Shown piece after piece: positions 1 through 64,000 of a stretch of DNA of 64,000 nucleotides. Each line of letters opens with the position of its first letter. Positions within the stretch are counted from its first letter, which is position 1. Made by a program: the position numbers and the translations under genes. The notes under the pieces are model-generated. The model worked only from the letters and a program-made list of their open reading frames with translations, ran no database searches and was not told where the DNA came from. The stretch covers positions 1 to 64,000 of the forward strand of contig JACPOW010000055.1 in assembly GCA_016191335.1 (NCBI GenBank). Direction: 5' to 3'. Source of the stretch: Elusimicrobiota bacterium (GTDB taxonomy: Bacteria > Elusimicrobiota > Elusimicrobia > UBA1565 > UBA9628).

Positions 1-624
1 GTCGTCCAGGGCATGGACACCGCCGGCAAGGACGGCGTGATCAAGCACGGCATGACCGGCCTCAACCCCGCCTTCGTGCGCGTCGCCGCCTTCAAGAAGC
101 CCACTCCCGAGGAGGCCGCCCAGGACTTCCTCGAGCGCATCAAGAAAGAGGTGCCCAAGCCCGGCGTCATCGGCGTGTTCAACCGCTCCCATTACGAGGA
201 CATCATCGTGCCCGCGGTGTGGGGCACCCACGACGCGAAGACCGTCGAGGAGCGCTACGCCCGCATCAACGCCTTCGAGCTCGAGCTGGCCAAGCAGGGC
301 GTCAAGGTCGTGAAGATATTCCTCCACGTGTCGAAGGACGTTCAGCGCGAGCGCCTGCAGAAGCGGATCGACCGGCCGGAGAAGAACTGGAAGTTCTCGG
401 CGTCGGACCTGGAGACGCGCAAGCGCTGGGATGATCTACAGAAGGCGTTCGGGGCCATCCTGGCCCGCACGAGCACCTGGTACGCGCCCTGGAACGTGAT
501 CCCGGCCGACGACAAGCCCCGCCGCGACCTCGCGTTCACCCGGATCCTGCGCAAGACGCTCCAGCGCATGGGGCTTTCCTACCCCGAATCGCCCGACCTG
601 AAGGGCGTCAAGATCCCGAAGTAG
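1..624 (+). CDS. Polyphosphate kinase 2 family protein (5' end cut by window)
   Basis: Phosphotransferase of the PPK2 family, which moves phosphate between polyphosphate and nucleotides. The reading frame is open from base 1, so the N-terminus lies outside the window; 207 residues are visible. The Walker A-like GMDTAGKDG sits at visible residues 4-12 and the family motif FNRSHYEDI follows near residue 60, then a basic lid region (KRIDRPEKNWKF). The C-terminal WYAPWNVIPADDK is also typical of PPK2. Complete PPK2 domains are about 230-300 residues, so roughly 50 are missing. It ends 3 bp from the convergent DUF4279 gene. Whether it phosphorylates NDP or NMP cannot be told from this part. Confidence 0.9.
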   Translation, partial: VVQGMDTAGKDGVIKHGMTGLNPAFVRVAAFKKPTPEEAAQDFLERIKKEVPKPGVIGVFNRSHYEDIIVPAVWGTHDAKTVEERYARINAFELELAKQGVKVVKIFLHVSKDVQRERLQKRIDRPEKNWKFSASDLETRKRWDDLQKAFGAILARTSTWYAPWNVIPADDKPRRDLAFTRILRKTLQRMGLSYPESPDLKGVKIPK

Positions 625-627
625 GGC

Positions 628-1086
628 TCAGAACACCGACGCGGGCCCTTCCTTGTCGCCGGGCTTCTTCGCGGCGGGGGCTTGGGCGTTCCGGTCGACG
701 AGCATGGAGATCTCCACCTCGAGCGAGGCTCCCATCGCGGCCATCCAGCGCAGGTCGTCCTTCTGGAAGCTGACGGGGGGGATGATCTTGCTGATGATCG
801 AGCAGACGATCTCGACCTTGGCCTGCGTCGAGATCTCCCCGATCTTCTGCGCGACCGGCGCGATGCGCTTGAGCATCGAGCGGAAGTGGTCCTCGAGCCG
901 GGTCGTCATCATCGCCGTCGAGTCGAGCTGGTAGCCGTGGTCCTTCAGGATGGCGCCGAAGGTGCCGGTGCGGTCCCCGATCTTCCAGGACTCGTCGGGC
1001 TTGATGCCGAGCTTGGCCTCGATCTCGGCGGCCGTGAGCGTGGCGCTCGTGATCCGGAGGCGGACGACGGTGGTCTCTCTCTGCAT
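628..1086 (-). CDS. DUF4279 domain protein
   Basis: A 152-residue cytoplasmic protein matching the DUF4279 pattern: an N-terminal LRITSATLTAAEIEAKLGI segment, a W-x-I-G-D motif (WKIGDRTG), a central helix (LEDHFRSMLKRI) and a C-terminal ISMLVDRN strand. The molecular function of the family is not established to my knowledge. The last 20 residues are a low-complexity Ala/Lys/Pro tail. It is a single-gene unit with one of the best promoters in the window: TTGACG and TACAAT 17 bp apart, the latter 6 nt before the ATG, implying a leaderless transcript. Confidence 0.75.
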   Translation of the reverse strand: MQRETTVVRLRITSATLTAAEIEAKLGIKPDESWKIGDRTGTFGAILKDHGYQLDSTAMMTTRLEDHFRSMLKRIAPVAQKIGEISTQAKVEIVCSIISKIIPPVSFQKDDLRWMAAMGASLEVEISMLVDRNAQAPAAKKPGDKEGPASVF

Positions 1087-1092
1087 GCCGCG

Positions 1093-1121
1093 ATTGTAGC
1101 CCGCGTCCCGCCACCCGTCAA
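1093..1121 (-). promoter_or_regulatory. Sigma-70 promoter, leaderless, for DUF4279 gene
   Basis: On the minus strand TTGACG (1121-1116) and TACAAT (1098-1093) are separated by 17 bp, and only 6 nt separate TACAAT from the ATG at 1086. Transcription would start at or beside the A of the ATG. Confidence 0.75.
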
Positions 1122-1129
1122 GTGGGCGC

Positions 1130-5069
<3,940 letters not shown>

Positions 5070-5080
<11 letters not shown>

Positions 5081-5504
5081 GGAGCTCCTCCTTGAGCGCG
5101 ATCATCTCGAGGGCGGCGAGCGCCGCCTCGTGGCCGCGGTCCATCTTCCCTTTCGTGCGCGCCATCGCCTGCTTCTCGTTGTTCGGCGTGATGACGCCGA
5201 GGATGACGGGCACGCGCGTGTCGAGCGAGATGCGGTGCAGGCTCTGCACGAGCGAGCGGGAGAGGTGGTCGTTCTGCGGCGTCTGGCCCTTGAGCACGCA
5301 GCCGAGGGCGACGACGGCCGAGTAGAGGTTGGTCTTGGCCAGCTCCTGCGCGGCCCAGGGGATCTCCCAGCCGCCGGGCACCTCGACGACCTTGAGCTGG
5401 GCGTCCGTCCAGCCCTCGGACTTGAACGTCTTCAGGCAGCTGGCGAGCAGCCGCGAGGTCACTTCCTCGTTGAACCGCGATTTGACGATGGCGACGCGCT
5501 TCAT
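5070..5504 (-). CDS. ribH: 6,7-dimethyl-8-ribityllumazine synthase RibH
   Basis: Condenses the ribityl pyrimidine with 3,4-dihydroxybutanone phosphate to give lumazine, the penultimate riboflavin step. It is 144 residues. Visible motifs are SRFNEEV (ribityl-binding Phe-Asn), VPGGWEIP, LGCVLKGQTP and GVITPNNEKQA, in the right order and spacing. The His that normally follows the GxT phosphate-binding segment (TTHYDYV in Bacillus subtilis) is Gln here (TPQNDHL), with a His three residues later. It lies 1 bp from ribBA and overlaps nusB by 11 nt. Confidence 0.93.
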
Positions 5505-5505
5505 G

Positions 5506-6747
5506 TCAGCGGACCTCCTCGGGCACGGTCAACAGGTGGCCCATCTTCTCGCGCTTCGTGCGCAGATAATGGGCGTTGTGCTTGTTCGACGGCAGCTGCA
5601 GGTGGACGCGCTCGGTCACGGTCAGGCCGTAGCCCTCGATGCCGACGATCTTGCGCGGGTTATTGGTAAGAATTCGTATGGAGGTCAGTCCCTGATCTGC
5701 GAGAATTTGGGCGCCGATGCCGTACTCGCGCAGGTCGGGCTTGAGGCCGAGGGCGAGGTTGGCCTGCACGGTGTCGAGGCCCTTGTCCTGCAGGGCGTAG
5801 GCCTTGATCTTGTTGATGAGGCCGATGCCGCGGCCCTCCTGGTTGAGGTAGACCAGCACGCCTTTCTTGGCGTGGGCGATCTGCTTGAGCGCGGCGTCGA
5901 GCTGCAGGCCGCAGTCGCACTTGGCGGAGAACAGGGCGTCGCCGGTCACGCAGGAGGAGTGCACGCGCACGAGCACGCCCTTGGCGCCGCGCACCTCGCC
6001 CTTGACCATCGCGAGGTGGACCTTGCCCGTCAGGGCCTCCTCGTAGACGCGGATGACGAAGTCGCCGTACTTCGTGGGCAGCTTCGCGCTGGCGCGGCGC
6101 TCGACGAGGCGCTCCTTGCGGCGGCGGTGGTCGATGAGGTCGGCGATGGTGATGATGCGGAGCTTGTGCTTGCGGGCGAAGCGCATCAGCTGCTGGGTGC
6201 GGGACATGGAGCCGTCGGCGTTGAGGATTTCACAAATAACGCCCGCAGGCTTTAAACCGGCGAGGCGGGCGAGGTCGACGGCGGCCTCGGTGTGGCCGGC
6301 GCGGACGAGGACGCCTCCCTCCTTGGCCCGGAGCGGGAAGATGTGCCCGGGGCGGCCGAGGTCCTCGGGCTGGGTCTTCGCGTCGATGAGCGCCTTGATC
6401 GTGACCGCGCGGTCGCGCGCGGAGATGCCCGTGCTCGTGCCGCGCTTGGCGTCCACGGAGATGGTGAAGGCGGTGTCCTTGCCCGGCACGGAGGACAGCG
6501 AGGCCGAGGGGTCGATCATCGGCTGGAGCTTGAGGGAGTCGAGGCGCGCGGCGGGCAGGGGCACGCAAATCAGGCCGCGGGCGTGCACGGCCATGAAGTT
6601 GACGGCCGCGACGCCGCATTTCTCGGCGGCGATGACGATGTCGCCCTCGTTCTCGCGGTTGGGGTCGTCGACGACGACCACCATGCGCCCCTTGCGGATG
6701 TCCGAGATCGCGTCCTCGATGCGGTCGAAGCCCTTGGCCGTCTTCAT
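5506..6747 (-). CDS. ribBA: RibBA: DHBP synthase / GTP cyclohydrolase II
   Basis: Bifunctional 413-residue enzyme supplying both riboflavin precursors. The N-terminal DHBP synthase domain (about 1-200) shows DDPNRENEGD, GLICVP, STGISARDRA, RPGHIFPL and GHTEAAVDLARLAG. The C-terminal GTP cyclohydrolase II domain shows HSSCVTGDALFSAKCDCG (three zinc cysteines), LNQEGRGIG, the YGIGAQIL motif and LTNNPRKI. The ATG at 6747 was chosen because a GAG-rich ribosome site precedes it and it makes an ATGA overlap with the ribE stop. The open frame upstream of it is a shadow of ribE. Confidence 0.96.
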   Translation of the reverse strand: MKTAKGFDRIEDAISDIRKGRMVVVVDDPNRENEGDIVIAAEKCGVAAVNFMAVHARGLICVPLPAARLDSLKLQPMIDPSASLSSVPGKDTAFTISVDAKRGTSTGISARDRAVTIKALIDAKTQPEDLGRPGHIFPLRAKEGGVLVRAGHTEAAVDLARLAGLKPAGVICEILNADGSMSRTQQLMRFARKHKLRIITIADLIDHRRRKERLVERRASAKLPTKYGDFVIRVYEEALTGKVHLAMVKGEVRGAKGVLVRVHSSCVTGDALFSAKCDCGLQLDAALKQIAHAKKGVLVYLNQEGRGIGLINKIKAYALQDKGLDTVQANLALGLKPDLREYGIGAQILADQGLTSIRILTNNPRKIVGIEGYGLTVTERVHLQLPSNKHNAHYLRTKREKMGHLLTVPEEVR

Positions 6748-7331
6748 CTCTTGCTCCTCAAAGCGGCGGCCGCCGCCATCGCGTCGCGGGCCAGCGGGTC
6801 GGCCTCCAGGTTCACCTTCTCGCGCGCCGCGCGGCGGCCGAGGTTGGTGTTCTGGAGGGTGTGAGGCACGAGCATGACCTCGAAGAAATCGCGCTCGACG
6901 GCGGTGACGGTCAGGCTGATCCCGTCGATGGCGATGGACCCCTTCACGGCCACGAGGCCGCGCAAAAGCGATGGAAGCTCGACGCGCAGGCGCCAGAAGC
7001 CCTCGCCCCAGGGCTCGAGCGAAAGGATCCCGGCCGAAGCGTCGACGTGTCCGGTCACAAAATGCCCGCCGAGCTCGTCGCCGTGTCTTAACGCCGGTTC
7101 TATGTTGACGGCTTGGCCCGTTCTGAGTGATCCCAGATTCGTTCGTGCCCAGGTATCGGGCCCTACATCGAAGCTGTGTTTGCCGTTGCTCGTCTTCACC
7201 ACGGTGAGGCACGTGCCGTTGATGGCGATGGAGGCGCCGAGGCGGGGCTTCGGGAGCTTCGCGGCGACCTCGAGCGTCGTCGCCGTCCTCTTAGTGACGG
7301 TGCCGAGATGATTGATGATGCCGGTGAACAT
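6744..7331 (-). CDS. ribE: Riboflavin synthase alpha chain
   Basis: Dismutates two lumazine molecules into riboflavin. The 195-residue protein has the two tandem lumazine-binding barrels: first half MFTGII ... NGTCLTVV ... FDVGPDTWARTNLG, second half GGHFVTGHVDA ... IAIDGISLTV ... MLVPHTLQNTNLG. These duplicated GxCLTV/GISLTV and TxxxTNLG elements are diagnostic. Its ATG shares one base with the ribD stop (TGATG) and its stop overlaps the ribBA start, so the rib genes form one coupled unit. Some nomenclatures call this gene ribC. Confidence 0.96.
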   Translation of the reverse strand: MFTGIINHLGTVTKRTATTLEVAAKLPKPRLGASIAINGTCLTVVKTSNGKHSFDVGPDTWARTNLGSLRTGQAVNIEPALRHGDELGGHFVTGHVDASAGILSLEPWGEGFWRLRVELPSLLRGLVAVKGSIAIDGISLTVTAVERDFFEVMLVPHTLQNTNLGRRAAREKVNLEADPLARDAMAAAAALRSKR

Positions 7332-8326
7332 CAGAGGGTCCCCTCGATGAGCCAGTCGTCGCCGAGCCGGGACAGCTTCGGCGTCCCGAGCCGCGGCGCG
7401 GTGTTGGGGTCGTCGGACCCCGCCAGGAGCTTGGGCGCGAGGAACACGCGCGCCTCGTCCACGAGGCCCGCGCGCAGGAAAGCGGCGTGGACCGTCGGGC
7501 CGCCTTCGACGAGCACGGTGCCGACGCCGCGGGCCGCCAGGTCGTGGAGCACGAGGCCGAGGTCGACGTGGCCGCTCTTGTCGCGGTACGTCAGCGTGGG
7601 CGCGGAGACGTCGAACACCCTCGCGTTCCGGGGGAGCCGGCGGCGGCCGGCGAGCACGACCCGGAGCGGGTCGGGCCCGGCGCCGTGGGCGGTCAGGGCG
7701 GGATCGTCGGCGGCCACGGTGCCGGCGCCGACGAGGATCGCGTCGAGCTCGGCGCGCATCGCGTGGACGGCTTCGCGGGCCGGCACGCCGGTCACCCAGC
7801 GCGACTCGCCGTTGGCCGCGGCGGCCTTCCCGTCCAGGGACAGCGCGGCCTTCAGGATGACCCACGGGCGCCCGCGGCGCATGCGCGAGTAGAAGCCGCG
7901 GTTGAGGGCCTCGGCCTCGGCCTGGAACCCGGGGAGGAGGAGCGTCCGCGCTCCGGAGCGGCGCAGCACGGCGAGGCCGCGGCCGGCGACCTCGGGGTTC
8001 GGGTCGAGGGAGCCGCAGACGACGCGCGCGACGCCGGCGGCGGCCAGGGCCTCGGCGCAGGAGGGGGTCTTCTTGCCCGGGAAATGGGCGCAGGGCTCCA
8101 TCGTGACGTAGGCGGTCGCCCCGGCGGCGCGCTTCCCGGCGCGCCGCAGCGCGTTCGGCTCGGCGTGCGCTTTGCCGAAGCCGAGGTGGGCGCCCTCGGC
8201 CACGACCCGGCCGCCCTTGACGAGGACGCAGCCGACGCGCGGGTTCGGGCTCGTCGCCCGGGGGTGGACGCGGCGCGCGAGCGCGAAGGCCTGGTCGAGG
8301 AACTTCCGGTCGAGCGCCGCGCTCAC
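7331..8326 (-). CDS. ribD: RibD: pyrimidine deaminase / reductase
   Basis: Bifunctional second and third step of riboflavin synthesis, 331 residues. The N-terminal deaminase has the zinc/catalytic HAEPNAL and the cysteine motif EPCAHFPGKKTPSC; TSPNPRVGCVLV is the family start signature. The C-terminal reductase starts near PWVILKAALSLDGKAA, with SRWVTG, DAILVGAGTVAADDP and VLVEGGPTVHAAFL. The GTG start overlaps the stop of the upstream dehydrogenase as GTGA (8323-8326). Confidence 0.95.
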   Translation of the reverse strand: MSAALDRKFLDQAFALARRVHPRATSPNPRVGCVLVKGGRVVAEGAHLGFGKAHAEPNALRRAGKRAAGATAYVTMEPCAHFPGKKTPSCAEALAAAGVARVVCGSLDPNPEVAGRGLAVLRRSGARTLLLPGFQAEAEALNRGFYSRMRRGRPWVILKAALSLDGKAAAANGESRWVTGVPAREAVHAMRAELDAILVGAGTVAADDPALTAHGAGPDPLRVVLAGRRRLPRNARVFDVSAPTLTYRDKSGHVDLGLVLHDLAARGVGTVLVEGGPTVHAAFLRAGLVDEARVFLAPKLLAGSDDPNTAPRLGTPKLSRLGDDWLIEGTL

Positions 8327-9345
8327 GCGGTCACCACCGACTTCGGGATGGACTTGTCGGCGTTCGCGGCGAAGAAGGAGGGGATGTCGTCGAGGCGGAC
8401 GGCCCCGCTGATGATCAGCCCGGTCTTGACCTTGCCCTCGGACAGCAGGCGCACGGCCTCCTTGAAGTGCTTCGGTGTGTGGTGGAACACGCCGTGGAGC
8501 GTGATCTGCTTGTAGTGCAGGCGGTGCACGTCGAGAGGCACCGTCGCGCCGTGGGCGCAGCCGCCGAACAGGCAGACCTTGCCGCCGTCGCGCACCAAAG
8601 CGACGGCCTGGAGATAGGTGTCCGGCGTGCCGACGGCCTCGAAGACGTGGTCGGGGCCGCGCCCGTCCGCCCAGGCCAGGACCTTGCCCTCGACCGAGCC
8701 GTCGAGGACGCTGAAGGTCGCGTCGGCGCCGGCGGCCGCGGCGGCGGCCAGCGGCGGCTTCGAGCGCCCGACGACCCCGACGACCGCGCCGCGCGCGCGC
8801 AGCGCGTGGACGAGGAACAGGCACATGGGGCCCGCGCCGATGACGAGGGCCGTCTCGCCCTCGCGCACGCCGTGGACCTCGGCGGCGTGGATCGCGCAGG
8901 AGAAGGGCTCGGCCAAGGCGCCGATCTCGAAGGCGACCGACGGCTTGAGCGCGTGCAGGTTCTGGCTGACGATGTGCGCGGGCACGAGGTCGTACTCCGC
9001 GTAGGCGCCGTTGTGGAGCTTGAGGCTGCGGCAGAGATGGTTCTGGCCGTTGCGGCACCAGAAGCAGTCGTCCATCGGCGCGGAGTTGGCGACGACGACG
9101 CGGTCGCCCTCCTTGGCGGTCTTCACGCCCTTGCCGAGGGCCGCGACGGTCCCGGCCAGCTCGTGGCCGAAGCGGGAGGGGTAGTCGCCGAGCAGGACGC
9201 GATGGCCCTGCCGGTAGGCCTTGAAGTCGGTCCCGCAGGTCAGCGCGGCGCCGAGCTTGACCACGACCTCGCCGGGGCCGGGCGTCGGCATGGGGACGTC
9301 CTCGAGGCGGATGTCGCGGGGGCCGTGGTAGATGACGGCCTTCAC
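8323..9345 (-). CDS. Zinc-dependent MDR alcohol/polyol dehydrogenase
   Basis: A 340-residue medium-chain dehydrogenase/reductase. Catalytic zinc ligands are visible in LTCGTDFKAY and FGHELAG. The structural zinc loop is shortened but has three cysteines (CFWCRNGQNHLC). The Rossmann motif is ALVIGAGPMC. Overall it resembles sorbitol/threonine dehydrogenase-like enzymes; the substrate cannot be read from sequence. The GTG start overlaps the next gene's stop as GTGA (9342-9345). It and its neighbour share only family-level similarity, so they may be two activities of one pathway rather than a recent duplicate. Why they head a riboflavin/nusB/ligA/purH run is unclear. Confidence 0.85.
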   Translation of the reverse strand: MKAVIYHGPRDIRLEDVPMPTPGPGEVVVKLGAALTCGTDFKAYRQGHRVLLGDYPSRFGHELAGTVAALGKGVKTAKEGDRVVVANSAPMDDCFWCRNGQNHLCRSLKLHNGAYAEYDLVPAHIVSQNLHALKPSVAFEIGALAEPFSCAIHAAEVHGVREGETALVIGAGPMCLFLVHALRARGAVVGVVGRSKPPLAAAAAAGADATFSVLDGSVEGKVLAWADGRGPDHVFEAVGTPDTYLQAVALVRDGGKVCLFGGCAHGATVPLDVHRLHYKQITLHGVFHHTPKHFKEAVRLLSEGKVKTGLIISGAVRLDDIPSFFAANADKSIPKSVVTA

Positions 9346-10343
9346 TTGGGCACCAAAATGGACTTGAGGGTCTGCCGGGACTTCACGGCCTTGACGGCGT
9401 CGTTGAACTCCGAGAAGGGGAAGGACATGGGCCCCAGCAGCAGCGGATTGAAGCGGCCGCTCGCGATGAGGTCGAACGACTCCTTCAGGTCGACGAGGGA
9501 CGGGGAATACGAGGACAGGACCGACAGCTCCCGGTGGTAGATCTGATTGAGGTCCAGCTTCATGAACGGATCGGGATGGAACGAGGCGAACACGTTCAGG
9601 ATCCCGCCGTCGCGCAGCCAGGCGACGCAGCGCGCGACGAGGGCGGGCGTGCCCGCGGAGAAGATGATCGCGTCGAAGCCGCGGCCGTCGCTGAGGTCCT
9701 TGCCGAACTGGGCGAACTCCTCCGCGTTCATCGTCGCCTTTCCCCAGCGGGAGAACTTCTTGACCCGGTCGGCGTCGAGGTCGAGGCCGACGGCGGTCGC
9801 CCCGAATATCTTGAGCAGCTGCCCCGTCATCTGGCCGATGGCCCCCAGGCCGATGATCCCGATGACGTCGCCCTTCTGCGTCCCGATCCGCTTGACGTTC
9901 CGCAGCACGCAGGCCAGAGGCTCCGTCTGCGACGCCGAGATCGCGCCCAGCCCCTCCGGCACCTTGAAGGCGGCGTGCTTCGCGTGGAGGGCGGGGATGC
10001 GCACAAACTCGGCGAAGCCGCCGGGGTCGATGTTGGTGGACTTGAACTGGCGGCACATGCTCTCCTGGCCCTTGCGGCAGTAATGGCAGGCCAGGCACGG
10101 CACGTGGTGGGAGACGACGACGCGTTCGCCGGGGAGGAAGGGGGAGCCGGGGCCGGCCTTTTCGACGGTCCCGCACAGCTCGTGGCCCAGGATCGCGCCC
10201 TTGGCCTTCGTGTCGAGCTTCATCACGTCGGTGCCGCACAGGCCGCAGACCTCCACGGCCAAAAGGAACTCGCCGTCCCCGATGGAGGGGACCGGGACTT
10301 CGGTCAGTGCGGCGTGGCCGTCGCGGGCCAGGATGGCCTTCAT
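9342..10343 (-). CDS. Zinc-dependent MDR dehydrogenase
   Basis: A 333-residue MDR family oxidoreductase. The catalytic zinc site is GLCGTDVMK plus LGHELCG, and the structural zinc loop with four cysteines is CLACHYCRKGQESMC. The NAD-binding motif is IGLGAIGQMTG. The ATG at 10343 (MKAILARDG) is preferred over a TTG five codons upstream because MKA is the typical family start. It is the first gene of the nine-gene minus-strand run, and its promoter region of 35 bp is shared with the divergent TPR gene. Confidence 0.85.
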   Translation of the reverse strand: MKAILARDGHAALTEVPVPSIGDGEFLLAVEVCGLCGTDVMKLDTKAKGAILGHELCGTVEKAGPGSPFLPGERVVVSHHVPCLACHYCRKGQESMCRQFKSTNIDPGGFAEFVRIPALHAKHAAFKVPEGLGAISASQTEPLACVLRNVKRIGTQKGDVIGIIGLGAIGQMTGQLLKIFGATAVGLDLDADRVKKFSRWGKATMNAEEFAQFGKDLSDGRGFDAIIFSAGTPALVARCVAWLRDGGILNVFASFHPDPFMKLDLNQIYHRELSVLSSYSPSLVDLKESFDLIASGRFNPLLLGPMSFPFSEFNDAVKAVKSRQTLKSILVPK

Positions 10344-10361
10344 AAAGAGCTGAGCCAATGA

Positions 10362-10368
10362 TAGAATA
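10362..10368. promoter_or_regulatory. Symmetric -10 element, bidirectional promoter
   Basis: TAGAATA reads as TAGAAT on the plus strand (with an upstream TGA, i.e. extended -10) and as TATTCT on the minus strand. It lies between divergent starts at 10343 (minus) and 10379 (plus), and can serve both. Confidence 0.5.
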
Positions 10369-10378
10369 TCCGCCGCCC

Positions 10379-11536
10379 GTGCGACAATTGCTGATTCTGC
10401 TGTTATTGGCGGCTCCCGCCGCCGCGCGCAAGACCTCGGTCACCCCGGAGATGGACAAGCTCCTGATGGCCGGCGTGGACGACATCTACATGATGCGCTT
10501 CGCCCAGGCCGAGGCGGACATGGCCCAGGCGATCGCCCTCGATCCGGCGTACCCCCACGCCTACTTCGGCCGCGCGGCGATCGACCTCATCACCTTCATC
10601 TACGGCGAGAAGCAGGGCGACCCGGCCCTGCTGAAGTCCTTCGAGGCCAAGGCCCTCGAGAGCATCCGGATGGCGGAGGCGTACCTGAAGACGCATCCGA
10701 ACGACCCCGACGCGCTGTTCATCCTCGGCGCCTCCCACGGGATGTTCGGCCGCCTGGCCATCGTGCAGCGCCGTTGGCTGCAGGCCTTCGGCCACGGCCG
10801 CGCCTCGATGAAGTTCGTGCGCCGCGCCGTGAGGCTCGAGCCCGAGCTCTACGACGCCGTCCTGGGCCTGGGCATGTTCGACTACTACGTCGCGACCATC
10901 CCCAAGTTCGCGGGCTGGCTGGCGAAGATCGTCCTCGGCGGCGACCGCGAGCGGGGCCTCAAGCAGATACGGCTGTCGGCGGAGAAGGGCCGCTACGCGA
11001 AGGTCACCGCGCAGATGATCCTCGTCGAGATCTACCTCGAGGACCCGTTCGGCGCGTACAACCCAGCGGAGGGCCTGCGCCTGATGCGCGAGGTCCACGC
11101 GCAATACCCCGGCAGCGCGATGCTCGACACCGCCTACATCTCGGCGCTGTACGAGGCCAAGGAGCTTCCCGAGGCCGTCAAGGAGGCGCGCGAGTACCAG
11201 GCGCGCGTGAAGTCCGGGCGGTATCCCGCGATGAACCTGGCCGGCAGCCACGCCCTGCTCGGCACCTTGCTGTGGGCCTCGGGCGAGAAGGACGCGGCGC
11301 TGGCCGAGTTCGTCGCCGGCGCCGAGGCGCGCGCCGTGCGCACGAAGTGGATGGTCTGGAGCCGCGTCCGCGCCGGCCAGCTGCTCGACGCCCTCGGCCG
11401 CCGCGGCGAGGCGCTCGACGCCTACCACGAGGCCTACAAGGAGAAGGACGAGTGGGGCTTCCGCGCCCTGATCAAGCCCTGCCTCAAGGCCCCCTGCGTC
11501 GGCGAGAACTACCCCGGCCATTTCTCCCCGAACTAG
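10379..11536 (+). CDS. Secreted TPR-repeat protein
   Basis: A 385-residue protein with an N-terminal signal peptide (RQLLILLLLAAPAAA) followed by helical tetratricopeptide-like repeats, e.g. the unit around AQAEADMAQAIALDPAYPHAYFGRAAI. It probably sits in the periplasm as a scaffold. GTG 10379 is chosen because it starts directly at the signal peptide and follows the -10 element by 11 nt; an in-frame ATG at 10358 would lie upstream of the -10. The C-terminus has two cysteines (KPCLKAPCVGENYPG). No specific family is recognised. It is monocistronic and followed by a large inverted repeat. Confidence 0.75.
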   Translation: MRQLLILLLLAAPAAARKTSVTPEMDKLLMAGVDDIYMMRFAQAEADMAQAIALDPAYPHAYFGRAAIDLITFIYGEKQGDPALLKSFEAKALESIRMAEAYLKTHPNDPDALFILGASHGMFGRLAIVQRRWLQAFGHGRASMKFVRRAVRLEPELYDAVLGLGMFDYYVATIPKFAGWLAKIVLGGDRERGLKQIRLSAEKGRYAKVTAQMILVEIYLEDPFGAYNPAEGLRLMREVHAQYPGSAMLDTAYISALYEAKELPEAVKEAREYQARVKSGRYPAMNLAGSHALLGTLLWASGEKDAALAEFVAGAEARAVRTKWMVWSRVRAGQLLDALGRRGEALDAYHEAYKEKDEWGFRALIKPCLKAPCVGENYPGHFSPN

Positions 11537-11539
11537 ACC

Positions 11540-11609
11540 GGTGCCAGGCCTACCGATGTTTGCATTGGCGCCAGGCCTGCCGTGCGCAAACATCGGTAGG
11601 CCTGGCACC
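11540..11609. repeat. 24-bp perfect inverted repeat with internal related unit
   Basis: Arms 11540-11563 and 11586-11609 are exact reverse complements, separated by 22 bp. The spacer carries a third, degenerate copy of the core GCCAGGCCT in direct orientation (11570-11578). There is no T-run, so it is not a classical terminator. It looks like a mobile palindromic (REP/MITE-like) element. Confidence 0.85.
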
Positions 11610-11628
11610 AAGTTCGGCGCGGTATTGA

Positions 11629-11634
11629 TATAAT
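11629..11634 (+). promoter_or_regulatory. Consensus extended -10, leaderless, for speA
   Basis: TATAAT preceded by TGA (extended -10 TGN) with 6 nt between it and the ATG at 11641, so the mRNA should begin at the start codon. Confidence 0.7.
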
Positions 11635-11640
11635 CTGACG

Positions 11641-13594
11641 ATGCCCCCGCCGAAGACCTGGACGATCGAAGCCGCCGAATCCCTTTATAACCTCGAAGGT
11701 TGGGGCCTCAACTATTTCGGCATCAACGCCAAGGGCACCGTCACCCTCCCGCCCAAGAAGGACCCGGAGGGGGCGATCGACCTCCTCGACGTCGTCACCG
11801 ACGTCGCCTCGCGCGACATCACAATGCCGCGTCGCCGTCATCAACGAGGCCTTCGCCGACGCGATCAAGGAGCACGGCTACGGCGGCCGCTTCTTCGGCG
11901 TGTACCCGATCAAGGTCAACCAGTTCCGCGAGGTCGTCGAGGAGATCAGCGACGCCGGCCGCTCCTGGCAGTACGGGCTCGAGGCCGGCTCGAAGGGCGA
12001 GCTGCTCGCCGTCCTGGCGATGAACTCGGGCGATTCGCTCACCATCGTCAACGGCTACAAGGACGAGTCGATGATGCGCCTGGCGATGATCGGCCTCAAG
12101 CTCGGCAAGAAGGTCATCGTCGTCGTCGAGAAGCTCTCCGAGCTGCGCCTGCTGCTCGACGCCGCCAAGGACGCGGGCGTGCGGCCGCTGATCGGCATCC
12201 GCGTGAAGCTCCAGACCACGGGCGTCGGGAAGTGGCGGTCTTCGTCGGGACACTTCGCGAAATTCGGCTTAACAACGCCCGAGATATTGGCGGCTGTCGA
12301 GACCCTGAAAGGCGAGGGCCTGGCCGACTGCCTCAAGCTCGTGCACTTCCACATCGGCTCCCAGATCTGCGACATCCGCGTCATCAAGGACGCGGTCAAG
12401 GAAGGCGCGCGCTACTACACGAAGCTGCGCAAGATGGGCCTCGGCGTCGAGTACCTCGACTGCGGCGGCGGCCTCGGCGTGGACTACGACGGGACGCACA
12501 CCGCCGTCGACAGCTCGATGAACTACAACCTGCGCGAGTACGTCGCCGACGTCGTGTACTCGGTGCAGGAGGTCTGCAAGCAGGAGAAGGTCCCCGAGCC
12601 CAACCTCGTCACCGAGTCCGGCCGCTCGATGGTCGCCCATCACGCCCTGCTCGTCGTCAACGTGTTCGGCTCGATCGAGACGGGCGCGACGCCCATCGAG
12701 TTCCGCGAGACGCCCGAGGAGCATCAGGTCGTGCGCGAGCTGCGCGACGCGATCAAGTCCCTCAACCCCAAGAACATCGCCGAGAGCTTCCACGACGGGC
12801 AGCAGCATCTGGAAGAATCGTTCACTTTGTTCAAGCTCGGCTACCTCGGCCTCGAGGACAAGGCGAAGGTCGAGCATCTCTACTGGAAGCTGTGCATCGA
12901 GATCGGCAAGCTCCTCCCGAAGGCGAAGTTCGTCTCCGAGGACCTGCTCGAGATGCAGAAGGCGCTCAACGACCAGTACCTCTGCAACTTCTCGCTGTTC
13001 CAGTCCCTGCCGGACTCCTGGGCCATCGGCCAGCTGTTCCCGATCATGCCCTTGCACCGCCTCAACGAGGAGCCCACGCGCCGCGCCAGCCTCGTGGACA
13101 TCACCTGCGACTCCGACGGCAAGATCACCAACTTCGCCTGCCACCGCTCGGCGGGCGGGACGCTCCCCGTCCACACGCTCGACGGCAAGCCCTACTACCT
13201 CGGCTTCTTCCTGATGGGCGCGTACCAGGCGACGATGGGCGACATCCACAACCTGTTCGGCCGCGTCAACGAGGTCCACGTCTTCCAGGACCCCGCCGAG
13301 GAGAAGGGCTACTACATCGAGGAGACAATCCAGGGCCAGACGGTCCGCGACGTCCTCACCGGCATCCAGTACTCCGACTTCGAGCTCGTGCGCATGATCA
13401 AGGAGGCCGCCGACGCGCAGATCAAGTCCGGCGGCCTGAAGCCCCGCGAAGCCGCGGACCTCGTGGACCGCTACGAGGCGGTGCTGAGCGAGTACACCTA
13501 CGTCGACCATCTGCCCACGGCCGACGAGAACAAGGTCCTGTCCCACGCCCGCGCCAACGGCTCCGCCAAGCCCCCCGAGACCGTCGCGCCCTGA
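11641..13594 (+). pseudogene. speA: Biosynthetic arginine decarboxylase SpeA, frameshifted by internal deletion
   Basis: PLP enzyme converting arginine to agmatine for polyamine synthesis. The N-terminal 60 codons (11641-11823) give WTIEAAESLYNLEGWG ... SRDIT as in SpeA. The remainder (from about 11826, in the +1 frame, open to 13594) gives VINEAFADAIKEHGYGG, GVYPIKVNQFREVVEE with the PLP lysine, HFHIGSQI and the C-terminal domain. Between MP and RVAVINEAF about 10-11 residues of the usual VRFxDI strand are missing and the frame changes. The junction has a TGCC microhomology. Either a real deletion or an assembly error; everything else is intact, including a consensus promoter. The second part alone (from GTG 11900) lacks the first barrel strand. 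Confidence 0.85.
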
Positions 13595-13638
13595 CCTCCC
13601 CCGGGATGTGCGTTCGGTCCTATCGACGAGCGGGCGCA

Positions 13639-15012
13639 ATGGGGTATACTCCCGTCATCGAGACCGACATCGCCGCTGCCCGGAGCCACGACCACCTTTG
13701 CCTCCTCCATAAGGACGAGGCGGAGCGGGTTGCGGCCTTGGTGCCGTTTTTCAGGCACGGCCTGGCGCGCGGCGAGCGGTGCGTATACATCGGCGACGCG
13801 CCGCCGAACGACGCCGGATTCGAAGCGCTCATCACGGACGGACTGAGCGTTCTGGGCACCGGCGACGCCTACCTGAAGGACGGCCGCTTCGACCTGGAGC
13901 GGATGCTCGGCCTGTTCCGGGAGTTGGCCGATCCGGCCGGGCGCGACCGCCCGGCGACGTTGCGCGTCGCCGGCGAGGCCTCCTGGATACTCGCTGGGGC
14001 GGCCGGCACGGAGAGATTCTTCGAGTACGAATCCCGCGTCAACGATCTTTTCGCCGAGTTGGATGCCCGCGCTCTCTGCCTGTATGACCGGAAGCTTTTC
14101 TCCCCCGGGCACCTTCACTCCGTCCTTCGTACCCATCCCCTCGTGATCCATCGTGGCGCGATCTGCCGCAATTCCGGCTACGAGCCGCCCGCCGAGTTCC
14201 TCTCCCCTGAGCGGACCGCCGCGGAGATCGACCGACGTCTCGATGAAATCCACGGCGCCCAGATACAGGCGGTTTCCTCCGCGTTACCCGAACGGATATT
14301 CCAGGAGCAGAGACTCGCGGCCGTCGGACGCCTGGCTGGAGGGGTCGCGCACGAGTTCAACAACATCCTGACCGCGCTCCTCGGCGCCGCTCAGTATGTC
14401 GAGGATGAGCTTCCGGCGGACAGCGCGTCGCGCGCGGACACCCGGGAAATCACGCGCCTCGGACGGAGGGCGGCGGCCCTGACGAACCAGCTTCTCTGCT
14501 TCGCGCAACGGCGGCACTTCCAGCCTCGCCGGCTCGACCTATCCTCCGCCGTAGCGGCCGTCGCGAACTCCCTGCGGCCGACGCAGGGTGCGGAAATAGC
14601 TCTCTCCATCCCGGAGGCAGGGCAGGGACCGTTCGTTCATGCCGATCCGGGGGCCCTTGAGGTGATCGTGACCAATCTCCTGGTGAACGCCCGAGAAGCG
14701 ATGCCGAGCGGCGGAAGGATCGGCGTCTGCATCGAGACGGTGACGCTCTCTCATCCCGGCGAGGAGGCGAAGGATTACGCGCTCATCAGGGTGACGGACA
14801 CGGGCACGGGGATGACTCCCGAGTCCCAAGTCCTTGTTTTCGACCCGTTTTTCAGCACGAAAGACGCCGTTCCGGGCAGCGGCCTTGGCCTCTCCGCCGT
14901 CTACGGGCTCGTTCGCCAGAGCGGGGGATACATCGAGGTCCGCAGCGCGCCGGGGCAGGGCACGACGTTCCGGGTATACCTGCCGCTCCTTCCTCGCCTG
15001 CCGTCCATCTGA
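13639..15012 (+). CDS. MEDS-domain sensor histidine kinase
   Basis: About 457 residues. The N-terminal MEDS domain (DcmR-like sensory) is recognised by HLCLLHKDEAERVAALVPF, LARGERCVYIGD and the FSPGHLHSVLRTHP segment. It is followed by a short helical linker, then HisKA with phospho-acceptor GVAHEFNNIL and an HATPase_c domain (NLLVNAREA N-box, DTGTGM, GSGLGLSAVYG). No transmembrane segment is seen, so it is cytoplasmic. No response regulator is adjacent. The start is uncertain: ATG 13639 is used here, ATG 13606 is possible, and a TATACT at 13645-13650 would place a leaderless start at an ATC codon (13657). Confidence 0.85.
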   Translation: MGYTPVIETDIAAARSHDHLCLLHKDEAERVAALVPFFRHGLARGERCVYIGDAPPNDAGFEALITDGLSVLGTGDAYLKDGRFDLERMLGLFRELADPAGRDRPATLRVAGEASWILAGAAGTERFFEYESRVNDLFAELDARALCLYDRKLFSPGHLHSVLRTHPLVIHRGAICRNSGYEPPAEFLSPERTAAEIDRRLDEIHGAQIQAVSSALPERIFQEQRLAAVGRLAGGVAHEFNNILTALLGAAQYVEDELPADSASRADTREITRLGRRAAALTNQLLCFAQRRHFQPRRLDLSSAVAAVANSLRPTQGAEIALSIPEAGQGPFVHADPGALEVIVTNLLVNAREAMPSGGRIGVCIETVTLSHPGEEAKDYALIRVTDTGTGMTPESQVLVFDPFFSTKDAVPGSGLGLSAVYGLVRQSGGYIEVRSAPGQGTTFRVYLPLLPRLPSI

Positions 15013-15133
15013 ACGGTCCGGCGCCCTCCCGCCCTGGCGTTCGTCTCCGGGCCGCAATGATAGATTCACGCGCCCTCTATGGGCGGCGCGCGCCCTCCGG
15101 GATTAGACTGTCCCCGTCGGAAGGGGGGGAACC

Positions 15134-15727
15134 ATGCCTCGCATCATCGCCGTCGTCGCCGCGCTCCTTCTGCCGCTCGCGCCGGCCGGGGCGGGCGGCT
15201 GGTCGGACCGCGTTGCCGTCCCCAGGGCCGCGGAGCAGGAGGTCGAGCGCTGGCCCTCGCGGTCCCGGAGCGCGGCGCGCATCACGATGGCCCGGTACGG
15301 CATGCCCGACGAGGTCAATGAGGACGCCATGGTCTGGCGCGCCAACGGCCCGTGGAAGAGGACGACCGTCCATCGCCGGGCCTGGCTGCGCTACGCCTTC
15401 GGCGCCGAGCCGGACTGCGTGGAGAACACCGTCGCCTACGAGGTGCCGACGCGCAGCCTCGAGGACCTGTCCCGCTTAGACGGGCGGATCACCGCCGACC
15501 CGGCGCGCGCGGAGCTCTCCTCCCGCGCGGGGAGCGAGTCCGTCAACTATCTGATCCTGAACCTCGCCGACGAGATCGTCAACGGCAAGCGCACCGTCGC
15601 CGAGGCCAAGGCCTTCCGGGCCCGGATACTGCGCCTCGCCGACTCCGGGAAGTCGTCGCCCTACCTCGCCGGCCTGCTGTTCGAGACCGGCCCCGCCGCC
15701 TTCAGTCGAGCCAGTCTTTTTCCTTGA
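15134..15727 (+). CDS. Secreted protein of unknown function
   Basis: A 197-residue protein with a clear signal peptide (MPRIIAVVAALLLPLAPAGAGG, cleavage probably after AGA). The mature part is Arg/Ala-rich with no recognised domain. A purine-rich ribosome site (AAGGGGGGGA, 15120-15129) precedes the ATG, and a TAGACT at 15104-15109 could be its -10, so this is one of the leadered genes. It overlaps the convergent topoisomerase VI A gene by 26 bp at the 3' ends. Confidence 0.7.
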   Translation: MPRIIAVVAALLLPLAPAGAGGWSDRVAVPRAAEQEVERWPSRSRSAARITMARYGMPDEVNEDAMVWRANGPWKRTTVHRRAWLRYAFGAEPDCVENTVAYEVPTRSLEDLSRLDGRITADPARAELSSRAGSESVNYLILNLADEIVNGKRTVAEAKAFRARILRLADSGKSSPYLAGLLFETGPAAFSRASLFP

Positions 15728-16796
15728 GCTTCCGGGGCAGGTAGGTCTTGGTCAGGTACTGGAAGTCCTTGTTGGCCAGCGCGTCGAGCTCGTACTTCAG
15801 GCCGCTCGTCAGCATGCGCTTGAGCTCGACCTGCCATTCCTTCTTCTGGAACCAGGCGTAGTTCATCAGCTCCTTGGCGCGGCTGATGTCCTTGTCGTTG
15901 AGCTTGATGCCGACGTTGCGCGGCAGGTCGTATGACTCAGGGTCGGCGCTCGACAGGCCGATGAACTTCGCGTCCGGGATGGCCATGCGCTGGCTCTCGA
16001 AAGCCAGGTTGATCGAGCCCTGCTTGACGACGGAGTAGATGTAGTACCCCCACGGGTCGTTGTCGACGAGGACGTACACCGGCAGCTTCTTCTCCTCGTG
16101 CAGGCGGCGCGCCAGGCGGCGGACGCCGCGCGGCGGCTGGCCGTTGCCGGTGAGCAGGATGCAGTTGTACTTCCTCCAGAACTTGTCCTCGGCGAGGCGG
16201 TTCCACTGCGTCCCCTTCTCGATGAGCAGGACGAAGTCGGCGGTGCACTTCTTGATCTTGAGGTACTCCTCCTCGACGATGGACGGCACCGAGTAGCCGC
16301 CCTTGCCGAGCTTCGCGCAGTCCACCTTGTCGCCGTCGTCCTCGAAGACGACCGGGCCGATGATGGTCCCGGCGTTCTCGGCGCGGACGTGGAACTCCTC
16401 GCGCAGCGCGGCGAGGCCCACCTCGAGGTCCTCGATGACCGGGTCGGACTCCGCCTGGTCGTCGAAGGTGTTCTCGTGCGAGTCGCCCATCGTGTGCTTC
16501 GTGCGATAGTAGATCTCGCGCAGGCTGGTGGTCAGGTCGGCCTTCTGCAGCTCGTTGAGGGCGTCGGCGACGAGCATGGTCTGCATGAACTTCTTGGCCA
16601 TGCCGACGTTGAAGAAGGTGCGCATCTGCTTGTTCTTGCCCATCTCGATGAAGCCCTTCTTCTCGTTGAACGTGACGTTCGACAAGGAGCGGACCGGGAT
16701 CGAGATCGCGGGGTCCTTCCTGCGGGCCGCCGCGTCGATGACGAGGTCGGCCAGGCCGACCAGCTTCTTTTCTACCGCCGGATGTCTTTTGGCCAT
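15702..16796 (-). CDS. top6A: DNA topoisomerase VI subunit A (Spo11-like)
   Basis: DNA-cleaving subunit of a type IIB topoisomerase, 364 residues. The catalytic tyrosine is in LREIYYRTKHT. The Toprim metal site shows LLIEKGTQWNRL (Glu) and VLVDNDPWGYYIY (DxD). It lies 3 bp downstream of subunit B in the same transcription unit, as in archaea. Type IIB enzymes relax and decatenate DNA through ATP-driven dimerisation of subunit B. They are standard in archaea and plants and sporadic in bacteria, which normally use gyrase and topoisomerase IV; whether those are also present cannot be seen here. Confidence 0.95.
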   Translation of the reverse strand: MAKRHPAVEKKLVGLADLVIDAAARRKDPAISIPVRSLSNVTFNEKKGFIEMGKNKQMRTFFNVGMAKKFMQTMLVADALNELQKADLTTSLREIYYRTKHTMGDSHENTFDDQAESDPVIEDLEVGLAALREEFHVRAENAGTIIGPVVFEDDGDKVDCAKLGKGGYSVPSIVEEEYLKIKKCTADFVLLIEKGTQWNRLAEDKFWRKYNCILLTGNGQPPRGVRRLARRLHEEKKLPVYVLVDNDPWGYYIYSVVKQGSINLAFESQRMAIPDAKFIGLSSADPESYDLPRNVGIKLNDKDISRAKELMNYAWFQKKEWQVELKRMLTSGLKYELDALANKDFQYLTKTYLPRKLKEKDWLD

Positions 16797-16799
16797 GGG

Positions 16800-18737
16800 T
16801 TATTTCTTCTTCTTGGCGGGCTTGGATTTCTTCGCCGGCTTCGCCTTCGCTTTGGGCTTCGGCTTGGCCTTCTTGTCCGCCTTCCCCGCCTTCTTCGGCT
16901 CGGGCGCGGCCTCGGCTTGCGCCGCGGGCGCGGCCTCGGTGACGGCCACGGGGCCCTCGACGGGGACCTCTCCCTCGATGCCTTCCGCGGTGACGATGAT
17001 GGAGTGCGGCAGGCCGTGCGGGCCCGCGTTCTTGTCGAGCAGCTCGTCGGTCTTCATGCCGCCGGTGACCTTCTTGGCGATCTCGGTGAGCTGGTCGCGC
17101 AGCTTCCCCTCGGCGAGCTTGCCGCCCTTGAGGCGCTTGCAGGCCCCGACGACCTCCTCGATGTACAGCTCGAAGATGTCGCGACGCTTGCTCTCGGCGT
17201 GGGCGCGGGCCCGGCGCTTGATGAACACGCCCAGGCGCCGTCCGGCCTCGCGCAGGGCGAGCGTGATCTCCTTGCGGATCTCGTCGTAGTCGGCGATGGC
17301 TTCCTTGGATTCGGAGGTGAAGGGCACCCACACGGAGGCCATGTGGACGAACACGACCATGGGGCCCGCGGGGGGCGCCCCGCGCGACTGCGCGATGCCG
17401 TAGTTCTTCCAGGTCGTGTCGAGCACGGCCTTGAAGGTCGAGCACGCGGACTGCTGATAGAGGAGGGGGACGCGGTTGGCGAAGCGCATCACGCGCGCCA
17501 GCTCGTCGTCGTCGCCGCCGTGGCTCTCGCCCTCGGCGAGCGGCGCCTTCTGCGCGTTCAGCGCGTCGAGGGCCGCCTGCTCGGGGCCGCGGCCCCACGC
17601 CAGGCCCGCCTCGATGATGAACGGGTTCCCGCGATAGACCGCCGGCGGACGGCTGACGGCGGTGTAGAAGTCGCCCTTGATCTGCTTGAACAGGCCCGCC
17701 AGGATCGCCTTCTCGCCGATGGGCGAGAGGCAGTTCGTGGGCGGCGCCATCAGCTTGGTCGCCTGGATGGTCTTGAACAGCTTCTCCGCCTCGTGGCCGA
17801 CGACGTCTCGAGGACGTTTCTTAGGGGAAATACCCGCGGCCTTGCAGATCTCGGTCGCCGTCTCCGTCGACACGCGGGAGAAGTCGGCCGACAGGAAGCC
17901 GGCGAGCCAGTGGCTCTTCGTGTCCTGCAGCATCTTGAGCAGCATGCCCAGCTCGATGCCGTACGGGTGGGGCTTGATCTCCTTGGGCGGCTCGGGGTTG
18001 TGCTGGATGGTGCGCGGGTACACCTTGATCTCGCCGTCGGGGGCGTGGTAGGTGAACTGGGCGTGCGGGTTGGAGATGGCGGAGAGCTCCATGTACTCGT
18101 CCACCGAGGCGCGGCCCTTCTGGTACTTGCCCTCGAGCTCGATGGTGACCTGGGTGCCGCGGTGGGCCTCCCACTCGATCTGCTTCTTCTCGAGGATGAT
18201 CGGCTCGTTCTTCTTCGTGTCGATCTGGACCTCGAAGTAGTGCGCGGGCTGCTTCTCGCCGGTGCGGGAGATGATCTTGACCGGCTTGCCCGTAGTAAGT
18301 TGACCGTACATCCCGGCGGCAGAAATGCCGATGCCCTGCTGGCCTCTGCTCATGCGCAGGCGGTGGAACTTGGAGCCGTAGAGGAGCTTGGCGAAAATCC
18401 GGGGTATCACTTCGCGCACGATGCCCGGGCCGTAGTCGATGATGGTGACGCGGAAGCGCGTCGCCTGCGAGACGGCGGGCGCGGGGTTGCCGCCCTCGCC
18501 CACGGCCTCGAGCTTGACGACGATCTCGGGGAGGATGCCGGCCTCCTCGGAGGCGTCGAGGGCGTTGTCGACGGCTTCCTTGACGCAGGTGAGCAGGGCC
18601 TTGCGCGGGTTGTCGAAGCCGAGCAGGTGCCGGTTTTTAGTGAAGAATTCCGACACGGAAATCTCACGCTGCTGCTTGCCCATCTCGTCGGCGGTCTTGC
18701 CGGCGGGGCGCGGTTTAGGAGTGGGTTTGGTGGTCAT
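16800..18737 (-). CDS. top6B: DNA topoisomerase VI subunit B
   Basis: ATPase subunit, 645 residues. The GHKL ATP site is complete: EAVDNALDASEEAG (N-box), IIDYGPGI (G1), RGQQGIGISAAGMYGQ (G2) and the HRGTQVTIE segment. An H2TH-like insert and the transducer follow, with the switch lysine region near KSHWLAGF uncertain. Beyond the transducer a long acidic/Ala linker leads to a strongly basic tail of alternating Lys-Pro-Ala repeats (about residues 610-645) resembling histone H1 tails. The ATG is preceded by TGC-TAATAT 9 nt upstream. It heads the top6B-top6A operon. Confidence 0.95.
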   Translation of the reverse strand: MTTKPTPKPRPAGKTADEMGKQQREISVSEFFTKNRHLLGFDNPRKALLTCVKEAVDNALDASEEAGILPEIVVKLEAVGEGGNPAPAVSQATRFRVTIIDYGPGIVREVIPRIFAKLLYGSKFHRLRMSRGQQGIGISAAGMYGQLTTGKPVKIISRTGEKQPAHYFEVQIDTKKNEPIILEKKQIEWEAHRGTQVTIELEGKYQKGRASVDEYMELSAISNPHAQFTYHAPDGEIKVYPRTIQHNPEPPKEIKPHPYGIELGMLLKMLQDTKSHWLAGFLSADFSRVSTETATEICKAAGISPKKRPRDVVGHEAEKLFKTIQATKLMAPPTNCLSPIGEKAILAGLFKQIKGDFYTAVSRPPAVYRGNPFIIEAGLAWGRGPEQAALDALNAQKAPLAEGESHGGDDDELARVMRFANRVPLLYQQSACSTFKAVLDTTWKNYGIAQSRGAPPAGPMVVFVHMASVWVPFTSESKEAIADYDEIRKEITLALREAGRRLGVFIKRRARAHAESKRRDIFELYIEEVVGACKRLKGGKLAEGKLRDQLTEIAKKVTGGMKTDELLDKNAGPHGLPHSIIVTAEGIEGEVPVEGPVAVTEAAPAAQAEAAPEPKKAGKADKKAKPKPKAKAKPAKKSKPAKKKK

Positions 18738-18746
18738 GAAGGGTGA

Positions 18747-18752
18747 ATATTA
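18747..18752 (-). promoter_or_regulatory. Extended -10 for top6BA operon
   Basis: Minus-strand TAATAT preceded by TGC (extended -10), 9 nt before the ATG at 18737; the 5' UTR would be absent or 1-3 nt. Confidence 0.5.
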
Positions 18753-18765
18753 GCACACCGGGGGG

Positions 18766-19743
18766 TTACAGCGGCAGACGGATGCCGGCGCCGCGCTGAA
18801 GGGCGCGGCGCAGGACCAGCGGGGCCGTCGCCATGTCCTCGAGCGCGAGGCCGAGGTTGACGCTCATCGTGCGCTCTTCGTGGTTCCGCCGGCCCTTCTT
18901 GAGCCCCGCGGCGAGCTCGCCCAGGTCGGCGTAGGGGCGCGGCGTCTTCTGGAAGTAGCCCGCTTCCTTGTAATAGCCGAACTGCGCGTGGTCGTCGGTG
19001 GCCAGGAGGTCGATCTGGCGCAGCGCGGCCGGCGTCCAGTACGAGTCGAAGTCGACGGGGCTGGCGAAGGCCCCCGGCGCGAGCCACCCCGGCTCGATGA
19101 CCGGGGTCGGCTTCTTCAGGATCGGGCCGCTGGTGACGACGAGGTCGAGGCCGCGCACCGCGTCCTCGGGGCGCTTCACCGTCTCGATCTCGAGGCCGAG
19201 CCTCAGCCCCATCTCGCGGGCGAAGCGCTTCGCCGTCTCGGGGCGGACGTCGTAGGCCTTCACGCGGCGCAGGCGGAACGCGACGGACAGGGCCTCCAGG
19301 TTGCTGCGTCCCTGCACGCCGCAGGCGAGTATGCCCGCGCTCTCGCTGTCCGGCCGCGCGAGGTATTTGGCGGCGAGCGCCGTCGCCGCGCCCGTGCGCT
19401 GGGCCGTGACCCAGGTCCCGTCCATCACGCAGACCGGCGCGCCCGTGGCCGGGTCGTTGAGGATGATGAGGCCGTGGATGTAGGGCAGGCCCTTCTTCTG
19501 GTTCTGCGGGTAGCCCGAGACCCACTTGAGGCCGGCCGCGCCCATGCTCGGGATGTAGGCGGGCATCGCGTGGATGAACGCGTCGGGGCGCGGATGGATG
19601 CCGGGCTTCGGGGGCATCTCCACGCGTCCGCGGCCCTTCTCCTTGAACATGGCCTCGAGCGCGGCGATGATCTCCGCCATCGACGGGCCGACGGCGGCCA
19701 CGTCCTCGCGCGACAGGTACAGCAGGCCGGGGCTCTTCTTCAT
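18766..19743 (-). CDS. Ornithine cyclodeaminase / mu-crystallin family protein
   Basis: A 325-residue NAD(P)-binding enzyme of the OCD/mu-crystallin family, which includes ornithine cyclodeaminase, alanine dehydrogenase and ketimine reductases. Visible: MPPKPGIHPRPDAFIHAMPAY (substrate arch), GLKWVSGYPQN, TGAATALAAKYLAR and the Rossmann motif GILACGVQGRSNLEAL, then LDLVVTSGP. The exact substrate is not decided by sequence. Its ATG shares one base with the era stop (TGATG), so it is co-translated with era, an unexpected partner. Confidence 0.85.
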   Translation of the reverse strand: MKKSPGLLYLSREDVAAVGPSMAEIIAALEAMFKEKGRGRVEMPPKPGIHPRPDAFIHAMPAYIPSMGAAGLKWVSGYPQNQKKGLPYIHGLIILNDPATGAPVCVMDGTWVTAQRTGAATALAAKYLARPDSESAGILACGVQGRSNLEALSVAFRLRRVKAYDVRPETAKRFAREMGLRLGLEIETVKRPEDAVRGLDLVVTSGPILKKPTPVIEPGWLAPGAFASPVDFDSYWTPAALRQIDLLATDDHAQFGYYKEAGYFQKTPRPYADLGELAAGLKKGRRNHEERTMSVNLGLALEDMATAPLVLRRALQRGAGIRLPL

Positions 19744-20639
19744 CAGGTGCTGTAGCCGAACTCCTTGAGGGAGCGCGGGTCCTTGCGCCAGTCCTTGCGC
19801 ACCTTGATCCAGAGCTCGAGGTTGACCTTGCGCCCGAGGAACGCCTCGAGCATCGCCTGCGAGCGCTCGGTCAGGCGGTGGAGGTCCTTGCCGGCCTTGC
19901 CGATGATGATGCCCTTCTGCCCGTCGCGCTCCACGTAGAGCGTGGCGAACACGTCGTCGGGCTTGCCGCCCTCGTGCTCGCGGAAGGTCTCGACGACGAC
20001 GGCGACGGCGTGGGGGATCTCGTCGTGGTACAGGTCGAAGACCTGCTCGCGCACGATCTCGGAGGCGAAAAAGCGCTCCCAGCGGTCGGAGAGCTGGCCC
20101 TTCTCGTAGAACGCCTCGCTCTCGGGCAGGCGCCCGACGATCTCGGCCTTCAGCTCCTCGACCCCCTGGCCCTTCAGCGCGGAGATGCGGAAGACCTTCT
20201 CCGGGTTGAGGACGGCCGAGTAGGCCTTCTCGATGGCGGCGAGCTTCGTCTCGGCGACGTCGCGGTCGCACTTGTTGATGACGAGCAGCAGCGGCGTGCC
20301 GGGACGGACGTGCGTGTCGCCGACCTTCTCGGGGTTGGCCTCGACGGCGTCGACCATGTAGACGATCAGGTCGGCGTCCTCCCGGATCGCGCGCGAGGAC
20401 TCGACGCGCAGACTCTTCTGCAGGTGGTCGGAGGGCTCGTCGATGAGGCCGGGCGTGTCGAGGAAGCAGGCCTGGAACTCCGGGCCCTCGAGTATTCCCA
20501 GGATGCGGTGCCGGGTGGTCTGCGGCTTGTGCGACACGATCGACAGCTTGAACTTGAGCAGCGAGTTCATGAGCGTCGATTTGCCGACGTTGGGGCGTCC
20601 GGCGAGCGCGACGAATCCGGCTTTGTGGGGGGTGGCCAA
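19743..20639 (-). CDS. era: GTPase Era
   Basis: Ribosome-assembly GTPase that binds the 3' end of 16S rRNA, 298 residues. G motifs: GRPNVGKSTLMN (G1), PQTTRHRI (G2), LDTPGL (G3), NKCDRD (G4) and SALKG (G5). The C-terminal KH domain carries IIIGKAGKDLHRL. The start codon is TTG (20639), supported by TAGACT 7 nt upstream and by the short N-terminus usual for Era. It is first in a two-gene unit with the OCD-family gene. Confidence 0.95.
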   Translation of the reverse strand: MATPHKAGFVALAGRPNVGKSTLMNSLLKFKLSIVSHKPQTTRHRILGILEGPEFQACFLDTPGLIDEPSDHLQKSLRVESSRAIREDADLIVYMVDAVEANPEKVGDTHVRPGTPLLLVINKCDRDVAETKLAAIEKAYSAVLNPEKVFRISALKGQGVEELKAEIVGRLPESEAFYEKGQLSDRWERFFASEIVREQVFDLYHDEIPHAVAVVVETFREHEGGKPDDVFATLYVERDGQKGIIIGKAGKDLHRLTERSQAMLEAFLGRKVNLELWIKVRKDWRKDPRSLKEFGYST

Positions 20640-20646
20640 GGGGGCT

Positions 20647-20652
20647 AGTCTA
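20647..20652 (-). promoter_or_regulatory. -10 element, leaderless, for era
   Basis: Minus-strand TAGACT, 7 nt before the TTG start at 20639. Confidence 0.5.
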
Positions 20653-20684
20653 GCAATTGCGCCGGCGGGGGCGTAAGGCCGGCC

Positions 20685-21659
20685 CTAGCGCGGGACGTAG
20701 GCGCCGCCGCGCGTCGCGACGGCCTCGAGGTAGCGGATGGTGGCGAGCGTCTCCTCGTCGCGGCTCAGCTTCTTGAGGCCGAGCTTCTTCGCGGTGCCGA
20801 TGAACACCTCGACGGGGGGCGCGAGGTAGGCGGAGTAGGGCACGCCGCGCATCCCGTGGAAGTCCATCGAGATCGCGCCGAAGTTCTTGATGCGGCCGTC
20901 GGCCCGCGCGGCCTGGAGCTCCGGCGCGTCGAGGTCGAAGAGGTTCAGGGCGTGGCCCATGCGCGTGGGGAAGAACAGGATCTCGCCGTTGCTCGCGTCG
21001 AGCGGGACGAAGCCGCCGTGCTGGGCGCTCTGGAAGAAGTAGACCTTCTGGTTGCGGTCGGCGTTCATGTCGTAGCGCGCGGCGATGTCGCCCATCGTGG
21101 CGCGGATGCCCGCGCGGGCTTTCTCGATCTCCTCTCGCGCGCCCGGGGCGACCTCGCCCCACAGGTCGAGCTTGGCGAACTCCCGGTCGAGCCGTTCGGC
21201 CTCGCTGGCCGGCGGGGCCTCCTCGGCCTTCTTGCCGCCGAAGGGGTTGGCCATGCTCTTGAGCATGCCGAGGATCTTGGTCTTAAAGGAGGGCTGGGTT
21301 TTGTCGGACGGCGACGCGGCGGACTCCGGCGCTTCGTTCGGCGCGTCCGGCGTCGCGGCGGCGGAGAGTACGGGGCGGACGGCGGCGGGCGTCGCGACGG
21401 GAGCGAGAGCGGTCGGAGAGGCGACCGCGGAGACCGGCAGCGGCGCGGGAAGCGCCTGCGGCGTCAATCCGGACGGCGCGGCGAGCGAGGCGTTCAGCCC
21501 CGGCGCCGCCGTCGCGCCGAGCGCCGGCCCGCTCATCGGGCTCAGCGAGGTCTGCAGCGAGATCCGCGGCACGGCCGCGTCCGCGCCCGCCTCGGCGGAC
21601 ACGGCGACGCCCGCGCGGGCGGGGGAGGAGAGCATCAGAAGGAGCAATGCGGCGTGCAT
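20685..21659 (-). CDS. Secreted protein with Ala/Pro-rich linker
   Basis: A 324-residue exported protein of unknown function. The signal peptide (HAALLLLMLSSPARA) is followed by about 110 residues of Ala/Pro/Ser/Thr-rich low complexity, then a Lys-rich stretch and a folded C-terminal domain from about residue 150 (EAERLDREFAKLDLWGEVAPG). That domain contains KVYFFQSAQHGGFVPLDASNG and several aromatic residues. I do not recognise its family. TATGCT lies 7 nt before the ATG. Confidence 0.7.
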   Translation of the reverse strand: MHAALLLLMLSSPARAGVAVSAEAGADAAVPRISLQTSLSPMSGPALGATAAPGLNASLAAPSGLTPQALPAPLPVSAVASPTALAPVATPAAVRPVLSAAATPDAPNEAPESAASPSDKTQPSFKTKILGMLKSMANPFGGKKAEEAPPASEAERLDREFAKLDLWGEVAPGAREEIEKARAGIRATMGDIAARYDMNADRNQKVYFFQSAQHGGFVPLDASNGEILFFPTRMGHALNLFDLDAPELQAARADGRIKNFGAISMDFHGMRGVPYSAYLAPPVEVFIGTAKKLGLKKLSRDEETLATIRYLEAVATRGGAYVPR

Positions 21660-21666
21660 GACCTAG

Positions 21667-21672
21667 AGCATA
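21667..21672 (-). promoter_or_regulatory. -10 element, leaderless, for the 21659 secreted gene
   Basis: Minus-strand TATGCT, 7 nt before the ATG at 21659. Confidence 0.5.
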
Positions 21673-21764
21673 GGGCGCGAGCGGGGTTTCCGCCAGGGGT
21701 CATTGGGCCTTGAGATGATTAGGTCCTTCGATTCGCGAAAAATTATCGTGTGCTTTCAATCATA

Positions 21765-21790
21765 ATTCACTTTCGGCGCCGAAAGTGAAT
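21765..21790. repeat. 26-bp perfect palindrome
   Basis: Two exact 13-bp arms (21765-21777, 21778-21790) with no spacer and a GGCGCC centre, in the AT-rich 222-bp gap between the divergent secreted gene and the HNH gene. It could be a dimeric operator or a cruciform; no T-run follows. Confidence 0.85.
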
Positions 21791-21881
21791 AACCATTATT
21801 TTAAAAGGGTTAATTTTGTTAAAACGCGGGATTTCAACGGCTCCTGGCGGAACAAATCGGGGGCTCGATCGTATGATAGTA

Positions 21882-23045
21882 ATGAACGACCTCTCCCATC
21901 TTTCCAATGAAGAGCTGATCCGTTCGCTCAAGTCTTTGGTCGGCGACGAGCGCGTCGTCGTCGTCGCCGTGCTGAAGCACCTGACCGAATTCGAACACAG
22001 GCGCTTGGCGGAAAGCGAATCGTTCCCGTCATTGTTCGAGTACTGCGTGCGCGAGCTTCATTACGCGCAGGGCGAGGCGTTTCGGCGTATCCGCGCCGCG
22101 CGGGCGGCTGAGAAATTCGACGTTCTTTACGGTCATATCGAGAAAGGCGAGCTGTCGTTGACGACGCTCGCCATGCTTGAGCCGCATCTCAAGTGGGACA
22201 ACTACCGGAAGCTGATCCGCGCCGCGAAAGGATTGAGCACTCGCGAGGTCGAGGCGCTGGTCGCGTCGCTGAACCCCGTCGCCGCGGCGCCGGCCGAGCG
22301 CATCCGGATCGTGACCGTGGCGGCGTCGCCCGCGCCTGTGACGCCGGCGGATGAATTGTTCACGTCGCCGGTGGAGGCCGCGTCAACAAATGAGGTCCCG
22401 GCGGCGGCCCCGATGTCCTCGGCGGCTGAGTCTTCGACGAAACACGCGGCTGAATGCCCGATTGTTGCGTCCGCGGAGGCTTCGAAAGGTCCGGCGGCCG
22501 TGGCTCCTCCGCCGCCCGCTCCGCCGCCTCCGCTCGCTCCGCTCCCTCAGCCGGTCCGCCGGGCGCACTTCTCGTTCACCGCCGACGAGGATTTCCTGCG
22601 CGACTACGAGCGGGCGAAGGAGCTGTCGCGCCATCGATGGCCGGAGGGGAAGCAGGAGGACGTGTTCGGCGGGGCGATCAGGGCTCTGCTGGACAAGATC
22701 GATCCCGAAAAACGGAAGCGTCGGCGGGATCGCGGCCGGCGTCTCCTGGCGGGGGCGCGCAGCCGGCGCATCCCGGCGGCGGTGAAGGACGAGGTGTGGG
22801 ACCGGGACGGCGGCCGGTGCGTCTATGAATCGCCCGATGGGCGCGCCTGCGGAGCGCGGGCGAACCTGGAGTTCGACCACGTGCGGCCTTGGGCGCTGGG
22901 AGGGGGCTCCGGAGACGCGGCCAACGTCCGGCTGCTGTGCCGCGCGCACAACGGCCTCGAGGCCAGGAAGGCGTTCGGCGGGGCTCTCGTCGACGCGGCC
23001 GTCGCCCGACGGAGGGACGCCTTGCGGAGAGGGGTGAAAATATAA
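21882..23045 (+). CDS. HNH endonuclease domain protein (DUF222-like)
   Basis: A 387-residue protein. The N-terminal helical region (LSHLSNEELIRSLKSLV ... EYCVRELHYAQGEAFRRI ... LTTLAMLEPHL) is the DUF222-like part often joined to HNH nucleases. It is followed by a long Ala/Pro-rich linker and a C-terminal HNH domain with RDGGRCVY, FDHVRPWALGG, an Asn (DAANVRLLC) and the final His in CRAHNG. ATG 21882 is chosen; TATGAT lies 4 nt upstream, and ATG 21873 is an alternative. Such genes are often multicopy and mobile; the upstream region and N-terminal third are noticeably AT-richer than neighbours. Confidence 0.85.
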   Translation: MNDLSHLSNEELIRSLKSLVGDERVVVVAVLKHLTEFEHRRLAESESFPSLFEYCVRELHYAQGEAFRRIRAARAAEKFDVLYGHIEKGELSLTTLAMLEPHLKWDNYRKLIRAAKGLSTREVEALVASLNPVAAAPAERIRIVTVAASPAPVTPADELFTSPVEAASTNEVPAAAPMSSAAESSTKHAAECPIVASAEASKGPAAVAPPPPAPPPPLAPLPQPVRRAHFSFTADEDFLRDYERAKELSRHRWPEGKQEDVFGGAIRALLDKIDPEKRKRRRDRGRRLLAGARSRRIPAAVKDEVWDRDGGRCVYESPDGRACGARANLEFDHVRPWALGGGSGDAANVRLLCRAHNGLEARKAFGGALVDAAVARRRDALRRGVKI

Positions 23046-23060
23046 GAAAATGCTGGCGAA

Positions 23061-24170
23061 TTGACTGGTTTATACGCCCACATCCCGTTCTGCTCGGTGA
23101 AGTGCTTCTACTGCGACTTCGCCGCTTTTTCTGGGCAGGACAAGCTCGCCGACCGCTACCTCGCCGCGCTCGAGGCTGAGGCGGCGTTTCATCCCGCCTT
23201 CACGCCGGACACCCTTTACGTCGGAGGCGGCACGCCGTCGGAGCTGACGGCCCCGCAGATCGCCGACCTGTACGCGCGCCTGCGCCGCGCCTATCCCGGC
23301 GCGCGCTTCGCGGAGTCCACCTTCGAGGCCAACCCCGAGAGCCTCGACGAGGAGAAGCTCGCCGTGCTCGCGCGCGAGGGCGTGACCCGGCTCTCGATCG
23401 GCCTGCAGACGGCCGACGACGCGCTGCTGAAGGCGATCGGCCGCCGTCACACCGCCGCCGATTTCGCGCGGGCGTTCCTCGCCGCGCGCGCCGCCGGCAT
23501 CCCGGCGCTGTCGGTGGACCTGATGTTCGGCCTGCCGGGGCAGACGCTCGACAGCCTGCGCGCGACGCTCGACTTCGTCCTGGCGCTCGCGCCCGAGCAC
23601 GTCTCGCTGTACGGCCTCCAGATCGAGGACCGCACCTTGTTCGCCAAGCGCGGCGTCCGCGAGGACGGCGACCTCTCGCGCGAGATGTTCGACCTCTCGA
23701 TGCGCTCCCTGGCTTACGCCGGCCTCGAGCAGTACGAGATCTCCAACTACGCCCGGCCCGGGCACCGCTCCGCGCACAACATCAACTACTGGAAGCGCGG
23801 GGAGTACGTCGGCCTCGGCTGCTCGGCGGCGTCCTACTACGACGGCCGCCGCCAGGCCAACGAGTTCAAGATCACCGCGTATCTCCAGGCCGTCGAGGCC
23901 GGACGCCGCCCCATCGCCGAGAACGAGACCCCGCGCGGCCTCGAGGCGATCGGCGAGGAAGCCTTCCTCGGCCTGCGCCTGACGGAGGGCTTCGTCCCGT
24001 CCGAGGCCTTGCGCAAGGAGTTCGCCGGCGAGTGGGCCCTGCTGAAGTCGCGCGGGCTCGTCAGCGAGGAGGGGCCGCTCTGGCGCCTGTCGCCAGAGGG
24101 CGTGTTCCTCGCCAACGACGCTTTCCGGGAATTCGTCCCGCCGTTCGATCGTGAGGAGGCCACCGTATGA
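23061..24170 (+). CDS. hemW: Radical SAM heme chaperone HemW
   Basis: A 369-residue radical SAM protein of the HemN/HemW group. The 4Fe-4S motif is CSVKCFYC near residue 10, followed by YVGGGTPSEL, STFEANPES, SIGLQTADD, DLMFGLPGQT and EISNYARPG. HemW-type proteins bind heme and are thought to deliver it; they lack coproporphyrinogen oxidase activity. The very short N-terminus before the cysteines fits HemW rather than HemN. The start is TTG (23061); no ATG is available because an upstream ATG frame stops at once. The stop overlaps the phoH2 start as ATGA. Confidence 0.9.
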   Translation: MTGLYAHIPFCSVKCFYCDFAAFSGQDKLADRYLAALEAEAAFHPAFTPDTLYVGGGTPSELTAPQIADLYARLRRAYPGARFAESTFEANPESLDEEKLAVLAREGVTRLSIGLQTADDALLKAIGRRHTAADFARAFLAARAAGIPALSVDLMFGLPGQTLDSLRATLDFVLALAPEHVSLYGLQIEDRTLFAKRGVREDGDLSREMFDLSMRSLAYAGLEQYEISNYARPGHRSAHNINYWKRGEYVGLGCSAASYYDGRRQANEFKITAYLQAVEAGRRPIAENETPRGLEAIGEEAFLGLRLTEGFVPSEALRKEFAGEWALLKSRGLVSEEGPLWRLSPEGVFLANDAFREFVPPFDREEATV

Positions 24171-25468
24171 AGACCTTCGTGCTCGACACCAACGTGATAC
24201 TTCACGATCCGATGTCCATGTTCTCCTTCGAGGGGTCGCGCGTCGTGCTGCCCCTGACCGTCATCGAGGAGCTCGACACCTTCAAGCGCAACAACGACGA
24301 GCGCGGCCGCTCGGCCCGCTTCGTCTCGCGCAAGCTCGACGAGCTGCGCAAGGGCGGCAAGCTGTCGAACTGGGTCCCGCTGGAGCACGGCGGCAAGCTC
24401 AAGGTCGAGATCCAGGTCTCCGACGGGCTGCCCAAGGCCTTCTCCGCGCACACGAAAGACAACGAGATCCTGAGCTGCGCGCAATACCTCAAGAAGCAGG
24501 GCGAGAACGTGGTGTTCATCTCCAAGGACATCAACCTGCGCATCAAGGCCGAGTCGCTCGGCCTCGAGACCCAGGACTACGAGAAGGAGAAGGTCGACAT
24601 CGACGACCTGTACAAGGGCTGGCGCGAGGCCGCCGTCTCCGGCGAGGAGATCGACGCCTTCTACCGCGACAAGCGCGTGCCGGCGAGCATCCCGGACCTG
24701 ATCCCCAACGAGTTCATCATCCTCAAGGCCGAGGGCACCTCGAAGAGCGCGCTCGCCCGCTACGACCAGAAGACGAAGTCGCTCGTGCCGCTGGTGCGCG
24801 CGGACTCGGCGCCGTGGGGCATCAAGCCCCTCAATATAGAGCAGCGCTTCGCGCTCGAGCTCCTGCTCAACCCGGACATCCAGCTCGTGACCCTCGTCGG
24901 CCTCGCCGGCTCGGGCAAGACGATGATCGCGCTGGCCTCGGCGCTCCAGCAGACGCTCGAGGAGAAGCTGTACCGCCGCATCCTCGTCGCGCGCCCCGTC
25001 ATCGCGGTCGGCCACGACCTCGGCTTCCTGCCGGGCACGAAGGAGGAGAAGCTCACCAACTGGATGGGCGCCATCTACGACAACCTGTCCTACCTGCTCG
25101 AGAAGCCGAAGGGCGCGCTCGAGACGACGGACATGGACATCCAGATGCTGATGGAGGAGGGCATCCTCGAGATCGAGGCGGTCACCTACCTGCGCGGCCG
25201 CACGCTGCCCGGCCTGCTGATCATCATCGACGACTCCCAGAACCTGACGCCGCACGAGATCAAGACCATCATCTCGCGCGCCGGACAGGGGGCGAAGATC
25301 ATCCTCACCGGCGACCCGCACCAGGTGGACAACTACTACCTCGACGCGACCTCGAACGGCCTCACGAACCTCGTCGAGCGCTTCAAGGGCCAGGGGCTGT
25401 TCGGCCACGTCACCTTCACCAAGAGCGAGCGCTCCGTGCTCGCCGCGCTGGCCTCGGACCTGCTGTGA
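24167..25468 (+). CDS. phoH2: PhoH2: PIN domain fused to PhoH ATPase
   Basis: A 433-residue protein, with an N-terminal PIN nuclease domain (acidic residues in FVLDTNVILHD, IEELDTFK, TKDNEIL and ISKDINL) and a C-terminal PhoH ATPase (Walker A VGLAGSGKTMIAL). Walker B reads LLIIIDDSQNLTPHE, so the usual catalytic Glu of DEAQN is Asp. PhoH2 proteins are described as RNA helicase/ribonucleases. It overlaps hemW by 4 nt and the following response regulator by GTGA, so all three are translationally coupled. Confidence 0.93.
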   Translation: MKTFVLDTNVILHDPMSMFSFEGSRVVLPLTVIEELDTFKRNNDERGRSARFVSRKLDELRKGGKLSNWVPLEHGGKLKVEIQVSDGLPKAFSAHTKDNEILSCAQYLKKQGENVVFISKDINLRIKAESLGLETQDYEKEKVDIDDLYKGWREAAVSGEEIDAFYRDKRVPASIPDLIPNEFIILKAEGTSKSALARYDQKTKSLVPLVRADSAPWGIKPLNIEQRFALELLLNPDIQLVTLVGLAGSGKTMIALASALQQTLEEKLYRRILVARPVIAVGHDLGFLPGTKEEKLTNWMGAIYDNLSYLLEKPKGALETTDMDIQMLMEEGILEIEAVTYLRGRTLPGLLIIIDDSQNLTPHEIKTIISRAGQGAKIILTGDPHQVDNYYLDATSNGLTNLVERFKGQGLFGHVTFTKSERSVLAALASDLL

Positions 25469-25860
25469 GCGGGAAGGCCAAGCCCGCCGGACCGCGACGC
25501 AAGATCATCATCGTCGACGACGACGTGCTGATCCGCGAGACGGTGCGCCTGGCGCTCGACCACGCGGGCTACTATGTCATCGCCGTGGGCGAGCCGGAGC
25601 GGGCGCTGGCCGTCATCCGCGCGGAAAAGCCGGACCTCGTCATCATGGACCTGTACATGCCGGGCTCCGACGGCCGCGACCTGATCCGCGCGCTCAAGTC
25701 CGATCCGGAGATCGCGAAGACGCCCGTCATCCTGTTCTCGGGCTCCGACGAGGCCATCGACGTCGTCAGCGGCCTGCAGTCGGGAGCCGTCGAATACCTC
25801 GGCAAGCCGATCGACGGCGAGGTCCTGCTCGCGAAGATCAAGCACATCCTGAAGGCCTGA
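25465..25860 (+). CDS. Single-domain response regulator
   Basis: A 131-residue CheY-like receiver. The acid pocket is IIIVDDD (about residues 18-20), the phospho-Asp is D62 in LVIMDLYMPG, the Ser/Thr position is in LFSGSD and the conserved Lys is in YLGKPID. There is no output domain. The GTG start overlaps the phoH2 stop (GTGA), and valS starts 1 bp after its stop. No cognate kinase is next to it. Confidence 0.92.
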   Translation: MSGKAKPAGPRRKIIIVDDDVLIRETVRLALDHAGYYVIAVGEPERALAVIRAEKPDLVIMDLYMPGSDGRDLIRALKSDPEIAKTPVILFSGSDEAIDVVSGLQSGAVEYLGKPIDGEVLLAKIKHILKA

Positions 25861-25861
25861 C

Positions 25862-28453
25862 ATGCTCGACAAAGCCTACGATCCGAAGCCGGTCGAGGAA
25901 GCGCGCCTCGCGTCCTGGGACGCGGCGAAGCTCTCGCACTCCGAGCCGCGCGAGGGCGCCCGGCCGTTCACCATCGTCATCCCGCCGCCCAACGTGACGG
26001 GCGCGCTCCACATCGGCCACGCGCTCAACAATTCCCTTCAAGACGCGTTCATCCGGCACCACCGCATGCTGGGCCAGGAAGCGTGCTGGGTGCCGGGCTG
26101 CGACCACGGCGGCATCGCCACGCAGAACGTGATGGAGAAGCAGCTCAAGGCCGAGAAGGTGGACCGCCACGCCCTCGGGCGAGAGGCGTTCCTGGAGCGC
26201 ATGCAGGTCTGGACGCGGGACTGCAAGAAGACCATATTGGGCCAATTGCACCGCCTCGGGGCCTCGCTCGACTGGCAGCGCGAGGCGTTCACGATGGACG
26301 AGCCGCGGGCGAACGCGGTGTATCACGCCTTTAAAACGCTGTGGGAACGCGGGCTGATCTATCGCGGGGAACGGCTCGTGAACTGGTGCGTCAGGTGCGG
26401 AACGGCGCTCTCGGATATCGAAGTCGAACGGGAAGAACGGAAGGGCGCTCTTTACCACATCCATTATAAAAACGTCGATGGCGGGGACGGCATTGTTGTC
26501 GCCACCACCCGACCGGTCACGATGTTCGGCGACACCGCGGTCGCGATCAACCCTAAAGATCCTCGCTGGAAGCACATGGTGGGGAAGACGGTCCTCATTC
26601 CCCTTATCGACCGGCCGATTCCCATCGTCGAAGACTCGTACGTCGACTTCGAGTTCGGCACCGGAGGCTTGAAGGTCACGCCCGCGCACGACCAGAACGA
26701 CTGGGAACTGGGCGAACGGCACAAATTGCCGGCCATCAAGGCCATCGGCCCCGACGGGAAGCTCACCGAGGCGGCCGGCCCGTACGCGGGACTCTCGCGC
26801 GAGAAGGCGCACGACGCGGTCGTCGCGGACCTGGAAGCGAAGGGCTATCTGCGCAAGAAGGAAGACCATAAGTCGGCCGTTCAGACCTGCTATCGCTGCG
26901 GCTCGGTCATCGAGCCTCTTCTCTCGCTGCAGTGGTTCGTCAAGCAGACCGAGTTGGCCAAGGCCCCGTTGAAGGCTTTGGATGCCGGCGAATTCAAGAT
27001 CTACCCGAAGAACTGGGAAAAACCCTACCGCGATTGGCTGGTGAATATCAAAGATTGGTGCGTGTCCCGCCAGATCTGGTGGGGCCACCGCATTCCCGTC
27101 TGGTACAAGGACGGGGAGAAGCCCGTGGTGTCTCTGGGCTCGCCCGGCGCGGGCTGGACCCAGGACCCGGACGTGCTCGACACCTGGTTCTCCTCGGCCC
27201 TGTGGCCGCTCGCGGTGTTCGGCTGGCCGGAGAAGACGAAGGACCTCGCCTACTACTACCCGACCTCGACCCTCGTCACCGGCTACGAGATCCTGTACCT
27301 GTGGGTCGCCCGCATGCAGATGATGGGCCACGCCTTCCTCGACAAGCCCGCCTTCCCCGACGCCGTCATCCACGGCATCGTGCGCGACAAGAGCGGCAAG
27401 AAGATGTCGAAGTCGCTCGGCAACGTCGTCGACCCCCTGCTGATGATGGACAAGCACGGCACCGACGCCCTGCGCTTCGCGCTGATGGCGCAGGCCAACC
27501 CGGGCAAGGACATCGCCTTCGACGAGCAGACCGTCGTCGGGGCGCGCAACTTCGTCAACAAGCTCTGGAACTCGACCCGGTTCGTGCTCATGAACCTGCC
27601 GGAGGCCCCCGCCGTCTACACGCTGTCGTCGAAGAACCTCGAGGCCGCCGACCGGTGGATCCTGTCCCGCTACCAGCGCGTGATCGCCCGCTCGCAGGCC
27701 AGCCTGAGCGAATACGATCCGGCCGCCGCCGCGCAGGAGCTGTACGTCTTCCTGTGGGACGAGTTCTGCGCCTGGTACATCGAGCTCGCGAAAGGCCGGC
27801 TGACAGGCCCCGAGGGAGAAGGCAAGGACGCGGTCCGCGCCGTGCTCGTGCAGGTCATCGCCGGCTCGCTGAAGCTGCTGCACCCGATCATGCCGTTCGT
27901 GACGGAGGAGCTCTACGCCGCGGTCAAGCCGTTCGCCGGGGAATCGGCCGAGTTCATCCTGAAGGGCGGCTATCCGAAGCTCGCCGACGACTGGTCGGAC
28001 CCCGGGATCGAGAAGGAGATGAGCGAGGTCATGGGCGCCGTGTCCGCGATCCGCTCCCTGCGCTCCCAGCTCAACGTGCCTCCCGGCCTCAAGATCAAGG
28101 CCGTGTTCGAGGGGGACGTCCGGCAGCGCCCCTACGTGCTGCTCCTGGCTCAGCTCGAGAGCCTCGAGCCGATGAACGGCGCCCGCCCCGCCCAGAGCGC
28201 GACGGCCGTCGCCGACGGCGCGACCTTCCACATCCCGCTGGCGGGCGTCATCGACTTCGCCAAGGAGCGCGAGCGCCTGGCAAAGGACCTGGCCAAGGCC
28301 GAGGGCGACATCGAGAAATGCGAGGCGAAGCTCAAGAACCTCTCCGCCGCCGCCTCCGCCCCCGCGGAGAAGGTCGCCGAGGCCAAGGAGCAGCGCGACG
28401 CCGCGCTCGCCCGCCGCGACCGTCTCAAAGAGACGATCGCCGTCTTGTCGTGA
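25862..28453 (+). CDS. valS: Valyl-tRNA synthetase
   Basis: Charges tRNA-Val, 863 residues. Class I signatures are PPPNVTGALHIGHALNN (HIGH) and KSGKKMSKSLGN (KMSKS). The editing domain shows TTRPVTMFGDTAVAINP and FGTGGLKVTPAHDQND; the anticodon domain and the C-terminal coiled coil (FAKERERLAKDLAKAE ...) are complete. Codon use changes inside the gene: from about 26220 to 27080 Glu, Lys and Tyr codons are mostly GAA, AAA, TAT, unlike the GAG/AAG/TAC preference on both sides. It follows the response regulator by 1 bp and overlaps the next gene by GTGA. Confidence 0.97.
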   Translation: MLDKAYDPKPVEEARLASWDAAKLSHSEPREGARPFTIVIPPPNVTGALHIGHALNNSLQDAFIRHHRMLGQEACWVPGCDHGGIATQNVMEKQLKAEKVDRHALGREAFLERMQVWTRDCKKTILGQLHRLGASLDWQREAFTMDEPRANAVYHAFKTLWERGLIYRGERLVNWCVRCGTALSDIEVEREERKGALYHIHYKNVDGGDGIVVATTRPVTMFGDTAVAINPKDPRWKHMVGKTVLIPLIDRPIPIVEDSYVDFEFGTGGLKVTPAHDQNDWELGERHKLPAIKAIGPDGKLTEAAGPYAGLSREKAHDAVVADLEAKGYLRKKEDHKSAVQTCYRCGSVIEPLLSLQWFVKQTELAKAPLKALDAGEFKIYPKNWEKPYRDWLVNIKDWCVSRQIWWGHRIPVWYKDGEKPVVSLGSPGAGWTQDPDVLDTWFSSALWPLAVFGWPEKTKDLAYYYPTSTLVTGYEILYLWVARMQMMGHAFLDKPAFPDAVIHGIVRDKSGKKMSKSLGNVVDPLLMMDKHGTDALRFALMAQANPGKDIAFDEQTVVGARNFVNKLWNSTRFVLMNLPEAPAVYTLSSKNLEAADRWILSRYQRVIARSQASLSEYDPAAAAQELYVFLWDEFCAWYIELAKGRLTGPEGEGKDAVRAVLVQVIAGSLKLLHPIMPFVTEELYAAVKPFAGESAEFILKGGYPKLADDWSDPGIEKEMSEVMGAVSAIRSLRSQLNVPPGLKIKAVFEGDVRQRPYVLLLAQLESLEPMNGARPAQSATAVADGATFHIPLAGVIDFAKERERLAKDLAKAEGDIEKCEAKLKNLSAAASAPAEKVAEAKEQRDAALARRDRLKETIAVLS

Positions 28454-29208
28454 GCGTCCTGTTCGCCGTCCTGCTCGCGGCCACGGCCGCGGCGCAGAAC
28501 CCGATGTACGGCGCCAACGCGCCGCCCGCCGCCTCGACGGAGACCGTCACCGCCTCGACCGCGGCGGTGTCGGCGTCGACCTCCACGGCTCCGACCGACG
28601 AGACGGCCGGCCGCGGCTTCAAGGTGGGGGGCGACGCGCCCAAGCCGAAGCTGGCGCGCCCCCTGCACGCGGTGATCCACAAGGACGCCGTCGATTGGGA
28701 GCCGCTGGGGCTGCGCGTCGGAGGCGTCCCCGGCGCCGCCGAGAACGCGGCGGCGCTGAAGGTGGTCAAGGTCAAGGGGCGGATGAAGGGGGAAAACTCG
28801 AAGGCCCGCTCCGTCGCGCGCCTGCACAAGGGCAAGAAGGACTCGGTCTGGCTCGTGATCTCCCTGTACCCGAAGTCGCTCGAGCGCCGGAGGACCCACT
28901 TCGAGCTGCGCTTCCGCGTCTTCGAGGGCTTCGTCGAGGACGTCGAGGCCGCGGCCGTCACCGTGACCGACCGCCGCCGCCAGAAGTCCGACCGCCTGCT
29001 CGATTCCTGGGACCTGCGCGACCAGGCGATCGAGTACGAATCGGAGCGCCCGGGCTCGGGGCAGTTCGTCGTGGCCGAGCTCGACCCCCGCCCCGGCTCC
29101 TCCGCGCGCAACTCGGGACGCCTCGAGAAGGCGGAGTTCGCACACAAGGACCTGGGCTTCGTGAACCTGTCCTGGTCCGTCCGCGGCCTGAAAGCGCTGG
29201 GGAAATGA
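28450..29208 (+). CDS. Secreted protein of unknown function
   Basis: A 252-residue protein starting at GTG 28450, overlapping valS as GTGA. The N-terminus is a short signal peptide (VLFAVLLAATAAAQN) followed by a Ser/Thr/Ala-rich linker (about residues 25-60). The rest is a basic, beta-rich domain (VWLVISLYPKSLERRRTHFELRF shortened here to its ends, residues about 135-160) with no recognised family. It probably depends on valS translation for expression. Confidence 0.65.
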   Translation: MSVLFAVLLAATAAAQNPMYGANAPPAASTETVTASTAAVSASTSTAPTDETAGRGFKVGGDAPKPKLARPLHAVIHKDAVDWEPLGLRVGGVPGAAENAAALKVVKVKGRMKGENSKARSVARLHKGKKDSVWLVISLYPKSLERRRTHFELRFRVFEGFVEDVEAAAVTVTDRRRQKSDRLLDSWDLRDQAIEYESERPGSGQFVVAELDPRPGSSARNSGRLEKAEFAHKDLGFVNLSWSVRGLKALGK

Positions 29209-29221
29209 CCGTCACCGGTCA

Positions 29222-29250
29222 TTGACAGCCCGGGCTTTCGAACTTACAAT
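29222..29250 (+). promoter_or_regulatory. Consensus sigma-70 promoter, leaderless, for response regulator
   Basis: TTGACA (29222-29227), 17 bp, TACAAT (29245-29250), then 6 nt to the ATG at 29257. This is the clearest promoter in the window, and its predicted start point falls on the start codon. Confidence 0.85.
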
Positions 29251-29256
29251 CCGTTC

Positions 29257-29754
29257 ATGGCCAAGATATTGGTGTACGATGCGGACGCGCGTTTCGGCGA
29301 GTCGTTGAAGAACTTCCTGGCCTCGCTCGGCCACGAGCCCATCCTCGCCTCGGACGGCTACAGCGTCCTGCCCCTGGCCGAGCAGCACCGGCCGAGCCTG
29401 TTCATCCTCGACTACAAGCTGCCCGAGGCCGCCGGCTTCGAGATCCTCAAGCGCCTCCGGGCGACCGCGGCGTTCGTCGCGACGCCGGTCATCTTCGCGA
29501 GCGCCACGCCCAAGTTCGAGATCGAGATGACCGTGATGGACGCGGCCGGTTTCGGCTACGTGGAGAAGCCGCTCAACGGCGCGCAGCTCAAGGAGGCCAT
29601 CGCGGCCATGCTGGGCGCGCAGCGCCCCGCCGCGGCGCCGGCCGCCGCCGTCCCTCCGCCCGGAGCGCCTCTCCGGGAGCCCTCGGCCCCGGCCGCCTTC
29701 ACCGGCGAGCCCGACCTCGACGGCTCCCGCGACGACGTCATCGAGCTGGACTAG
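29257..29754 (+). CDS. Response regulator receiver with Ala/Pro tail
   Basis: A 165-residue protein whose first 120 residues form a CheY-like receiver: acidic YDADAR, phospho-Asp D52 in LFILDYKLPE, and Lys in YVEKPLN. The first acidic pocket residue pair is D-x-D rather than DD. The last 45 residues are Ala/Pro-rich and end in an acidic DDVIELD. It has no output domain and is monocistronic with a strong leaderless promoter. The partner kinase is unknown. Confidence 0.88.
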   Translation: MAKILVYDADARFGESLKNFLASLGHEPILASDGYSVLPLAEQHRPSLFILDYKLPEAAGFEILKRLRATAAFVATPVIFASATPKFEIEMTVMDAAGFGYVEKPLNGAQLKEAIAAMLGAQRPAAAPAAAVPPPGAPLREPSAPAAFTGEPDLDGSRDDVIELD

Positions 29755-29758
29755 CGCG

Positions 29759-30952
29759 CTAGCGCTCGACGGGCGGCCAGCCGGCGCTCCGCGCGACGGC
29801 CGCGCAGCGGGGCTTCGGCGCGCGGGGGCCCTCGGCGCTGCCGCACACGAGCTGCAGCCGCTGGCCCGTCACCGACCAGTAGTGGTACTCCTCGCCGTCG
29901 AACGCGGCCGGAGCGGGGACCAGCGGCATCGGCGCGCCCGTCTCCGCGATGCGGCCGTCGAGCCCGACGGCGAGCCCCTGCGGCGCCAGCATCGGATAGA
30001 CGAAGTGCTTGCCGCCCGGCGCGAGGCCGACCCTGGGCGGCTGGCCCCCGGGGTGCAGCGACTTTCCGCCGGTGAACGCCATGTGGATCTGGGCGCGCTC
30101 GCTGACGCCGGTCATGATGACGTCCTGGAACGCGCGCCCGCGGTCGTCCACCGACACGGTGCAGTCCGCGCAGCGCTTCATCTCGGCGGGCAGACCGTCC
30201 ACGATCAAGGTGTCGTAGCCGTGCTCGGAGAGGGTCGAGGCCAGGAACGCGCTGTGCCGGCCGTCGGCGCTGAACGCGGGCGCGGTCGCGGAGTTGTAGG
30301 GCCCGAAGGTCGTCTTGTCGACCTCCACGTAGATCATCCCGTCCGAGCCGGTGTAGAGGCCGGCCGTCCGGCGCAGGTCCCGGCTCGTCGACGCCGCGCC
30401 GTAGGGCTTCTTCTCGACGGGCTTGTGGTTCCGGTACAGCCAGGCCGCGCCCCCGAACTCGACGAAATACAAGGTCTCCTTGTCGGTGAGCGCCACATGG
30501 AACGGCGGCTCCGCGAAGGCGGGCCCAGTCCCCTGGAGAGAGGCGACGACCCAGCCCTTGGGCGTGCGCGCGACCGTGGCCGCGTTGACCCCGCGCGGGC
30601 TCAGGTGGAAGCTCTTGATCTCGGAGTACACGGCCCCGGCGCGCCGGCCGTTGATCGCGGGGGACACACCCAGCAGGTTGCCGGCCTTGTCCAGGACGCC
30701 CGTCGAGTGCAGGAGGATGGCGCCGCTGGCGCTCAGCGCGCCGGGGCCCGTGAACTCGCCCTCCGCGCCCTTGGCGCGGACGCGTCCGTCTACGACCCAG
30801 CGGTCGCCGTCCTCGTCGGATTCCAGGTAGGCGTAATGGTAGCCGTCCTCGGACCAGATCGTCCCCGGCGGCGGGTCCTTGCCGGCGTCGTACACGGACA
30901 GGGCGGCCCGCGCCGGCAGCGCCAGGACGAGCAGCAGCGCGGCGGGGCTCAC
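29759..30952 (-). CDS. Secreted repeat (beta-propeller-like) protein
   Basis: A 397-residue exported protein with signal peptide (SPAALLLVLALPARAAL). The mature part consists of repeated beta strands with recurring patterns such as SEDGYHYAYLES, LSPRGVNAATVA, FSADGRHSAFLA and LAPGGKHFVYPM. Each resembles a WD40/TolB-type blade in which the protein compares displayed text-like values; no catalytic motif is seen. The GTG start overlaps the HPD-like gene by GTGA, so it is translated as the last gene of the homogentisate unit, though a direct role there is not evident. Confidence 0.65.
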   Translation of the reverse strand: MSPAALLLVLALPARAALSVYDAGKDPPPGTIWSEDGYHYAYLESDEDGDRWVVDGRVRAKGAEGEFTGPGALSASGAILLHSTGVLDKAGNLLGVSPAINGRRAGAVYSEIKSFHLSPRGVNAATVARTPKGWVVASLQGTGPAFAEPPFHVALTDKETLYFVEFGGAAWLYRNHKPVEKKPYGAASTSRDLRRTAGLYTGSDGMIYVEVDKTTFGPYNSATAPAFSADGRHSAFLASTLSEHGYDTLIVDGLPAEMKRCADCTVSVDDRGRAFQDVIMTGVSERAQIHMAFTGGKSLHPGGQPPRVGLAPGGKHFVYPMLAPQGLAVGLDGRIAETGAPMPLVPAPAAFDGEEYHYWSVTGQRLQLVCGSAEGPRAPKPRCAAVARSAGWPPVER

Positions 30953-31698
30953 TTGGCGGCGAACGCGAGCATGTCGGCCTCGACCTTCTCGAGGAGGTCG
31001 TCGCCGATCTCCCAGACCTGGAGGCCCTTCAGGCGCGCGGCGATCCGCCGGGCCAGCGCGTCGGGGATGAACGGCGTCGCCTTGCCGCGCTTGTACTCCT
31101 TCTCCTTCTCGCCGTACAGGCCGAGGAAGGTCTTGTCCCGGAACCACGCCTCGCGGTTGGACGCGGACTCGAGCTGCTTGAGCAGCTTCGGGCTCGGGTC
31201 GCGCTGGACGAACTCGAAGAAGGTCGCCGTCGGCCGTCCGCCGGGCGTCATCCACTCGCCGCTGAACACCTGGATCAGGTCGTCGTGCGAGTCCTTCAGG
31301 ATCGGCGTGATGAAATTGACGCCGCGCGCGAGGCAGAATCCATGAAAACCGACCAGATCCGGCGTTCTCAGCGCGATATGCTGCCAGTGGCACCCTCCGC
31401 CGCGGTTCTTGAGCATCGTGCGCACGTGAGAGCCCTGCCCCTTGGGCTCGGTGGGCTGGACGACGGCCACGACGGTCTGGTTGGGGACCTTGCCGCCCTT
31501 CTCCAGCCCGATGCGCGAGGCGAAGGTCATCGACTGCGGCGCCTGCCCCTTCCAGCTCGAGCGCTTCTCGTAGATGAGATCTTCCCTGCTCACGCCGAGG
31601 ATGATCCGGAACAACGCATAGGTGGTGTTGTAAATGTCGGGTTCCACCAGGAAGGTCATGTGGTCTACGACAAAATTATGAAAGGGTCGTTTCTTCAC
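30949..31698 (-). CDS. 4-hydroxyphenylpyruvate dioxygenase-like protein, single catalytic domain
   Basis: A 249-residue vicinal-oxygen-chelate protein resembling the C-terminal catalytic half of 4-hydroxyphenylpyruvate dioxygenase. Candidate iron ligands are the His in VDHMTF, the second His in CHWQHIAL, and the Glu in TFFEFVQRD. Typical HPD is about 350 residues with a non-catalytic N-terminal domain, absent here. Its place beside homogentisate dioxygenase and fumarylacetoacetase argues that it produces homogentisate. The GTG start overlaps the flavin reductase stop. Confidence 0.75.
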   Translation of the reverse strand: MKKRPFHNFVVDHMTFLVEPDIYNTTYALFRIILGVSREDLIYEKRSSWKGQAPQSMTFASRIGLEKGGKVPNQTVVAVVQPTEPKGQGSHVRTMLKNRGGGCHWQHIALRTPDLVGFHGFCLARGVNFITPILKDSHDDLIQVFSGEWMTPGGRPTATFFEFVQRDPSPKLLKQLESASNREAWFRDKTFLGLYGEKEKEYKRGKATPFIPDALARRIAARLKGLQVWEIGDDLLEKVEADMLAFAAK

Positions 31699-32306
31699 GG
31701 GACCTCCGGGCGGGGGAGTTCGAAAGCATCGTTGGTCTTCGAATACCAGGCCCCTTCCATGCGGCCGATGGCATTCAGATCTTGATGCCGTATCTTTCCG
31801 TTGTTGTAAACGTCATCGGCGCAGTGAAACCGGACCACGCGGCCGATGACGAGGTTCCCGGCCAACGCCCCTTCGCCGATGCGCACGATCTGTTGGAGCT
31901 CGCATTCGTACGACACAGGGCTCTCTTTGACCAAGGGCGGTTTAACGACGGTGCTCGGAATGGCCGTTATTCCGCACTTCTCAAATTCGTTCACGCCGTA
32001 GGCGTAAGGCGCCGACGTCGCGTTCATCTTCTCGGCATTCGCCTCGTTCACGATGTTGACGGTGAACTGACCCGTCGCTTCGATGTTTATCAGAGTGTCC
32101 TTCTTCTTCCCGTTCCTGTCGTTGACGGGAGCGAAGCACACCGTCATCGGGTTCGCGCAGATCCCCGTGAAGAACGAGAAAGGCGCCAGGTTCGGCTTCC
32201 CCTCGGGGGAGACCGTGGCCACCCACGCGATCGGGCGCGGCAGGATGGTCGCGATCATCAGCAGGTAGCGGTCGCGGACCGCCAGGGATTCCGGGTCGAG
32301 CTGCAT
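31695..32306 (-). CDS. Flavin reductase-like FMN-binding protein
   Basis: A 203-residue split-barrel flavoprotein of the flavin reductase family (ILPRPIAWVATVSPEGKPNLAPFSFFTG is the FMN-binding region; only its features are noted: an Arg-Pro-Ile and Asn-Leu-Ala-Pro core). It also has FTVNIVN and the GEGALAGNLVIGRVV strand. Such proteins supply reduced flavin or act as oxygenase partners. Codon use is more AT-rich than in hmgA. It sits between the HPD-like and hmgA genes, 1 bp from hmgA and overlapping the former by 4 nt, so it likely serves aromatic catabolism. Confidence 0.85.
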   Translation of the reverse strand: MQLDPESLAVRDRYLLMIATILPRPIAWVATVSPEGKPNLAPFSFFTGICANPMTVCFAPVNDRNGKKKDTLINIEATGQFTVNIVNEANAEKMNATSAPYAYGVNEFEKCGITAIPSTVVKPPLVKESPVSYECELQQIVRIGEGALAGNLVIGRVVRFHCADDVYNNGKIRHQDLNAIGRMEGAWYSKTNDAFELPRPEVP

Positions 32307-32307
32307 G

Positions 32308-33534
32308 CTACTCGGCCGAGACGCCCTGCGTGTCCCGGTTCCAGCTCGTCGGGTAGTCCTTGTCGGCGAGCGGCAGGGCCTGCTTGGCGACCTCGAGCGG
32401 CTCGAAGAAGGTGTCGAGCATCACCGCGAGGTAGTCGGAGAGCTTCCCGCGCTCGGCGAAGGAGCGCTTGGCGGCCATCCCGTGGGGCGAGTGCGGCAGC
32501 GAGCCGGGGTGGAAGGTGAAGGAGCCCGGCTCCACGAGTCCCTTGCGCGCGCCGTAGGTCGTGTTCGAGAAGAACATCACCTCGTCGCTGTCCACGTTGA
32601 AGTGCGCGTAGGGCGCCGGGACGTCGCGCGGGTTCCAGCCCTCGATCTGGCCCTTGAAGGTGCAGACGGCGAAGCCGTTATGCGGCGCGGTCCCGGACTG
32701 GAAGGTCTGGCGCGTCGGCGGGGCGGTGTGGATCTCCCGGGCCAGCGGATGATGGTCGTCGGTGTGGAAGGTGTAGGGGTACAGCGCGCCCTCCCAGCCG
32801 ATCAGGTCGAAGGGATGGTGCCCGAGGAACAGCTCGGTGACGAGGCCGCCGCCGTGCTTGGTCCAGACGCGGAACTCGCCGTCCTCGTCGCGCGCGGGCC
32901 GGAACTCGGGGAGGCCGACCTCGGTCTCGACGACCGGGGCGGTCAGGTGCGCCTGGCCCGACGGGTTCAGGTAATGCGGGGCGAACTGGATGGGCAGGCG
33001 GGACTCGACGATGAGCAACTGGCAGTCCTCGCTCGCGAGCTCGACGCGGTAGGTCGTGCCCTTGGGGATGTTCACGTAGTGGCCCTTGCGGAAAGGCAGC
33101 ACGCCGAACTCCGAGGCGATGAGGCCCGACCCCTCCTGTATGAACCAGAGCTCGTGGCCGTCGCCGTTGCGGAAGAACCTCTGGGGGGGGCAGGATTTCT
33201 CGAAGCGCGCGGCGGACACGACGGTGGTCGTGCCGTAGACCAGGGGCACGCGCCCGCTGATGTGGTCGCCGTGCGCCTTCAGGCGCCCGGTGCGGATGTG
33301 CCAGGGCTGCAGGGGCTGGGCCGGCGCCATCTTCTGCGGCCGCAGGTCGAGGGGCAGGCGCTTGGGCTCGCTGACCTGCTGGGTCGGGTACTTGCGGTAG
33401 TGGTACTTGCGCGACCAGTCCCCGCTGAAGCCGCTGACGCCGTGGATCTCCTCGAGCGCCAGGACCTCGGGCTCCGAGTAGAACTCGGTGTGCGGCGTCT
33501 TCGGCACGCGCCCGCGCGTCAGGATCACGCTCAT
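32308..33534 (-). CDS. hmgA: Homogentisate 1,2-dioxygenase
   Basis: Opens the ring of homogentisate to maleylacetoacetate. It is 408 residues, of the cupin type. The metal region in the C-terminal half is AHFNVDSDEVMFF followed by GSFTFHPGSLPHSPHG, the pattern of bacterial HmgA-like proteins. HGGGLVTELFLGHHPFD and WEGALYPYTFH are further conserved segments. The ATG at 33534 makes an ATGA overlap with the fumarylacetoacetase stop. The long open frame upstream of it is a shadow. Confidence 0.9.
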   Translation of the reverse strand: MSVILTRGRVPKTPHTEFYSEPEVLALEEIHGVSGFSGDWSRKYHYRKYPTQQVSEPKRLPLDLRPQKMAPAQPLQPWHIRTGRLKAHGDHISGRVPLVYGTTTVVSAARFEKSCPPQRFFRNGDGHELWFIQEGSGLIASEFGVLPFRKGHYVNIPKGTTYRVELASEDCQLLIVESRLPIQFAPHYLNPSGQAHLTAPVVETEVGLPEFRPARDEDGEFRVWTKHGGGLVTELFLGHHPFDLIGWEGALYPYTFHTDDHHPLAREIHTAPPTRQTFQSGTAPHNGFAVCTFKGQIEGWNPRDVPAPYAHFNVDSDEVMFFSNTTYGARKGLVEPGSFTFHPGSLPHSPHGMAAKRSFAERGKLSDYLAVMLDTFFEPLEVAKQALPLADKDYPTSWNRDTQGVSAE

Positions 33535-34529
33535 GCACGCTCTCCGTTCTTTTTGTATTTGAGGTGGACCGCGCCGAGGGGCTTCCCGACGGTGTTCTTC
33601 AGCGTGCCGAGAGGTCCCGCGTCGAGTTCGATGCGGTCCCCGGGCTTGATCCAGCGGCCCATGTCCAGGCCGCAGCCCGTGAAATACGTGCCGGAGCCGA
33701 GGAGGTCGCCGGGCAGAAGCTCCTCGCCCTGCGAGGCGTGCGAGAGCATGGTCGCGAACTTCCAGTAAGGCTGCACCCCTTTCGAGCGGCTCCACTCCTT
33801 GCCGTTGACGCGCACCTTGAGCTCCGGGATCCTTCCGTTCCATTCATCGCTGGTCACGAAGTAAGGTCCGATGACCGTCGCGAAATCCTTGCCCTTCGCC
33901 GGCCCCATCCTGCAGACCATCTCGTTCCTCTGGATGTCCCGCGCCGAGCAGTCGTTCATCACGACGTAGCCGGCGATGTGCGCGGGCGCGTCCTTGACGG
34001 AGACGTCCTTGCCGGCCTTGCCCACGACCGCCGCGACCTCGAACTCGAAATCGAGCTTGCGCGTGAACGAAGGCCACGGAATCGTCGCGCCGGGGCCGAT
34101 GATGGTCCGGGGATTGCCCTTGTAGAACACCGGCTGGTCGTACCACTCGGGGGCGAGCGGCTCGTTGCGGCGCTTGGCGCCCGCCTTCGCGTGGTCCTCG
34201 AAGGCGAAGAAGTCGCGCAGGGAGCGCGGGCGGGGCAGGGGAGCGAGCAGGCGGACCTGGCCTTCCTTCCACACGACGCCGGCGGGCGAGCCTTTGAGCG
34301 TGTTGAGGGCGGTCTGCGCCTCGGTCAGCGACTCCTTGCCGCCGTCGAGGAGGCCGAGCAGGCAGGGGGGCACGAAGAAGCCCGCGCGGGCCTTGGGCCG
34401 GGTCTTCCCCTGGGCGCGGTACAGGCGTTCCGCGGCGAGGTTCAGGTCCACGATCCGTCCGGCGCGCACGGCGCCCAGGCGCTCGACGGGGCCGAGCGGC
34501 GTGGGGACCTCGAAGGTGACCAGCTTCAT
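33531..34529 (-). CDS. Fumarylacetoacetate hydrolase family protein
   Basis: A 332-residue FAH-fold hydrolase, first gene of the tyrosine-degradation unit. Metal-binding acidic residues appear in KLDFEFEVA, and the catalytic region includes GYVVMNDCSARDIQ and KGKDFATVIGPYFVT; LGSGTYFTGCG follows. In context it should cleave fumarylacetoacetate (or maleylacetoacetate directly) into fumarate and acetoacetate. No maleylacetoacetate isomerase gene is seen nearby. TATGAT lies 8 nt before the ATG. Confidence 0.9.
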   Translation of the reverse strand: MKLVTFEVPTPLGPVERLGAVRAGRIVDLNLAAERLYRAQGKTRPKARAGFFVPPCLLGLLDGGKESLTEAQTALNTLKGSPAGVVWKEGQVRLLAPLPRPRSLRDFFAFEDHAKAGAKRRNEPLAPEWYDQPVFYKGNPRTIIGPGATIPWPSFTRKLDFEFEVAAVVGKAGKDVSVKDAPAHIAGYVVMNDCSARDIQRNEMVCRMGPAKGKDFATVIGPYFVTSDEWNGRIPELKVRVNGKEWSRSKGVQPYWKFATMLSHASQGEELLPGDLLGSGTYFTGCGLDMGRWIKPGDRIELDAGPLGTLKNTVGKPLGAVHLKYKKNGERA

Positions 34530-34537
34530 GGGCTCGA

Positions 34538-34543
34538 ATCATA
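34538..34543 (-). promoter_or_regulatory. -10 element, leaderless, for homogentisate operon
   Basis: Minus-strand TATGAT, 8 nt before the ATG at 34529; no good -35 is seen. Confidence 0.5.
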
Positions 34544-34577
34544 ACAAAAAGGCTGGCGCGGACGCCTCGGCCGGGGG

Positions 34578-34583
34578 TATACT
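34578..34583 (+). promoter_or_regulatory. -10 element, leaderless, for antiporter
   Basis: TATACT with 7 nt before the ATG at 34591; no good -35. Confidence 0.55.
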
Positions 34584-34590
34584 CCTCGCC

Positions 34591-35859
34591 ATGTCGAACC
34601 TGGAGCTCTCCTCCCGCTTCTTCCTCGAGCTGGCGGTCATCCTGGCCGTCTGCCGCGCCGTGACCTGGCTCGGCCGCCGCGCGCTGCAGCCGCCCGTGGT
34701 CTGCGAGATGGTGGCCGGGGTGCTCCTCGGGCCCTCCTTGTTCGGGCTGCTCGCCCCGGACCTCCAGGCCCTGGTCTTCCCGAAGGCGACCATGCCGCTG
34801 ATCTTCTCCGTCAGCCAGCTGGGCCTGGCGCTGTACATGTTCGTCGTCGGCCTCGAGTTCCGCCTCGACCTGCTGTCGAGCGGCTGGCGCGGCTCGGCGG
34901 CGGTCTCGATCGCGGGCATCGCCGCGCCGCTGGCGCTCGGCGGCCTGCTCGGCGCGCACCTGATGAAGGACCCGGCCTATTTCGGCGCCGGGGTCCAGGT
35001 CTGGCAGGCGGCGGTCTTCACCGGCGCGGCGATGTCCATCACGGCCTTCCCGATGCTCGCGCGCATCATCATGGAGCGCGGCCTGGCGGGCACGCGCATC
35101 GGCACCCTCTCGCTCGGCGCCGGCGCCTTCGACGACGCCGCGGCGTGGACCTTGCTCGCGGTCATCCTCGCGGCGTTCGAGTCGGACCCGCGCATCGCCG
35201 TGCTCGCGATCGCCGGCGGCGCGGCCTACGTGGCGGTCGTCGCCTTCGCGGTGCGGCCCGCCGCGCGCGCCCTCGTCTCCCGCGACCCGCGGGCCTCCCT
35301 GTCCCCGTCCGGCCTCGGCGCCGTGTTCATCCTCCTGATGCTCGCCGCCTGGTTCACCGACCTCATCCGGCTGCACGCGGTGTTCGGCGCCTTCCTGCTC
35401 GGCGTGGTCATGCCCAAGGGCACCTTCGCCGACGCCCTGCGCGACCGCATCGAGCCGGTGACCTCGGGCCTGCTCGTGCCGTTGTTCTTCGCCTTCTCCG
35501 GCCTCAACACCCGCCTCGACCTGCTCGCCGGCCCGGGGCTGTGGGGGCTCGCGCTCGCGGTCCTGCTCATCGCCACGCTCGGCAAGGGCGTCGCCTGCGG
35601 CGTCGCCGCGCGGCTCGGGGGCTATCCGGCCGCGGAGGCCGTGGCGGTGGGGACCTTGATGAACGCGCGCGGCCTCATGGAGCTCATCCTGCTCAACATC
35701 GGGCTCGAGCGCGGGCTGATCACGCCGACCTTCTTCACGATGATGGTGCTGATGGCGGTCGTCACGACCTTGGCCGCGAGCCCCGTCTTCGAGCTGGTCC
35801 GGCCCTTCCTCAGCCCCGGCGAAGGAGAGCGGCGGCCTTCGCCGGCGAAAGCCCGCTGA
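34591..35859 (+). CDS. CPA2-family cation/proton antiporter
   Basis: A 422-residue polytopic membrane protein with about 12 hydrophobic segments and no cytosolic RCK/TrkA domain. Family features: PPVVCEMVAGVLLGPSLFG, LGLALYMFVVGLEF, TGAAMSITAFPMLARII and LSLGAGAFDDAAAWTLLA, where the paired Asp residues (DD) are the ion-binding site typical of electrogenic CPA2 members. MNARGLMELILLNIGLE is the conserved C-terminal motif. It likely exchanges Na+ or K+ for H+. The 3' end overlaps the convergent HAD gene by 50 bp. Confidence 0.9.
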   Translation: MSNLELSSRFFLELAVILAVCRAVTWLGRRALQPPVVCEMVAGVLLGPSLFGLLAPDLQALVFPKATMPLIFSVSQLGLALYMFVVGLEFRLDLLSSGWRGSAAVSIAGIAAPLALGGLLGAHLMKDPAYFGAGVQVWQAAVFTGAAMSITAFPMLARIIMERGLAGTRIGTLSLGAGAFDDAAAWTLLAVILAAFESDPRIAVLAIAGGAAYVAVVAFAVRPAARALVSRDPRASLSPSGLGAVFILLMLAAWFTDLIRLHAVFGAFLLGVVMPKGTFADALRDRIEPVTSGLLVPLFFAFSGLNTRLDLLAGPGLWGLALAVLLIATLGKGVACGVAARLGGYPAAEAVAVGTLMNARGLMELILLNIGLERGLITPTFFTMMVLMAVVTTLAASPVFELVRPFLSPGEGERRPSPAKAR

Positions 35860-36475
35860 AGTCGCGGGCCTTGAGGCCCGCGTGCTTGAACTCGTCGGGG
35901 CGGTGGGAGGTCGTGATCGCGACCACCTGCATGCCCGCGCGCCGGGCGGCCTCCTCGCCGAGCAGGGAGTCCTCGAACACGACGCAGTCCTTCGGGGAAA
36001 CCTTCAATGCATCGGCCAGTAACAGGAAGGTTTCCGGGTCCGGCTTGCCCTTCGTCACCATGCCCCCGTCCACCACCGCGTCGAACCAGGGCCTCAGCTC
36101 CAGGCCGTCGAGGATGAACGTCACGTTGTCGTCCTTCGAGCCGGTGCCCAGGCCCACGCGGTAGCCGCCGGCGCGGGCTCCTTTGAGGAACGGCATCAGG
36201 CCCGCGGCGGGCGCGCGCTGCGGCAGGTAGAGCTTGCGGTACAAGGTCTCCTTGACGACGGCGGCGGCGTGCGCCTCCTCGGGCGGGACCTCGCGCTTGA
36301 AGTAGTAGCGCAGGACCTCGCGCGTGGGCATGCCCATCGTGTTCTCGCGGAAATCCCGGAGGTCGATGGTGATCCCGTGACCGAGGAAGAAGGCCGTCCA
36401 CGCCTCCTCGTGCGCCGGCATGTTGTGGCAGACGACCCCGTCCATGTCGAGCAGGAAGCCGATCTCGCGTTTCAT
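35810..36475 (-). CDS. HAD phosphatase, beta-phosphoglucomutase-like
   Basis: A 221-residue HAD-superfamily hydrolase. Motif I is LLDMDGVVCHN (two catalytic Asp), motif II LGTGSKDDN, the conserved Lys is in VTKGKPDPETF and motif IV is VVFEDSLLGEEAARRAGM. The helical cap between motifs I and II is of the subclass I type. It might dephosphorylate sugar phosphates or act as a mutase; the choice is not resolved. TATCCT lies 6 nt upstream of the ATG, and the gene is divergent from ygfZ. Confidence 0.88.
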   Translation of the reverse strand: MKREIGFLLDMDGVVCHNMPAHEEAWTAFFLGHGITIDLRDFRENTMGMPTREVLRYYFKREVPPEEAHAAAVVKETLYRKLYLPQRAPAAGLMPFLKGARAGGYRVGLGTGSKDDNVTFILDGLELRPWFDAVVDGGMVTKGKPDPETFLLLADALKVSPKDCVVFEDSLLGEEAARRAGMQVVAITTSHRPDEFKHAGLKARDFSGLSPAKAAALLRRG

Positions 36476-36481
36476 GGGTAT

Positions 36482-36487
36482 AGGATA
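36482..36487 (-). promoter_or_regulatory. -10 element, leaderless, for HAD gene
   Basis: Minus-strand TATCCT, 6 nt before the ATG at 36475. Confidence 0.45.
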
Positions 36488-36489
36488 GC

Positions 36490-36495
36490 TATAAT
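36490..36495 (+). promoter_or_regulatory. Consensus -10, leaderless, for ygfZ
   Basis: TATAAT with 6 nt before the ATG at 36502; it lies 2 bp from the divergent -10 of the HAD gene. Confidence 0.65.
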
Positions 36496-36501
36496 GCGCG
36501 C

Positions 36502-37320
36502 ATGGCTCTACGCGCGCTCGACGTGTCGCTGTGGGGGTTCTTCCGCTTCCACGGCCCCGACGCCAAGAAGTTCCTGCAGGGGCTCGTCAGCGCCGACCTG
36601 GGCAGGCTCGCGCCGGGCGTCTGCCTGCCCGCCTGCGTGCTCACGCCCAAGGGCCTGCTCGTCGCCGACTGCGAGCTGTACGAGGAGACGCCGGAGAGCG
36701 TGCTGGCCGTCACCCGCCCCGGCGCGGCCATCGGCTTCCTGAAGGCCTTCGAGAAGAAGATCATGCTGTCGGACTCGTCCCTGAAGGCCCTGCGCTCGGA
36801 GCGCGCCTGGCTCGTCGTCGGCGAGGGCTTCGACCGCGGCCTTCCCTGGCCGCGCCTGAGCGAGCCCGCCCGCCTGCTCCTGGGAGTGGACCCGCCCGAG
36901 GACGCCGACCTCATGAGCGACGCCGAGTTCGAGGCCCTGCGCCTCTCCTCCGGCTTCCCCTGGTTCGGCGCGGACATGAGCGAGGAGTCCCTGCCCCTCG
37001 AGGCGCGCCAGGAGGCGGCGATCTCCATGGAGAAGGGCTGCTACATGGGCCAGGAGACGGTGTCGCGCCTCGTCTTCCGCGGACACGTCAACAAGATCCT
37101 GATGGGCGTCCGCTTCGCCGGGGAGCCCGCGCCCGCGGGCGCCGTCGTCCTGCGCGGCGACCGCGCCGTCGGGCACGTCACGAGCTCGCTCGGAGGCCTC
37201 GGCCTCGCTCTGGTCCGCTTCGACGACGCCGTCCCCGGCGTCAAGGTCTCGGCCGAAGGCGAGGACGGGGAGCTGTTCCTGTTCTCCTCCTGGCCGAAGC
37301 CGCTCTCTAAGCCGGTCTAA
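36502..37320 (+). CDS. ygfZ: YgfZ/GcvT-like folate-binding Fe-S maintenance protein
   Basis: A 272-residue protein of the YgfZ/IBA57 family, which uses tetrahydrofolate in the assembly or repair of certain Fe-S enzymes. The diagnostic motif is EKGCYMGQETVSR with the conserved Cys. The N-terminal GcvT-like part has FHGPDAKKFLQGLVSADL and PKGLLVADCELYE. A C-terminal beta-barrel (GVRFAGEP ... VGHVTSS) follows. It is monocistronic with a leaderless promoter and a large palindrome after its stop. Confidence 0.92.
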   Translation: MALRALDVSLWGFFRFHGPDAKKFLQGLVSADLGRLAPGVCLPACVLTPKGLLVADCELYEETPESVLAVTRPGAAIGFLKAFEKKIMLSDSSLKALRSERAWLVVGEGFDRGLPWPRLSEPARLLLGVDPPEDADLMSDAEFEALRLSSGFPWFGADMSEESLPLEARQEAAISMEKGCYMGQETVSRLVFRGHVNKILMGVRFAGEPAPAGAVVLRGDRAVGHVTSSLGGLGLALVRFDDAVPGVKVSAEGEDGELFLFSSWPKPLSKPV

Positions 37321-37360
37321 TATAAGACCGCGCGTCCAGCCGGAGGCATGACCTGTCGGA

Positions 37361-37406
37361 GCCCCTCTTTGGGTGATGCCTGATCAGGCATCACCCAAAG
37401 AGGGGC
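37361..37406. repeat. 46-bp perfect palindrome
   Basis: Exact 23-bp arms meet at 37383/37384 with no spacer (centre CCTGATCAGG). It lies in the 127-bp gap between the convergent ygfZ and M28 genes. As RNA it would form one very stable hairpin from either strand, so it may act as a bidirectional transcription or RNA-decay barrier; no T-run follows. It may equally be a mobile palindromic element. Confidence 0.9.
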
Positions 37407-37447
37407 GGGACCGGTTGAGGGGGGCGGCGCGGTCCGGGACGGCCCGC

Positions 37448-38689
37448 TCAGCGCTTCGCGGCCGCGATCTTCGCGATCCCGCCGCCGGACGAGGTCTTGG
37501 CGAGCTCGACGGCGAAGGCGACGGCGAGCTTTGCGAAGGGCACCGAGTGCGAGGCGTCCCCGCCCGAGGACTCGAGCGTGTCGCGCTCGGAGTGGATCTC
37601 GCGGTTGCTTCCGTCGAAGGTGGACTCGAAGGCCATCGCCGCGGGGAAGCCCTTCTTGTTCCACGACGCGTGGTCCGAGCAGCCGTAGCCGCACTTGGTC
37701 GTGGACGCCTTGACGCCCGTATAAGTGTTGACGAGCTTCGCGGTGAAGGCGCTCAACGAGGCGTCCACGTAGTCGGTGAGCATGTAGATGTCCGGGCCCG
37801 AGCCGGCGAAGTTGGACATGTCGAACTGGATCACCCCGACGACCTTCTTCCCGCCCGAGGCGTAGCTCGCGGCGATGTCCTGCGAGCCGCGCAGGCCGAC
37901 CTCCTCGGCGGCGTAGCCCATGAACTGGATGGTGCGCTTGGGACGGATCCCGGACTCGGCCAGGACGCGGATCGCCTCGGTGAGCACGGCGATGCCGGAG
38001 GCGTTGTCGTCGGCGCCGGGCGCGCGCGCGGCGGAGTTGCCCCAGCCGTTGATCGAGTCGAGGTGGCCGCCGAGGACGACGATCTCGTCGGGGGTCTCCG
38101 AGCCGGGGATGGTGAGGATCACGGAGGGCTGCTTCCACGCGGAGTGCGCGAACAGCGAGGCGGAGGCGCCCGGGATGCCGGCGGCGAGCCCCGCCCAGTT
38201 GCCCTTCAGCCAGCGCGCGGCCTCGGCGCCGGTCTCGGCCTGGTAGTAGCGGCTTTGGTAGGCGGCCATCGTCGAGATCGTGCCGCGGATGCTCGCCTCC
38301 TTGACGGAGGAGACGAGGGGTCCGACGACCGCCTGCTGGTCGAGCGTGTAGGCGACGCGCGGGCCCATGCCGGCCGGGACCATCAACGCGCGGGCGGCGT
38401 CCATCGAGCCGTGCGTGAGGTAGCCGCCGCAGCGGTTGAAGCGGTCGTGCATGAACTGGGAGAGGAGCGGGAGCATGTCGGGGCGGACCTGGTACACCGC
38501 GGTGCGTCCGTCGGCGAGCACCGGCGCCGAGAGGGGGAAGCCCTTGGCCTCGGGACGGGCGAGGTCGGCCTGGTCGAAGGTGACCCACAGGTCGGCCGGC
38601 GCCTGCTTCTCGATCGACGGCGGGAAGTCTTCGGCGAAGGCGGACGACGCGGAGAGGAGGACGGCGACCATCAGGCCTATGTTGTTCAT
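37448..38689 (-). CDS. Secreted M28-family zinc aminopeptidase
   Basis: A 413-residue exported peptidase with signal peptide (NNIGLMVAVLLSASSAFA). The two-zinc site is complete: GGHLDSI (His, Asp), RAPGADDNASG (bridging Asp), FMGYAAEEVGLRGS (catalytic Glu and ligand Glu), IQFDMSNF (Asp) and YGCSDHASW (His). This matches leucyl aminopeptidase of the Aeromonas/Vibrio type. ATG 38689 is used because the signal peptide starts there; an in-frame start 12 codons upstream would add a non-signal extension. It would release N-terminal amino acids outside the cytoplasm. Confidence 0.93.
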   Translation of the reverse strand: MNNIGLMVAVLLSASSAFAEDFPPSIEKQAPADLWVTFDQADLARPEAKGFPLSAPVLADGRTAVYQVRPDMLPLLSQFMHDRFNRCGGYLTHGSMDAARALMVPAGMGPRVAYTLDQQAVVGPLVSSVKEASIRGTISTMAAYQSRYYQAETGAEAARWLKGNWAGLAAGIPGASASLFAHSAWKQPSVILTIPGSETPDEIVVLGGHLDSINGWGNSAARAPGADDNASGIAVLTEAIRVLAESGIRPKRTIQFMGYAAEEVGLRGSQDIAASYASGGKKVVGVIQFDMSNFAGSGPDIYMLTDYVDASLSAFTAKLVNTYTGVKASTTKCGYGCSDHASWNKKGFPAAMAFESTFDGSNREIHSERDTLESSGGDASHSVPFAKLAVAFAVELAKTSSGGGIAKIAAAKR

Positions 38690-38765
38690 GGGTCCTATGG
38701 TCCCAAAGAACGGCTCGCGCGTCAACCGATAAAACGCCCCGGCAGGGGCGTAATTTCGCCCCGCC

Positions 38766-39866
38766 TCACTCGCTCTGGGGCAGCTCGAAGACGAAGCGGG
38801 AGCCGCCGCCGGGCCGGTCCTCGACCCAGATGCGGCCCTTGTGGGCGAGGACGGCGGCGTGGCAGAAGCTGAGGCCGATGCCCGTGCCGGTGTCCATCGC
38901 GGAGTCCTTGCGGCCGCTGGTCACGTACTTCTCGAAGATGCGCTTCTTCTCGGCGTCCGGCACGCCGGGGCCCCGGTCGGAGACGACGAAGCGGGCCGAG
39001 ACGCCGTTGTAGCCGCAGTCCACCTCGATCGGATGGGCGCCGGGGGCGGCCTTCATCGCGTTGGTGATGAGGTTGGCGAGGACGCGGTAGAGCAGGTTCT
39101 GGTCGGCGCGCACCTTCTCCACGCCGGGCGCCACGCGCATCGTGACCGACGCGCCGGTGAGCTTCATGCGTCCGGCGAACAAGGTCTCGATCTTCTTGAG
39201 CAGCAAGGACGGGTCGATGAACGCGGGGTTGATCTTCAGGCCCTGCGCCTTGGCCTGCGCCAGGTCGAGCATGTCGTTGAGCATCAGCAGCATGAAGTCG
39301 GCGGCCGAGCCCGCGTTGGAGAGGAGGGAGACGTAGTTGTCCTGGCTGATGAGGCCGCGCGCGTGGATCAGCTCGAGGGTGCCCTTGATCGCGGTGAGCG
39401 GCGCCTTCAGGTCGTGGACGATCATGTCGGTCATGTCCTGGCGGGCGCGCGCGACGAGCTCCAGCTCGTAGTTGCGCTTGATCAGCTCCTCGTGGGACTT
39501 CTTGACCTGGAGGTGGACCTTCGCCCGGGCCAGCAGCTCCTCGGCGGCGAAGGGCTTGTGCACGTAGTCGGTGGCGCCCTGCTGGAAGCACTCGAGGCGC
39601 GTCTTCAGGTCGCCGCGCGCGGTCAGGAACAGGACGGGGACCTTGGGGCCGGGGAACCCGTGCCACTCCTTCATAAGGTCCATGCCGGTGCCGTCGGGCA
39701 GGCCGATGTCGAGCACTGCCAGGTCGGGGCGGTTGGCGGCGAACAGGCGGCGGGCCTCGGCCGCGGTGTCGCAGGCGTCGACCGCGAAGCCCTCGGACTC
39801 CAGGATGGTCTTGCAGTAGCCTTGGATATCGAGGTCGTCCTCGACCACCAGCACCCGGTGGGACAT
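38766..39866 (-). CDS. Hybrid receiver-histidine kinase
   Basis: A 366-residue cytoplasmic protein with receiver first: VLVVEDD, phospho-Asp D53 in LAVLDIGLPDG, and Lys in YVHKPFAAEE. A helical linker leads to HisKA with MIVHDLKAPLTAI and HATPase_c (NLITNAMKA, VSDRGPGVPD, TGTGIGLSF). Receiver-before-kinase order suggests a downstream relay member controlled by another kinase. TAAACT lies 6 nt before the ATG, with TTGCGC 17 bp further up. It lies next to a DUF6328 membrane protein gene on the same strand, 9 bp apart. Confidence 0.93.
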   Translation of the reverse strand: MSHRVLVVEDDLDIQGYCKTILESEGFAVDACDTAAEARRLFAANRPDLAVLDIGLPDGTGMDLMKEWHGFPGPKVPVLFLTARGDLKTRLECFQQGATDYVHKPFAAEELLARAKVHLQVKKSHEELIKRNYELELVARARQDMTDMIVHDLKAPLTAIKGTLELIHARGLISQDNYVSLLSNAGSAADFMLLMLNDMLDLAQAKAQGLKINPAFIDPSLLLKKIETLFAGRMKLTGASVTMRVAPGVEKVRADQNLLYRVLANLITNAMKAAPGAHPIEVDCGYNGVSARFVVSDRGPGVPDAEKKRIFEKYVTSGRKDSAMDTGTGIGLSFCHAAVLAHKGRIWVEDRPGGGSRFVFELPQSE

Positions 39867-39872
39867 GCCCGC

Positions 39873-39878
39873 AGTTTA
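39873..39878 (-). promoter_or_regulatory. -10 element, leaderless, for hybrid kinase
   Basis: Minus-strand TAAACT 6 nt before the ATG at 39866, with TTGCGC 17 bp upstream. It lies inside the 3' end of the DUF6328 gene. Confidence 0.5.
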
Positions 39879-40358
39879 ATCGGATTTCGCGTGCGGCGCA
39901 AGGCGCAGGGCGGACACCCGCGGGTACACCGACCACAGGGTCCACGACAGCATGAACAGGAAGCCCGCCAGGCCGGTCGAGGCGGAGGCCGAGGCGCCGA
40001 GGGCCCGCGCCGCGGTGTAGACCTCGACGACGAGCCCGAGCCGCAGAGCGGCCAGGGCCCAGCCGATCAGCTGCGACGCGGAATCGAGGAAGCGCTCCGT
40101 GGCGAGCCCGGGCTCGCCGAGGCGGTGGATGGCCGCGGGGGTCAGCAGCAGGAACATCGAGACGATCACGAGGACCAGGCCGGACAGGTGGAGGAGGCGC
40201 AGGCTCTCCCCGAGCCGGTCGTACAGCGCGGGGGTGAGGATGGAGAGCAGCAGGAACCCGGTCAGCGCCTGCACGCCGACCGCCATCGCGCGGCATTCCT
40301 CGAGGATGTGCCGCGCGTCCTCCTCGGGCGAGACCCGGTGCGTGGAGTGGATCGTCAT
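39876..40358 (-). CDS. DUF6328-like four-helix membrane protein
   Basis: A 160-residue integral membrane protein. A short cytoplasmic N-terminus (EEDARHILEECRAMAVGVQAL) is followed by about four hydrophobic helices (LTGFLLLSILTPALY; LVLVIVSMFLLLTPAAIHRL; IGWALAALRLGLVVEVYTA; GFLFMLSWTLWSVY). The ECR..GVQAL and TPAAIHR motifs match DUF6328. Function is unknown. The ATG at 40358 is chosen from the family pattern and a TACGCT 7 nt upstream. Confidence 0.75.
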   Translation of the reverse strand: MTIHSTHRVSPEEDARHILEECRAMAVGVQALTGFLLLSILTPALYDRLGESLRLLHLSGLVLVIVSMFLLLTPAAIHRLGEPGLATERFLDSASQLIGWALAALRLGLVVEVYTAARALGASASASTGLAGFLFMLSWTLWSVYPRVSALRLAPHAKSD

Positions 40359-40365
40359 CGGCCAC

Positions 40366-40371
40366 AGCGTA
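40366..40371 (-). promoter_or_regulatory. -10 element, leaderless, for DUF6328 gene
   Basis: Minus-strand TACGCT 7 nt before the ATG at 40358. Confidence 0.4.
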
Positions 40372-40428
40372 ACACGGATCGGCGGGCGTTCCCATGGACG
40401 CCGTGGGACGGTTTTGTGTGGGTCTTTT

Positions 40429-40599
40429 GCCGTCGCGGCGGCGCTCCTGCGCCGCGGCGGGACCGTCGTCAAGACCGAGGGGGAGGCCGTGATGGCCAGC
40501 TTCCCGACGGCCGAGGCCGGGGTGCGGGCCGCCGCCGACATCCGGGCCCGCTTGGGAGACCTGCGCGCGGCTATTGCGCCGGCGCCAGACGCGAGATGA
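40429..40599 (+). pseudogene. C-terminal remnant of a class III adenylate/guanylate cyclase
   Basis: The plus-strand reading RRGGTVVKTEGEAVMASF followed by PTAEAGVRAAADIRARL matches the end part of the class III cyclase homology domain (usual GGxVVKTxGDxVMAxF ... AVxAAxxIQ). No catalytic N-terminal part precedes it, and the metal-site-like GD is GE. About 56 codons remain, ending inside the convergent response regulator gene. It reads as a decayed gene fragment filling the 212-bp gap between two minus-strand genes. Confidence 0.55.
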
Positions 40600-40924
40600 C
40601 GTCCGTGAACTGGAACGGCTTGGTGATGTAGTGGTCGGCGCCGGCCGCGAGGCCCTCGGCGACCTCCGCCGGGTCCTTGCGCGCGCTCAGCACCAGCACG
40701 GACGGCGTCTTGCCCGCGCCCTTGAGCTCGCGGCAGATCTCGAGCCCGTCCCCGTCCGGCAGCCCGCGGTCGAGCAGCACCGCGTCCGGCATCCCGCCCT
40801 TCAGCGTCTCGCGCGCCTCGGCGAGGCTTCCCGCGACCTTCACGGTGAAGTCCTCGTTCTCCAGGACGAAGCGGAGGAAGGAGGAGATGTCCTCTTCGTC
40901 TTCGATCACCAGTACCCAGCTCAT
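40571..40924 (-). CDS. Single-domain response regulator
   Basis: A 117-residue CheY-like receiver: VLVIEDEED acidic pocket, phospho-Asp D52 in AVLLDRGLPDG, Ser in VLSARKD and Lys in YITKPFQF. No output domain. TACACT lies 6 nt before the ATG, with ATGACG 17 bp upstream, so it is probably leaderless and monocistronic. The nearest kinases are the hybrid kinase at 38766-39866 and others in the window; pairing is unknown. Confidence 0.92.
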   Translation of the reverse strand: MSWVLVIEDEEDISSFLRFVLENEDFTVKVAGSLAEARETLKGGMPDAVLLDRGLPDGDGLEICRELKGAGKTPSVLVLSARKDPAEVAEGLAAGADHYITKPFQFTDVISRLAPAQ

Positions 40925-40930
40925 ATCCGC

Positions 40931-40936
40931 AGTGTA
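40931..40936 (-). promoter_or_regulatory. -10 element, leaderless, for response regulator
   Basis: Minus-strand TACACT 6 nt before the ATG at 40924; ATGACG 17 bp upstream is a fair -35. Confidence 0.5.
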
Positions 40937-40958
40937 GACCCGGAGCCGAGATCCGTCA

Positions 40959-41930
40959 TTACAGGATGGATAGGTTTCGGTGAAGCGGAGGCAAAAATCC
41001 GGTAAAGCCCCGCGCGACTCGCACCGGTGCGAGCCCGACTGTCAAGGACGCCGCCCGCAGTTGGACGGAGAGCGCGTGATGGGTGATTGAGTGGGACGCC
41101 TTGGCGAGGAGGCGTCCGGGAGCCGCCTCGACCTTCCCGGCATCGGGCAGCCCCCACAGGTTCTTCAGCAGCCGCTCCTTGTCCGTGCGCCGCCACAGGA
41201 GCACCTTGCCGCCCTTCTCGATCCAGAGGCAGGTCCACTTCACGGGCACCGGCTTGCGGCCGGCCTCGGGGACGGGGAGCTTGTCCTGAAGGCCCTTCTT
41301 GAACGCGACGCAATGGCGCGAGACCGGGCAGGCGCCGCACGAGGGGGACTCCGGCGAGCAGACGGTGGCGCCGAGCTCCATCAAGGCCTGGTTCCAGTCG
41401 CCGGGGTCCTTCTCCGGCATCAGCCGCTCCGCGAGAGGCCACATCGTCTTGACGAACGCCGGGTCCTTCGCTCGGCCCTTGAGGCCGAACAGGCGGGAGA
41501 AGACGCGGATCACGTTCCCGTCCACGAGCGGGTAGGGCTTTCGGAAGGCGATGGAGAGGATGGCTCCCGCGGTGTAGCGTCCGATGCCGGGGAGCGCCAG
41601 CACGGCGTCGAACCCGGAGGGGAACTCGCCGCCGTGGTCGGCGGCGACGGAGAGGGCGGCGCGGCGCAGGTTGCGCGCGCGCGAGTAGTAGCCGAGGCCG
41701 GCCCAGTGCTTGAGGACCTCGTCCTCGCGGGAAGACGCGAGCGAGGCGAGCGTCGGGAAGCGGCGCAGGAAGGCCTCGTACTTCGGCGTGACGGCCGCGA
41801 CGGTCGTCTGCTGGAGCATGATCTCGGAGACCCAGACGCGGTAGGGCGTCGGATCCTTGCGCCAGGGGAGGTCGCGCTTGGCGCGGGCGTACCAGGCCAG
41901 CAGGTCTCGCTTAAGACCCGCTTCGTTCAT
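40959..41930 (-). CDS. mutY: A/G-specific adenine glycosylase MutY
   Basis: Removes adenine mispaired with 8-oxoguanine, 323 residues. The catalytic Glu is in VSEIMLQQTTV, the helix-hairpin-helix is LPGIGRYTAGAILSIAF, the catalytic Asp is in PLVDGNVIRV and the 4Fe-4S loop is CSPESPSCGACPVSRHC (C-X6-C-X2-C-X5-C). A Nudix-like C-terminal domain (KWTCLWIEKGGKVLLWRR) checks for 8-oxoG. Its ATG overlaps the BON lipoprotein stop as ATGA. The last residues (HRNLSIL) have no family counterpart that I recognise. Confidence 0.95.
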   Translation of the reverse strand: MNEAGLKRDLLAWYARAKRDLPWRKDPTPYRVWVSEIMLQQTTVAAVTPKYEAFLRRFPTLASLASSREDEVLKHWAGLGYYSRARNLRRAALSVAADHGGEFPSGFDAVLALPGIGRYTAGAILSIAFRKPYPLVDGNVIRVFSRLFGLKGRAKDPAFVKTMWPLAERLMPEKDPGDWNQALMELGATVCSPESPSCGACPVSRHCVAFKKGLQDKLPVPEAGRKPVPVKWTCLWIEKGGKVLLWRRTDKERLLKNLWGLPDAGKVEAAPGRLLAKASHSITHHALSVQLRAASLTVGLAPVRVARGFTGFLPPLHRNLSIL

Positions 41931-42220
41931 TCCTGGATGATGAGGTTGTTGAGGACCGTGTCCACGCCGCGCACTCCCGCCGCGAGACGGCGGATGATGC
42001 GCTGCTGGTCGCCGTTGGGCACGATGCCCGAGATGGTGGCCGCGCCGGCGTTGACGTCCACCGTCACGTACTTGAGGTCGAGGTCGCGGCGGCCGCGCAG
42101 GACGGCCTCGAGGCGCGCCTTGATCGCCTGGTCGGACATGTCCTCCTCCTGCATGGTGCCGCGGCAGGAGGAGGAGGCCACGGCCAGGACGGCGACGAGG
42201 GCGAGGAGGAGGGGCTTCAC
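41927..42220 (-). CDS. BON-domain lipoprotein
   Basis: A 97-residue envelope protein: a lipoprotein signal peptide (KPLLLALVAVLAVASSSC, lipidated Cys at about 19) followed by one BON domain (SDQAIKARLEAVLRGRRDL, VTVDVNAGAATISGIVPN, VRGVDTVLNNLII). BON domains are thought to bind phospholipid surfaces. The start is GTG (42220), 11 nt from a minus-strand TATGCT. It is co-translated with mutY, a combination with no obvious functional logic. Confidence 0.85.
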   Translation of the reverse strand: MKPLLLALVAVLAVASSSCRGTMQEEDMSDQAIKARLEAVLRGRRDLDLKYVTVDVNAGAATISGIVPNGDQQRIIRRLAAGVRGVDTVLNNLIIQE

Positions 42221-42230
42221 GCGAAAATGA

Positions 42231-42237
42231 TAGCATA
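42231..42237. promoter_or_regulatory. Symmetric -10 element, bidirectional promoter
   Basis: TAGCATA reads TAGCAT on plus (with upstream TGA, extended -10) and TATGCT on minus. It is centred in the 26-bp gap between the divergent BON (42220) and rdgB (42247) starts, and matches the element at 10362-10368 in sequence and context. Confidence 0.55.
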
Positions 42238-42246
42238 CCCCCTACC

Positions 42247-44550
42247 TTGTCCCGCCACCCGGCTCGACTCGTCCTCGCCACGCGCAACGCTCACAAAGCG
42301 TCGGAGATTTCACGCCTTCTCGGGGTTTCCGGCACGGCCATCGCCTCGCTCGACGCCTTCCCTCCGTTCCCCGAGACGGTCGAGGACCGGGACACCTTGG
42401 AGGGCAACGCCGAGAAGAAGGCGGTGGAGGCCGCGCGCGCCTGCGGGACCTGGGCGCTGGCCGACGACTCGGGCCTGTTCGTCCTCGGCCTCGGCGGCGC
42501 CCCGGGCGTCCACTCCGCGCGCTACGCGGGTCCCGGCTGCTCGTTCGCCGACAACTGCGCGAAGCTGCTGCGTGAGCTCGAGGGCAAGACCGGGCCGATG
42601 CGCGCGGCGTATTTCCGCACCGTGATCGCCCTGTCCGACCCGGGCGGGAAGGTCGAGTTCGCCGAGGGCCGGCTCGAGGGCCTGATCGGCACGGCCATGC
42701 GCGGCGACGGCGGCTTCGGCTACGATCCGCTGTTCACGTTGACCGACGGGCGGACCTTGGCCGAGCTCTCGCCCGACGAGAAGAACGGCATCAGCCACCG
42801 CGGCCGCGCCCTGCGCTCGATCCTCCCGCGCCTGCGCGCCATCCTGGCCTCGGCGCTGCTGCTCGTCTGCGCGGCGCCCGCCTTCGCCGAGAAAACCGAG
42901 CCCGGCCAGCAGACGATCTGGGACCAGATCATGGCCGCGCAGGCCGTGCGCGGCATGCGCCAGGGCCACCGCTACATCGAGGAGAAGAAGTACGACCTCG
43001 CGCTCCAGGAGATGAAGCGCGCCGTCGCCGCGGACCCGAAGAACCCCGTCGGCCACATGCTGCTCGGCGTCGCGCAGTACTGGAACGGCCAGGTGGACGA
43101 GTCCATCGGCTCCTACAACACGGCGATCGGCCTCGATCCGGCGAGCGCGCAGGCGTACCTGCTGCTCGGCATCTCCCACGCCTGGAAGGGCGACGCGGCC
43201 GCCTCGGAGAACGCCTTCCGCCGGGCGACGGAGCTCGAGCCGACCCGCGCCGACGCGCAGATGAACCTGGGCTCGATCCGCGAGTCGCGGGGAGACGTGC
43301 CCGGAGCACTCGTGCTGTTCCGCAAGGCCGTGGACCTCGACGCCAAGAACCCGCTGTACCGCTTCCAGCTCGTCCAGCTGTACCGCAAGCTCGGGCGCGA
43401 CGCCGACGCCGCCGAGCAGCTGCGCGAGGCCGTGAAGCTCGAGTCGACCTACGAGGACGCGATGCTCGAGCTCGGCTGCGCCGAGGAGCGGCTCAAGGAG
43501 GACAAGGCCGCGATCGCGACGCTGAAGAAGGCCGTCTCCCTCAAGCCCGGCGACTCGGTGGCCCGCATGCGCCTGGCGCGGCTCCAGCTGAGGAACGGCG
43601 ACCGCTCCAGGGCCCGCGCGACCTTGATCGACGCGTTCCATCTCACGCCGGAGGTCGGCGGCCCCGGCCTGCAGCTGTCCGTCGCCTACGCGGGGGGCAA
43701 GCGCGCGGCCCGGCCCGGCGAGGCGCCCGAGGACCCGAAGGAGAAGGAGCCGGAGCCGGCGCCGGAGGCCGACCCGCTCGCCGTCTTCGAGAAGAACCTG
43801 CGCCGCGTCCCGCTCGACCAGGGCGCGATGATGAAGGTGGACGCCGTGTTCCTGCCCCGGCCCAAGCTCGTCCGCAGCGAGCCGGGCGAGGGCCGCAGCC
43901 TGAAGAAGGCGCTCGCCCGCGCGCACGAGGGCGGCGCGGCCGGCGAGGCCGCTCCGCAGGCCGTGCGCCGCGACTACGCGCTCAAGCCCGGCGACGCCCG
44001 CGCGCGCGCGGAGCAGGTCAACCGGATCATGGACGACCTGCGCAAGACGATGCGCGAGGCCCCCGCCGACACCGACGCGCGCCTCGGCATGAACCTGACC
44101 TTCACGCGCCCCGTCTCCGCCGGCCGCGGCGACTCCGAGACCCCGGCGAAGGTGAGCTATCAGCCGCGCCAGGTCGGCAACGACATGGGGCTCTGGGTCA
44201 TCGGCACCGGCTGGATGGCGCTCGTCGCCGAGGTCCTGCCCGAGAATGGGGAAAATCCGGAGCATCCCGACGACTCCGATTGGTGGACGGCCACCGGCCT
44301 CGCCTTCGCCGCCGTCGGCGAGGGCCAGCGCGCGGACACCGCCTTCCGCCGCGCGGCCGAGCTCGACCCGGCCTCCGTGCCCGCCTGGCTCGGCCGCGGC
44401 GTGTCCTCGGTCATGATCGGCGACGAGACCGGCGCGGTCGCCGCCCTGCGCAAGGCCCTCGAGATATCCCCGAAGAACAAGGCCGCCGCCGACGGCCTCA
44501 AGTGGCTGCTGCGGCCCGCGGCCTCGACGGCCTCCGCGGAGAAGAAATGA
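42247..44550 (+). CDS. RdgB/HAM1 NTP pyrophosphatase fused through a signal-like segment to a TPR protein
   Basis: A 767-residue single frame. Residues 1-195 are a complete RdgB (non-canonical purine NTP pyrophosphatase): LATRNAHKASEI, ADDSGLFVLGLGGAPGVHSARYAG, GDGGFGYDPLF and SHRGRALRSILPRLR. Directly after come a hydrophobic stretch (199-210) and APAFA-EKT (about 211-217), a textbook signal peptidase I site preceded by Arg residues. From 220 on there are TPR repeats (LALQEMKRAVAADPKNPVGHMLLG and similar), a charged linker and two more TPRs near the C-terminus. No stop codon or usable start lies at the junction. The TTG start follows the TAGCAT by 10 nt; the end overlaps murC (ATGA). Confidence 0.9.
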   Translation: MSRHPARLVLATRNAHKASEISRLLGVSGTAIASLDAFPPFPETVEDRDTLEGNAEKKAVEAARACGTWALADDSGLFVLGLGGAPGVHSARYAGPGCSFADNCAKLLRELEGKTGPMRAAYFRTVIALSDPGGKVEFAEGRLEGLIGTAMRGDGGFGYDPLFTLTDGRTLAELSPDEKNGISHRGRALRSILPRLRAILASALLLVCAAPAFAEKTEPGQQTIWDQIMAAQAVRGMRQGHRYIEEKKYDLALQEMKRAVAADPKNPVGHMLLGVAQYWNGQVDESIGSYNTAIGLDPASAQAYLLLGISHAWKGDAAASENAFRRATELEPTRADAQMNLGSIRESRGDVPGALVLFRKAVDLDAKNPLYRFQLVQLYRKLGRDADAAEQLREAVKLESTYEDAMLELGCAEERLKEDKAAIATLKKAVSLKPGDSVARMRLARLQLRNGDRSRARATLIDAFHLTPEVGGPGLQLSVAYAGGKRAARPGEAPEDPKEKEPEPAPEADPLAVFEKNLRRVPLDQGAMMKVDAVFLPRPKLVRSEPGEGRSLKKALARAHEGGAAGEAAPQAVRRDYALKPGDARARAEQVNRIMDDLRKTMREAPADTDARLGMNLTFTRPVSAGRGDSETPAKVSYQPRQVGNDMGLWVIGTGWMALVAEVLPENGENPEHPDDSDWWTATGLAFAAVGEGQRADTAFRRAAELDPASVPAWLGRGVSSVMIGDETGAVAALRKALEISPKNKAAADGLKWLLRPAASTASAEKK

Positions 44551-45938
44551 AGAAGGACCTGATGAAGTCGTTCGTGCGCAGCATCCACTTCGTCGGCATC
44601 GGCGGCGTGGGGATGGGCGGCATCGCCGAGGTGCTCAACAACCTCGGCTACAAGGTCTCCGGCTCGGACGCGAAGTCCACCGAGACCACGCGCCGCCTGC
44701 AGGCGGCGGGCGTGCGCGTCTTCGAAGGCCACTCCGCGGCGAACGCGAAAGGCGCGCAGGTCGTCGTGGTCTCCTCGGCGGTAGCCGCCGACAACCCCGA
44801 GGTCGCCTACGCGCGCAAGAAAGGCATCCCCGTCGTGCTGCGGGCCCAGATGCTGGCCGAGCTCGGCCGCATGAAGAAGACGGTGACGGTGGCGGGCTCG
44901 CACGGCAAGACCACGACCACCTCCCTCGTGTCCATGGCGCTCAAGGAGGCCGGCGCGGGCCCGACGATGATCATCGGCGGCCAGCTCAAGAACATCGGCT
45001 CCAACGCGAAGCTCGGCGTCGGCGAGTACCTGGTCGCCGAGGCCGACGAGTCCGACGGCTCGTTCCTGTTCCTGACGCCGCTCGTCGCCGTCGTCACGAA
45101 CATCGACAACGACCACATGGACCACTACAAGACGATGGACGCGCTCAAGGACGCGTTCGTCGCGCACCTCCAGCGCCTCCCGTTCTATGGGGCCGCGGTA
45201 CTCTGTCACGATGACCCGGTGCTCGGCTCCATCCGCTCCCGGGTGACGCGGCCCGTCGTGACCTTCGGCTTCGGCGCCGGGGCGGACTGGCGCGCGAAGA
45301 ACGCGCGCATGGGCAAGGACGGCTCGCAGTGCGACGTCTACCATAAAGGCAAGAAGATGCTGACGATGCATCTGCGCGTCGCGGGGCGCCACAACGTCTC
45401 GAACGCGCTCGCGGCGCTCGCGGCGGGGCACTTCCTGGGCTTCGAGCTGGACCGCCTCGCCCGCGGCCTGGCGGATTTCAGCGGCGTCGGCCGCCGCATG
45501 GACCGCCTGGGCGCCGCCGGCGGCGTCGAGTTCGTCGACGACTACGGCCACCATCCCACCGAGGTCCGCGCCACGCTCGCCGCGGTCGCGGGGCTGTGGA
45601 AGGCGCAGCGCGTCGTCGTCGTCTTCCAGCCGCACCGCTTCACCCGCACGAAGCTCCTGTCGCGCGAGTTCGGCTCGGCCTTCAAGGGCGCCGACCTCGT
45701 GTACGTCACCGACATCTACGCGGCGGGGGAGAAGCCGATCCCCGGCGTCACCTCCAAGGTCATCGTGGACGCGATCCGCAGGACCGGGGTGAACGCCCAG
45801 CCGTTCCCGGGAGCGCTGGAGGCGGCGCGCGACCTGCGCCCCGGCGACGTCGTGCTGACCCTCGGGGCCGGCGACGTGTGGAAGATCGGCGAGGACCTCC
45901 TGCGCCGCCGCCGCGGCGGCAGCGCGGCGGGGGTCTGA
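44547..45938 (+). CDS. murC: UDP-N-acetylmuramate-L-alanine ligase MurC
   Basis: Adds L-alanine to UDP-MurNAc in peptidoglycan synthesis, 463 residues. IHFVGIGGVGMGGIAEVL is the UDP-binding start, TVAGSHGKTTTTS the ATP P-loop, EADESDGSFL and NIDNDHMDHY the central motifs, AGRHNVSNALAA the Asn-containing motif, and VDDYGHHPTEVRATL the C-terminal one. Its start overlaps the fusion gene as ATGA. No other mur genes are nearby, so it is separated from the usual cell-wall cluster. Confidence 0.97.
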   Translation: MKKDLMKSFVRSIHFVGIGGVGMGGIAEVLNNLGYKVSGSDAKSTETTRRLQAAGVRVFEGHSAANAKGAQVVVVSSAVAADNPEVAYARKKGIPVVLRAQMLAELGRMKKTVTVAGSHGKTTTTSLVSMALKEAGAGPTMIIGGQLKNIGSNAKLGVGEYLVAEADESDGSFLFLTPLVAVVTNIDNDHMDHYKTMDALKDAFVAHLQRLPFYGAAVLCHDDPVLGSIRSRVTRPVVTFGFGAGADWRAKNARMGKDGSQCDVYHKGKKMLTMHLRVAGRHNVSNALAALAAGHFLGFELDRLARGLADFSGVGRRMDRLGAAGGVEFVDDYGHHPTEVRATLAAVAGLWKAQRVVVVFQPHRFTRTKLLSREFGSAFKGADLVYVTDIYAAGEKPIPGVTSKVIVDAIRRTGVNAQPFPGALEAARDLRPGDVVLTLGAGDVWKIGEDLLRRRRGGSAAGV

Positions 45939-46528
45939 CATGGGAGCGGGTCGGCCCGGAGGCCGCGAAGAACCTCACGACCATCAACGAGGACTTCCTG
46001 CGCTTCGACCTGCGCGAGCTCGGGCCGGGCCCGTTCATCGTCGTCGGCAACCTGCCTTACGCGGTCGGCACGCCCATCCTGCAGCGTCTCCTGGACTGGG
46101 ACGGCTGGACGCGCGCGGTCCTCATGTTCCAGCTCGAGGTCGGCGAGCGCATCGTCGCCCGGCTCGGCGGCGCCGACTACGGCCTGCTGTCCCTGTCGGT
46201 GATGGCCCGCGCCGACGCGCAGCTCGCCTTCGAGGTGCCGCGCACGGCCTTCATGCCCATCCCGAACGTGGAGTCCGCGGTCGTCGTGCTGACGCGCCAC
46301 GCCGCCCCGCGCCTGCCCGCCGCCGAGGAGAAGGCGTTCTGGCGCCTGGCCAAGATCGCGTTCTCGCAAAGGCGCAAGATGGCGGCCGGGGTCCTGAGCA
46401 AGGCGATCGGCAAGCCGCGCGCGGAGGTCGACGCGGCGTTCAAGGCCGCCGGCCTCGGCGTCGCCGCGCGCCCCGAGGAGATCCCGTTCGACGCCTGGCG
46501 CGCTCTGGCGCGCGCCCTATGCCCCTGA
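45938..46528 (+). pseudogene. rsmA: RsmA (KsgA) 16S rRNA dimethyltransferase lacking its N-terminal third
   Basis: The frame gives NLTTINEDFLRFDL, the adenine-binding VVGNLPYAVGTPIL, FQLEVGERIVARLGG, DYGLLSLSVMA, PIPNVESAVVVL and AFSQRRKMAAGVLSKA, all typical of RsmA. The first 80-90 residues, including GQNFL and the SAM-binding EIGPG motif, are absent: the homology begins right after the murC stop codon. There is no ATG, GTG or TTG in frame before the GNLPY motif. It looks like a 5' deletion (real or from assembly) and the product would not bind SAM. Confidence 0.8.
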
Positions 46529-47880
46529 GACGCTGGGCCTGGTGCGGCCTGGCGGCCGCGCTGCTCCTCGCCGCGGGCCTCCGCGCCGGCCTGGTCCTCC
46601 ACCGCTACCACGACACCGACGAGCTCGAGCACCTCCACGCGTCCCTGCTCGTCGCCCGCGGCAACCTCCCGTTCCGGGACTTCTTCGAGCATCACGGCCC
46701 CCTGTTCTGGGCGGCGCTGGCGCCCGTCGTCGACCCGCCGCACGAGCCCGCGGCGAAGGCTCTCGCCGGCCGCCTGCTGATGACCGTGTTCTGGTTCGGG
46801 GCGCTTCTCCTCGTCGCGCGCCGGCGCAAGGGCGCCTCCGGGCTCGAGGGCGCGCTCGCCGCCGCCTGGCTCGCGGCCTTCGCCGCCTTCGCGCAGAAGT
46901 CCCTCGAGATCCGTCCCGACGTCCCGGGCATGCTCCTCGTCCTCGCCGCCGCGTGGGCGCTCGCGCGCCCCGGCCGCGAGGCCGGCCCCCTCGCCGGCGC
47001 CTTGCTCGGCCTCGCCCTGTGGTGCACGCCGAAGGCCGCCTTCCCCGCCGCGGGGCTCCTGCTCGGCGCGGCCTGGCGCCTCCCGGCCAAGGACCGCGCG
47101 CGCGTCCTCGGCGGCGCGGCGCTCGGCGGCGGCCTCGTCGCCGCCGCGGGCCTGGCGTACTTCGCGGCGCGCGGCGGCCTCGGGAAGCTGTGGTCGTACT
47201 ACTTCCTGTACAACATGGGCTTCCCCGGGGCGAACGTCTCCTGGAGCGCCACGCTCAAGCCGTCCCTCCTGAGCGACCCGCTGATGTGGGCCGCGGGGCT
47301 GCGGGGCCTGCGCCGCTGGCGCGAGCGTCCCGACGAGGCCGGCGCGCTGGCGTTCGCGCTGGGGGGGCTCGCGGTGACGCCGTCCGCCTATCCTCAGCAT
47401 CTTCTGTTCGTCGCGCCGTTCCTGGCCGGGTTCGCCTCGCGCGAGGCGATCCATTGGGTGGGGACGCGGACGCGGCGGGGCTATATCCTGGCCGGCGCCC
47501 TCGGGATATCGATCGCGATCCCCGCCTGGGGCGCCGTCGGGCTGATCCGCTACGGGAATCAGGAACAGACGCAAAGGTGGAAGTGCGTGTCGGACATGCT
47601 TCCGAACGGCGCGGCGGTCTGGGATGTATGGACGGGCGATTCGTTTCACAGACCTCATGCCGCTTTCATATGGTTTTTGCCGGACGACAGTCAGGCCTAC
47701 TACGAACCGGCGTTCTTGGAAAAGCACATGACCGAGGCGCTGGCGGCTCCGAGGACTCGTGGCGCGGTGCGGTGCGTCTCATGCCTCGAACGGATGCCGC
47801 GGGCCGTCACCGAAGCGTTCGATAAATATTTCGAGCCGTCGGGATGTGGAAGGCTGTGGTTAAGGAAACGGGGCGTATGA
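46519..47880 (+). CDS. Membrane glycosyltransferase, ArnT/PMT-like (GT-C fold)
   Basis: A 453-residue polytopic protein with about ten hydrophobic segments. The first extracytoplasmic loop has the acidic HRYHDTDELEHLH typical of polyprenyl-phosphate-sugar-dependent GT-C enzymes, then FRDFFEHHGPLFW, and QKSLEIRPDVPGM in a later loop. The C-terminal soluble part (from about 350) is AT-richer in codon use. It probably transfers a sugar from a lipid carrier outside the membrane. It overlaps the rsmA remnant by 10 bp and the next gene as ATGA. Confidence 0.8.
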   Translation: MPLRRWAWCGLAAALLLAAGLRAGLVLHRYHDTDELEHLHASLLVARGNLPFRDFFEHHGPLFWAALAPVVDPPHEPAAKALAGRLLMTVFWFGALLLVARRRKGASGLEGALAAAWLAAFAAFAQKSLEIRPDVPGMLLVLAAAWALARPGREAGPLAGALLGLALWCTPKAAFPAAGLLLGAAWRLPAKDRARVLGGAALGGGLVAAAGLAYFAARGGLGKLWSYYFLYNMGFPGANVSWSATLKPSLLSDPLMWAAGLRGLRRWRERPDEAGALAFALGGLAVTPSAYPQHLLFVAPFLAGFASREAIHWVGTRTRRGYILAGALGISIAIPAWGAVGLIRYGNQEQTQRWKCVSDMLPNGAAVWDVWTGDSFHRPHAAFIWFLPDDSQAYYEPAFLEKHMTEALAAPRTRGAVRCVSCLERMPRAVTEAFDKYFEPSGCGRLWLRKRGV

Positions 47881-49400
47881 AGGTGCGTTATAACGAGTAC
47901 TCCACCGCCGTTGCATTATCCGTTGTCGTTTTCTGTTTCTTCTACGCCGCGTCGCCTCCCGCCGCCTTCCTCCAGTGGGACGACGCGGCGAATTTGTTAT
48001 CCAACGATAAGTGGCGGGGATTGTCGCTCGCTCATCTGAAATGGATGTGGAGCACTCGACATTATGGTCCATGGCAACCGTTGTCGTGGTTAAGTTGGGC
48101 GGTCGACTTCAAGCTCTGGGGCCTCGATCCCGACGCGTTCCGGCGAACAAACATCGCGCTTCACAGTTTGACCGCCGGCTGTTTCTTTTTAGCGTGCCGT
48201 CGATTGCTCCCGCGCGAGTCCTCCACGCCGTTGCCGTTAAGCGCCGCAGGCGCCGCGCTGTTCTTCGCTCTTCATCCGCTTCGGGTCGAATCCGTCGTCT
48301 GGATCACGGAGCGCCGCGATGTTTTGTCCGGATTCTTCGTCGTTCTGTCCCTGTTGGCCTGGCTCAGCGACCGGCGCTTCGCGTCGGCGTTCGCCTTCAC
48401 GGGCGCCGTGCTCTCGAAGGGAACCTCCATCGCCGTTCTGCCGTTCATTTTTTTCATAGAGCTCTTCATCAGGCGCCAGCCTGCGCGGAAGACCGTCGCG
48501 AGTCTTCTCCCGCACGCCGTCATCGGCGGGTTCGCGGCGTGGATGAATCTGGGGGGGTTCCGGACGGGGGACCTGCGGGGGCTGGATCTCGGCGCCGTGG
48601 ATCGAATGCTCGTCTCGTTGTCGGGAAGCTGGTTCTATCTCAGTAAGACCGTCTTCCCGGCGGGGCTTTCTCCGTACTATGAACTGCCATTGAACGGCAA
48701 CGCCATACGACTGGGATCGTGCCCGGGAGCATTACTGGCGCTGCTCGTGACGGGGTTATGCTTCCATAAAAAGATACGCGCGTGGGCGGTGCCGGTCTGG
48801 TTCGCTTACCTGCTCGCGTTGGCCCCGGTGTCGGGGCTGCTGCAGAATGGGCGCCAGGCCGCTGCTGACCGGTATTCGTATTTGGCGTGCATGCCCTTCG
48901 CGGTGGCGTTCGGGCTCATGCTGGGAGCGCTCGAGGTTCGCCGGCCGCGTGCCGCGGCCGGCGTTGTGTTGGCCGTCGTCGTCGGCCTTTCGGCCGTAAC
49001 GGCGAGACAGGCGCAGATATGGCGGAACGACATATCATTGTGGACTCGCGCGGTCAGCATCATGCCGACCTCATATCTTTCGAACTCGAACCTGTCCGTG
49101 GCTTTACTTGTTTCTGATCGCGGCTCCGCCGCGATCCCTTACCTCGAGAACTGCATACGGCTAGAACCGAGGGATGCGGAAGCGCGCGTGAACCTTGCGT
49201 CCATCCTCGCTTCCCGCGGCGACGACGCCGGCGCCATCCGATATTTCGGAGAAGCGGTCGTGCTCCGCGCGAACGACCCTGCCTTCGCCTCCGCCCGTTA
49301 TAACCTCGGGATTCTGCTCATGCGCCATGGGTATAAACACGACGGCCTCGCGCATATGCGCGAGGCCGTGCGTTTGAACCCGTCTTTAAAACGCCCTTAA
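47877..49400 (+). CDS. TMTC-like membrane glycosyltransferase with C-terminal TPRs
   Basis: A 507-residue protein with about nine membrane helices followed by TPR repeats (about 400-507: SNLSVALLVSDRG, EARVNLASILASRGDDAGAIRYF, RYNLGILLMRHG). The N-terminal loop has FLQWDDAANLL (acidic pair) and the HPLRVESVVWITERRDVLSG segment characteristic of TMTC/DUF1736 O-mannosyltransferase-like proteins. ATG 47877 is chosen because it forms ATGA with the previous stop. GC is lower than in flanking genes. Together with the preceding gene it suggests glycosylation of exported proteins. The stop TTAA is shared with the convergent gene. Confidence 0.85.
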   Translation: MKVRYNEYSTAVALSVVVFCFFYAASPPAAFLQWDDAANLLSNDKWRGLSLAHLKWMWSTRHYGPWQPLSWLSWAVDFKLWGLDPDAFRRTNIALHSLTAGCFFLACRRLLPRESSTPLPLSAAGAALFFALHPLRVESVVWITERRDVLSGFFVVLSLLAWLSDRRFASAFAFTGAVLSKGTSIAVLPFIFFIELFIRRQPARKTVASLLPHAVIGGFAAWMNLGGFRTGDLRGLDLGAVDRMLVSLSGSWFYLSKTVFPAGLSPYYELPLNGNAIRLGSCPGALLALLVTGLCFHKKIRAWAVPVWFAYLLALAPVSGLLQNGRQAAADRYSYLACMPFAVAFGLMLGALEVRRPRAAAGVVLAVVVGLSAVTARQAQIWRNDISLWTRAVSIMPTSYLSNSNLSVALLVSDRGSAAIPYLENCIRLEPRDAEARVNLASILASRGDDAGAIRYFGEAVVLRANDPAFASARYNLGILLMRHGYKHDGLAHMREAVRLNPSLKRP

Positions 49401-50041
49401 GGGCGGACTTTCGTGAGAAGCTTGTCCGCCTCTTCCTGGAGTGACTGCGCGTTCGTGTCGACATCGCGCGAGTTCCGGTCCAGATCCATGCCCTCGAACG
49501 TGTATCCCGCCCGCGTGAAGTCGAAGTACGCGAAGCGCGCGTCCATCGAGAACCAGTTCGTCTCGTTCTTCAGGCGCCGCGCCGCGTCGAGGAGGCGGGT
49601 GGCGGGGGCGACCAGGGCCTCGTCCTTCTCGGCCGAGGAGGCCAGGAAGCGGAGGTCGTTGAGGCGCCACTGGGCGTCGCGGCTCGTCTGGGCCAGGTCG
49701 CGGACCAGGCGCTGGATGTCCCAGCGCAAAGACGGGTCGGAGGGCTGGCCGGGCTGTCCGGGGCGGCCGGGCTGATTGGAGCCCGCGCGGCGCAGGCGCT
49801 GCTGGAGCCAGCGCAGGTCGTTGCGCATCTGCGCGATGTCGCGTTCGTAGCGCTGGAGGTCCCACGCCATGCTGTCGATCTGCGGGCCGGAGGCGGCGAC
49901 CTTGGCCTGGACCTGCGAGGCGCGCAGCGCGGCGATGGAGGCCTGGAGCTGGGCGGCCGAGACCTCGAACGACGGCATCGAGGGCGTCGCGGACGCGGTG
50001 ACGGCGGAGAGCACCAAGACGGCGGACAGGATTCGGACCAT
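49397..50041 (-). CDS. Secreted coiled-coil protein
   Basis: A 214-residue exported protein with signal peptide (VRILSAVLVLSAVTASA). The mature part is helical and heptad-like (LQASIAALRASQVQAK; WDLQRYERDIAQMRNDLRWL), interrupted by a Gly-Pro-Gln linker (GRPGQPGQPSDP) and followed by a second Gln/Arg-rich helix and an aromatic C-terminal segment (FAYFDFTRAGYTFEG). No family is recognised. A good ribosome site (AGGAGG) lies about 7 nt before the ATG, so this gene has a leader. Convergent with the TMTC gene, sharing the TTAA stop. Confidence 0.7.
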   Translation of the reverse strand: MVRILSAVLVLSAVTASATPSMPSFEVSAAQLQASIAALRASQVQAKVAASGPQIDSMAWDLQRYERDIAQMRNDLRWLQQRLRRAGSNQPGRPGQPGQPSDPSLRWDIQRLVRDLAQTSRDAQWRLNDLRFLASSAEKDEALVAPATRLLDAARRLKNETNWFSMDARFAYFDFTRAGYTFEGMDLDRNSRDVDTNAQSLQEEADKLLTKVRP

Positions 50042-50085
50042 GAGACCTACCTCCTAGCCGGGCCCTTGGACCCAGTGAGGCGATT

Positions 50086-50829
50086 CTACCGCGCGGCGGA
50101 GGTCGAAGTCAAGACGGCGGGCAGGGTGAAGTTGAACGCCGAGCCCACGCCGGGCAGGCTCTCCACCCAGATGCGGCCGCCGTGCGCCGTGACGAGGCCC
50201 TTGCAGATGGACAGGCCGAGGCCGAGCCCCTTGCGCTTCTGGACGTTGTCGGTCGTCTGGTAGAAGCGGTCGAAGAGCATCGGCAGCTCGTCGGCGGGGA
50301 TGCCGGGGCCGGTGTCGATGACGCTGAAGCGCACGAACTCGCCGTCGCGCTGGGCGGTGCAGTCGATGGAGCCGCCCTCGGGGATGAACTTGAGGGCGTT
50401 GCTCAGGAGGTTGCCCAGCACCTGCAGCACGCGGCGCGGGTCGGCGCTGACGAGCAGGGAGTCGCCGACGGGGCTGCGCCAGTGCAGGCGGATGCCGCGG
50501 CGGGCGGCCTCGAGCTCCACGGACTCGACGGCCTCCTGGAGCAAAGTCGCGCCCTCGATCGGGTGCGGCTCCACGGTGAAGCCGTCGGACTCGAGGCGCA
50601 CGGCCTCTTGAAGATGGTCCACGAGCCCGATCAGGCGATCGGCGTTGGAGAGCACGGCCTTGAGGGCCTTCTGGATCTCCTCGGGGCTGACCTTCTCCTT
50701 CGTCAGGTAGGACGCGTAGCCGTGGATGACGGACAGCGGGTTCTTCAGCTCGTGCGCCACGTCCTGCATGAGGCGCGTCTTGGCGTCGAGGCGGTCCTTG
50801 AGCTCGGCGAGTCGTTCGTGGGCGCTCAT
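50086..50829 (-). CDS. Soluble histidine kinase
   Basis: A 247-residue kinase without a sensory domain: an N-terminal coil, HisKA with H26 in DVAHELKNPLSVI, and HATPase_c with NLLSNALKFI (N), VIDTGPGIP (G1) and RKGLGLGLSICKG (G2). Input must come from a partner or from the coil. A TGC-TACAAT lies 15 nt upstream of the ATG on the minus strand. The gene is divergent from efp. Confidence 0.93.
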   Translation of the reverse strand: MSAHERLAELKDRLDAKTRLMQDVAHELKNPLSVIHGYASYLTKEKVSPEEIQKALKAVLSNADRLIGLVDHLQEAVRLESDGFTVEPHPIEGATLLQEAVESVELEAARRGIRLHWRSPVGDSLLVSADPRRVLQVLGNLLSNALKFIPEGGSIDCTAQRDGEFVRFSVIDTGPGIPADELPMLFDRFYQTTDNVQKRKGLGLGLSICKGLVTAHGGRIWVESLPGVGSAFNFTLPAVLTSTSAAR

Positions 50830-50844
50830 AAGGTGAGTAACTTG

Positions 50845-50850
50845 ATTGTA
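50845..50850 (-). promoter_or_regulatory. Extended -10 for the soluble histidine kinase
   Basis: Minus-strand TACAAT preceded by TGC, 15 nt before the ATG at 50829, which leaves a leader of about 8 nt. Confidence 0.45.
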
Positions 50851-50920
50851 GCACGGTTTCAGGGCTTTTTAGTAGGATGAACGGCGGTTTTCGCCGCCTA
50901 TTTTCACCGGAGGAAGCACC

Positions 50921-51484
50921 ATGATCGACACCTCGCAATTCAAGAACGGCCTCGTCTTCGAAGACGACGGCCAGATCGTCCAGATCATCCATTTCCAGCA
51001 CCACCGCAAGTCGCAGTCCGCCGCCGTCTATCGCGCGACCCTGCGCGTGCTCGAGACGAACGCGGTGCTCGAGCGCTCCTACGCCTCCGGCACGAAGTTC
51101 CGCGAGGTGCCCGTCACCAAGCGCGAGAAGACCTACAGCTACGACGAGGGCAACAGCGCCGTGTTCATGGACAACGAGACCTACGAGCAGATCCACTACC
51201 CGAAGGAGCTCCTCGGCGACCAGGTGAAGTTCCTCCGCGAGAACATGGAGGTCCTCGCCGTCTACGTCGACGACAAGCTCACCGGCATCGAGCTCCCCGC
51301 CAACGTGGTCCTCACCGTCGTCTCCACCGTCCCCGGCGTGAAGGGCGACTCCGTCTCCAACATGGTCAAGCCCTGCACCCTCGACACCGGCCTCGAGATC
51401 AACGTGCCCCTCTTCGTCAAGGAAGGCGACAAGATCCGCGTCGACACCCGCACCTCCTCCTACGTCGAGCGCGTGAAGGAATGA
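50921..51484 (+). CDS. efp: Elongation factor P
   Basis: Relieves ribosome stalling at polyproline, 187 residues in three barrels. The C-terminal signature VPLFVKEGDKIRVDTRT and TVVSTVPGVKGDS confirm EF-P. The domain I loop that reaches the peptidyl-transferase centre reads HHRKSQSAAVY where most bacteria have a PGKGGAF-type tip; the column of the modified Lys34 is Gln32. A clear ribosome site (GGAGG) precedes the ATG, and a small GGCGG/CCGCC hairpin lies in the leader (about 50883-50898). It overlaps the HAD gene by ATGA. Confidence 0.95.
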   Translation: MIDTSQFKNGLVFEDDGQIVQIIHFQHHRKSQSAAVYRATLRVLETNAVLERSYASGTKFREVPVTKREKTYSYDEGNSAVFMDNETYEQIHYPKELLGDQVKFLRENMEVLAVYVDDKLTGIELPANVVLTVVSTVPGVKGDSVSNMVKPCTLDTGLEINVPLFVKEGDKIRVDTRTSSYVERVKE

Positions 51485-52170
51485 TCAAAGGCGTCATCTT
51501 CGACATCGACAACACCCTCACCGACTTCATGAAGATGAAGCGGTCGGCGGTGGACGCCGCCGTCGAGGGGATGATGGACGGCGGCCTGCCGGGCAAGAAG
51601 GAGGCGCTGGTCGAGGAGTTCTTCGAGCATTACTGGAAGGAAGGCATCGAGGACCAGAAGATCTTCGACAAGATCCTCAAGGCCAAGCTCGGCCACATCG
51701 ACTACAAGATATTGGCCAGCGGCATCCTGGCCTACCGGCGGTCCAAGAACGGGACGATGACCTTGTACCCGCGCGTCAACCAGACCTTGATGGACCTCAT
51801 GAAGATGGGCATCAAGCTCACGGTGCTCTCCGACGCCCCGAAGATGGAGGTGTGGCTGCGCATCGTCAGCCTCGGCCTGCATCATTACTTCGACGAGATC
51901 ATCACCTCCGAGGACTTCGGCGTCAAGAAGCCCGACCCCAAGCCCTTCCGCAAGGCCCTGGAGGTCCTCGGCACCAGGCCCGAGGAGACCTTGATGGTCG
52001 GCGACTGGCCCGACCGCGACGTCAAGGGAGCGAAGGCCGCCGGCATCCGCGCCTGCTGGGCCAAGTACGGCGACACCTTCGGCACGAAGGAGTCCGGCGC
52101 CGAGTTCGACATCAACGACATCTACGAGGTCGTCGGGATCATCCGCAAGGAGAACGGCGTTGCGGCTTAG
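51481..52170 (+). CDS. HAD-superfamily hydrolase
   Basis: A 229-residue cytoplasmic phosphatase-like enzyme. Motif I IFDIDNTLTDF (Asp nucleophile and acid), motif II VLSDAPK, motif III Lys in GVKKPDPKPF and motif IV MVGDWPDRDVKGAKAAG. The cap has an unusual Met/Lys-rich helix (MKMKRSAVDAAVEGMM). Substrate unknown. It is co-translated with efp (ATGA overlap) and overlaps the subtilase by 11 nt. Confidence 0.9.
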   Translation: MIKGVIFDIDNTLTDFMKMKRSAVDAAVEGMMDGGLPGKKEALVEEFFEHYWKEGIEDQKIFDKILKAKLGHIDYKILASGILAYRRSKNGTMTLYPRVNQTLMDLMKMGIKLTVLSDAPKMEVWLRIVSLGLHHYFDEIITSEDFGVKKPDPKPFRKALEVLGTRPEETLMVGDWPDRDVKGAKAAGIRACWAKYGDTFGTKESGAEFDINDIYEVVGIIRKENGVAA

Positions 52171-53767
52171 CCGCCTCCTCGCCGCGGCGCTGCTCCTCTC
52201 GCTCTCTCCCGCCGCGCGCGCCTTGAATACCGAGTTCCTTTCGGTGGCAGGATTCGGACCCAGGGGAACGCCCATTCCTCCCGTCGAGGTGGTGTCCGGC
52301 GAGGCTTTCGTTCGTTTTTCGACTGAAACATCGAAACCCGCCCGGATTGCCGCGCTGACCACCGTTGGGGCGGATTGGGCCAATGAAGTTGCGGCGACAG
52401 GCTGGACGAGAGTGCTTCTGGCCACCGGGACTCCCGTCGGGGTGGGTTTGGCCCAGCTATCCTCGGTTCCTGGAGTGCTTGGGACCAGCGCCAATCATGC
52501 CTATCGCGTGAATAAGGTTCCCAATGACCCGCTTGTGAATTCCCAGTATGCGCTTCAGCAGGTTGCCGCGTATGCTGGTTGGGAATTCGAGGACGGTACT
52601 TCGAATCGGGTGACCATCGCGGTTGCGGACACCGGCATTGACGGCACTCATTCCGATCTGAGCGCGAAGCTGGCCAATACGGCAAGCCAATTCTGCGATC
52701 CAGGTGCGAACAAGGTGCTCGGGGGCGACAACGCGGCGTGTACGCCGCTCGCCGCTACGGACGCTTGCGGCCATGGTACCGAGGTCGCCGGCGTCGCGGC
52801 GGCGTCCACGAATAATGGTGCGGCGATCTCGGGCGTATCCTGGGGCGCGCGGCTTGTCTCGCTCAAAATCTTCAGGGATGCCGACTGCGCGGCTGGCTGC
52901 TCGAACGGCGCTTGCGCGACCGATGATCAGGCGGTCGCCGATGCCATCACTTACGCTCAGGGCGTCCATGGGACGGCGCCATACGGAAAGGTTGTCGTCA
53001 ATCTGAGCATCGGTGGGAACGCGGCGTGTGCGGCTGTTGTTCAGGCCGCGATCACTCCCGCGGTCGCGGCGGGCGTGGTCATCGTGGCCGCTTCGGGGAA
53101 TTCTCCTGGCTGTTCCGGGACAAACGTGAACTCACCCGCTAATTGCGTCGGGGTGATTCCGGCGGCGGCCTCCAACTCGGCGAATCAGATCGCTTCGTAC
53201 TCTTGTCCTGGTTCGGAATTGGCGGCGAACGGAGTCGCGGCTCCCGGTGACGGGGTGCTGACCACCGCGAGAGGCGGCGGTACCGCTTCCGCGAGCGGAA
53301 CCTCCTTCGCTTCACCCATGGTGGCCGGTCTCGCCGCATTGGTTTATTCGCAGAAGCCGCTGTTCACGCCCGCGCAGATCAGGGAAGCGATCCGTGCCGG
53401 AGCAGAGACGACGGGCTCATCGGCCAATTCGCAGGGCGCGGGTCGAATAAATGTTTTCCGCACCTTGCGTTACGCCGTGAAGGGGACCTTGGCCGGATTC
53501 GAGGGAGACCAGAAGCCGATCGCCTTTCCCAACCCTTTTAAGCCTTCGGAGATCGGGACCGTCGCATTCTCGATCCCGCCATCCTTGCAGGGCTCGCGCA
53601 TCGGCATCAAGATCTACACCCTCGACGGTGTCTTCGTGCGCGAGGTCAACGGCCTGTCCTGGAACGGGAAGAACACCGAGGGGAGCGCGGTCGCAAGCGG
53701 CACCTACATCTTCGTGGTGACCACCTCGGCCGGCACCGGCCGGGGCCGCCTCTCCGTCCTGCGCTGA
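52160..53767 (+). CDS. Secreted subtilisin-like serine protease (S8) with C-terminal sorting-type domain
   Basis: A 535-residue exported protease, TTG start, signal peptide (SRLLAAALLLSLSPAARA). An N-terminal propeptide-like region precedes the catalytic triad: Asp in VADTGIDGTHSD, His in CGHGTEVAG, Ser in SGTSFASPM. Several cysteines suggest disulfides. The C-terminal 80 residues (AFPNPFKPSEIGTVAF ... GIKIYTLDGVFVREV) resemble the FlgD-Ig/T9SS type A-like module that anchors or sorts secreted proteins. Most of the catalytic part is AT-richer in codon use than the C-terminal module, suggesting acquisition and fusion. Confidence 0.9.
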   Translation: MRLSRLLAAALLLSLSPAARALNTEFLSVAGFGPRGTPIPPVEVVSGEAFVRFSTETSKPARIAALTTVGADWANEVAATGWTRVLLATGTPVGVGLAQLSSVPGVLGTSANHAYRVNKVPNDPLVNSQYALQQVAAYAGWEFEDGTSNRVTIAVADTGIDGTHSDLSAKLANTASQFCDPGANKVLGGDNAACTPLAATDACGHGTEVAGVAAASTNNGAAISGVSWGARLVSLKIFRDADCAAGCSNGACATDDQAVADAITYAQGVHGTAPYGKVVVNLSIGGNAACAAVVQAAITPAVAAGVVIVAASGNSPGCSGTNVNSPANCVGVIPAAASNSANQIASYSCPGSELAANGVAAPGDGVLTTARGGGTASASGTSFASPMVAGLAALVYSQKPLFTPAQIREAIRAGAETTGSSANSQGAGRINVFRTLRYAVKGTLAGFEGDQKPIAFPNPFKPSEIGTVAFSIPPSLQGSRIGIKIYTLDGVFVREVNGLSWNGKNTEGSAVASGTYIFVVTTSAGTGRGRLSVLR

Positions 53768-53806
53768 GCCGCCGCGAAACAACTAGCGAAATTACGAGGC
53801 GGGGGC

Positions 53807-53812
53807 TATACT
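53807..53812 (+). promoter_or_regulatory. -10 element, leaderless, for the toxin candidate
   Basis: TATACT with 7 nt before the ATG at 53820; no good -35. Confidence 0.55.
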
Positions 53813-53819
53813 GCGGCGT

Positions 53820-55094
53820 ATGGCCCCGCTCCGTTCCCTCCTCCTGAGCTCGGCGCTCCTCCTCGCTCCGCCGGCTTTCGCCGCGCCCGCCCCGGAGCTC
53901 GTCGCGCTCGACGCCTCCTTGGCCCGGACGCAGGACGATCACCGCGCCGGTCGCCTCGACGCCAAGGCCTACGCGGACGCCATCATCGCGTTCCGGACCG
54001 ACCTCGCCGCGACCGTCTCCCGGCTCGAGCCGTCCTCCGATAACGCGGCCTTGCACGCGCGAATCCTCTCCCGCCTCGGGGAGCCCAAGGGGGCATTCGA
54101 GGCGCTGGGCCCGGCGCTGGCTCGCGAGCCCGACGACCCGGAACTGCGCCTCGCGTTGAGCCAGGTCCTCCTGGAGCAGAAGGACTATCGCGCCGCCCTC
54201 GCGGAGGCGAACGCGGTGCTCGAGCGAGACCCCGGCAACAAAGGCGCGCTCGCGATCAAGTTCGAGAGCCAGGGACGCGCCGCTCCGTCGAGAGCGACCG
54301 CCGGCGCGCAAGCTCCCGCGCGGGGCTCGCCGGCCGACGCGCCGATCGTCTCCGCGAAGGCGCGAGGCCCGCGGCCGAGCGTCGTGCCCGCGCTGGACCG
54401 CTCTGAACCCGCATCTCCCGCCCCTGAGAGCGGGGGACTTCCCCTATGGCCCGTCGTCCCGGCCGCCGGCCTCGGCGTCGCGGCCTTCGCCGTGCGCCGG
54501 AGCCGGATGACCATCGAATCCGAGGACGGCTTCAACGAGGACGACCGCCCTCAGCCCGGCCGGCTGCAGGAGTTCGTGGCGGGGGCGGTCTTGGCGGGTC
54601 TGGCGGGGGCCGCCGTTTATCTCGGCGGTGTTTACGTCGTCGGCGCCGCGACCCCGCTGGCGAACCGCTTCATGGCGGGGCCGGGGCAGCAGGCGATGCG
54701 TCTGGCGCAATCCCAATCGGGCTCGATCAACCTGGGACCCGCGAAGGCGGTGAACGAGCTTCCGGAAACCTTCGTTCGCGTGATCCCGAACACGCCGGAT
54801 GCGTTGAGCAGGCTCCGGATGCTGGGTCCCTCGGGGCAGTTGCGCACCTTCGTGACGGCGGCGGAAGACATCAAAGGGCTGAACGCTGCGCAGATACGGG
54901 AGCGTCTCGCGATCGAGCCGGCGGCGGAATACATCGTCATCCGATTCCCCGCCGTCAAATCCGGGGTCGCCACTCCTATCGCGTATAATAATCCCAGCTT
55001 CATCGGCCGCGGTTTGACATCCGGCGGAGCGAGGGAGTTCGTCATCCTGAATGGTCCGATCCCCAAAGATGCCGTCATCGAGGTCGTCAAATGA
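53820..55094 (+). CDS. Exported TPR membrane protein with C-terminal toxin-like domain
   Basis: A 424-residue protein of layered build: signal peptide (1-21, LLLAPPAFA), TPR-like helices (about 30-150), Ala/Pro linker, membrane helix 1 (about 207-225), short charged loop (RRSRMTIESEDGF), membrane helix 2 (about 251-276), then a C-terminal domain from about 311 (VNELPETFVRVIPNTPDAL ... GGAREFVILNGPIPKDAVI). The GGAREF-x-GPIP ending resembles terminal domains of polymorphic toxins, but I cannot assign a fold or activity. The next gene, overlapping by ATGA, looks like an Imm27 immunity protein, which is the main support for a toxin role. Confidence 0.6.
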   Translation: MAPLRSLLLSSALLLAPPAFAAPAPELVALDASLARTQDDHRAGRLDAKAYADAIIAFRTDLAATVSRLEPSSDNAALHARILSRLGEPKGAFEALGPALAREPDDPELRLALSQVLLEQKDYRAALAEANAVLERDPGNKGALAIKFESQGRAAPSRATAGAQAPARGSPADAPIVSAKARGPRPSVVPALDRSEPASPAPESGGLPLWPVVPAAGLGVAAFAVRRSRMTIESEDGFNEDDRPQPGRLQEFVAGAVLAGLAGAAVYLGGVYVVGAATPLANRFMAGPGQQAMRLAQSQSGSINLGPAKAVNELPETFVRVIPNTPDALSRLRMLGPSGQLRTFVTAAEDIKGLNAAQIRERLAIEPAAEYIVIRFPAVKSGVATPIAYNNPSFIGRGLTSGGAREFVILNGPIPKDAVIEVVK

Positions 55095-55465
55095 AAAAGC
55101 TCCAGCCCGGTGAAACGGAGTTGATCGGCGCATGGGTGAAATCGTCCGATGGCGTCGTGGGCGACGCCGTCTGCAAAAGGATCGAATGGCTGGCCGGCGA
55201 AGTGCTCGAGCTGGTCGGGATCGAGAAGGACAGCGGCGGATGGGAAACGCTCCATCGGGACCCTTCGGACGGGCGGTACTGGCTCAGATCGTTCCCGCAG
55301 GGAGACTATCATGGGGGCGGCGCCCCGTCGCTGAGGACCGTCGTGCTCACCGATGAGGAGCGCGCGGCTCGCTTCGTGTCTCCAGAAAAATGGAAGGCAG
55401 AGACGGAGAAGTTCATGCGCGAGCGTAATATACGTCTCATCTCTCCTGACGAACCGAAGCCCTGA
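55091..55465 (+). CDS. Imm27-like immunity protein
   Basis: A 124-residue cytoplasmic protein. The pattern of ETELIGAWV, CKRIEWL, GGWETLHRDPSDGRYW, FPQGDYHGGGAPSLR is that of immunity protein 27, known as a neighbour of polymorphic toxins. It has no signal peptide. Its ATG overlaps the preceding gene's stop (ATGA), so the two are made together, and an intrinsic terminator at 55497-55517 closes the unit. That it neutralises the neighbour is inference. Confidence 0.75.
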   Translation: MKKLQPGETELIGAWVKSSDGVVGDAVCKRIEWLAGEVLELVGIEKDSGGWETLHRDPSDGRYWLRSFPQGDYHGGGAPSLRTVVLTDEERAARFVSPEKWKAETEKFMRERNIRLISPDEPKP

Positions 55466-55496
55466 CCCCGTTCCTTCTTCGGTCGAATCCCTAGCC

Positions 55497-55517
55497 GAGG
55501 CGACACCGCCTCTTTTT
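55497..55517 (+). terminator. Intrinsic terminator after the toxin-immunity unit
   Basis: GAGGCG and CGCCTC form a 6-bp stem around an ACAC loop, followed by five T residues. One of only two classical terminators I see. Confidence 0.75.
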
Positions 55518-55539
55518 CCGTTTTCCATTCTTCCGAGGA

Positions 55540-55569
55540 GGGTATTGAGCACATGTGTGCTCAAAACCC
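55540..55569. repeat. Imperfect palindrome (13 of 14 bp) before the DUF192 operon
   Basis: Arms 55540-55553 and 55556-55569 with a 2-bp centre; the inner nine pairs (TTGAGCACA/TGTGCTCAA) are exact. It lies about 50 bp upstream of the DUF192 start, in the 152-bp gap, and is a candidate operator for the methylmalonyl-CoA operon. Confidence 0.6.
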
Positions 55570-55599
55570 CCGAGGGACCAACCCGACGGACAAAACATG

Positions 55600-55605
55600 T
55601 AGAAT
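55600..55605 (+). promoter_or_regulatory. Candidate -10 for the DUF192/mutase operon
   Basis: TAGAAT with 12 nt before the GTG at 55618; predicted 5' UTR of only about 5 nt. Confidence 0.4.
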
Positions 55606-55617
55606 GCTTTTACTCGC

Positions 55618-55973
55618 GTGAATAAGGCATTTTTGGTAGCTTTTAACCGGACGCAGGCCAAGCCGGTCGCGGTCCGCGTGCTCAAGGCGGACGACCCCGC
55701 TTCGCGCAGCAAAGGTCTTCTCGGTCGCGAGTCCATGGCGCCGGACGAGGGGCTCTGGATCGTGCCGTGCCCGATGATTCACACCTTCTTCATGAAGTTC
55801 CCGATCGACGTCCTCTTCCTCGACGCGGACCTCACCGTCCGCCGTGTGATGGAGGACCTGCGCCCGTGGCGTCTGTCGCCGTGGGTGCTGTCGGCGCGCA
55901 GCGTGCTCGAGCTCAAGGGCGGCGTCCTCAAGGGCTCGGTGCGCGTCGGGGACAGGATCGAGATGAGGCAAGC

Positions 55974-55977
<4 letters not shown>
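55618..55977 (+). CDS. DUF192 protein
   Basis: A 119-residue protein, GTG start. RSKGLLGRESMAPDEGLWIVPC, HTFFMKFPIDVLFLD and the PWVLSARSVLELKGG segment are the DUF192 signature. Many members carry a signal peptide; this one does not. The function of the family is not established to my knowledge. It overlaps the mutase gene as ATGA and is the first gene of that operon. Confidence 0.85.
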
Positions 55978-59352
<3,375 letters not shown>

Positions 59353-59355
59353 GCC

Positions 59356-60456
59356 ATGGCACAGACCAACGCGAGCGCGTCCGGCCCCGACATGAACGTC
59401 GACCTGGCTCTCGAGCTCTTCTCGATCGCCGGGTCGCTGAACTCGACGACCGACCTCGACTTCCTCCTCCAGAAGATCGGCGCGGCGGCCGAGCAGCTCC
59501 TCGACTCGGAGGCGAGCGCCATCATGCTCGTCACCGACGACAAGAAGCACCTCTTCTTCCGCGTCGCCTCCGGCGCGCACGCCAAGGCGCTCAAGACGAT
59601 GACCTTGCCGATCGGCCAGGGCATCGCGGGCTGGGTCGCCCAGGAGCGCCAGCCGCAGGTCGTCAACGACACCCGCAGCGACCCGCGCTTCGCCGGCAAG
59701 TTCGACAAGGCGAGCGGCTTCGTCACGCGCTCGCTGCTGTGCGTGCCGATGCTGTTCCGCGGCGAGCTCGTCGGCGTCGTCGAGGTGCTCAACAAGCGCG
59801 AGGGCGGCTACGGCGAGGGCCACATCGGCCTGCTGTCGAGCCTGGCGAACCTCGCCTCGGTGGCGATCGTCAACGCGAAGATCATGTCCGAGCAGAAGAA
59901 CTTCTTCTCGCACGTGCTGGAGCTGCTGACCGCCTCCATCGAGACCTCCCGTCCGGGGCTCGAGGACTACCCGGTGCGCGCGGCGAAGCTCGCCTGCTCG
60001 ATCGGGCGCGCCCTCGAGGTCGACGAGTACGAGTACCGCATGCTCTACTACGCCGGCGTCCTGCACAAGATCGGCTTCGTCGCCTTCAAGAGCCCGCGCC
60101 TGCTCGCCGACCTCGGCGTGACCAGCGCCTCCGACGAGATGCTGCCCGCGTTCTCGGCGCGCATGCTCGAGGGCATCAAGATGCTCGACGGCGCGATCCC
60201 GATGATCCGCCATCATAAGGAGAACTTCGACGGCACCGGCTACCCGGGCAAGCTGAAGGGCGACGCCATCCCGCTGGGCGCCCGCATCCTGGGCCTGGTC
60301 GTGAAGATGGAGGAGCTGCGCGCCGCCGGGCTGCGGGACGCGGCTCTGGGCGCGCAGGCCTTGAAGGAGGCGCGCGCCGGCGCGGGCAGCCGCTTCGACC
60401 CGAAGGTCGTGGACGCGTTCGCCGCGGTGCTCGAGTCGCAAGGAGGAACCTGGTAA
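59356..60456 (+). CDS. GAF plus degenerate HD-GYP domain protein
   Basis: A 366-residue regulator. The N-terminal GAF domain (about 15-175) contains [24 protein letters not shown] and [22 protein letters not shown]. The C-terminal HD-GYP-like domain has [26 protein letters not shown], so GYP is kept, but the HD metal pair reads LHKIGF where LHDIGK is expected. Loss of the Asp argues against c-di-GMP hydrolysis and for a binding role. PilB-type ATPases can be regulated by c-di-GMP, which may explain the pairing. Its TAA shares one base with the next ATG. Confidence 0.9.
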
Positions 60457-60857
60457 TGGACAAACCGCTCCGAGTCTTGATCGCGAAGCCCGGCCTCGAC
60501 GGCCACGACCGCGGCGCCAAGGTCATCGTGCGCGCCCTGCGCGACGCCGGCTTCGAGGTCATCTACACCGGCATCCGCCAGACGCCGGAGATGATCGCGG
60601 CCGCCGCGATGCAGGAGGACGTGGACGCGGTCGGCCTGTCCCTGCTGTCAGGGGCTCACTTGACCCTGTTCCCGGCCATCTGCAAAGAGCTCAAGAAGAA
60701 GGGGCTCAAGGACGTGCTCGTGTTCGGCGGCGGCATCATCCCCGACGAGGACATCCCCGTGCTCAAGAAGGCGGGCGTCGACGGGGTCTTCGGGCCCGGG
60801 ACGCCCCTGCAGACCATCGTCGACTATCTGAAGGGGAAGCTGGCCGTTGCCAGGTAA
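60456..60857 (+). CDS. mcmA2: Methylmalonyl-CoA mutase, cobalamin-binding subunit
   Basis: A 133-residue B12-binding domain with [12 protein letters not shown] (DxHxxG, His as lower cobalt ligand), [10 protein letters not shown] (SxL) and [12 protein letters not shown] (GG). It completes the mutase encoded at 55974. It overlaps the following meaB by 11 nt. The separated subunit arrangement is known in archaea and some bacteria. Confidence 0.95.
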
Positions 60858-61797
60858 AATCGCGCCGTTAGAGCTCGTTAAGCGTGTGCGCCGCGGCGAG
60901 CACGCCGCGGCCTCCCGCGCGCTGACCATCGTCGTTAACGACGCCCCGGACTCCGAGGTTCTCGCCAAGGAATTCTTCAAATCCTCCGGCTCCGCCCAGA
61001 AGGTCGGCGTGTCCGGCCCGCCCGGCGCCGGAAAATCGTCTTTGACCGGGCGCCTGATCGGCTATTACCGTTCCAAAAAGCTGAAAGTCGGAGTCCTCAT
61101 GGTGGACCCGTCCTCCTCCATCTCGGGCGGGGCTTTCCTCGGCGACCGGCTTCGCGTGATGGAGCATGCCACGGATTCCGGAGTCTTCATCCGTTCCCTT
61201 GCGTCGCGCGGGATGATCGGCGGGCTGACGTACGCGATCTTCGGCGCGATCCACGTCCTGGAGACGCTCGGCTGCGACAAGATCCTCATCGAGACCGTCG
61301 GCACCGGCCAGGACGAGGTGGAGATCGCCTCGGTCGCCGACACCGTCCTCTACGTCACCACGCCGTCGATGGGCGACGAGATCCAGGCGATGAAGGCCGG
61401 CGCCATGGAGATCGGCGACATCTTCGTCGTCAACAAGGCCGACCTCGCCGGGAAAGACAAGGCCGTGGCTGATCTGAAGGCGGCCCTCGGGCTCGGACAC
61501 TCCGCCGGCCAGGCGCAGAAGGCCTGGGAGCCGCCCGTGCTGGCCACCTCGGCCAAGACCGGCGAAGGCATCCCCGAGCTCGCCTCCGTCCTCGACGCTC
61601 ACTGGACCCACCTGCGCAAGTCCGGCGAGGGCCGCGCGCGGCTCAAGGGCCAGCACGCCACCGAGCTCCAGTTCTGGATCCAGCGCCGCGTCATCAAGAG
61701 CGCGCTCGACCGCGTCACCGACAAGATCCTGGAGGACATGGTCAGCCGCAAGACCGACCCCGGCAGCGTCGGGCGCCGCCTCCTGGAGGCGCGTTGA
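60847..61797 (+). CDS. meaB: MeaB/ArgK G-protein chaperone of methylmalonyl-CoA mutase
   Basis: Protects and reloads the mutase with cobalamin, 316 residues, TTG start. G1 is [15 protein letters not shown], the switch region [17 protein letters not shown], the Walker B-type [13 protein letters not shown] and the guanine-specificity [17 protein letters not shown] follows. The dimerisation tail ([15 protein letters not shown]) is complete. It is placed directly after the cobalamin-binding subunit, which matches its role. Confidence 0.95.
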
Positions 61798-62186
61798 AGC
61801 TCCATCACGTCGGCGTCGCCGTGAAGGACCTCGACGAGGCGATCGCGCGCCACGAGAAGCTCGGCCTGCGGCTGGCGCATCGCGAGGTCGTCGCCTCCCA
61901 GAAGGTCGAGGTCGCTTTCATGGGCTCGGGCCCCTGGATCGAGCTCCTCGCCGGCACCGACGGGGAATCCCCGGTGTCTAGATTCCTGGACAAACGCGGC
62001 CCCGGCCAGCACCACCTCGCTTTCGCCGTCCCGAGCATCGCCGCCGAATTGAAGAAGCAGTCCGCCGCCGGCGCTCAACTCATCGACAAGGCCGCCCGCC
62101 CCGGCGCCTGGGGCCATAAGGTCGCCTTCCTGCATCCGAAGGACCAGGGCGGCGTCCTGATCGAACTCGTCGAGGAAGCTCATTGA
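61794..62186 (+). CDS. mce: Methylmalonyl-CoA epimerase
   Basis: Converts the (S) product of propionyl-CoA carboxylase to the (R) substrate of the mutase, 130 residues of vicinal-oxygen-chelate fold. Metal ligands are His in LHHVGVAV, His in GQHHLAFAV and Glu in VLIELVEE; IELLAGTDGESPVSRFLDKRG (only its family pattern is meant) is typical of the epimerase. The start is TTG (61794), sharing bases with the meaB stop TGA. Confidence 0.92.
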   Translation: MKLHHVGVAVKDLDEAIARHEKLGLRLAHREVVASQKVEVAFMGSGPWIELLAGTDGESPVSRFLDKRGPGQHHLAFAVPSIAAELKKQSAAGAQLIDKAARPGAWGHKVAFLHPKDQGGVLIELVEEAH

Positions 62187-62192
62187 ATCGCC

Positions 62193-62221
62193 TGGAAATG
62201 AACCGTAGTATGGTGTATACT
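62193..62221 (+). promoter_or_regulatory. Promoter-like element upstream of the NYN gene
   Basis: TGGAAA (62193-62198), 17 bp, TATACT (62216-62221). Transcription would begin near 62228, giving about 64 nt of leader containing the hairpin at 62249-62280 before the NYN start. Confidence 0.5.
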
Positions 62222-62248
62222 GTTATTGCAGTCAGCAACCAATCTAAT

Positions 62249-62290
62249 CCCCAACCGATCGCCTTCGGGCCCGGTTGGGGTTTCCTTTTT
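62249..62290 (+). terminator. UUCG-capped intrinsic terminator/attenuator before the NYN gene
   Basis: CCCCAACCG (62249-62257) pairs perfectly with CGGTTGGGG (62272-62280). The interior holds a second stem GCC-TTCG-GGC (62261-62270) with a UUCG tetraloop. A T-rich tract (TTTCCTTTTT, 62281-62290) follows, and the NYN ATG is at 62292. It is either the end of the mutase operon or an attenuator for the NYN gene. Confidence 0.8.
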
Positions 62291-62291
62291 C

Positions 62292-62910
62292 ATGGCTGAT
62301 CCGAATCTTGAGCCGGCGATAAAACGTGCGGCCGTTTTTTTTGACGGCCAGAATCTGTTTTATGCAGCCAAGGAGGCTTTCGGTTCTCTATATCCTGATT
62401 ACGATGTAAAGGCGTTGGCCGAACGGGTTTGCAAAGCAAACGGCCTCGATCCGATTTCAATTCGATTCTACACGGGTGTTCCCGACCCCCAGGACAATGT
62501 GAAGTGGAGCGGCTTCTGGGCGAAGAAGTTGCTGGGCATGAGCCGTGACGGGGTGATGGTCTATAGTCGTCCCCTTAAATATCGGAACAAGACGGTCAAG
62601 CTCCCGGATGGGAAGACGCACTCATTCTTGAGCGCGTCGGAGAAAGGCGTGGACATTCGGATCGCTCTTGATGTCATAAGGATGGCGATCAAAAACGAGT
62701 ACGACGTCGCGCTTATATTCAGCCAGGACCAGGATTTTTCCGAGGTCGCGGATGAAGTGCGCTTGATCGGGGCTGAGCATAAACGGTGGGTGCAGGTGGC
62801 GAGCGCCTATCCGGCAAGCCCTACGTTCAGAAATGGACGGGGGATCAATAGGACCAATTGGATCAAGATCGATCGGGCGACATACCAATCATGTCTGGAT
62901 GCCTACAACT

Positions 62911-62921
<11 letters not shown>
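62292..62921 (+). CDS. NYN-domain (LabA/DUF88-like) putative ribonuclease
   Basis: A 209-residue PIN-like protein of the NYN family. Acidic metal-site residues appear in VFFDGQNLFYAAKE, KGVDIRIALDVIRMA and VALIFSQDQDFSEV. GC content is clearly below that of the neighbours, with TTT, TAT and AAA codons, suggesting recent acquisition. ATG 62292 is used; a TTG at 62226 would add 22 residues encoded by the hairpin and is less likely. Its last 11 nt overlap the carboxylase start, so ribosomes finishing it could feed the next gene. Confidence 0.88.

Positions 62922-64000
<1,079 letters not shown>

Follow-up and report, generated by a model that had tools for sequence, protein, structure and literature searches.

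We wondered how a perfect 46-bp palindrome comes to lie between the ends of two convergent genes in a draft genome of the Elusimicrobiota, and what it might do there. It occupies positions 37361 to 37406 of the window, the whole stretch of 64,000 nucleotides that was analyzed. An inverted-repeat search resolved it into two arms of 23 nt each (37361-37383 and 37384-37406) that are 100% complementary with a spacer of 0 nt, the longest of the 46 inverted pairs in the window. The palindrome falls into a non-coding gap of 127 bp (37321-37447). The plus-strand gene on its left (36502-37320) encodes a YgfZ/CAF17-like protein of 272 aa with GCV_T and CAF17 C-terminal domains, and its stop at 37320 lies 40 bp before the palindrome. 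The minus-strand gene on its right (37448-38725) encodes an M28 family peptidase of up to 425 aa whose start codon is uncertain; its stop, from 37448, lies 41 bp from the palindrome. At the composition of the window, 1.5e-8 perfect palindromes of 46 bp are expected by chance. A sequence-only reading of this DNA had described a perfect zero-spacer palindrome in non-coding DNA, placed between two convergent stops and far beyond chance, and the measurements bear this description out. Folding predicts a 21-bp stem with a 4-nt loop for the plus strand and, by symmetry, the same fold for the opposite strand; the 131 nt around the palindrome reach -82.1 kcal/mol compared with -53.6 +/- 4.1 kcal/mol for shuffles. 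A comparison with Rfam gave nothing above gathering score, and five sub-threshold matches to hairpins of the miRNA type lay far below the gathering scores.

A structure like this might be an assembly fold-back, a concern that the sequence-only reading had raised itself. We dismissed it because the flanks on the two sides of the palindrome differ and because a separate assembly, that of the congener G006, carries the same palindrome at this gene junction. The 46-bp palindrome is therefore real and not an artefact.

The source genome (G000) is a draft of ~3.66 Mb in 135 contigs with a completeness of 93.9%. Allowing up to three mismatches, the window contains the half-site at the palindrome only. 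Across the genome, the 20-base core of the half-site (up to three mismatches) lies at three places, on contigs 16 (the window), 112 and 128, with both arms present each time. The genome search for the half-site, set out beforehand, thus returned three palindrome sites and nothing outside palindromes. A 26-bp core with up to three mismatches was found in two of 97 genomes (G000 and relatives), namely G000 and G006, giving three copies in G000 and three in G006, the latter at two sites. A covariance model built from these six copies gave strong matches in G000 and G006 only (58 genomes, and four genomes with laxer filters), with at most 97 or 150 candidates scored per genome. Weak matches in G027 (E 0.03) and in G066 and G009 (E 0.4) were not counted as copies, nor were those from the laxer search in G015, G016 and one more place in G006 (E 0.6-9.6). 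We also considered a spread beyond the genus. A search of species genomes with the core pattern yielded 18 stretches, two of which are very probably contigs 11 and 128 of G006; judged by eye, the remaining 16 keep the searched core and not the outer arms, and were taken as chance matches or unrelated hairpins. The repeat had no match in a plasmid collection and a phage collection, and its core had none in viral contigs. As far as searched, the repeat is confined to two species of one Elusimicrobiota genus. In the literature searched, including the available portions of PMC6006769 and PMC7999016, palindromic repeats of this kind are not reported for Elusimicrobiota.

Across the six copies, 27 of 56 columns are invariant and the best-kept part is a GGGTGATGCC/GGCATCACCC core. 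The outer sequence is mostly unrelated among the copies. Nevertheless, the outer flanks of two non-orthologous pairs are alike for ~30 bp (p ~0.001 each, among 45 pairs). One of these likenesses concerns positions 37326-37360 of the window, which resemble the outer flank of copy b on contig 128 of G006 (score 30.5, p ~8e-4 before allowing for 45 pairs) and may, as a suggestion only, be part of the repeat. The flank likeness hints at an element of ~100 bp.

Comparison of matching sites in close relatives indicated that the presence of copies varies. In G000 the contig 112 copy is flanked by convergent genes; it is missing at the matching junction of G006, G008, G015 and G010, that is, in all four relatives in which the whole junction could be aligned (seven were compared; an in-order alignment of both sides was not obtained for G016, G007 and G005). 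The contig 128 copy lies between genes read as divergent; G016 lacks it at the matching site and has a gap ~100 bp shorter there. Conversely, G006 carries a double copy on its own contig 128, between tandem genes and in an insert of ~500 bp with an HTH gene, and the matching site of G000 is ~500 bp shorter and has neither copy. This insert encodes a 122-aa HTH_3 protein (contig 128:21294-21662; locus L123, 1294-1662), which is likewise absent from the matching site of G000. Since copies are missing at matching sites of relatives, the repeat has been gained or lost after the species parted. Insert sizes of ~100 bp agree with the weak similarity of the outer flanks. The exact edges of insertion are unreadable because the flanks are not conserved, and with edges so ill-defined no clear target duplication was visible by eye. 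The earlier suggestion of a repeated mobile element hence holds to the extent that the repeat is dispersed and differs in presence among close relatives; its mobile side is tempered by a count of only three copies, and no transposase for it was found. On balance, we favor with moderate confidence the reading that the palindrome is the 46-bp core of a small non-coding dispersed repeat, perhaps ~100 bp long with decayed outer flanks, which spread as a non-autonomous hairpin.

What might have moved such a hairpin? Of 19 genomes of the genus, 14 have Y1 transposase genes (PF01797); G000 gave six matches. Among 25 Y1 loci fetched from the same genus, 21 of the 23 that were testable have terminal inverted repeats (TIRs), and most of these TIRs start with a GGTGNCAG- or GTGTCAG-type sequence. 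Solo palindromes consisting of two TIRs back to back were found with one pattern three times in G000, once in G006 and five times in G016, further variants occur in a sampled 686 kb of G000, and some are perfect over arms of 24-30 bp. As Y1 loci carry TIRs and solo TIR palindromes exist, hairpins of this kind do arise in the genus. A limited literature search turned up no account of such TIR-bearing Y1 transposase genes and solo TIR palindromes in Elusimicrobiota. Besides the 46-bp palindrome, G000 contains several palindromes of 48-68 bp that are perfect or nearly so; in most of these, the two ends of a TIR-flanked Y1 (HUH) transposase gene stand back to back. Stems of at least 23 bp are confined, among the hairpins listed from the 686 kb, to the 46-bp palindrome and six that belong to the Y1 TIR type. 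Long palindromes are thus routine in this genome. The sequence-only reading had held that such a palindrome is hard to keep in cells with SbcCD-type nucleases. This expectation finds no support: G000 keeps palindromes of 48-68 bp, and the E. coli work, in the part of the source available, dealt with palindromes of 246-480 bp (PMC4245961).

The solo TIR palindromes match the 46-bp palindrome in size, zero spacer and location and, in some cases, in perfection of the arms. One could accordingly regard the latter as a true member of the TIR repeats of the genome, a TIR-TIR palindrome left by a Y1 (TIRYT) lineage that has lost its transposase gene. We consider this improbable. Most recognized TIRs are of the two types named above, and the palindrome arm has no significant match among 11 Y1 terminal repeats (best p 0.085 against shuffled TIRs) and no strong match in 23 Y1 loci (best score 22, compared with a self score of 46). 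Furthermore, the palindromic core may have additional weakly conserved flanking sequence. No autonomous element with the palindrome arms was found: in G000 and G006 the half-site occurs solely inside palindromes, and a 17-base half-site with one mismatch, searched in 44 genomes of the family, lay inside the palindromes of G000 and G006 and gave single one-mismatch matches in G003, G020 and G024. The count of zero half-sites outside palindromes, in a draft that is 93.9% complete, also bears on a parent DDE transposon with the same ends. Because the arms match none of the Y1 repeats compared and no gene flanked by half-sites was found, the palindrome family could not be filed as a TIR or REP repeat. 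An apparent Y1 relic at copy b of G006, where the following sequence resembles the leaders of Y1 genes, was dropped because the shared leader is a promoter-like motif that precedes many genes across the genus.

This motif, AACTTTT-N-TCGTATGAT, occurs in nine of 19 genomes, at 10 places in G000, 14 in G016 and 11 in G006, and a reversed control pattern had no match. Among loci L184-L213 it precedes recA (L207), sigma-70-type regulators (L188, L196), an HNH gene (L200) and an ORF6N gene (L202), and it also stands before several Y1 transposases, such as that of L212. The motif may mark an ECF-sigma regulon that links mobile genes with DNA repair. Other inverted repeats were noted as well. In the window, GGYGCCAGGCCT-type inverted repeats cluster in a stretch between two genes (11545-11611); a solo TIR palindrome at G000 contig 135:57110 is of the same type, as are repeats that precede the Y1 gene of contig 101. 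At G000 contigs 101:4976, 26:17540, 112:32563 and 81:46477 there are further zero-spacer palindromes, 22-32 bp long and with CCGG-type centers; they are mostly near stop codons, and some of them recur.

Two further readings are difficult to reconcile with the number and placement of the copies. A nucleoid signal, as had been suggested earlier, finds no support in three copies in 3.66 Mb. A symmetric binding site for a regulatory protein would fit the dyad symmetry and the well-kept GGGTGATGCC/GGCATCACCC core; we nonetheless regard it as highly improbable, given that the copies number only three and are found not just at gene ends but also in an upstream region. Usual operators are shorter than a symmetry of 46 bp. 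A possible operator is a separate palindromic motif around TTCACTTTCGGCGCCGAAAGTGAA, which was found in upstream regions at window positions 21758-21797 and at G000 contig 128:15288 and was also seen at the corresponding place of G016.

Position relative to genes offered another angle. In the 686 kb sampled from the ~3.66 Mb of G000, with gaps of 15-600 bp considered, hairpins scoring at least 11 were present in 11 of 25 convergent gaps, 19 of 133 tandem gaps and one of 59 divergent gaps. Three dinucleotide shuffles per set gave 0/25, 0 to 1/133 and 0/59, respectively. The difference between convergent and divergent gaps is significant (p 2e-6). Several stretches had been fetched because they hold palindromes or Y1 genes, and the test was repeated with the gaps of five palindromes known beforehand left out; the counts were then 9/23, 16/130 and 1/59 (p 2e-5). 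Genes for these gap counts were called with a home-made program that overlooks some of them, such as the one at 35810-36475 in the window, and the gap of the contig 128 copy falls outside the counts because of the size range. In tandem gaps, 16 of the 19 hairpins lie nearer the upstream stop. REPs are similarly described as avoiding divergent gaps and sitting at gene 3' ends in the accessible text of PMC3733652. Hairpins may be useful at 3' ends, or they may simply be tolerated there.

As hairpins crowd at gene 3' ends, an RNA role of the 46-bp palindrome at this place is possible. It might be a two-way 3'-end hairpin, acting as terminator or stabilizing mRNA and kept by selection at the convergent junction, with dispersal being secondary. 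Besides the preference for convergent gaps and the lean toward upstream stops, the ability of both strands to fold agrees with this, as does the YgfZ/M28 junction in relatives. There, the G006 copy is identical to the window copy at 41 of 46 positions (left arm 23/23, right arm 18/23), while the gap around it aligns poorly between the two genomes. Different inverted repeats occupy the junction in other congeners, a long one in G016 and a short one in G001; that of G016 (contig 50, after 72610; locus L017, 2314-2480) has ACCACAAAGACACTAAGACACAAAGAACG arms ~50 bp apart. The same junction in G015 lacks such a hairpin, however, and several further observations weigh against selection for a 3'-end function. 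The palindrome is followed by a T-run on neither strand and the terminator scan made no call there. One of the three G000 copies lies between genes read as divergent and the two copies on contig 128 of G006 lie between tandem genes. In the six-copy alignment, 84.1% of cells are paired compared with a shuffled mean of 84.9%; as pair changes do not exceed those of the shuffles, they lend no support to a conserved or selected RNA fold. We therefore judge a hairpin kept primarily by selection to be possible, though rather unlikely.

In anatomy and placement, the palindrome family resembles a TIR or REP repeat. The TIR repeats of TIRtrons (TIR-associated tyrosine transposases, TIRYT) are presented, in the available part of Di Nocera et al. 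(2013; PMC3733652), as short repeats, palindromic or inverted, that lie scattered between genes, some as dimers, alongside Y1 transposase genes. The palindrome family is likewise dispersed, extragenic and made of inverted repeats; it differs in its three copies, in an arm unrelated to the TIRs tested and in that no Y1 gene with its arms was found. With REP/RAYT systems it shares the extragenic position at gene 3' ends away from divergent gaps, as given in that text. In contrast to REPs, the flanks of the six copies share no GTAG- or CGTC-type tag (by eye, GGAG stands at the foot of the C16/C11 site only), three copies each in G000 and G006 compare with tens to thousands, and the 21-bp stem exceeds the 5-13 bp listed there for GTAG families. 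Like MITEs, the family is a non-coding inverted repeat with presence/absence polymorphism at matching sites; unlike them, it has shown neither a parent transposon nor a target duplication, in a draft genome and with ill-defined edges. With bidirectional intrinsic terminators it has in common a stable hairpin between convergent stops, but it lacks the T-runs and also occurs in other gene arrangements.

Returning to the small dispersed repeat as the preferred reading, we propose that it would have spread as a non-autonomous hairpin element, moved probably by an HUH/Y1-type enzyme acting on single-stranded DNA, as is thought for TIR/REP repeats, or alternatively by another transposase that has since been lost. 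In G006, the copy at the YgfZ/M28 junction shares its left arm with the window copy but has a decayed right arm, and we therefore propose that template switching within the hairpin (quasipalindrome correction) maintains or renews the exact symmetry of the window copy. Template switching is described in E. coli as making imperfect inverted repeats more perfect, in the part of PMC7202029 available. Between two gene ends the repeat would persist if hairpins there are harmless, or useful as a 3'-end hairpin for both transcripts, and harmful in promoters. At this junction, G016 lacks the 46-bp palindrome although it is closer to G000 than G006 is (YgfZ identity to G000 of 93% and 82%, respectively), which requires loss or replacement in G016.

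The small dispersed repeat thereby accounts for a striking perfect palindrome. It is ordinary in kind, an extragenic palindromic repeat, but forms a new family. Palindromes of 46-68 bp proved to be routine in this genome, and TIR-flanked Y1 transposase genes together with solo TIR palindromes are now documented in Elusimicrobiota. A bolder idea, to which we give little credence at present, is that hairpin families, among them the present one and the TIR palindromes of Y1 elements, replace one another at the same junctions in sister species as interchangeable transcription-end hairpins. Gene 3' ends of the genus would then be exchangeable sockets for mobile palindromes, and transposon ends would supply terminators. 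If hairpin families do swap at gene 3' ends in this way, these genomes would be a natural test of mobile hairpins becoming terminators.

Follow-up and report, generated by a model that had tools for sequence, protein, structure and literature searches.

An in-frame fusion of RdgB to an exported-type TPR protein through an embedded signal-peptide-like segment in Elusimicrobiota

The RdgB/HAM1 family (PF01725), represented by the structures of the E. coli (2q16) and M. abscessus (6wwd) enzymes, comprises house-cleaning non-canonical purine NTP pyrophosphatases, homodimers that rid the cell of damaged nucleotides by hydrolysing ITP, XTP and dITP. Its known members are soluble, about 200 amino acids long and stand alone in the cytoplasm. 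Proteins exported through the Sec pathway and cut by signal peptidase I carry a signal peptide with a basic n-region, a hydrophobic core and a small-x-Ala site, and a short core followed by such a site points to a cleavable Sec signal peptide, not to a membrane anchor. In a polyprotein such as the cytochrome b-c1 precursor FbcH of Bradyrhizobium, an internal signal peptide serves to divide the product of a single bacterial gene. In the class Elusimicrobia, an exported TPR protein encoded near murC or ksgA is found as a free-standing protein with its own start codon and signal peptide outside the family studied here, with a single exception in a sister family (G045). In the open literature searched, no usable report was found of an RdgB-TPR fusion or of a bacterial signal-peptidase polyprotein.

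The window analysed here, a stretch of 64,000 nucleotides from an Elusimicrobiota bacterium (contig JACPOW010000055.1), brings these elements together in one gene. A single open frame of 767 codons, beginning with TTG and ending with TGA, occupies positions 42247..44550 of the forward strand, on which all features described below lie. It encodes, in this order, a complete RdgB/HAM1 domain, 2-3 basic residues, a hydrophobic core of 12 residues, the sequence AFA|E and an exported-type TPR protein, and the same fusion is present in 32 genomes. The start at 42247 is favoured because a TTG or GTG is conserved at this position across the genus. The original prediction that RdgB runs without a stop into a TPR protein was confirmed by the open frame and by the profile matches to both parts. 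The organisms are uncultured and represented by metagenome-assembled genomes, and their proteins are known here from genes alone.

The RdgB domain (residues 8-193, 42268..42825) matched PF01725 (Ham1p_like) with an E-value of 2.6e-57 and 194 bits, against a cut-off of 22.5. The score with TIGR00042 was just above its cut-off (146.4 and 145.35, respectively), and that with the stricter model PRK14822 fell below it (199.9, cut-off 234). The motifs TRNxxK, EGNA, ADDSGL, PGVHSARY, GGFGYDP and SHRG are intact in the window protein, which thereby carries the whole family signature of (S/T)xNxxK, ADDSGL, GFGYDP and SHR; GFGYDP and SHR were present in all 32 fused genomes. In the AlphaFold2 model of the whole protein this part is folded confidently, and a Foldseek comparison of the model with E. 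coli RdgB (2q16) gave a TM-score of 0.91 over the target at 38% identity, so that the predicted RdgB fold is intact. The domain thus shares with described RdgB proteins the whole fold, all signature motifs and the presence of a single copy per genome, and differs from them in that its chain runs on through a signal peptide to an exported-type protein. PF01725 was detected once in the genome of the window and in nearly every relative, and the PF01725 search found no second, free RdgB in any of them; therefore, no source of RdgB other than the fused gene is recognisable. No RdgB was detected in G019 (99% complete) or in G032 (90% complete), and the only one detected in G026 is more divergent; these three and G058 are the four family members that lack a close TPR orthologue. 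In a sister family (f3; L039, L040, L050), RdgB carries a zinc-ribbon-like C-terminal tail, e.g., CPLCGLEMDAWHCRELCPGCGYQIDCSDP, which was not seen in the family of the window.

Several Pfam TPR families exceeded their cut-offs in the remainder of the protein, with matches at residues 241-462 and 674-746, and the AlphaFold2 model shows helical repeats there. An N-terminal TPR array (residues 224-461, 42916..43629), with helices mostly above a pLDDT of 80, is followed by a middle region of mixed alpha/beta structure (residues 512-661, 43780..44229), modelled with lower confidence and conserved in relatives within the class, and by a C-terminal TPR pair (residues 677-755, 44275..44511) recognised by both profile match and model. 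The middle region is typical of the Elusimicrobia TPR family, whose members within the class are orthologous to the TPR protein over its whole length.

The junction between both parts has the anatomy of a signal peptide. The C-terminal helix of RdgB, SILPRLR (42817..42837), doubles as a basic n-region and leads into the hydrophobic core AILASALLLVCA (residues 198-209, 42838..42873) and a c-region APAFA (42874..42888), with AFA|E at residues 212-215 and a predicted signal peptidase I cut after A214. The basic end, hydrophobic stretch and AFA-E site therefore lie where they had been described from the sequence. In the AlphaFold2 model, one unbroken helix spans residues 184-208, passing through SILPRLR into AILASALLLVCA, and a low-confidence segment (210-219) precedes the TPR repeats. 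An alignment of the 32 fused proteins, anchored on the start of the mature protein and not on the cleavage motif, revealed 2-3 basic residues among the 8 preceding the core in 32/32, a core of 11-17 residues (median 13), a small residue at position -3 in 32/32, and at position -1 Ala in 31 and Ser in one. When the last 18 residues were shuffled, the mean number of conforming sites was 11.4 and the maximum 22, compared with the 32 of 32 observed; the sequences are related and do not amount to 32 independent trials, though the proteins diverge down to 48% identity. Thus, a basic n-region, a core shorter than a membrane anchor and small residues at -3 and -1 occur together in every fused protein, which gives the fused junctions the look of cleavable signal peptides. 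A small -3/-1 site alone does not prove cleavage, and its conservation may partly be inherited from the signal peptide of a split ancestor. These signals resemble ordinary Sec signal peptides in n-region, core length and small-x-Ala site; in contrast, the signal of the window protein is located 197 residues into the polypeptide and takes as its n-region the helix that ends a folded enzyme.

The absence of a start codon at the junction, also part of the original prediction, was upheld for the genome of the window, in which no in-frame ATG, GTG or TTG lies between the SHR motif of RdgB and the TPR part. Between SHR and the first residue of the core, these codons are missing in 12 of the 32 fused genomes, the window's included, and some are present in the other 20; no position is conserved among the 32, and a conserved hidden start was consequently rejected. 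In having a single frame, an internal signal and, in those 12 genomes, no second ATG, GTG or TTG start, the gene resembles fbcH, the nearest precedent that we can name. However, both products of FbcH belong to one membrane complex, whereas here the enzyme is a soluble cytoplasmic house-cleaner and the exported protein to which it is joined seems unrelated to it. In a comparison of the short linker, 29 codons differed synonymously and 37 non-synonymously, and changes were distributed 28/16/44 over the three codon positions; beyond a coding-like third-position excess, these few counts add little.

The survey of relatives covered 58 related genomes, all 44 available members of the family, and the order. 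Alignment of these relatives, proposed beforehand as a check on conservation of the fusion, showed that 31 of 38 assessable family members are fused and 7 are split; a further fusion (G045) occurs in a sister family. Of the other six family members, five had no orthologue match at E 1e-60 and one (G059) was cut by a contig end. Among fused genomes the distance from SHR to the TPR part differs solely by multiples of three, while in the split relatives of the family the junction is out of frame. Some relatives do have a stop between the domains, which had been envisaged together with a read error in this genome, but the fusion is ancient and shared. In a pattern-limited genome scan, no full-length match to the fusion was assigned outside Elusimicrobiota. 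A plasmid of Legionella adelaidensis (L118:1992-4286) carries rdgB followed 9 nt later by a TPR gene, as separate genes. Several of the matching public records are groundwater metagenome-assembled genomes. In one single-contig assembly (G010, L032), frameshifts that are probably base-calling errors break the TPR part downstream of an intact fused junction.

A tree of 50 rows, built from RdgB and TPR columns with the junction excluded, required 8 changes of state (8-8 over bootstraps). The simplest reading of this tree is that the fusion was ancestral to the family, was gained a second time, independently, in G045, and was followed by approximately six later splits, in the lineages of G016, G009+G017, G002, G024, G062 and G065. 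In G040, the sister of G045, about 1 kb separates rdgB from tpr. In all seven split family members the TPR start overlaps the end of rdgB by 4-11 nt (GTGA, ATGA or longer), and such an overlap is also found in several sister-family members; thus, fusion and splitting amount to small frame changes at one spot. After splitting, the TPR protein begins with an ordinary signal peptide and RdgB ends in a short tail, a hydrophobic tail being kept in none of the six split lineages, an argument against selection for membrane tethering of RdgB. In the tree, the window's genome is closest to G016, whose junction is split. This junction (L031:1643-1772) contains a dispersed palindromic repeat with 62-nt arms and 45 half-matches in that genome, and the TPR signal peptide takes its hydrophobic core from one of these arms. 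In the fused G005, a single perfect half-copy of the repeat (G005:C50:66199-66221) forms the signal-peptide core; apparently a dispersed repeat, translated as LCVFVSLWF, was co-opted as a signal peptide.

Taken together, we consider it probable, at roughly three chances in four, that the fused gene encodes a precursor from which signal peptidase I produces a cytoplasmic RdgB and a periplasmic TPR protein. A single polypeptide would be translated from 42247, and its N-terminal RdgB domain would fold in the cytoplasm. The hydrophobic segment would then act as an internal Sec signal, with the last RdgB helix as its basic n-region, and the TPR part would be carried across the inner membrane (N-inside, C-outside) and freed into the periplasm by cleavage after A214. 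RdgB would be left in the cytoplasm with a short hydrophobic tail, which an intramembrane protease may trim or which may remain in the membrane. Signal peptidase I is encoded in the genome of the window, as is an M50 protease (RseP-type). The arrangement would have originated from an overlapping rdgB/tpr pair in which a frame change removed the rdgB stop, and the fused form would be nearly interchangeable with the split one. The fusion itself, its conservation and ancestry, the anatomy of the signal peptide and the single copy of RdgB are shown by the analysis, whereas export, cleavage and the activity of both products are predictions drawn from sequence.

The original prediction had offered, besides a cleaved polyprotein, a membrane-tethered protein, and of these two outcomes the sequence evidence favours cleavage. 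A stable single-pass fusion would leave the segment uncut and hold RdgB inside the inner membrane by means of a membrane-anchored periplasmic TPR protein, perhaps placing RdgB under control of the state of the envelope. This appears unlikely: most of the family has the fused junction, whose maximal mean hydropathy (1.2-2.5 over 19 residues) would allow membrane insertion in most cases, but the core spans only 11-17 residues and precedes an invariant small-x-Ala/Ser site that no tether would need, and in the six lineages where the proteins became separated no RdgB has retained an anchor. The signal-peptidase polyprotein is favoured over the tether because of this short core and invariant site, the repeated reversion to coupled genes and the lack of an RdgB tail after splitting. 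It is likewise an unlikely proposal that the fusion is kept to make RdgB tail-anchored or tethered at the inner membrane, with its amount or position tied one-to-one to an envelope TPR scaffold and nucleotide house-cleaning coupled to envelope assembly, as the neighbouring murC might indicate.

Dual initiation, in which RdgB runs on into the TPR part and a functional TPR protein also arises from an internal start near the junction, is similarly improbable. The 20 fused genomes with an ATG, GTG or TTG between SHR and core, including one group with an ATG at codon 9 after SHR, speak for it, but the positions are not conserved, the other 12 genomes lack these three codons (the count leaves aside the rarer CTG or ATT/ATC, which are possible), and the same Met is present, without such a role, in the RdgB of split genomes such as G024. 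Several fused relatives have an ATG or TTG near the junction, and in them a second start is possible. As for a sequencing or assembly artefact merging two genes, the window comes from a draft genome of 135 contigs in which the neighbouring ksgA looks damaged; nevertheless, an artefact or chance is ruled out for practical purposes by a junction common to 32 Elusimicrobiota genomes, assembled independently in many projects and diverging down to 48% identity.

The fused gene is followed by murC (44547..45938), whose start overlaps its stop by 4 nt (ATGA), which is present as an orthologue in relatives and which is probably translationally coupled to it. About 10 nt upstream of the start codon lies the motif ATGATAGCAT (42227..42236), which occurs once in the window; ATGATAACAT or a one-base variant was found in all 16 genus members compared, the window included, with the consensus ATGATAaCAT. 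The motif is promoter-like and its role is putative: no sigma-70-type match was found at 42227-42236, and if it served as a -10 element, the transcript would have almost no leader. Downstream, ksgA (16S rRNA dimethyladenosine transferase, 45938-46528) is missing, just after ATGGGAGCG, roughly 60 N-terminal residues and with them the SAM-binding GxGxG region; the full N-terminus is present in every relative examined, and the truncation is either genuine or due to a deletion in the assembly. Across the class the TPR family is conserved, and in most relatives examined it lies near murC and/or ksgA, a location that suggests an old operon but points to no function.

Each part of this protein is known; what is new is a cytoplasmic house-cleaning enzyme and an exported protein joined by an embedded signal peptide, in an arrangement that arose twice, was reversed about six times and has persisted through a family. 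The history of the locus indicates that a gene overlap of a few bases can become a fusion and revert without apparent cost, and it cautions that an RdgB plus TPR domain architecture alone need not imply a functional partnership. If cleavage takes place as proposed, this family would possess a lasting, family-wide bacterial housekeeping polyprotein, in which one frame yields a cytoplasmic enzyme and an exported protein that the export machinery itself separates.
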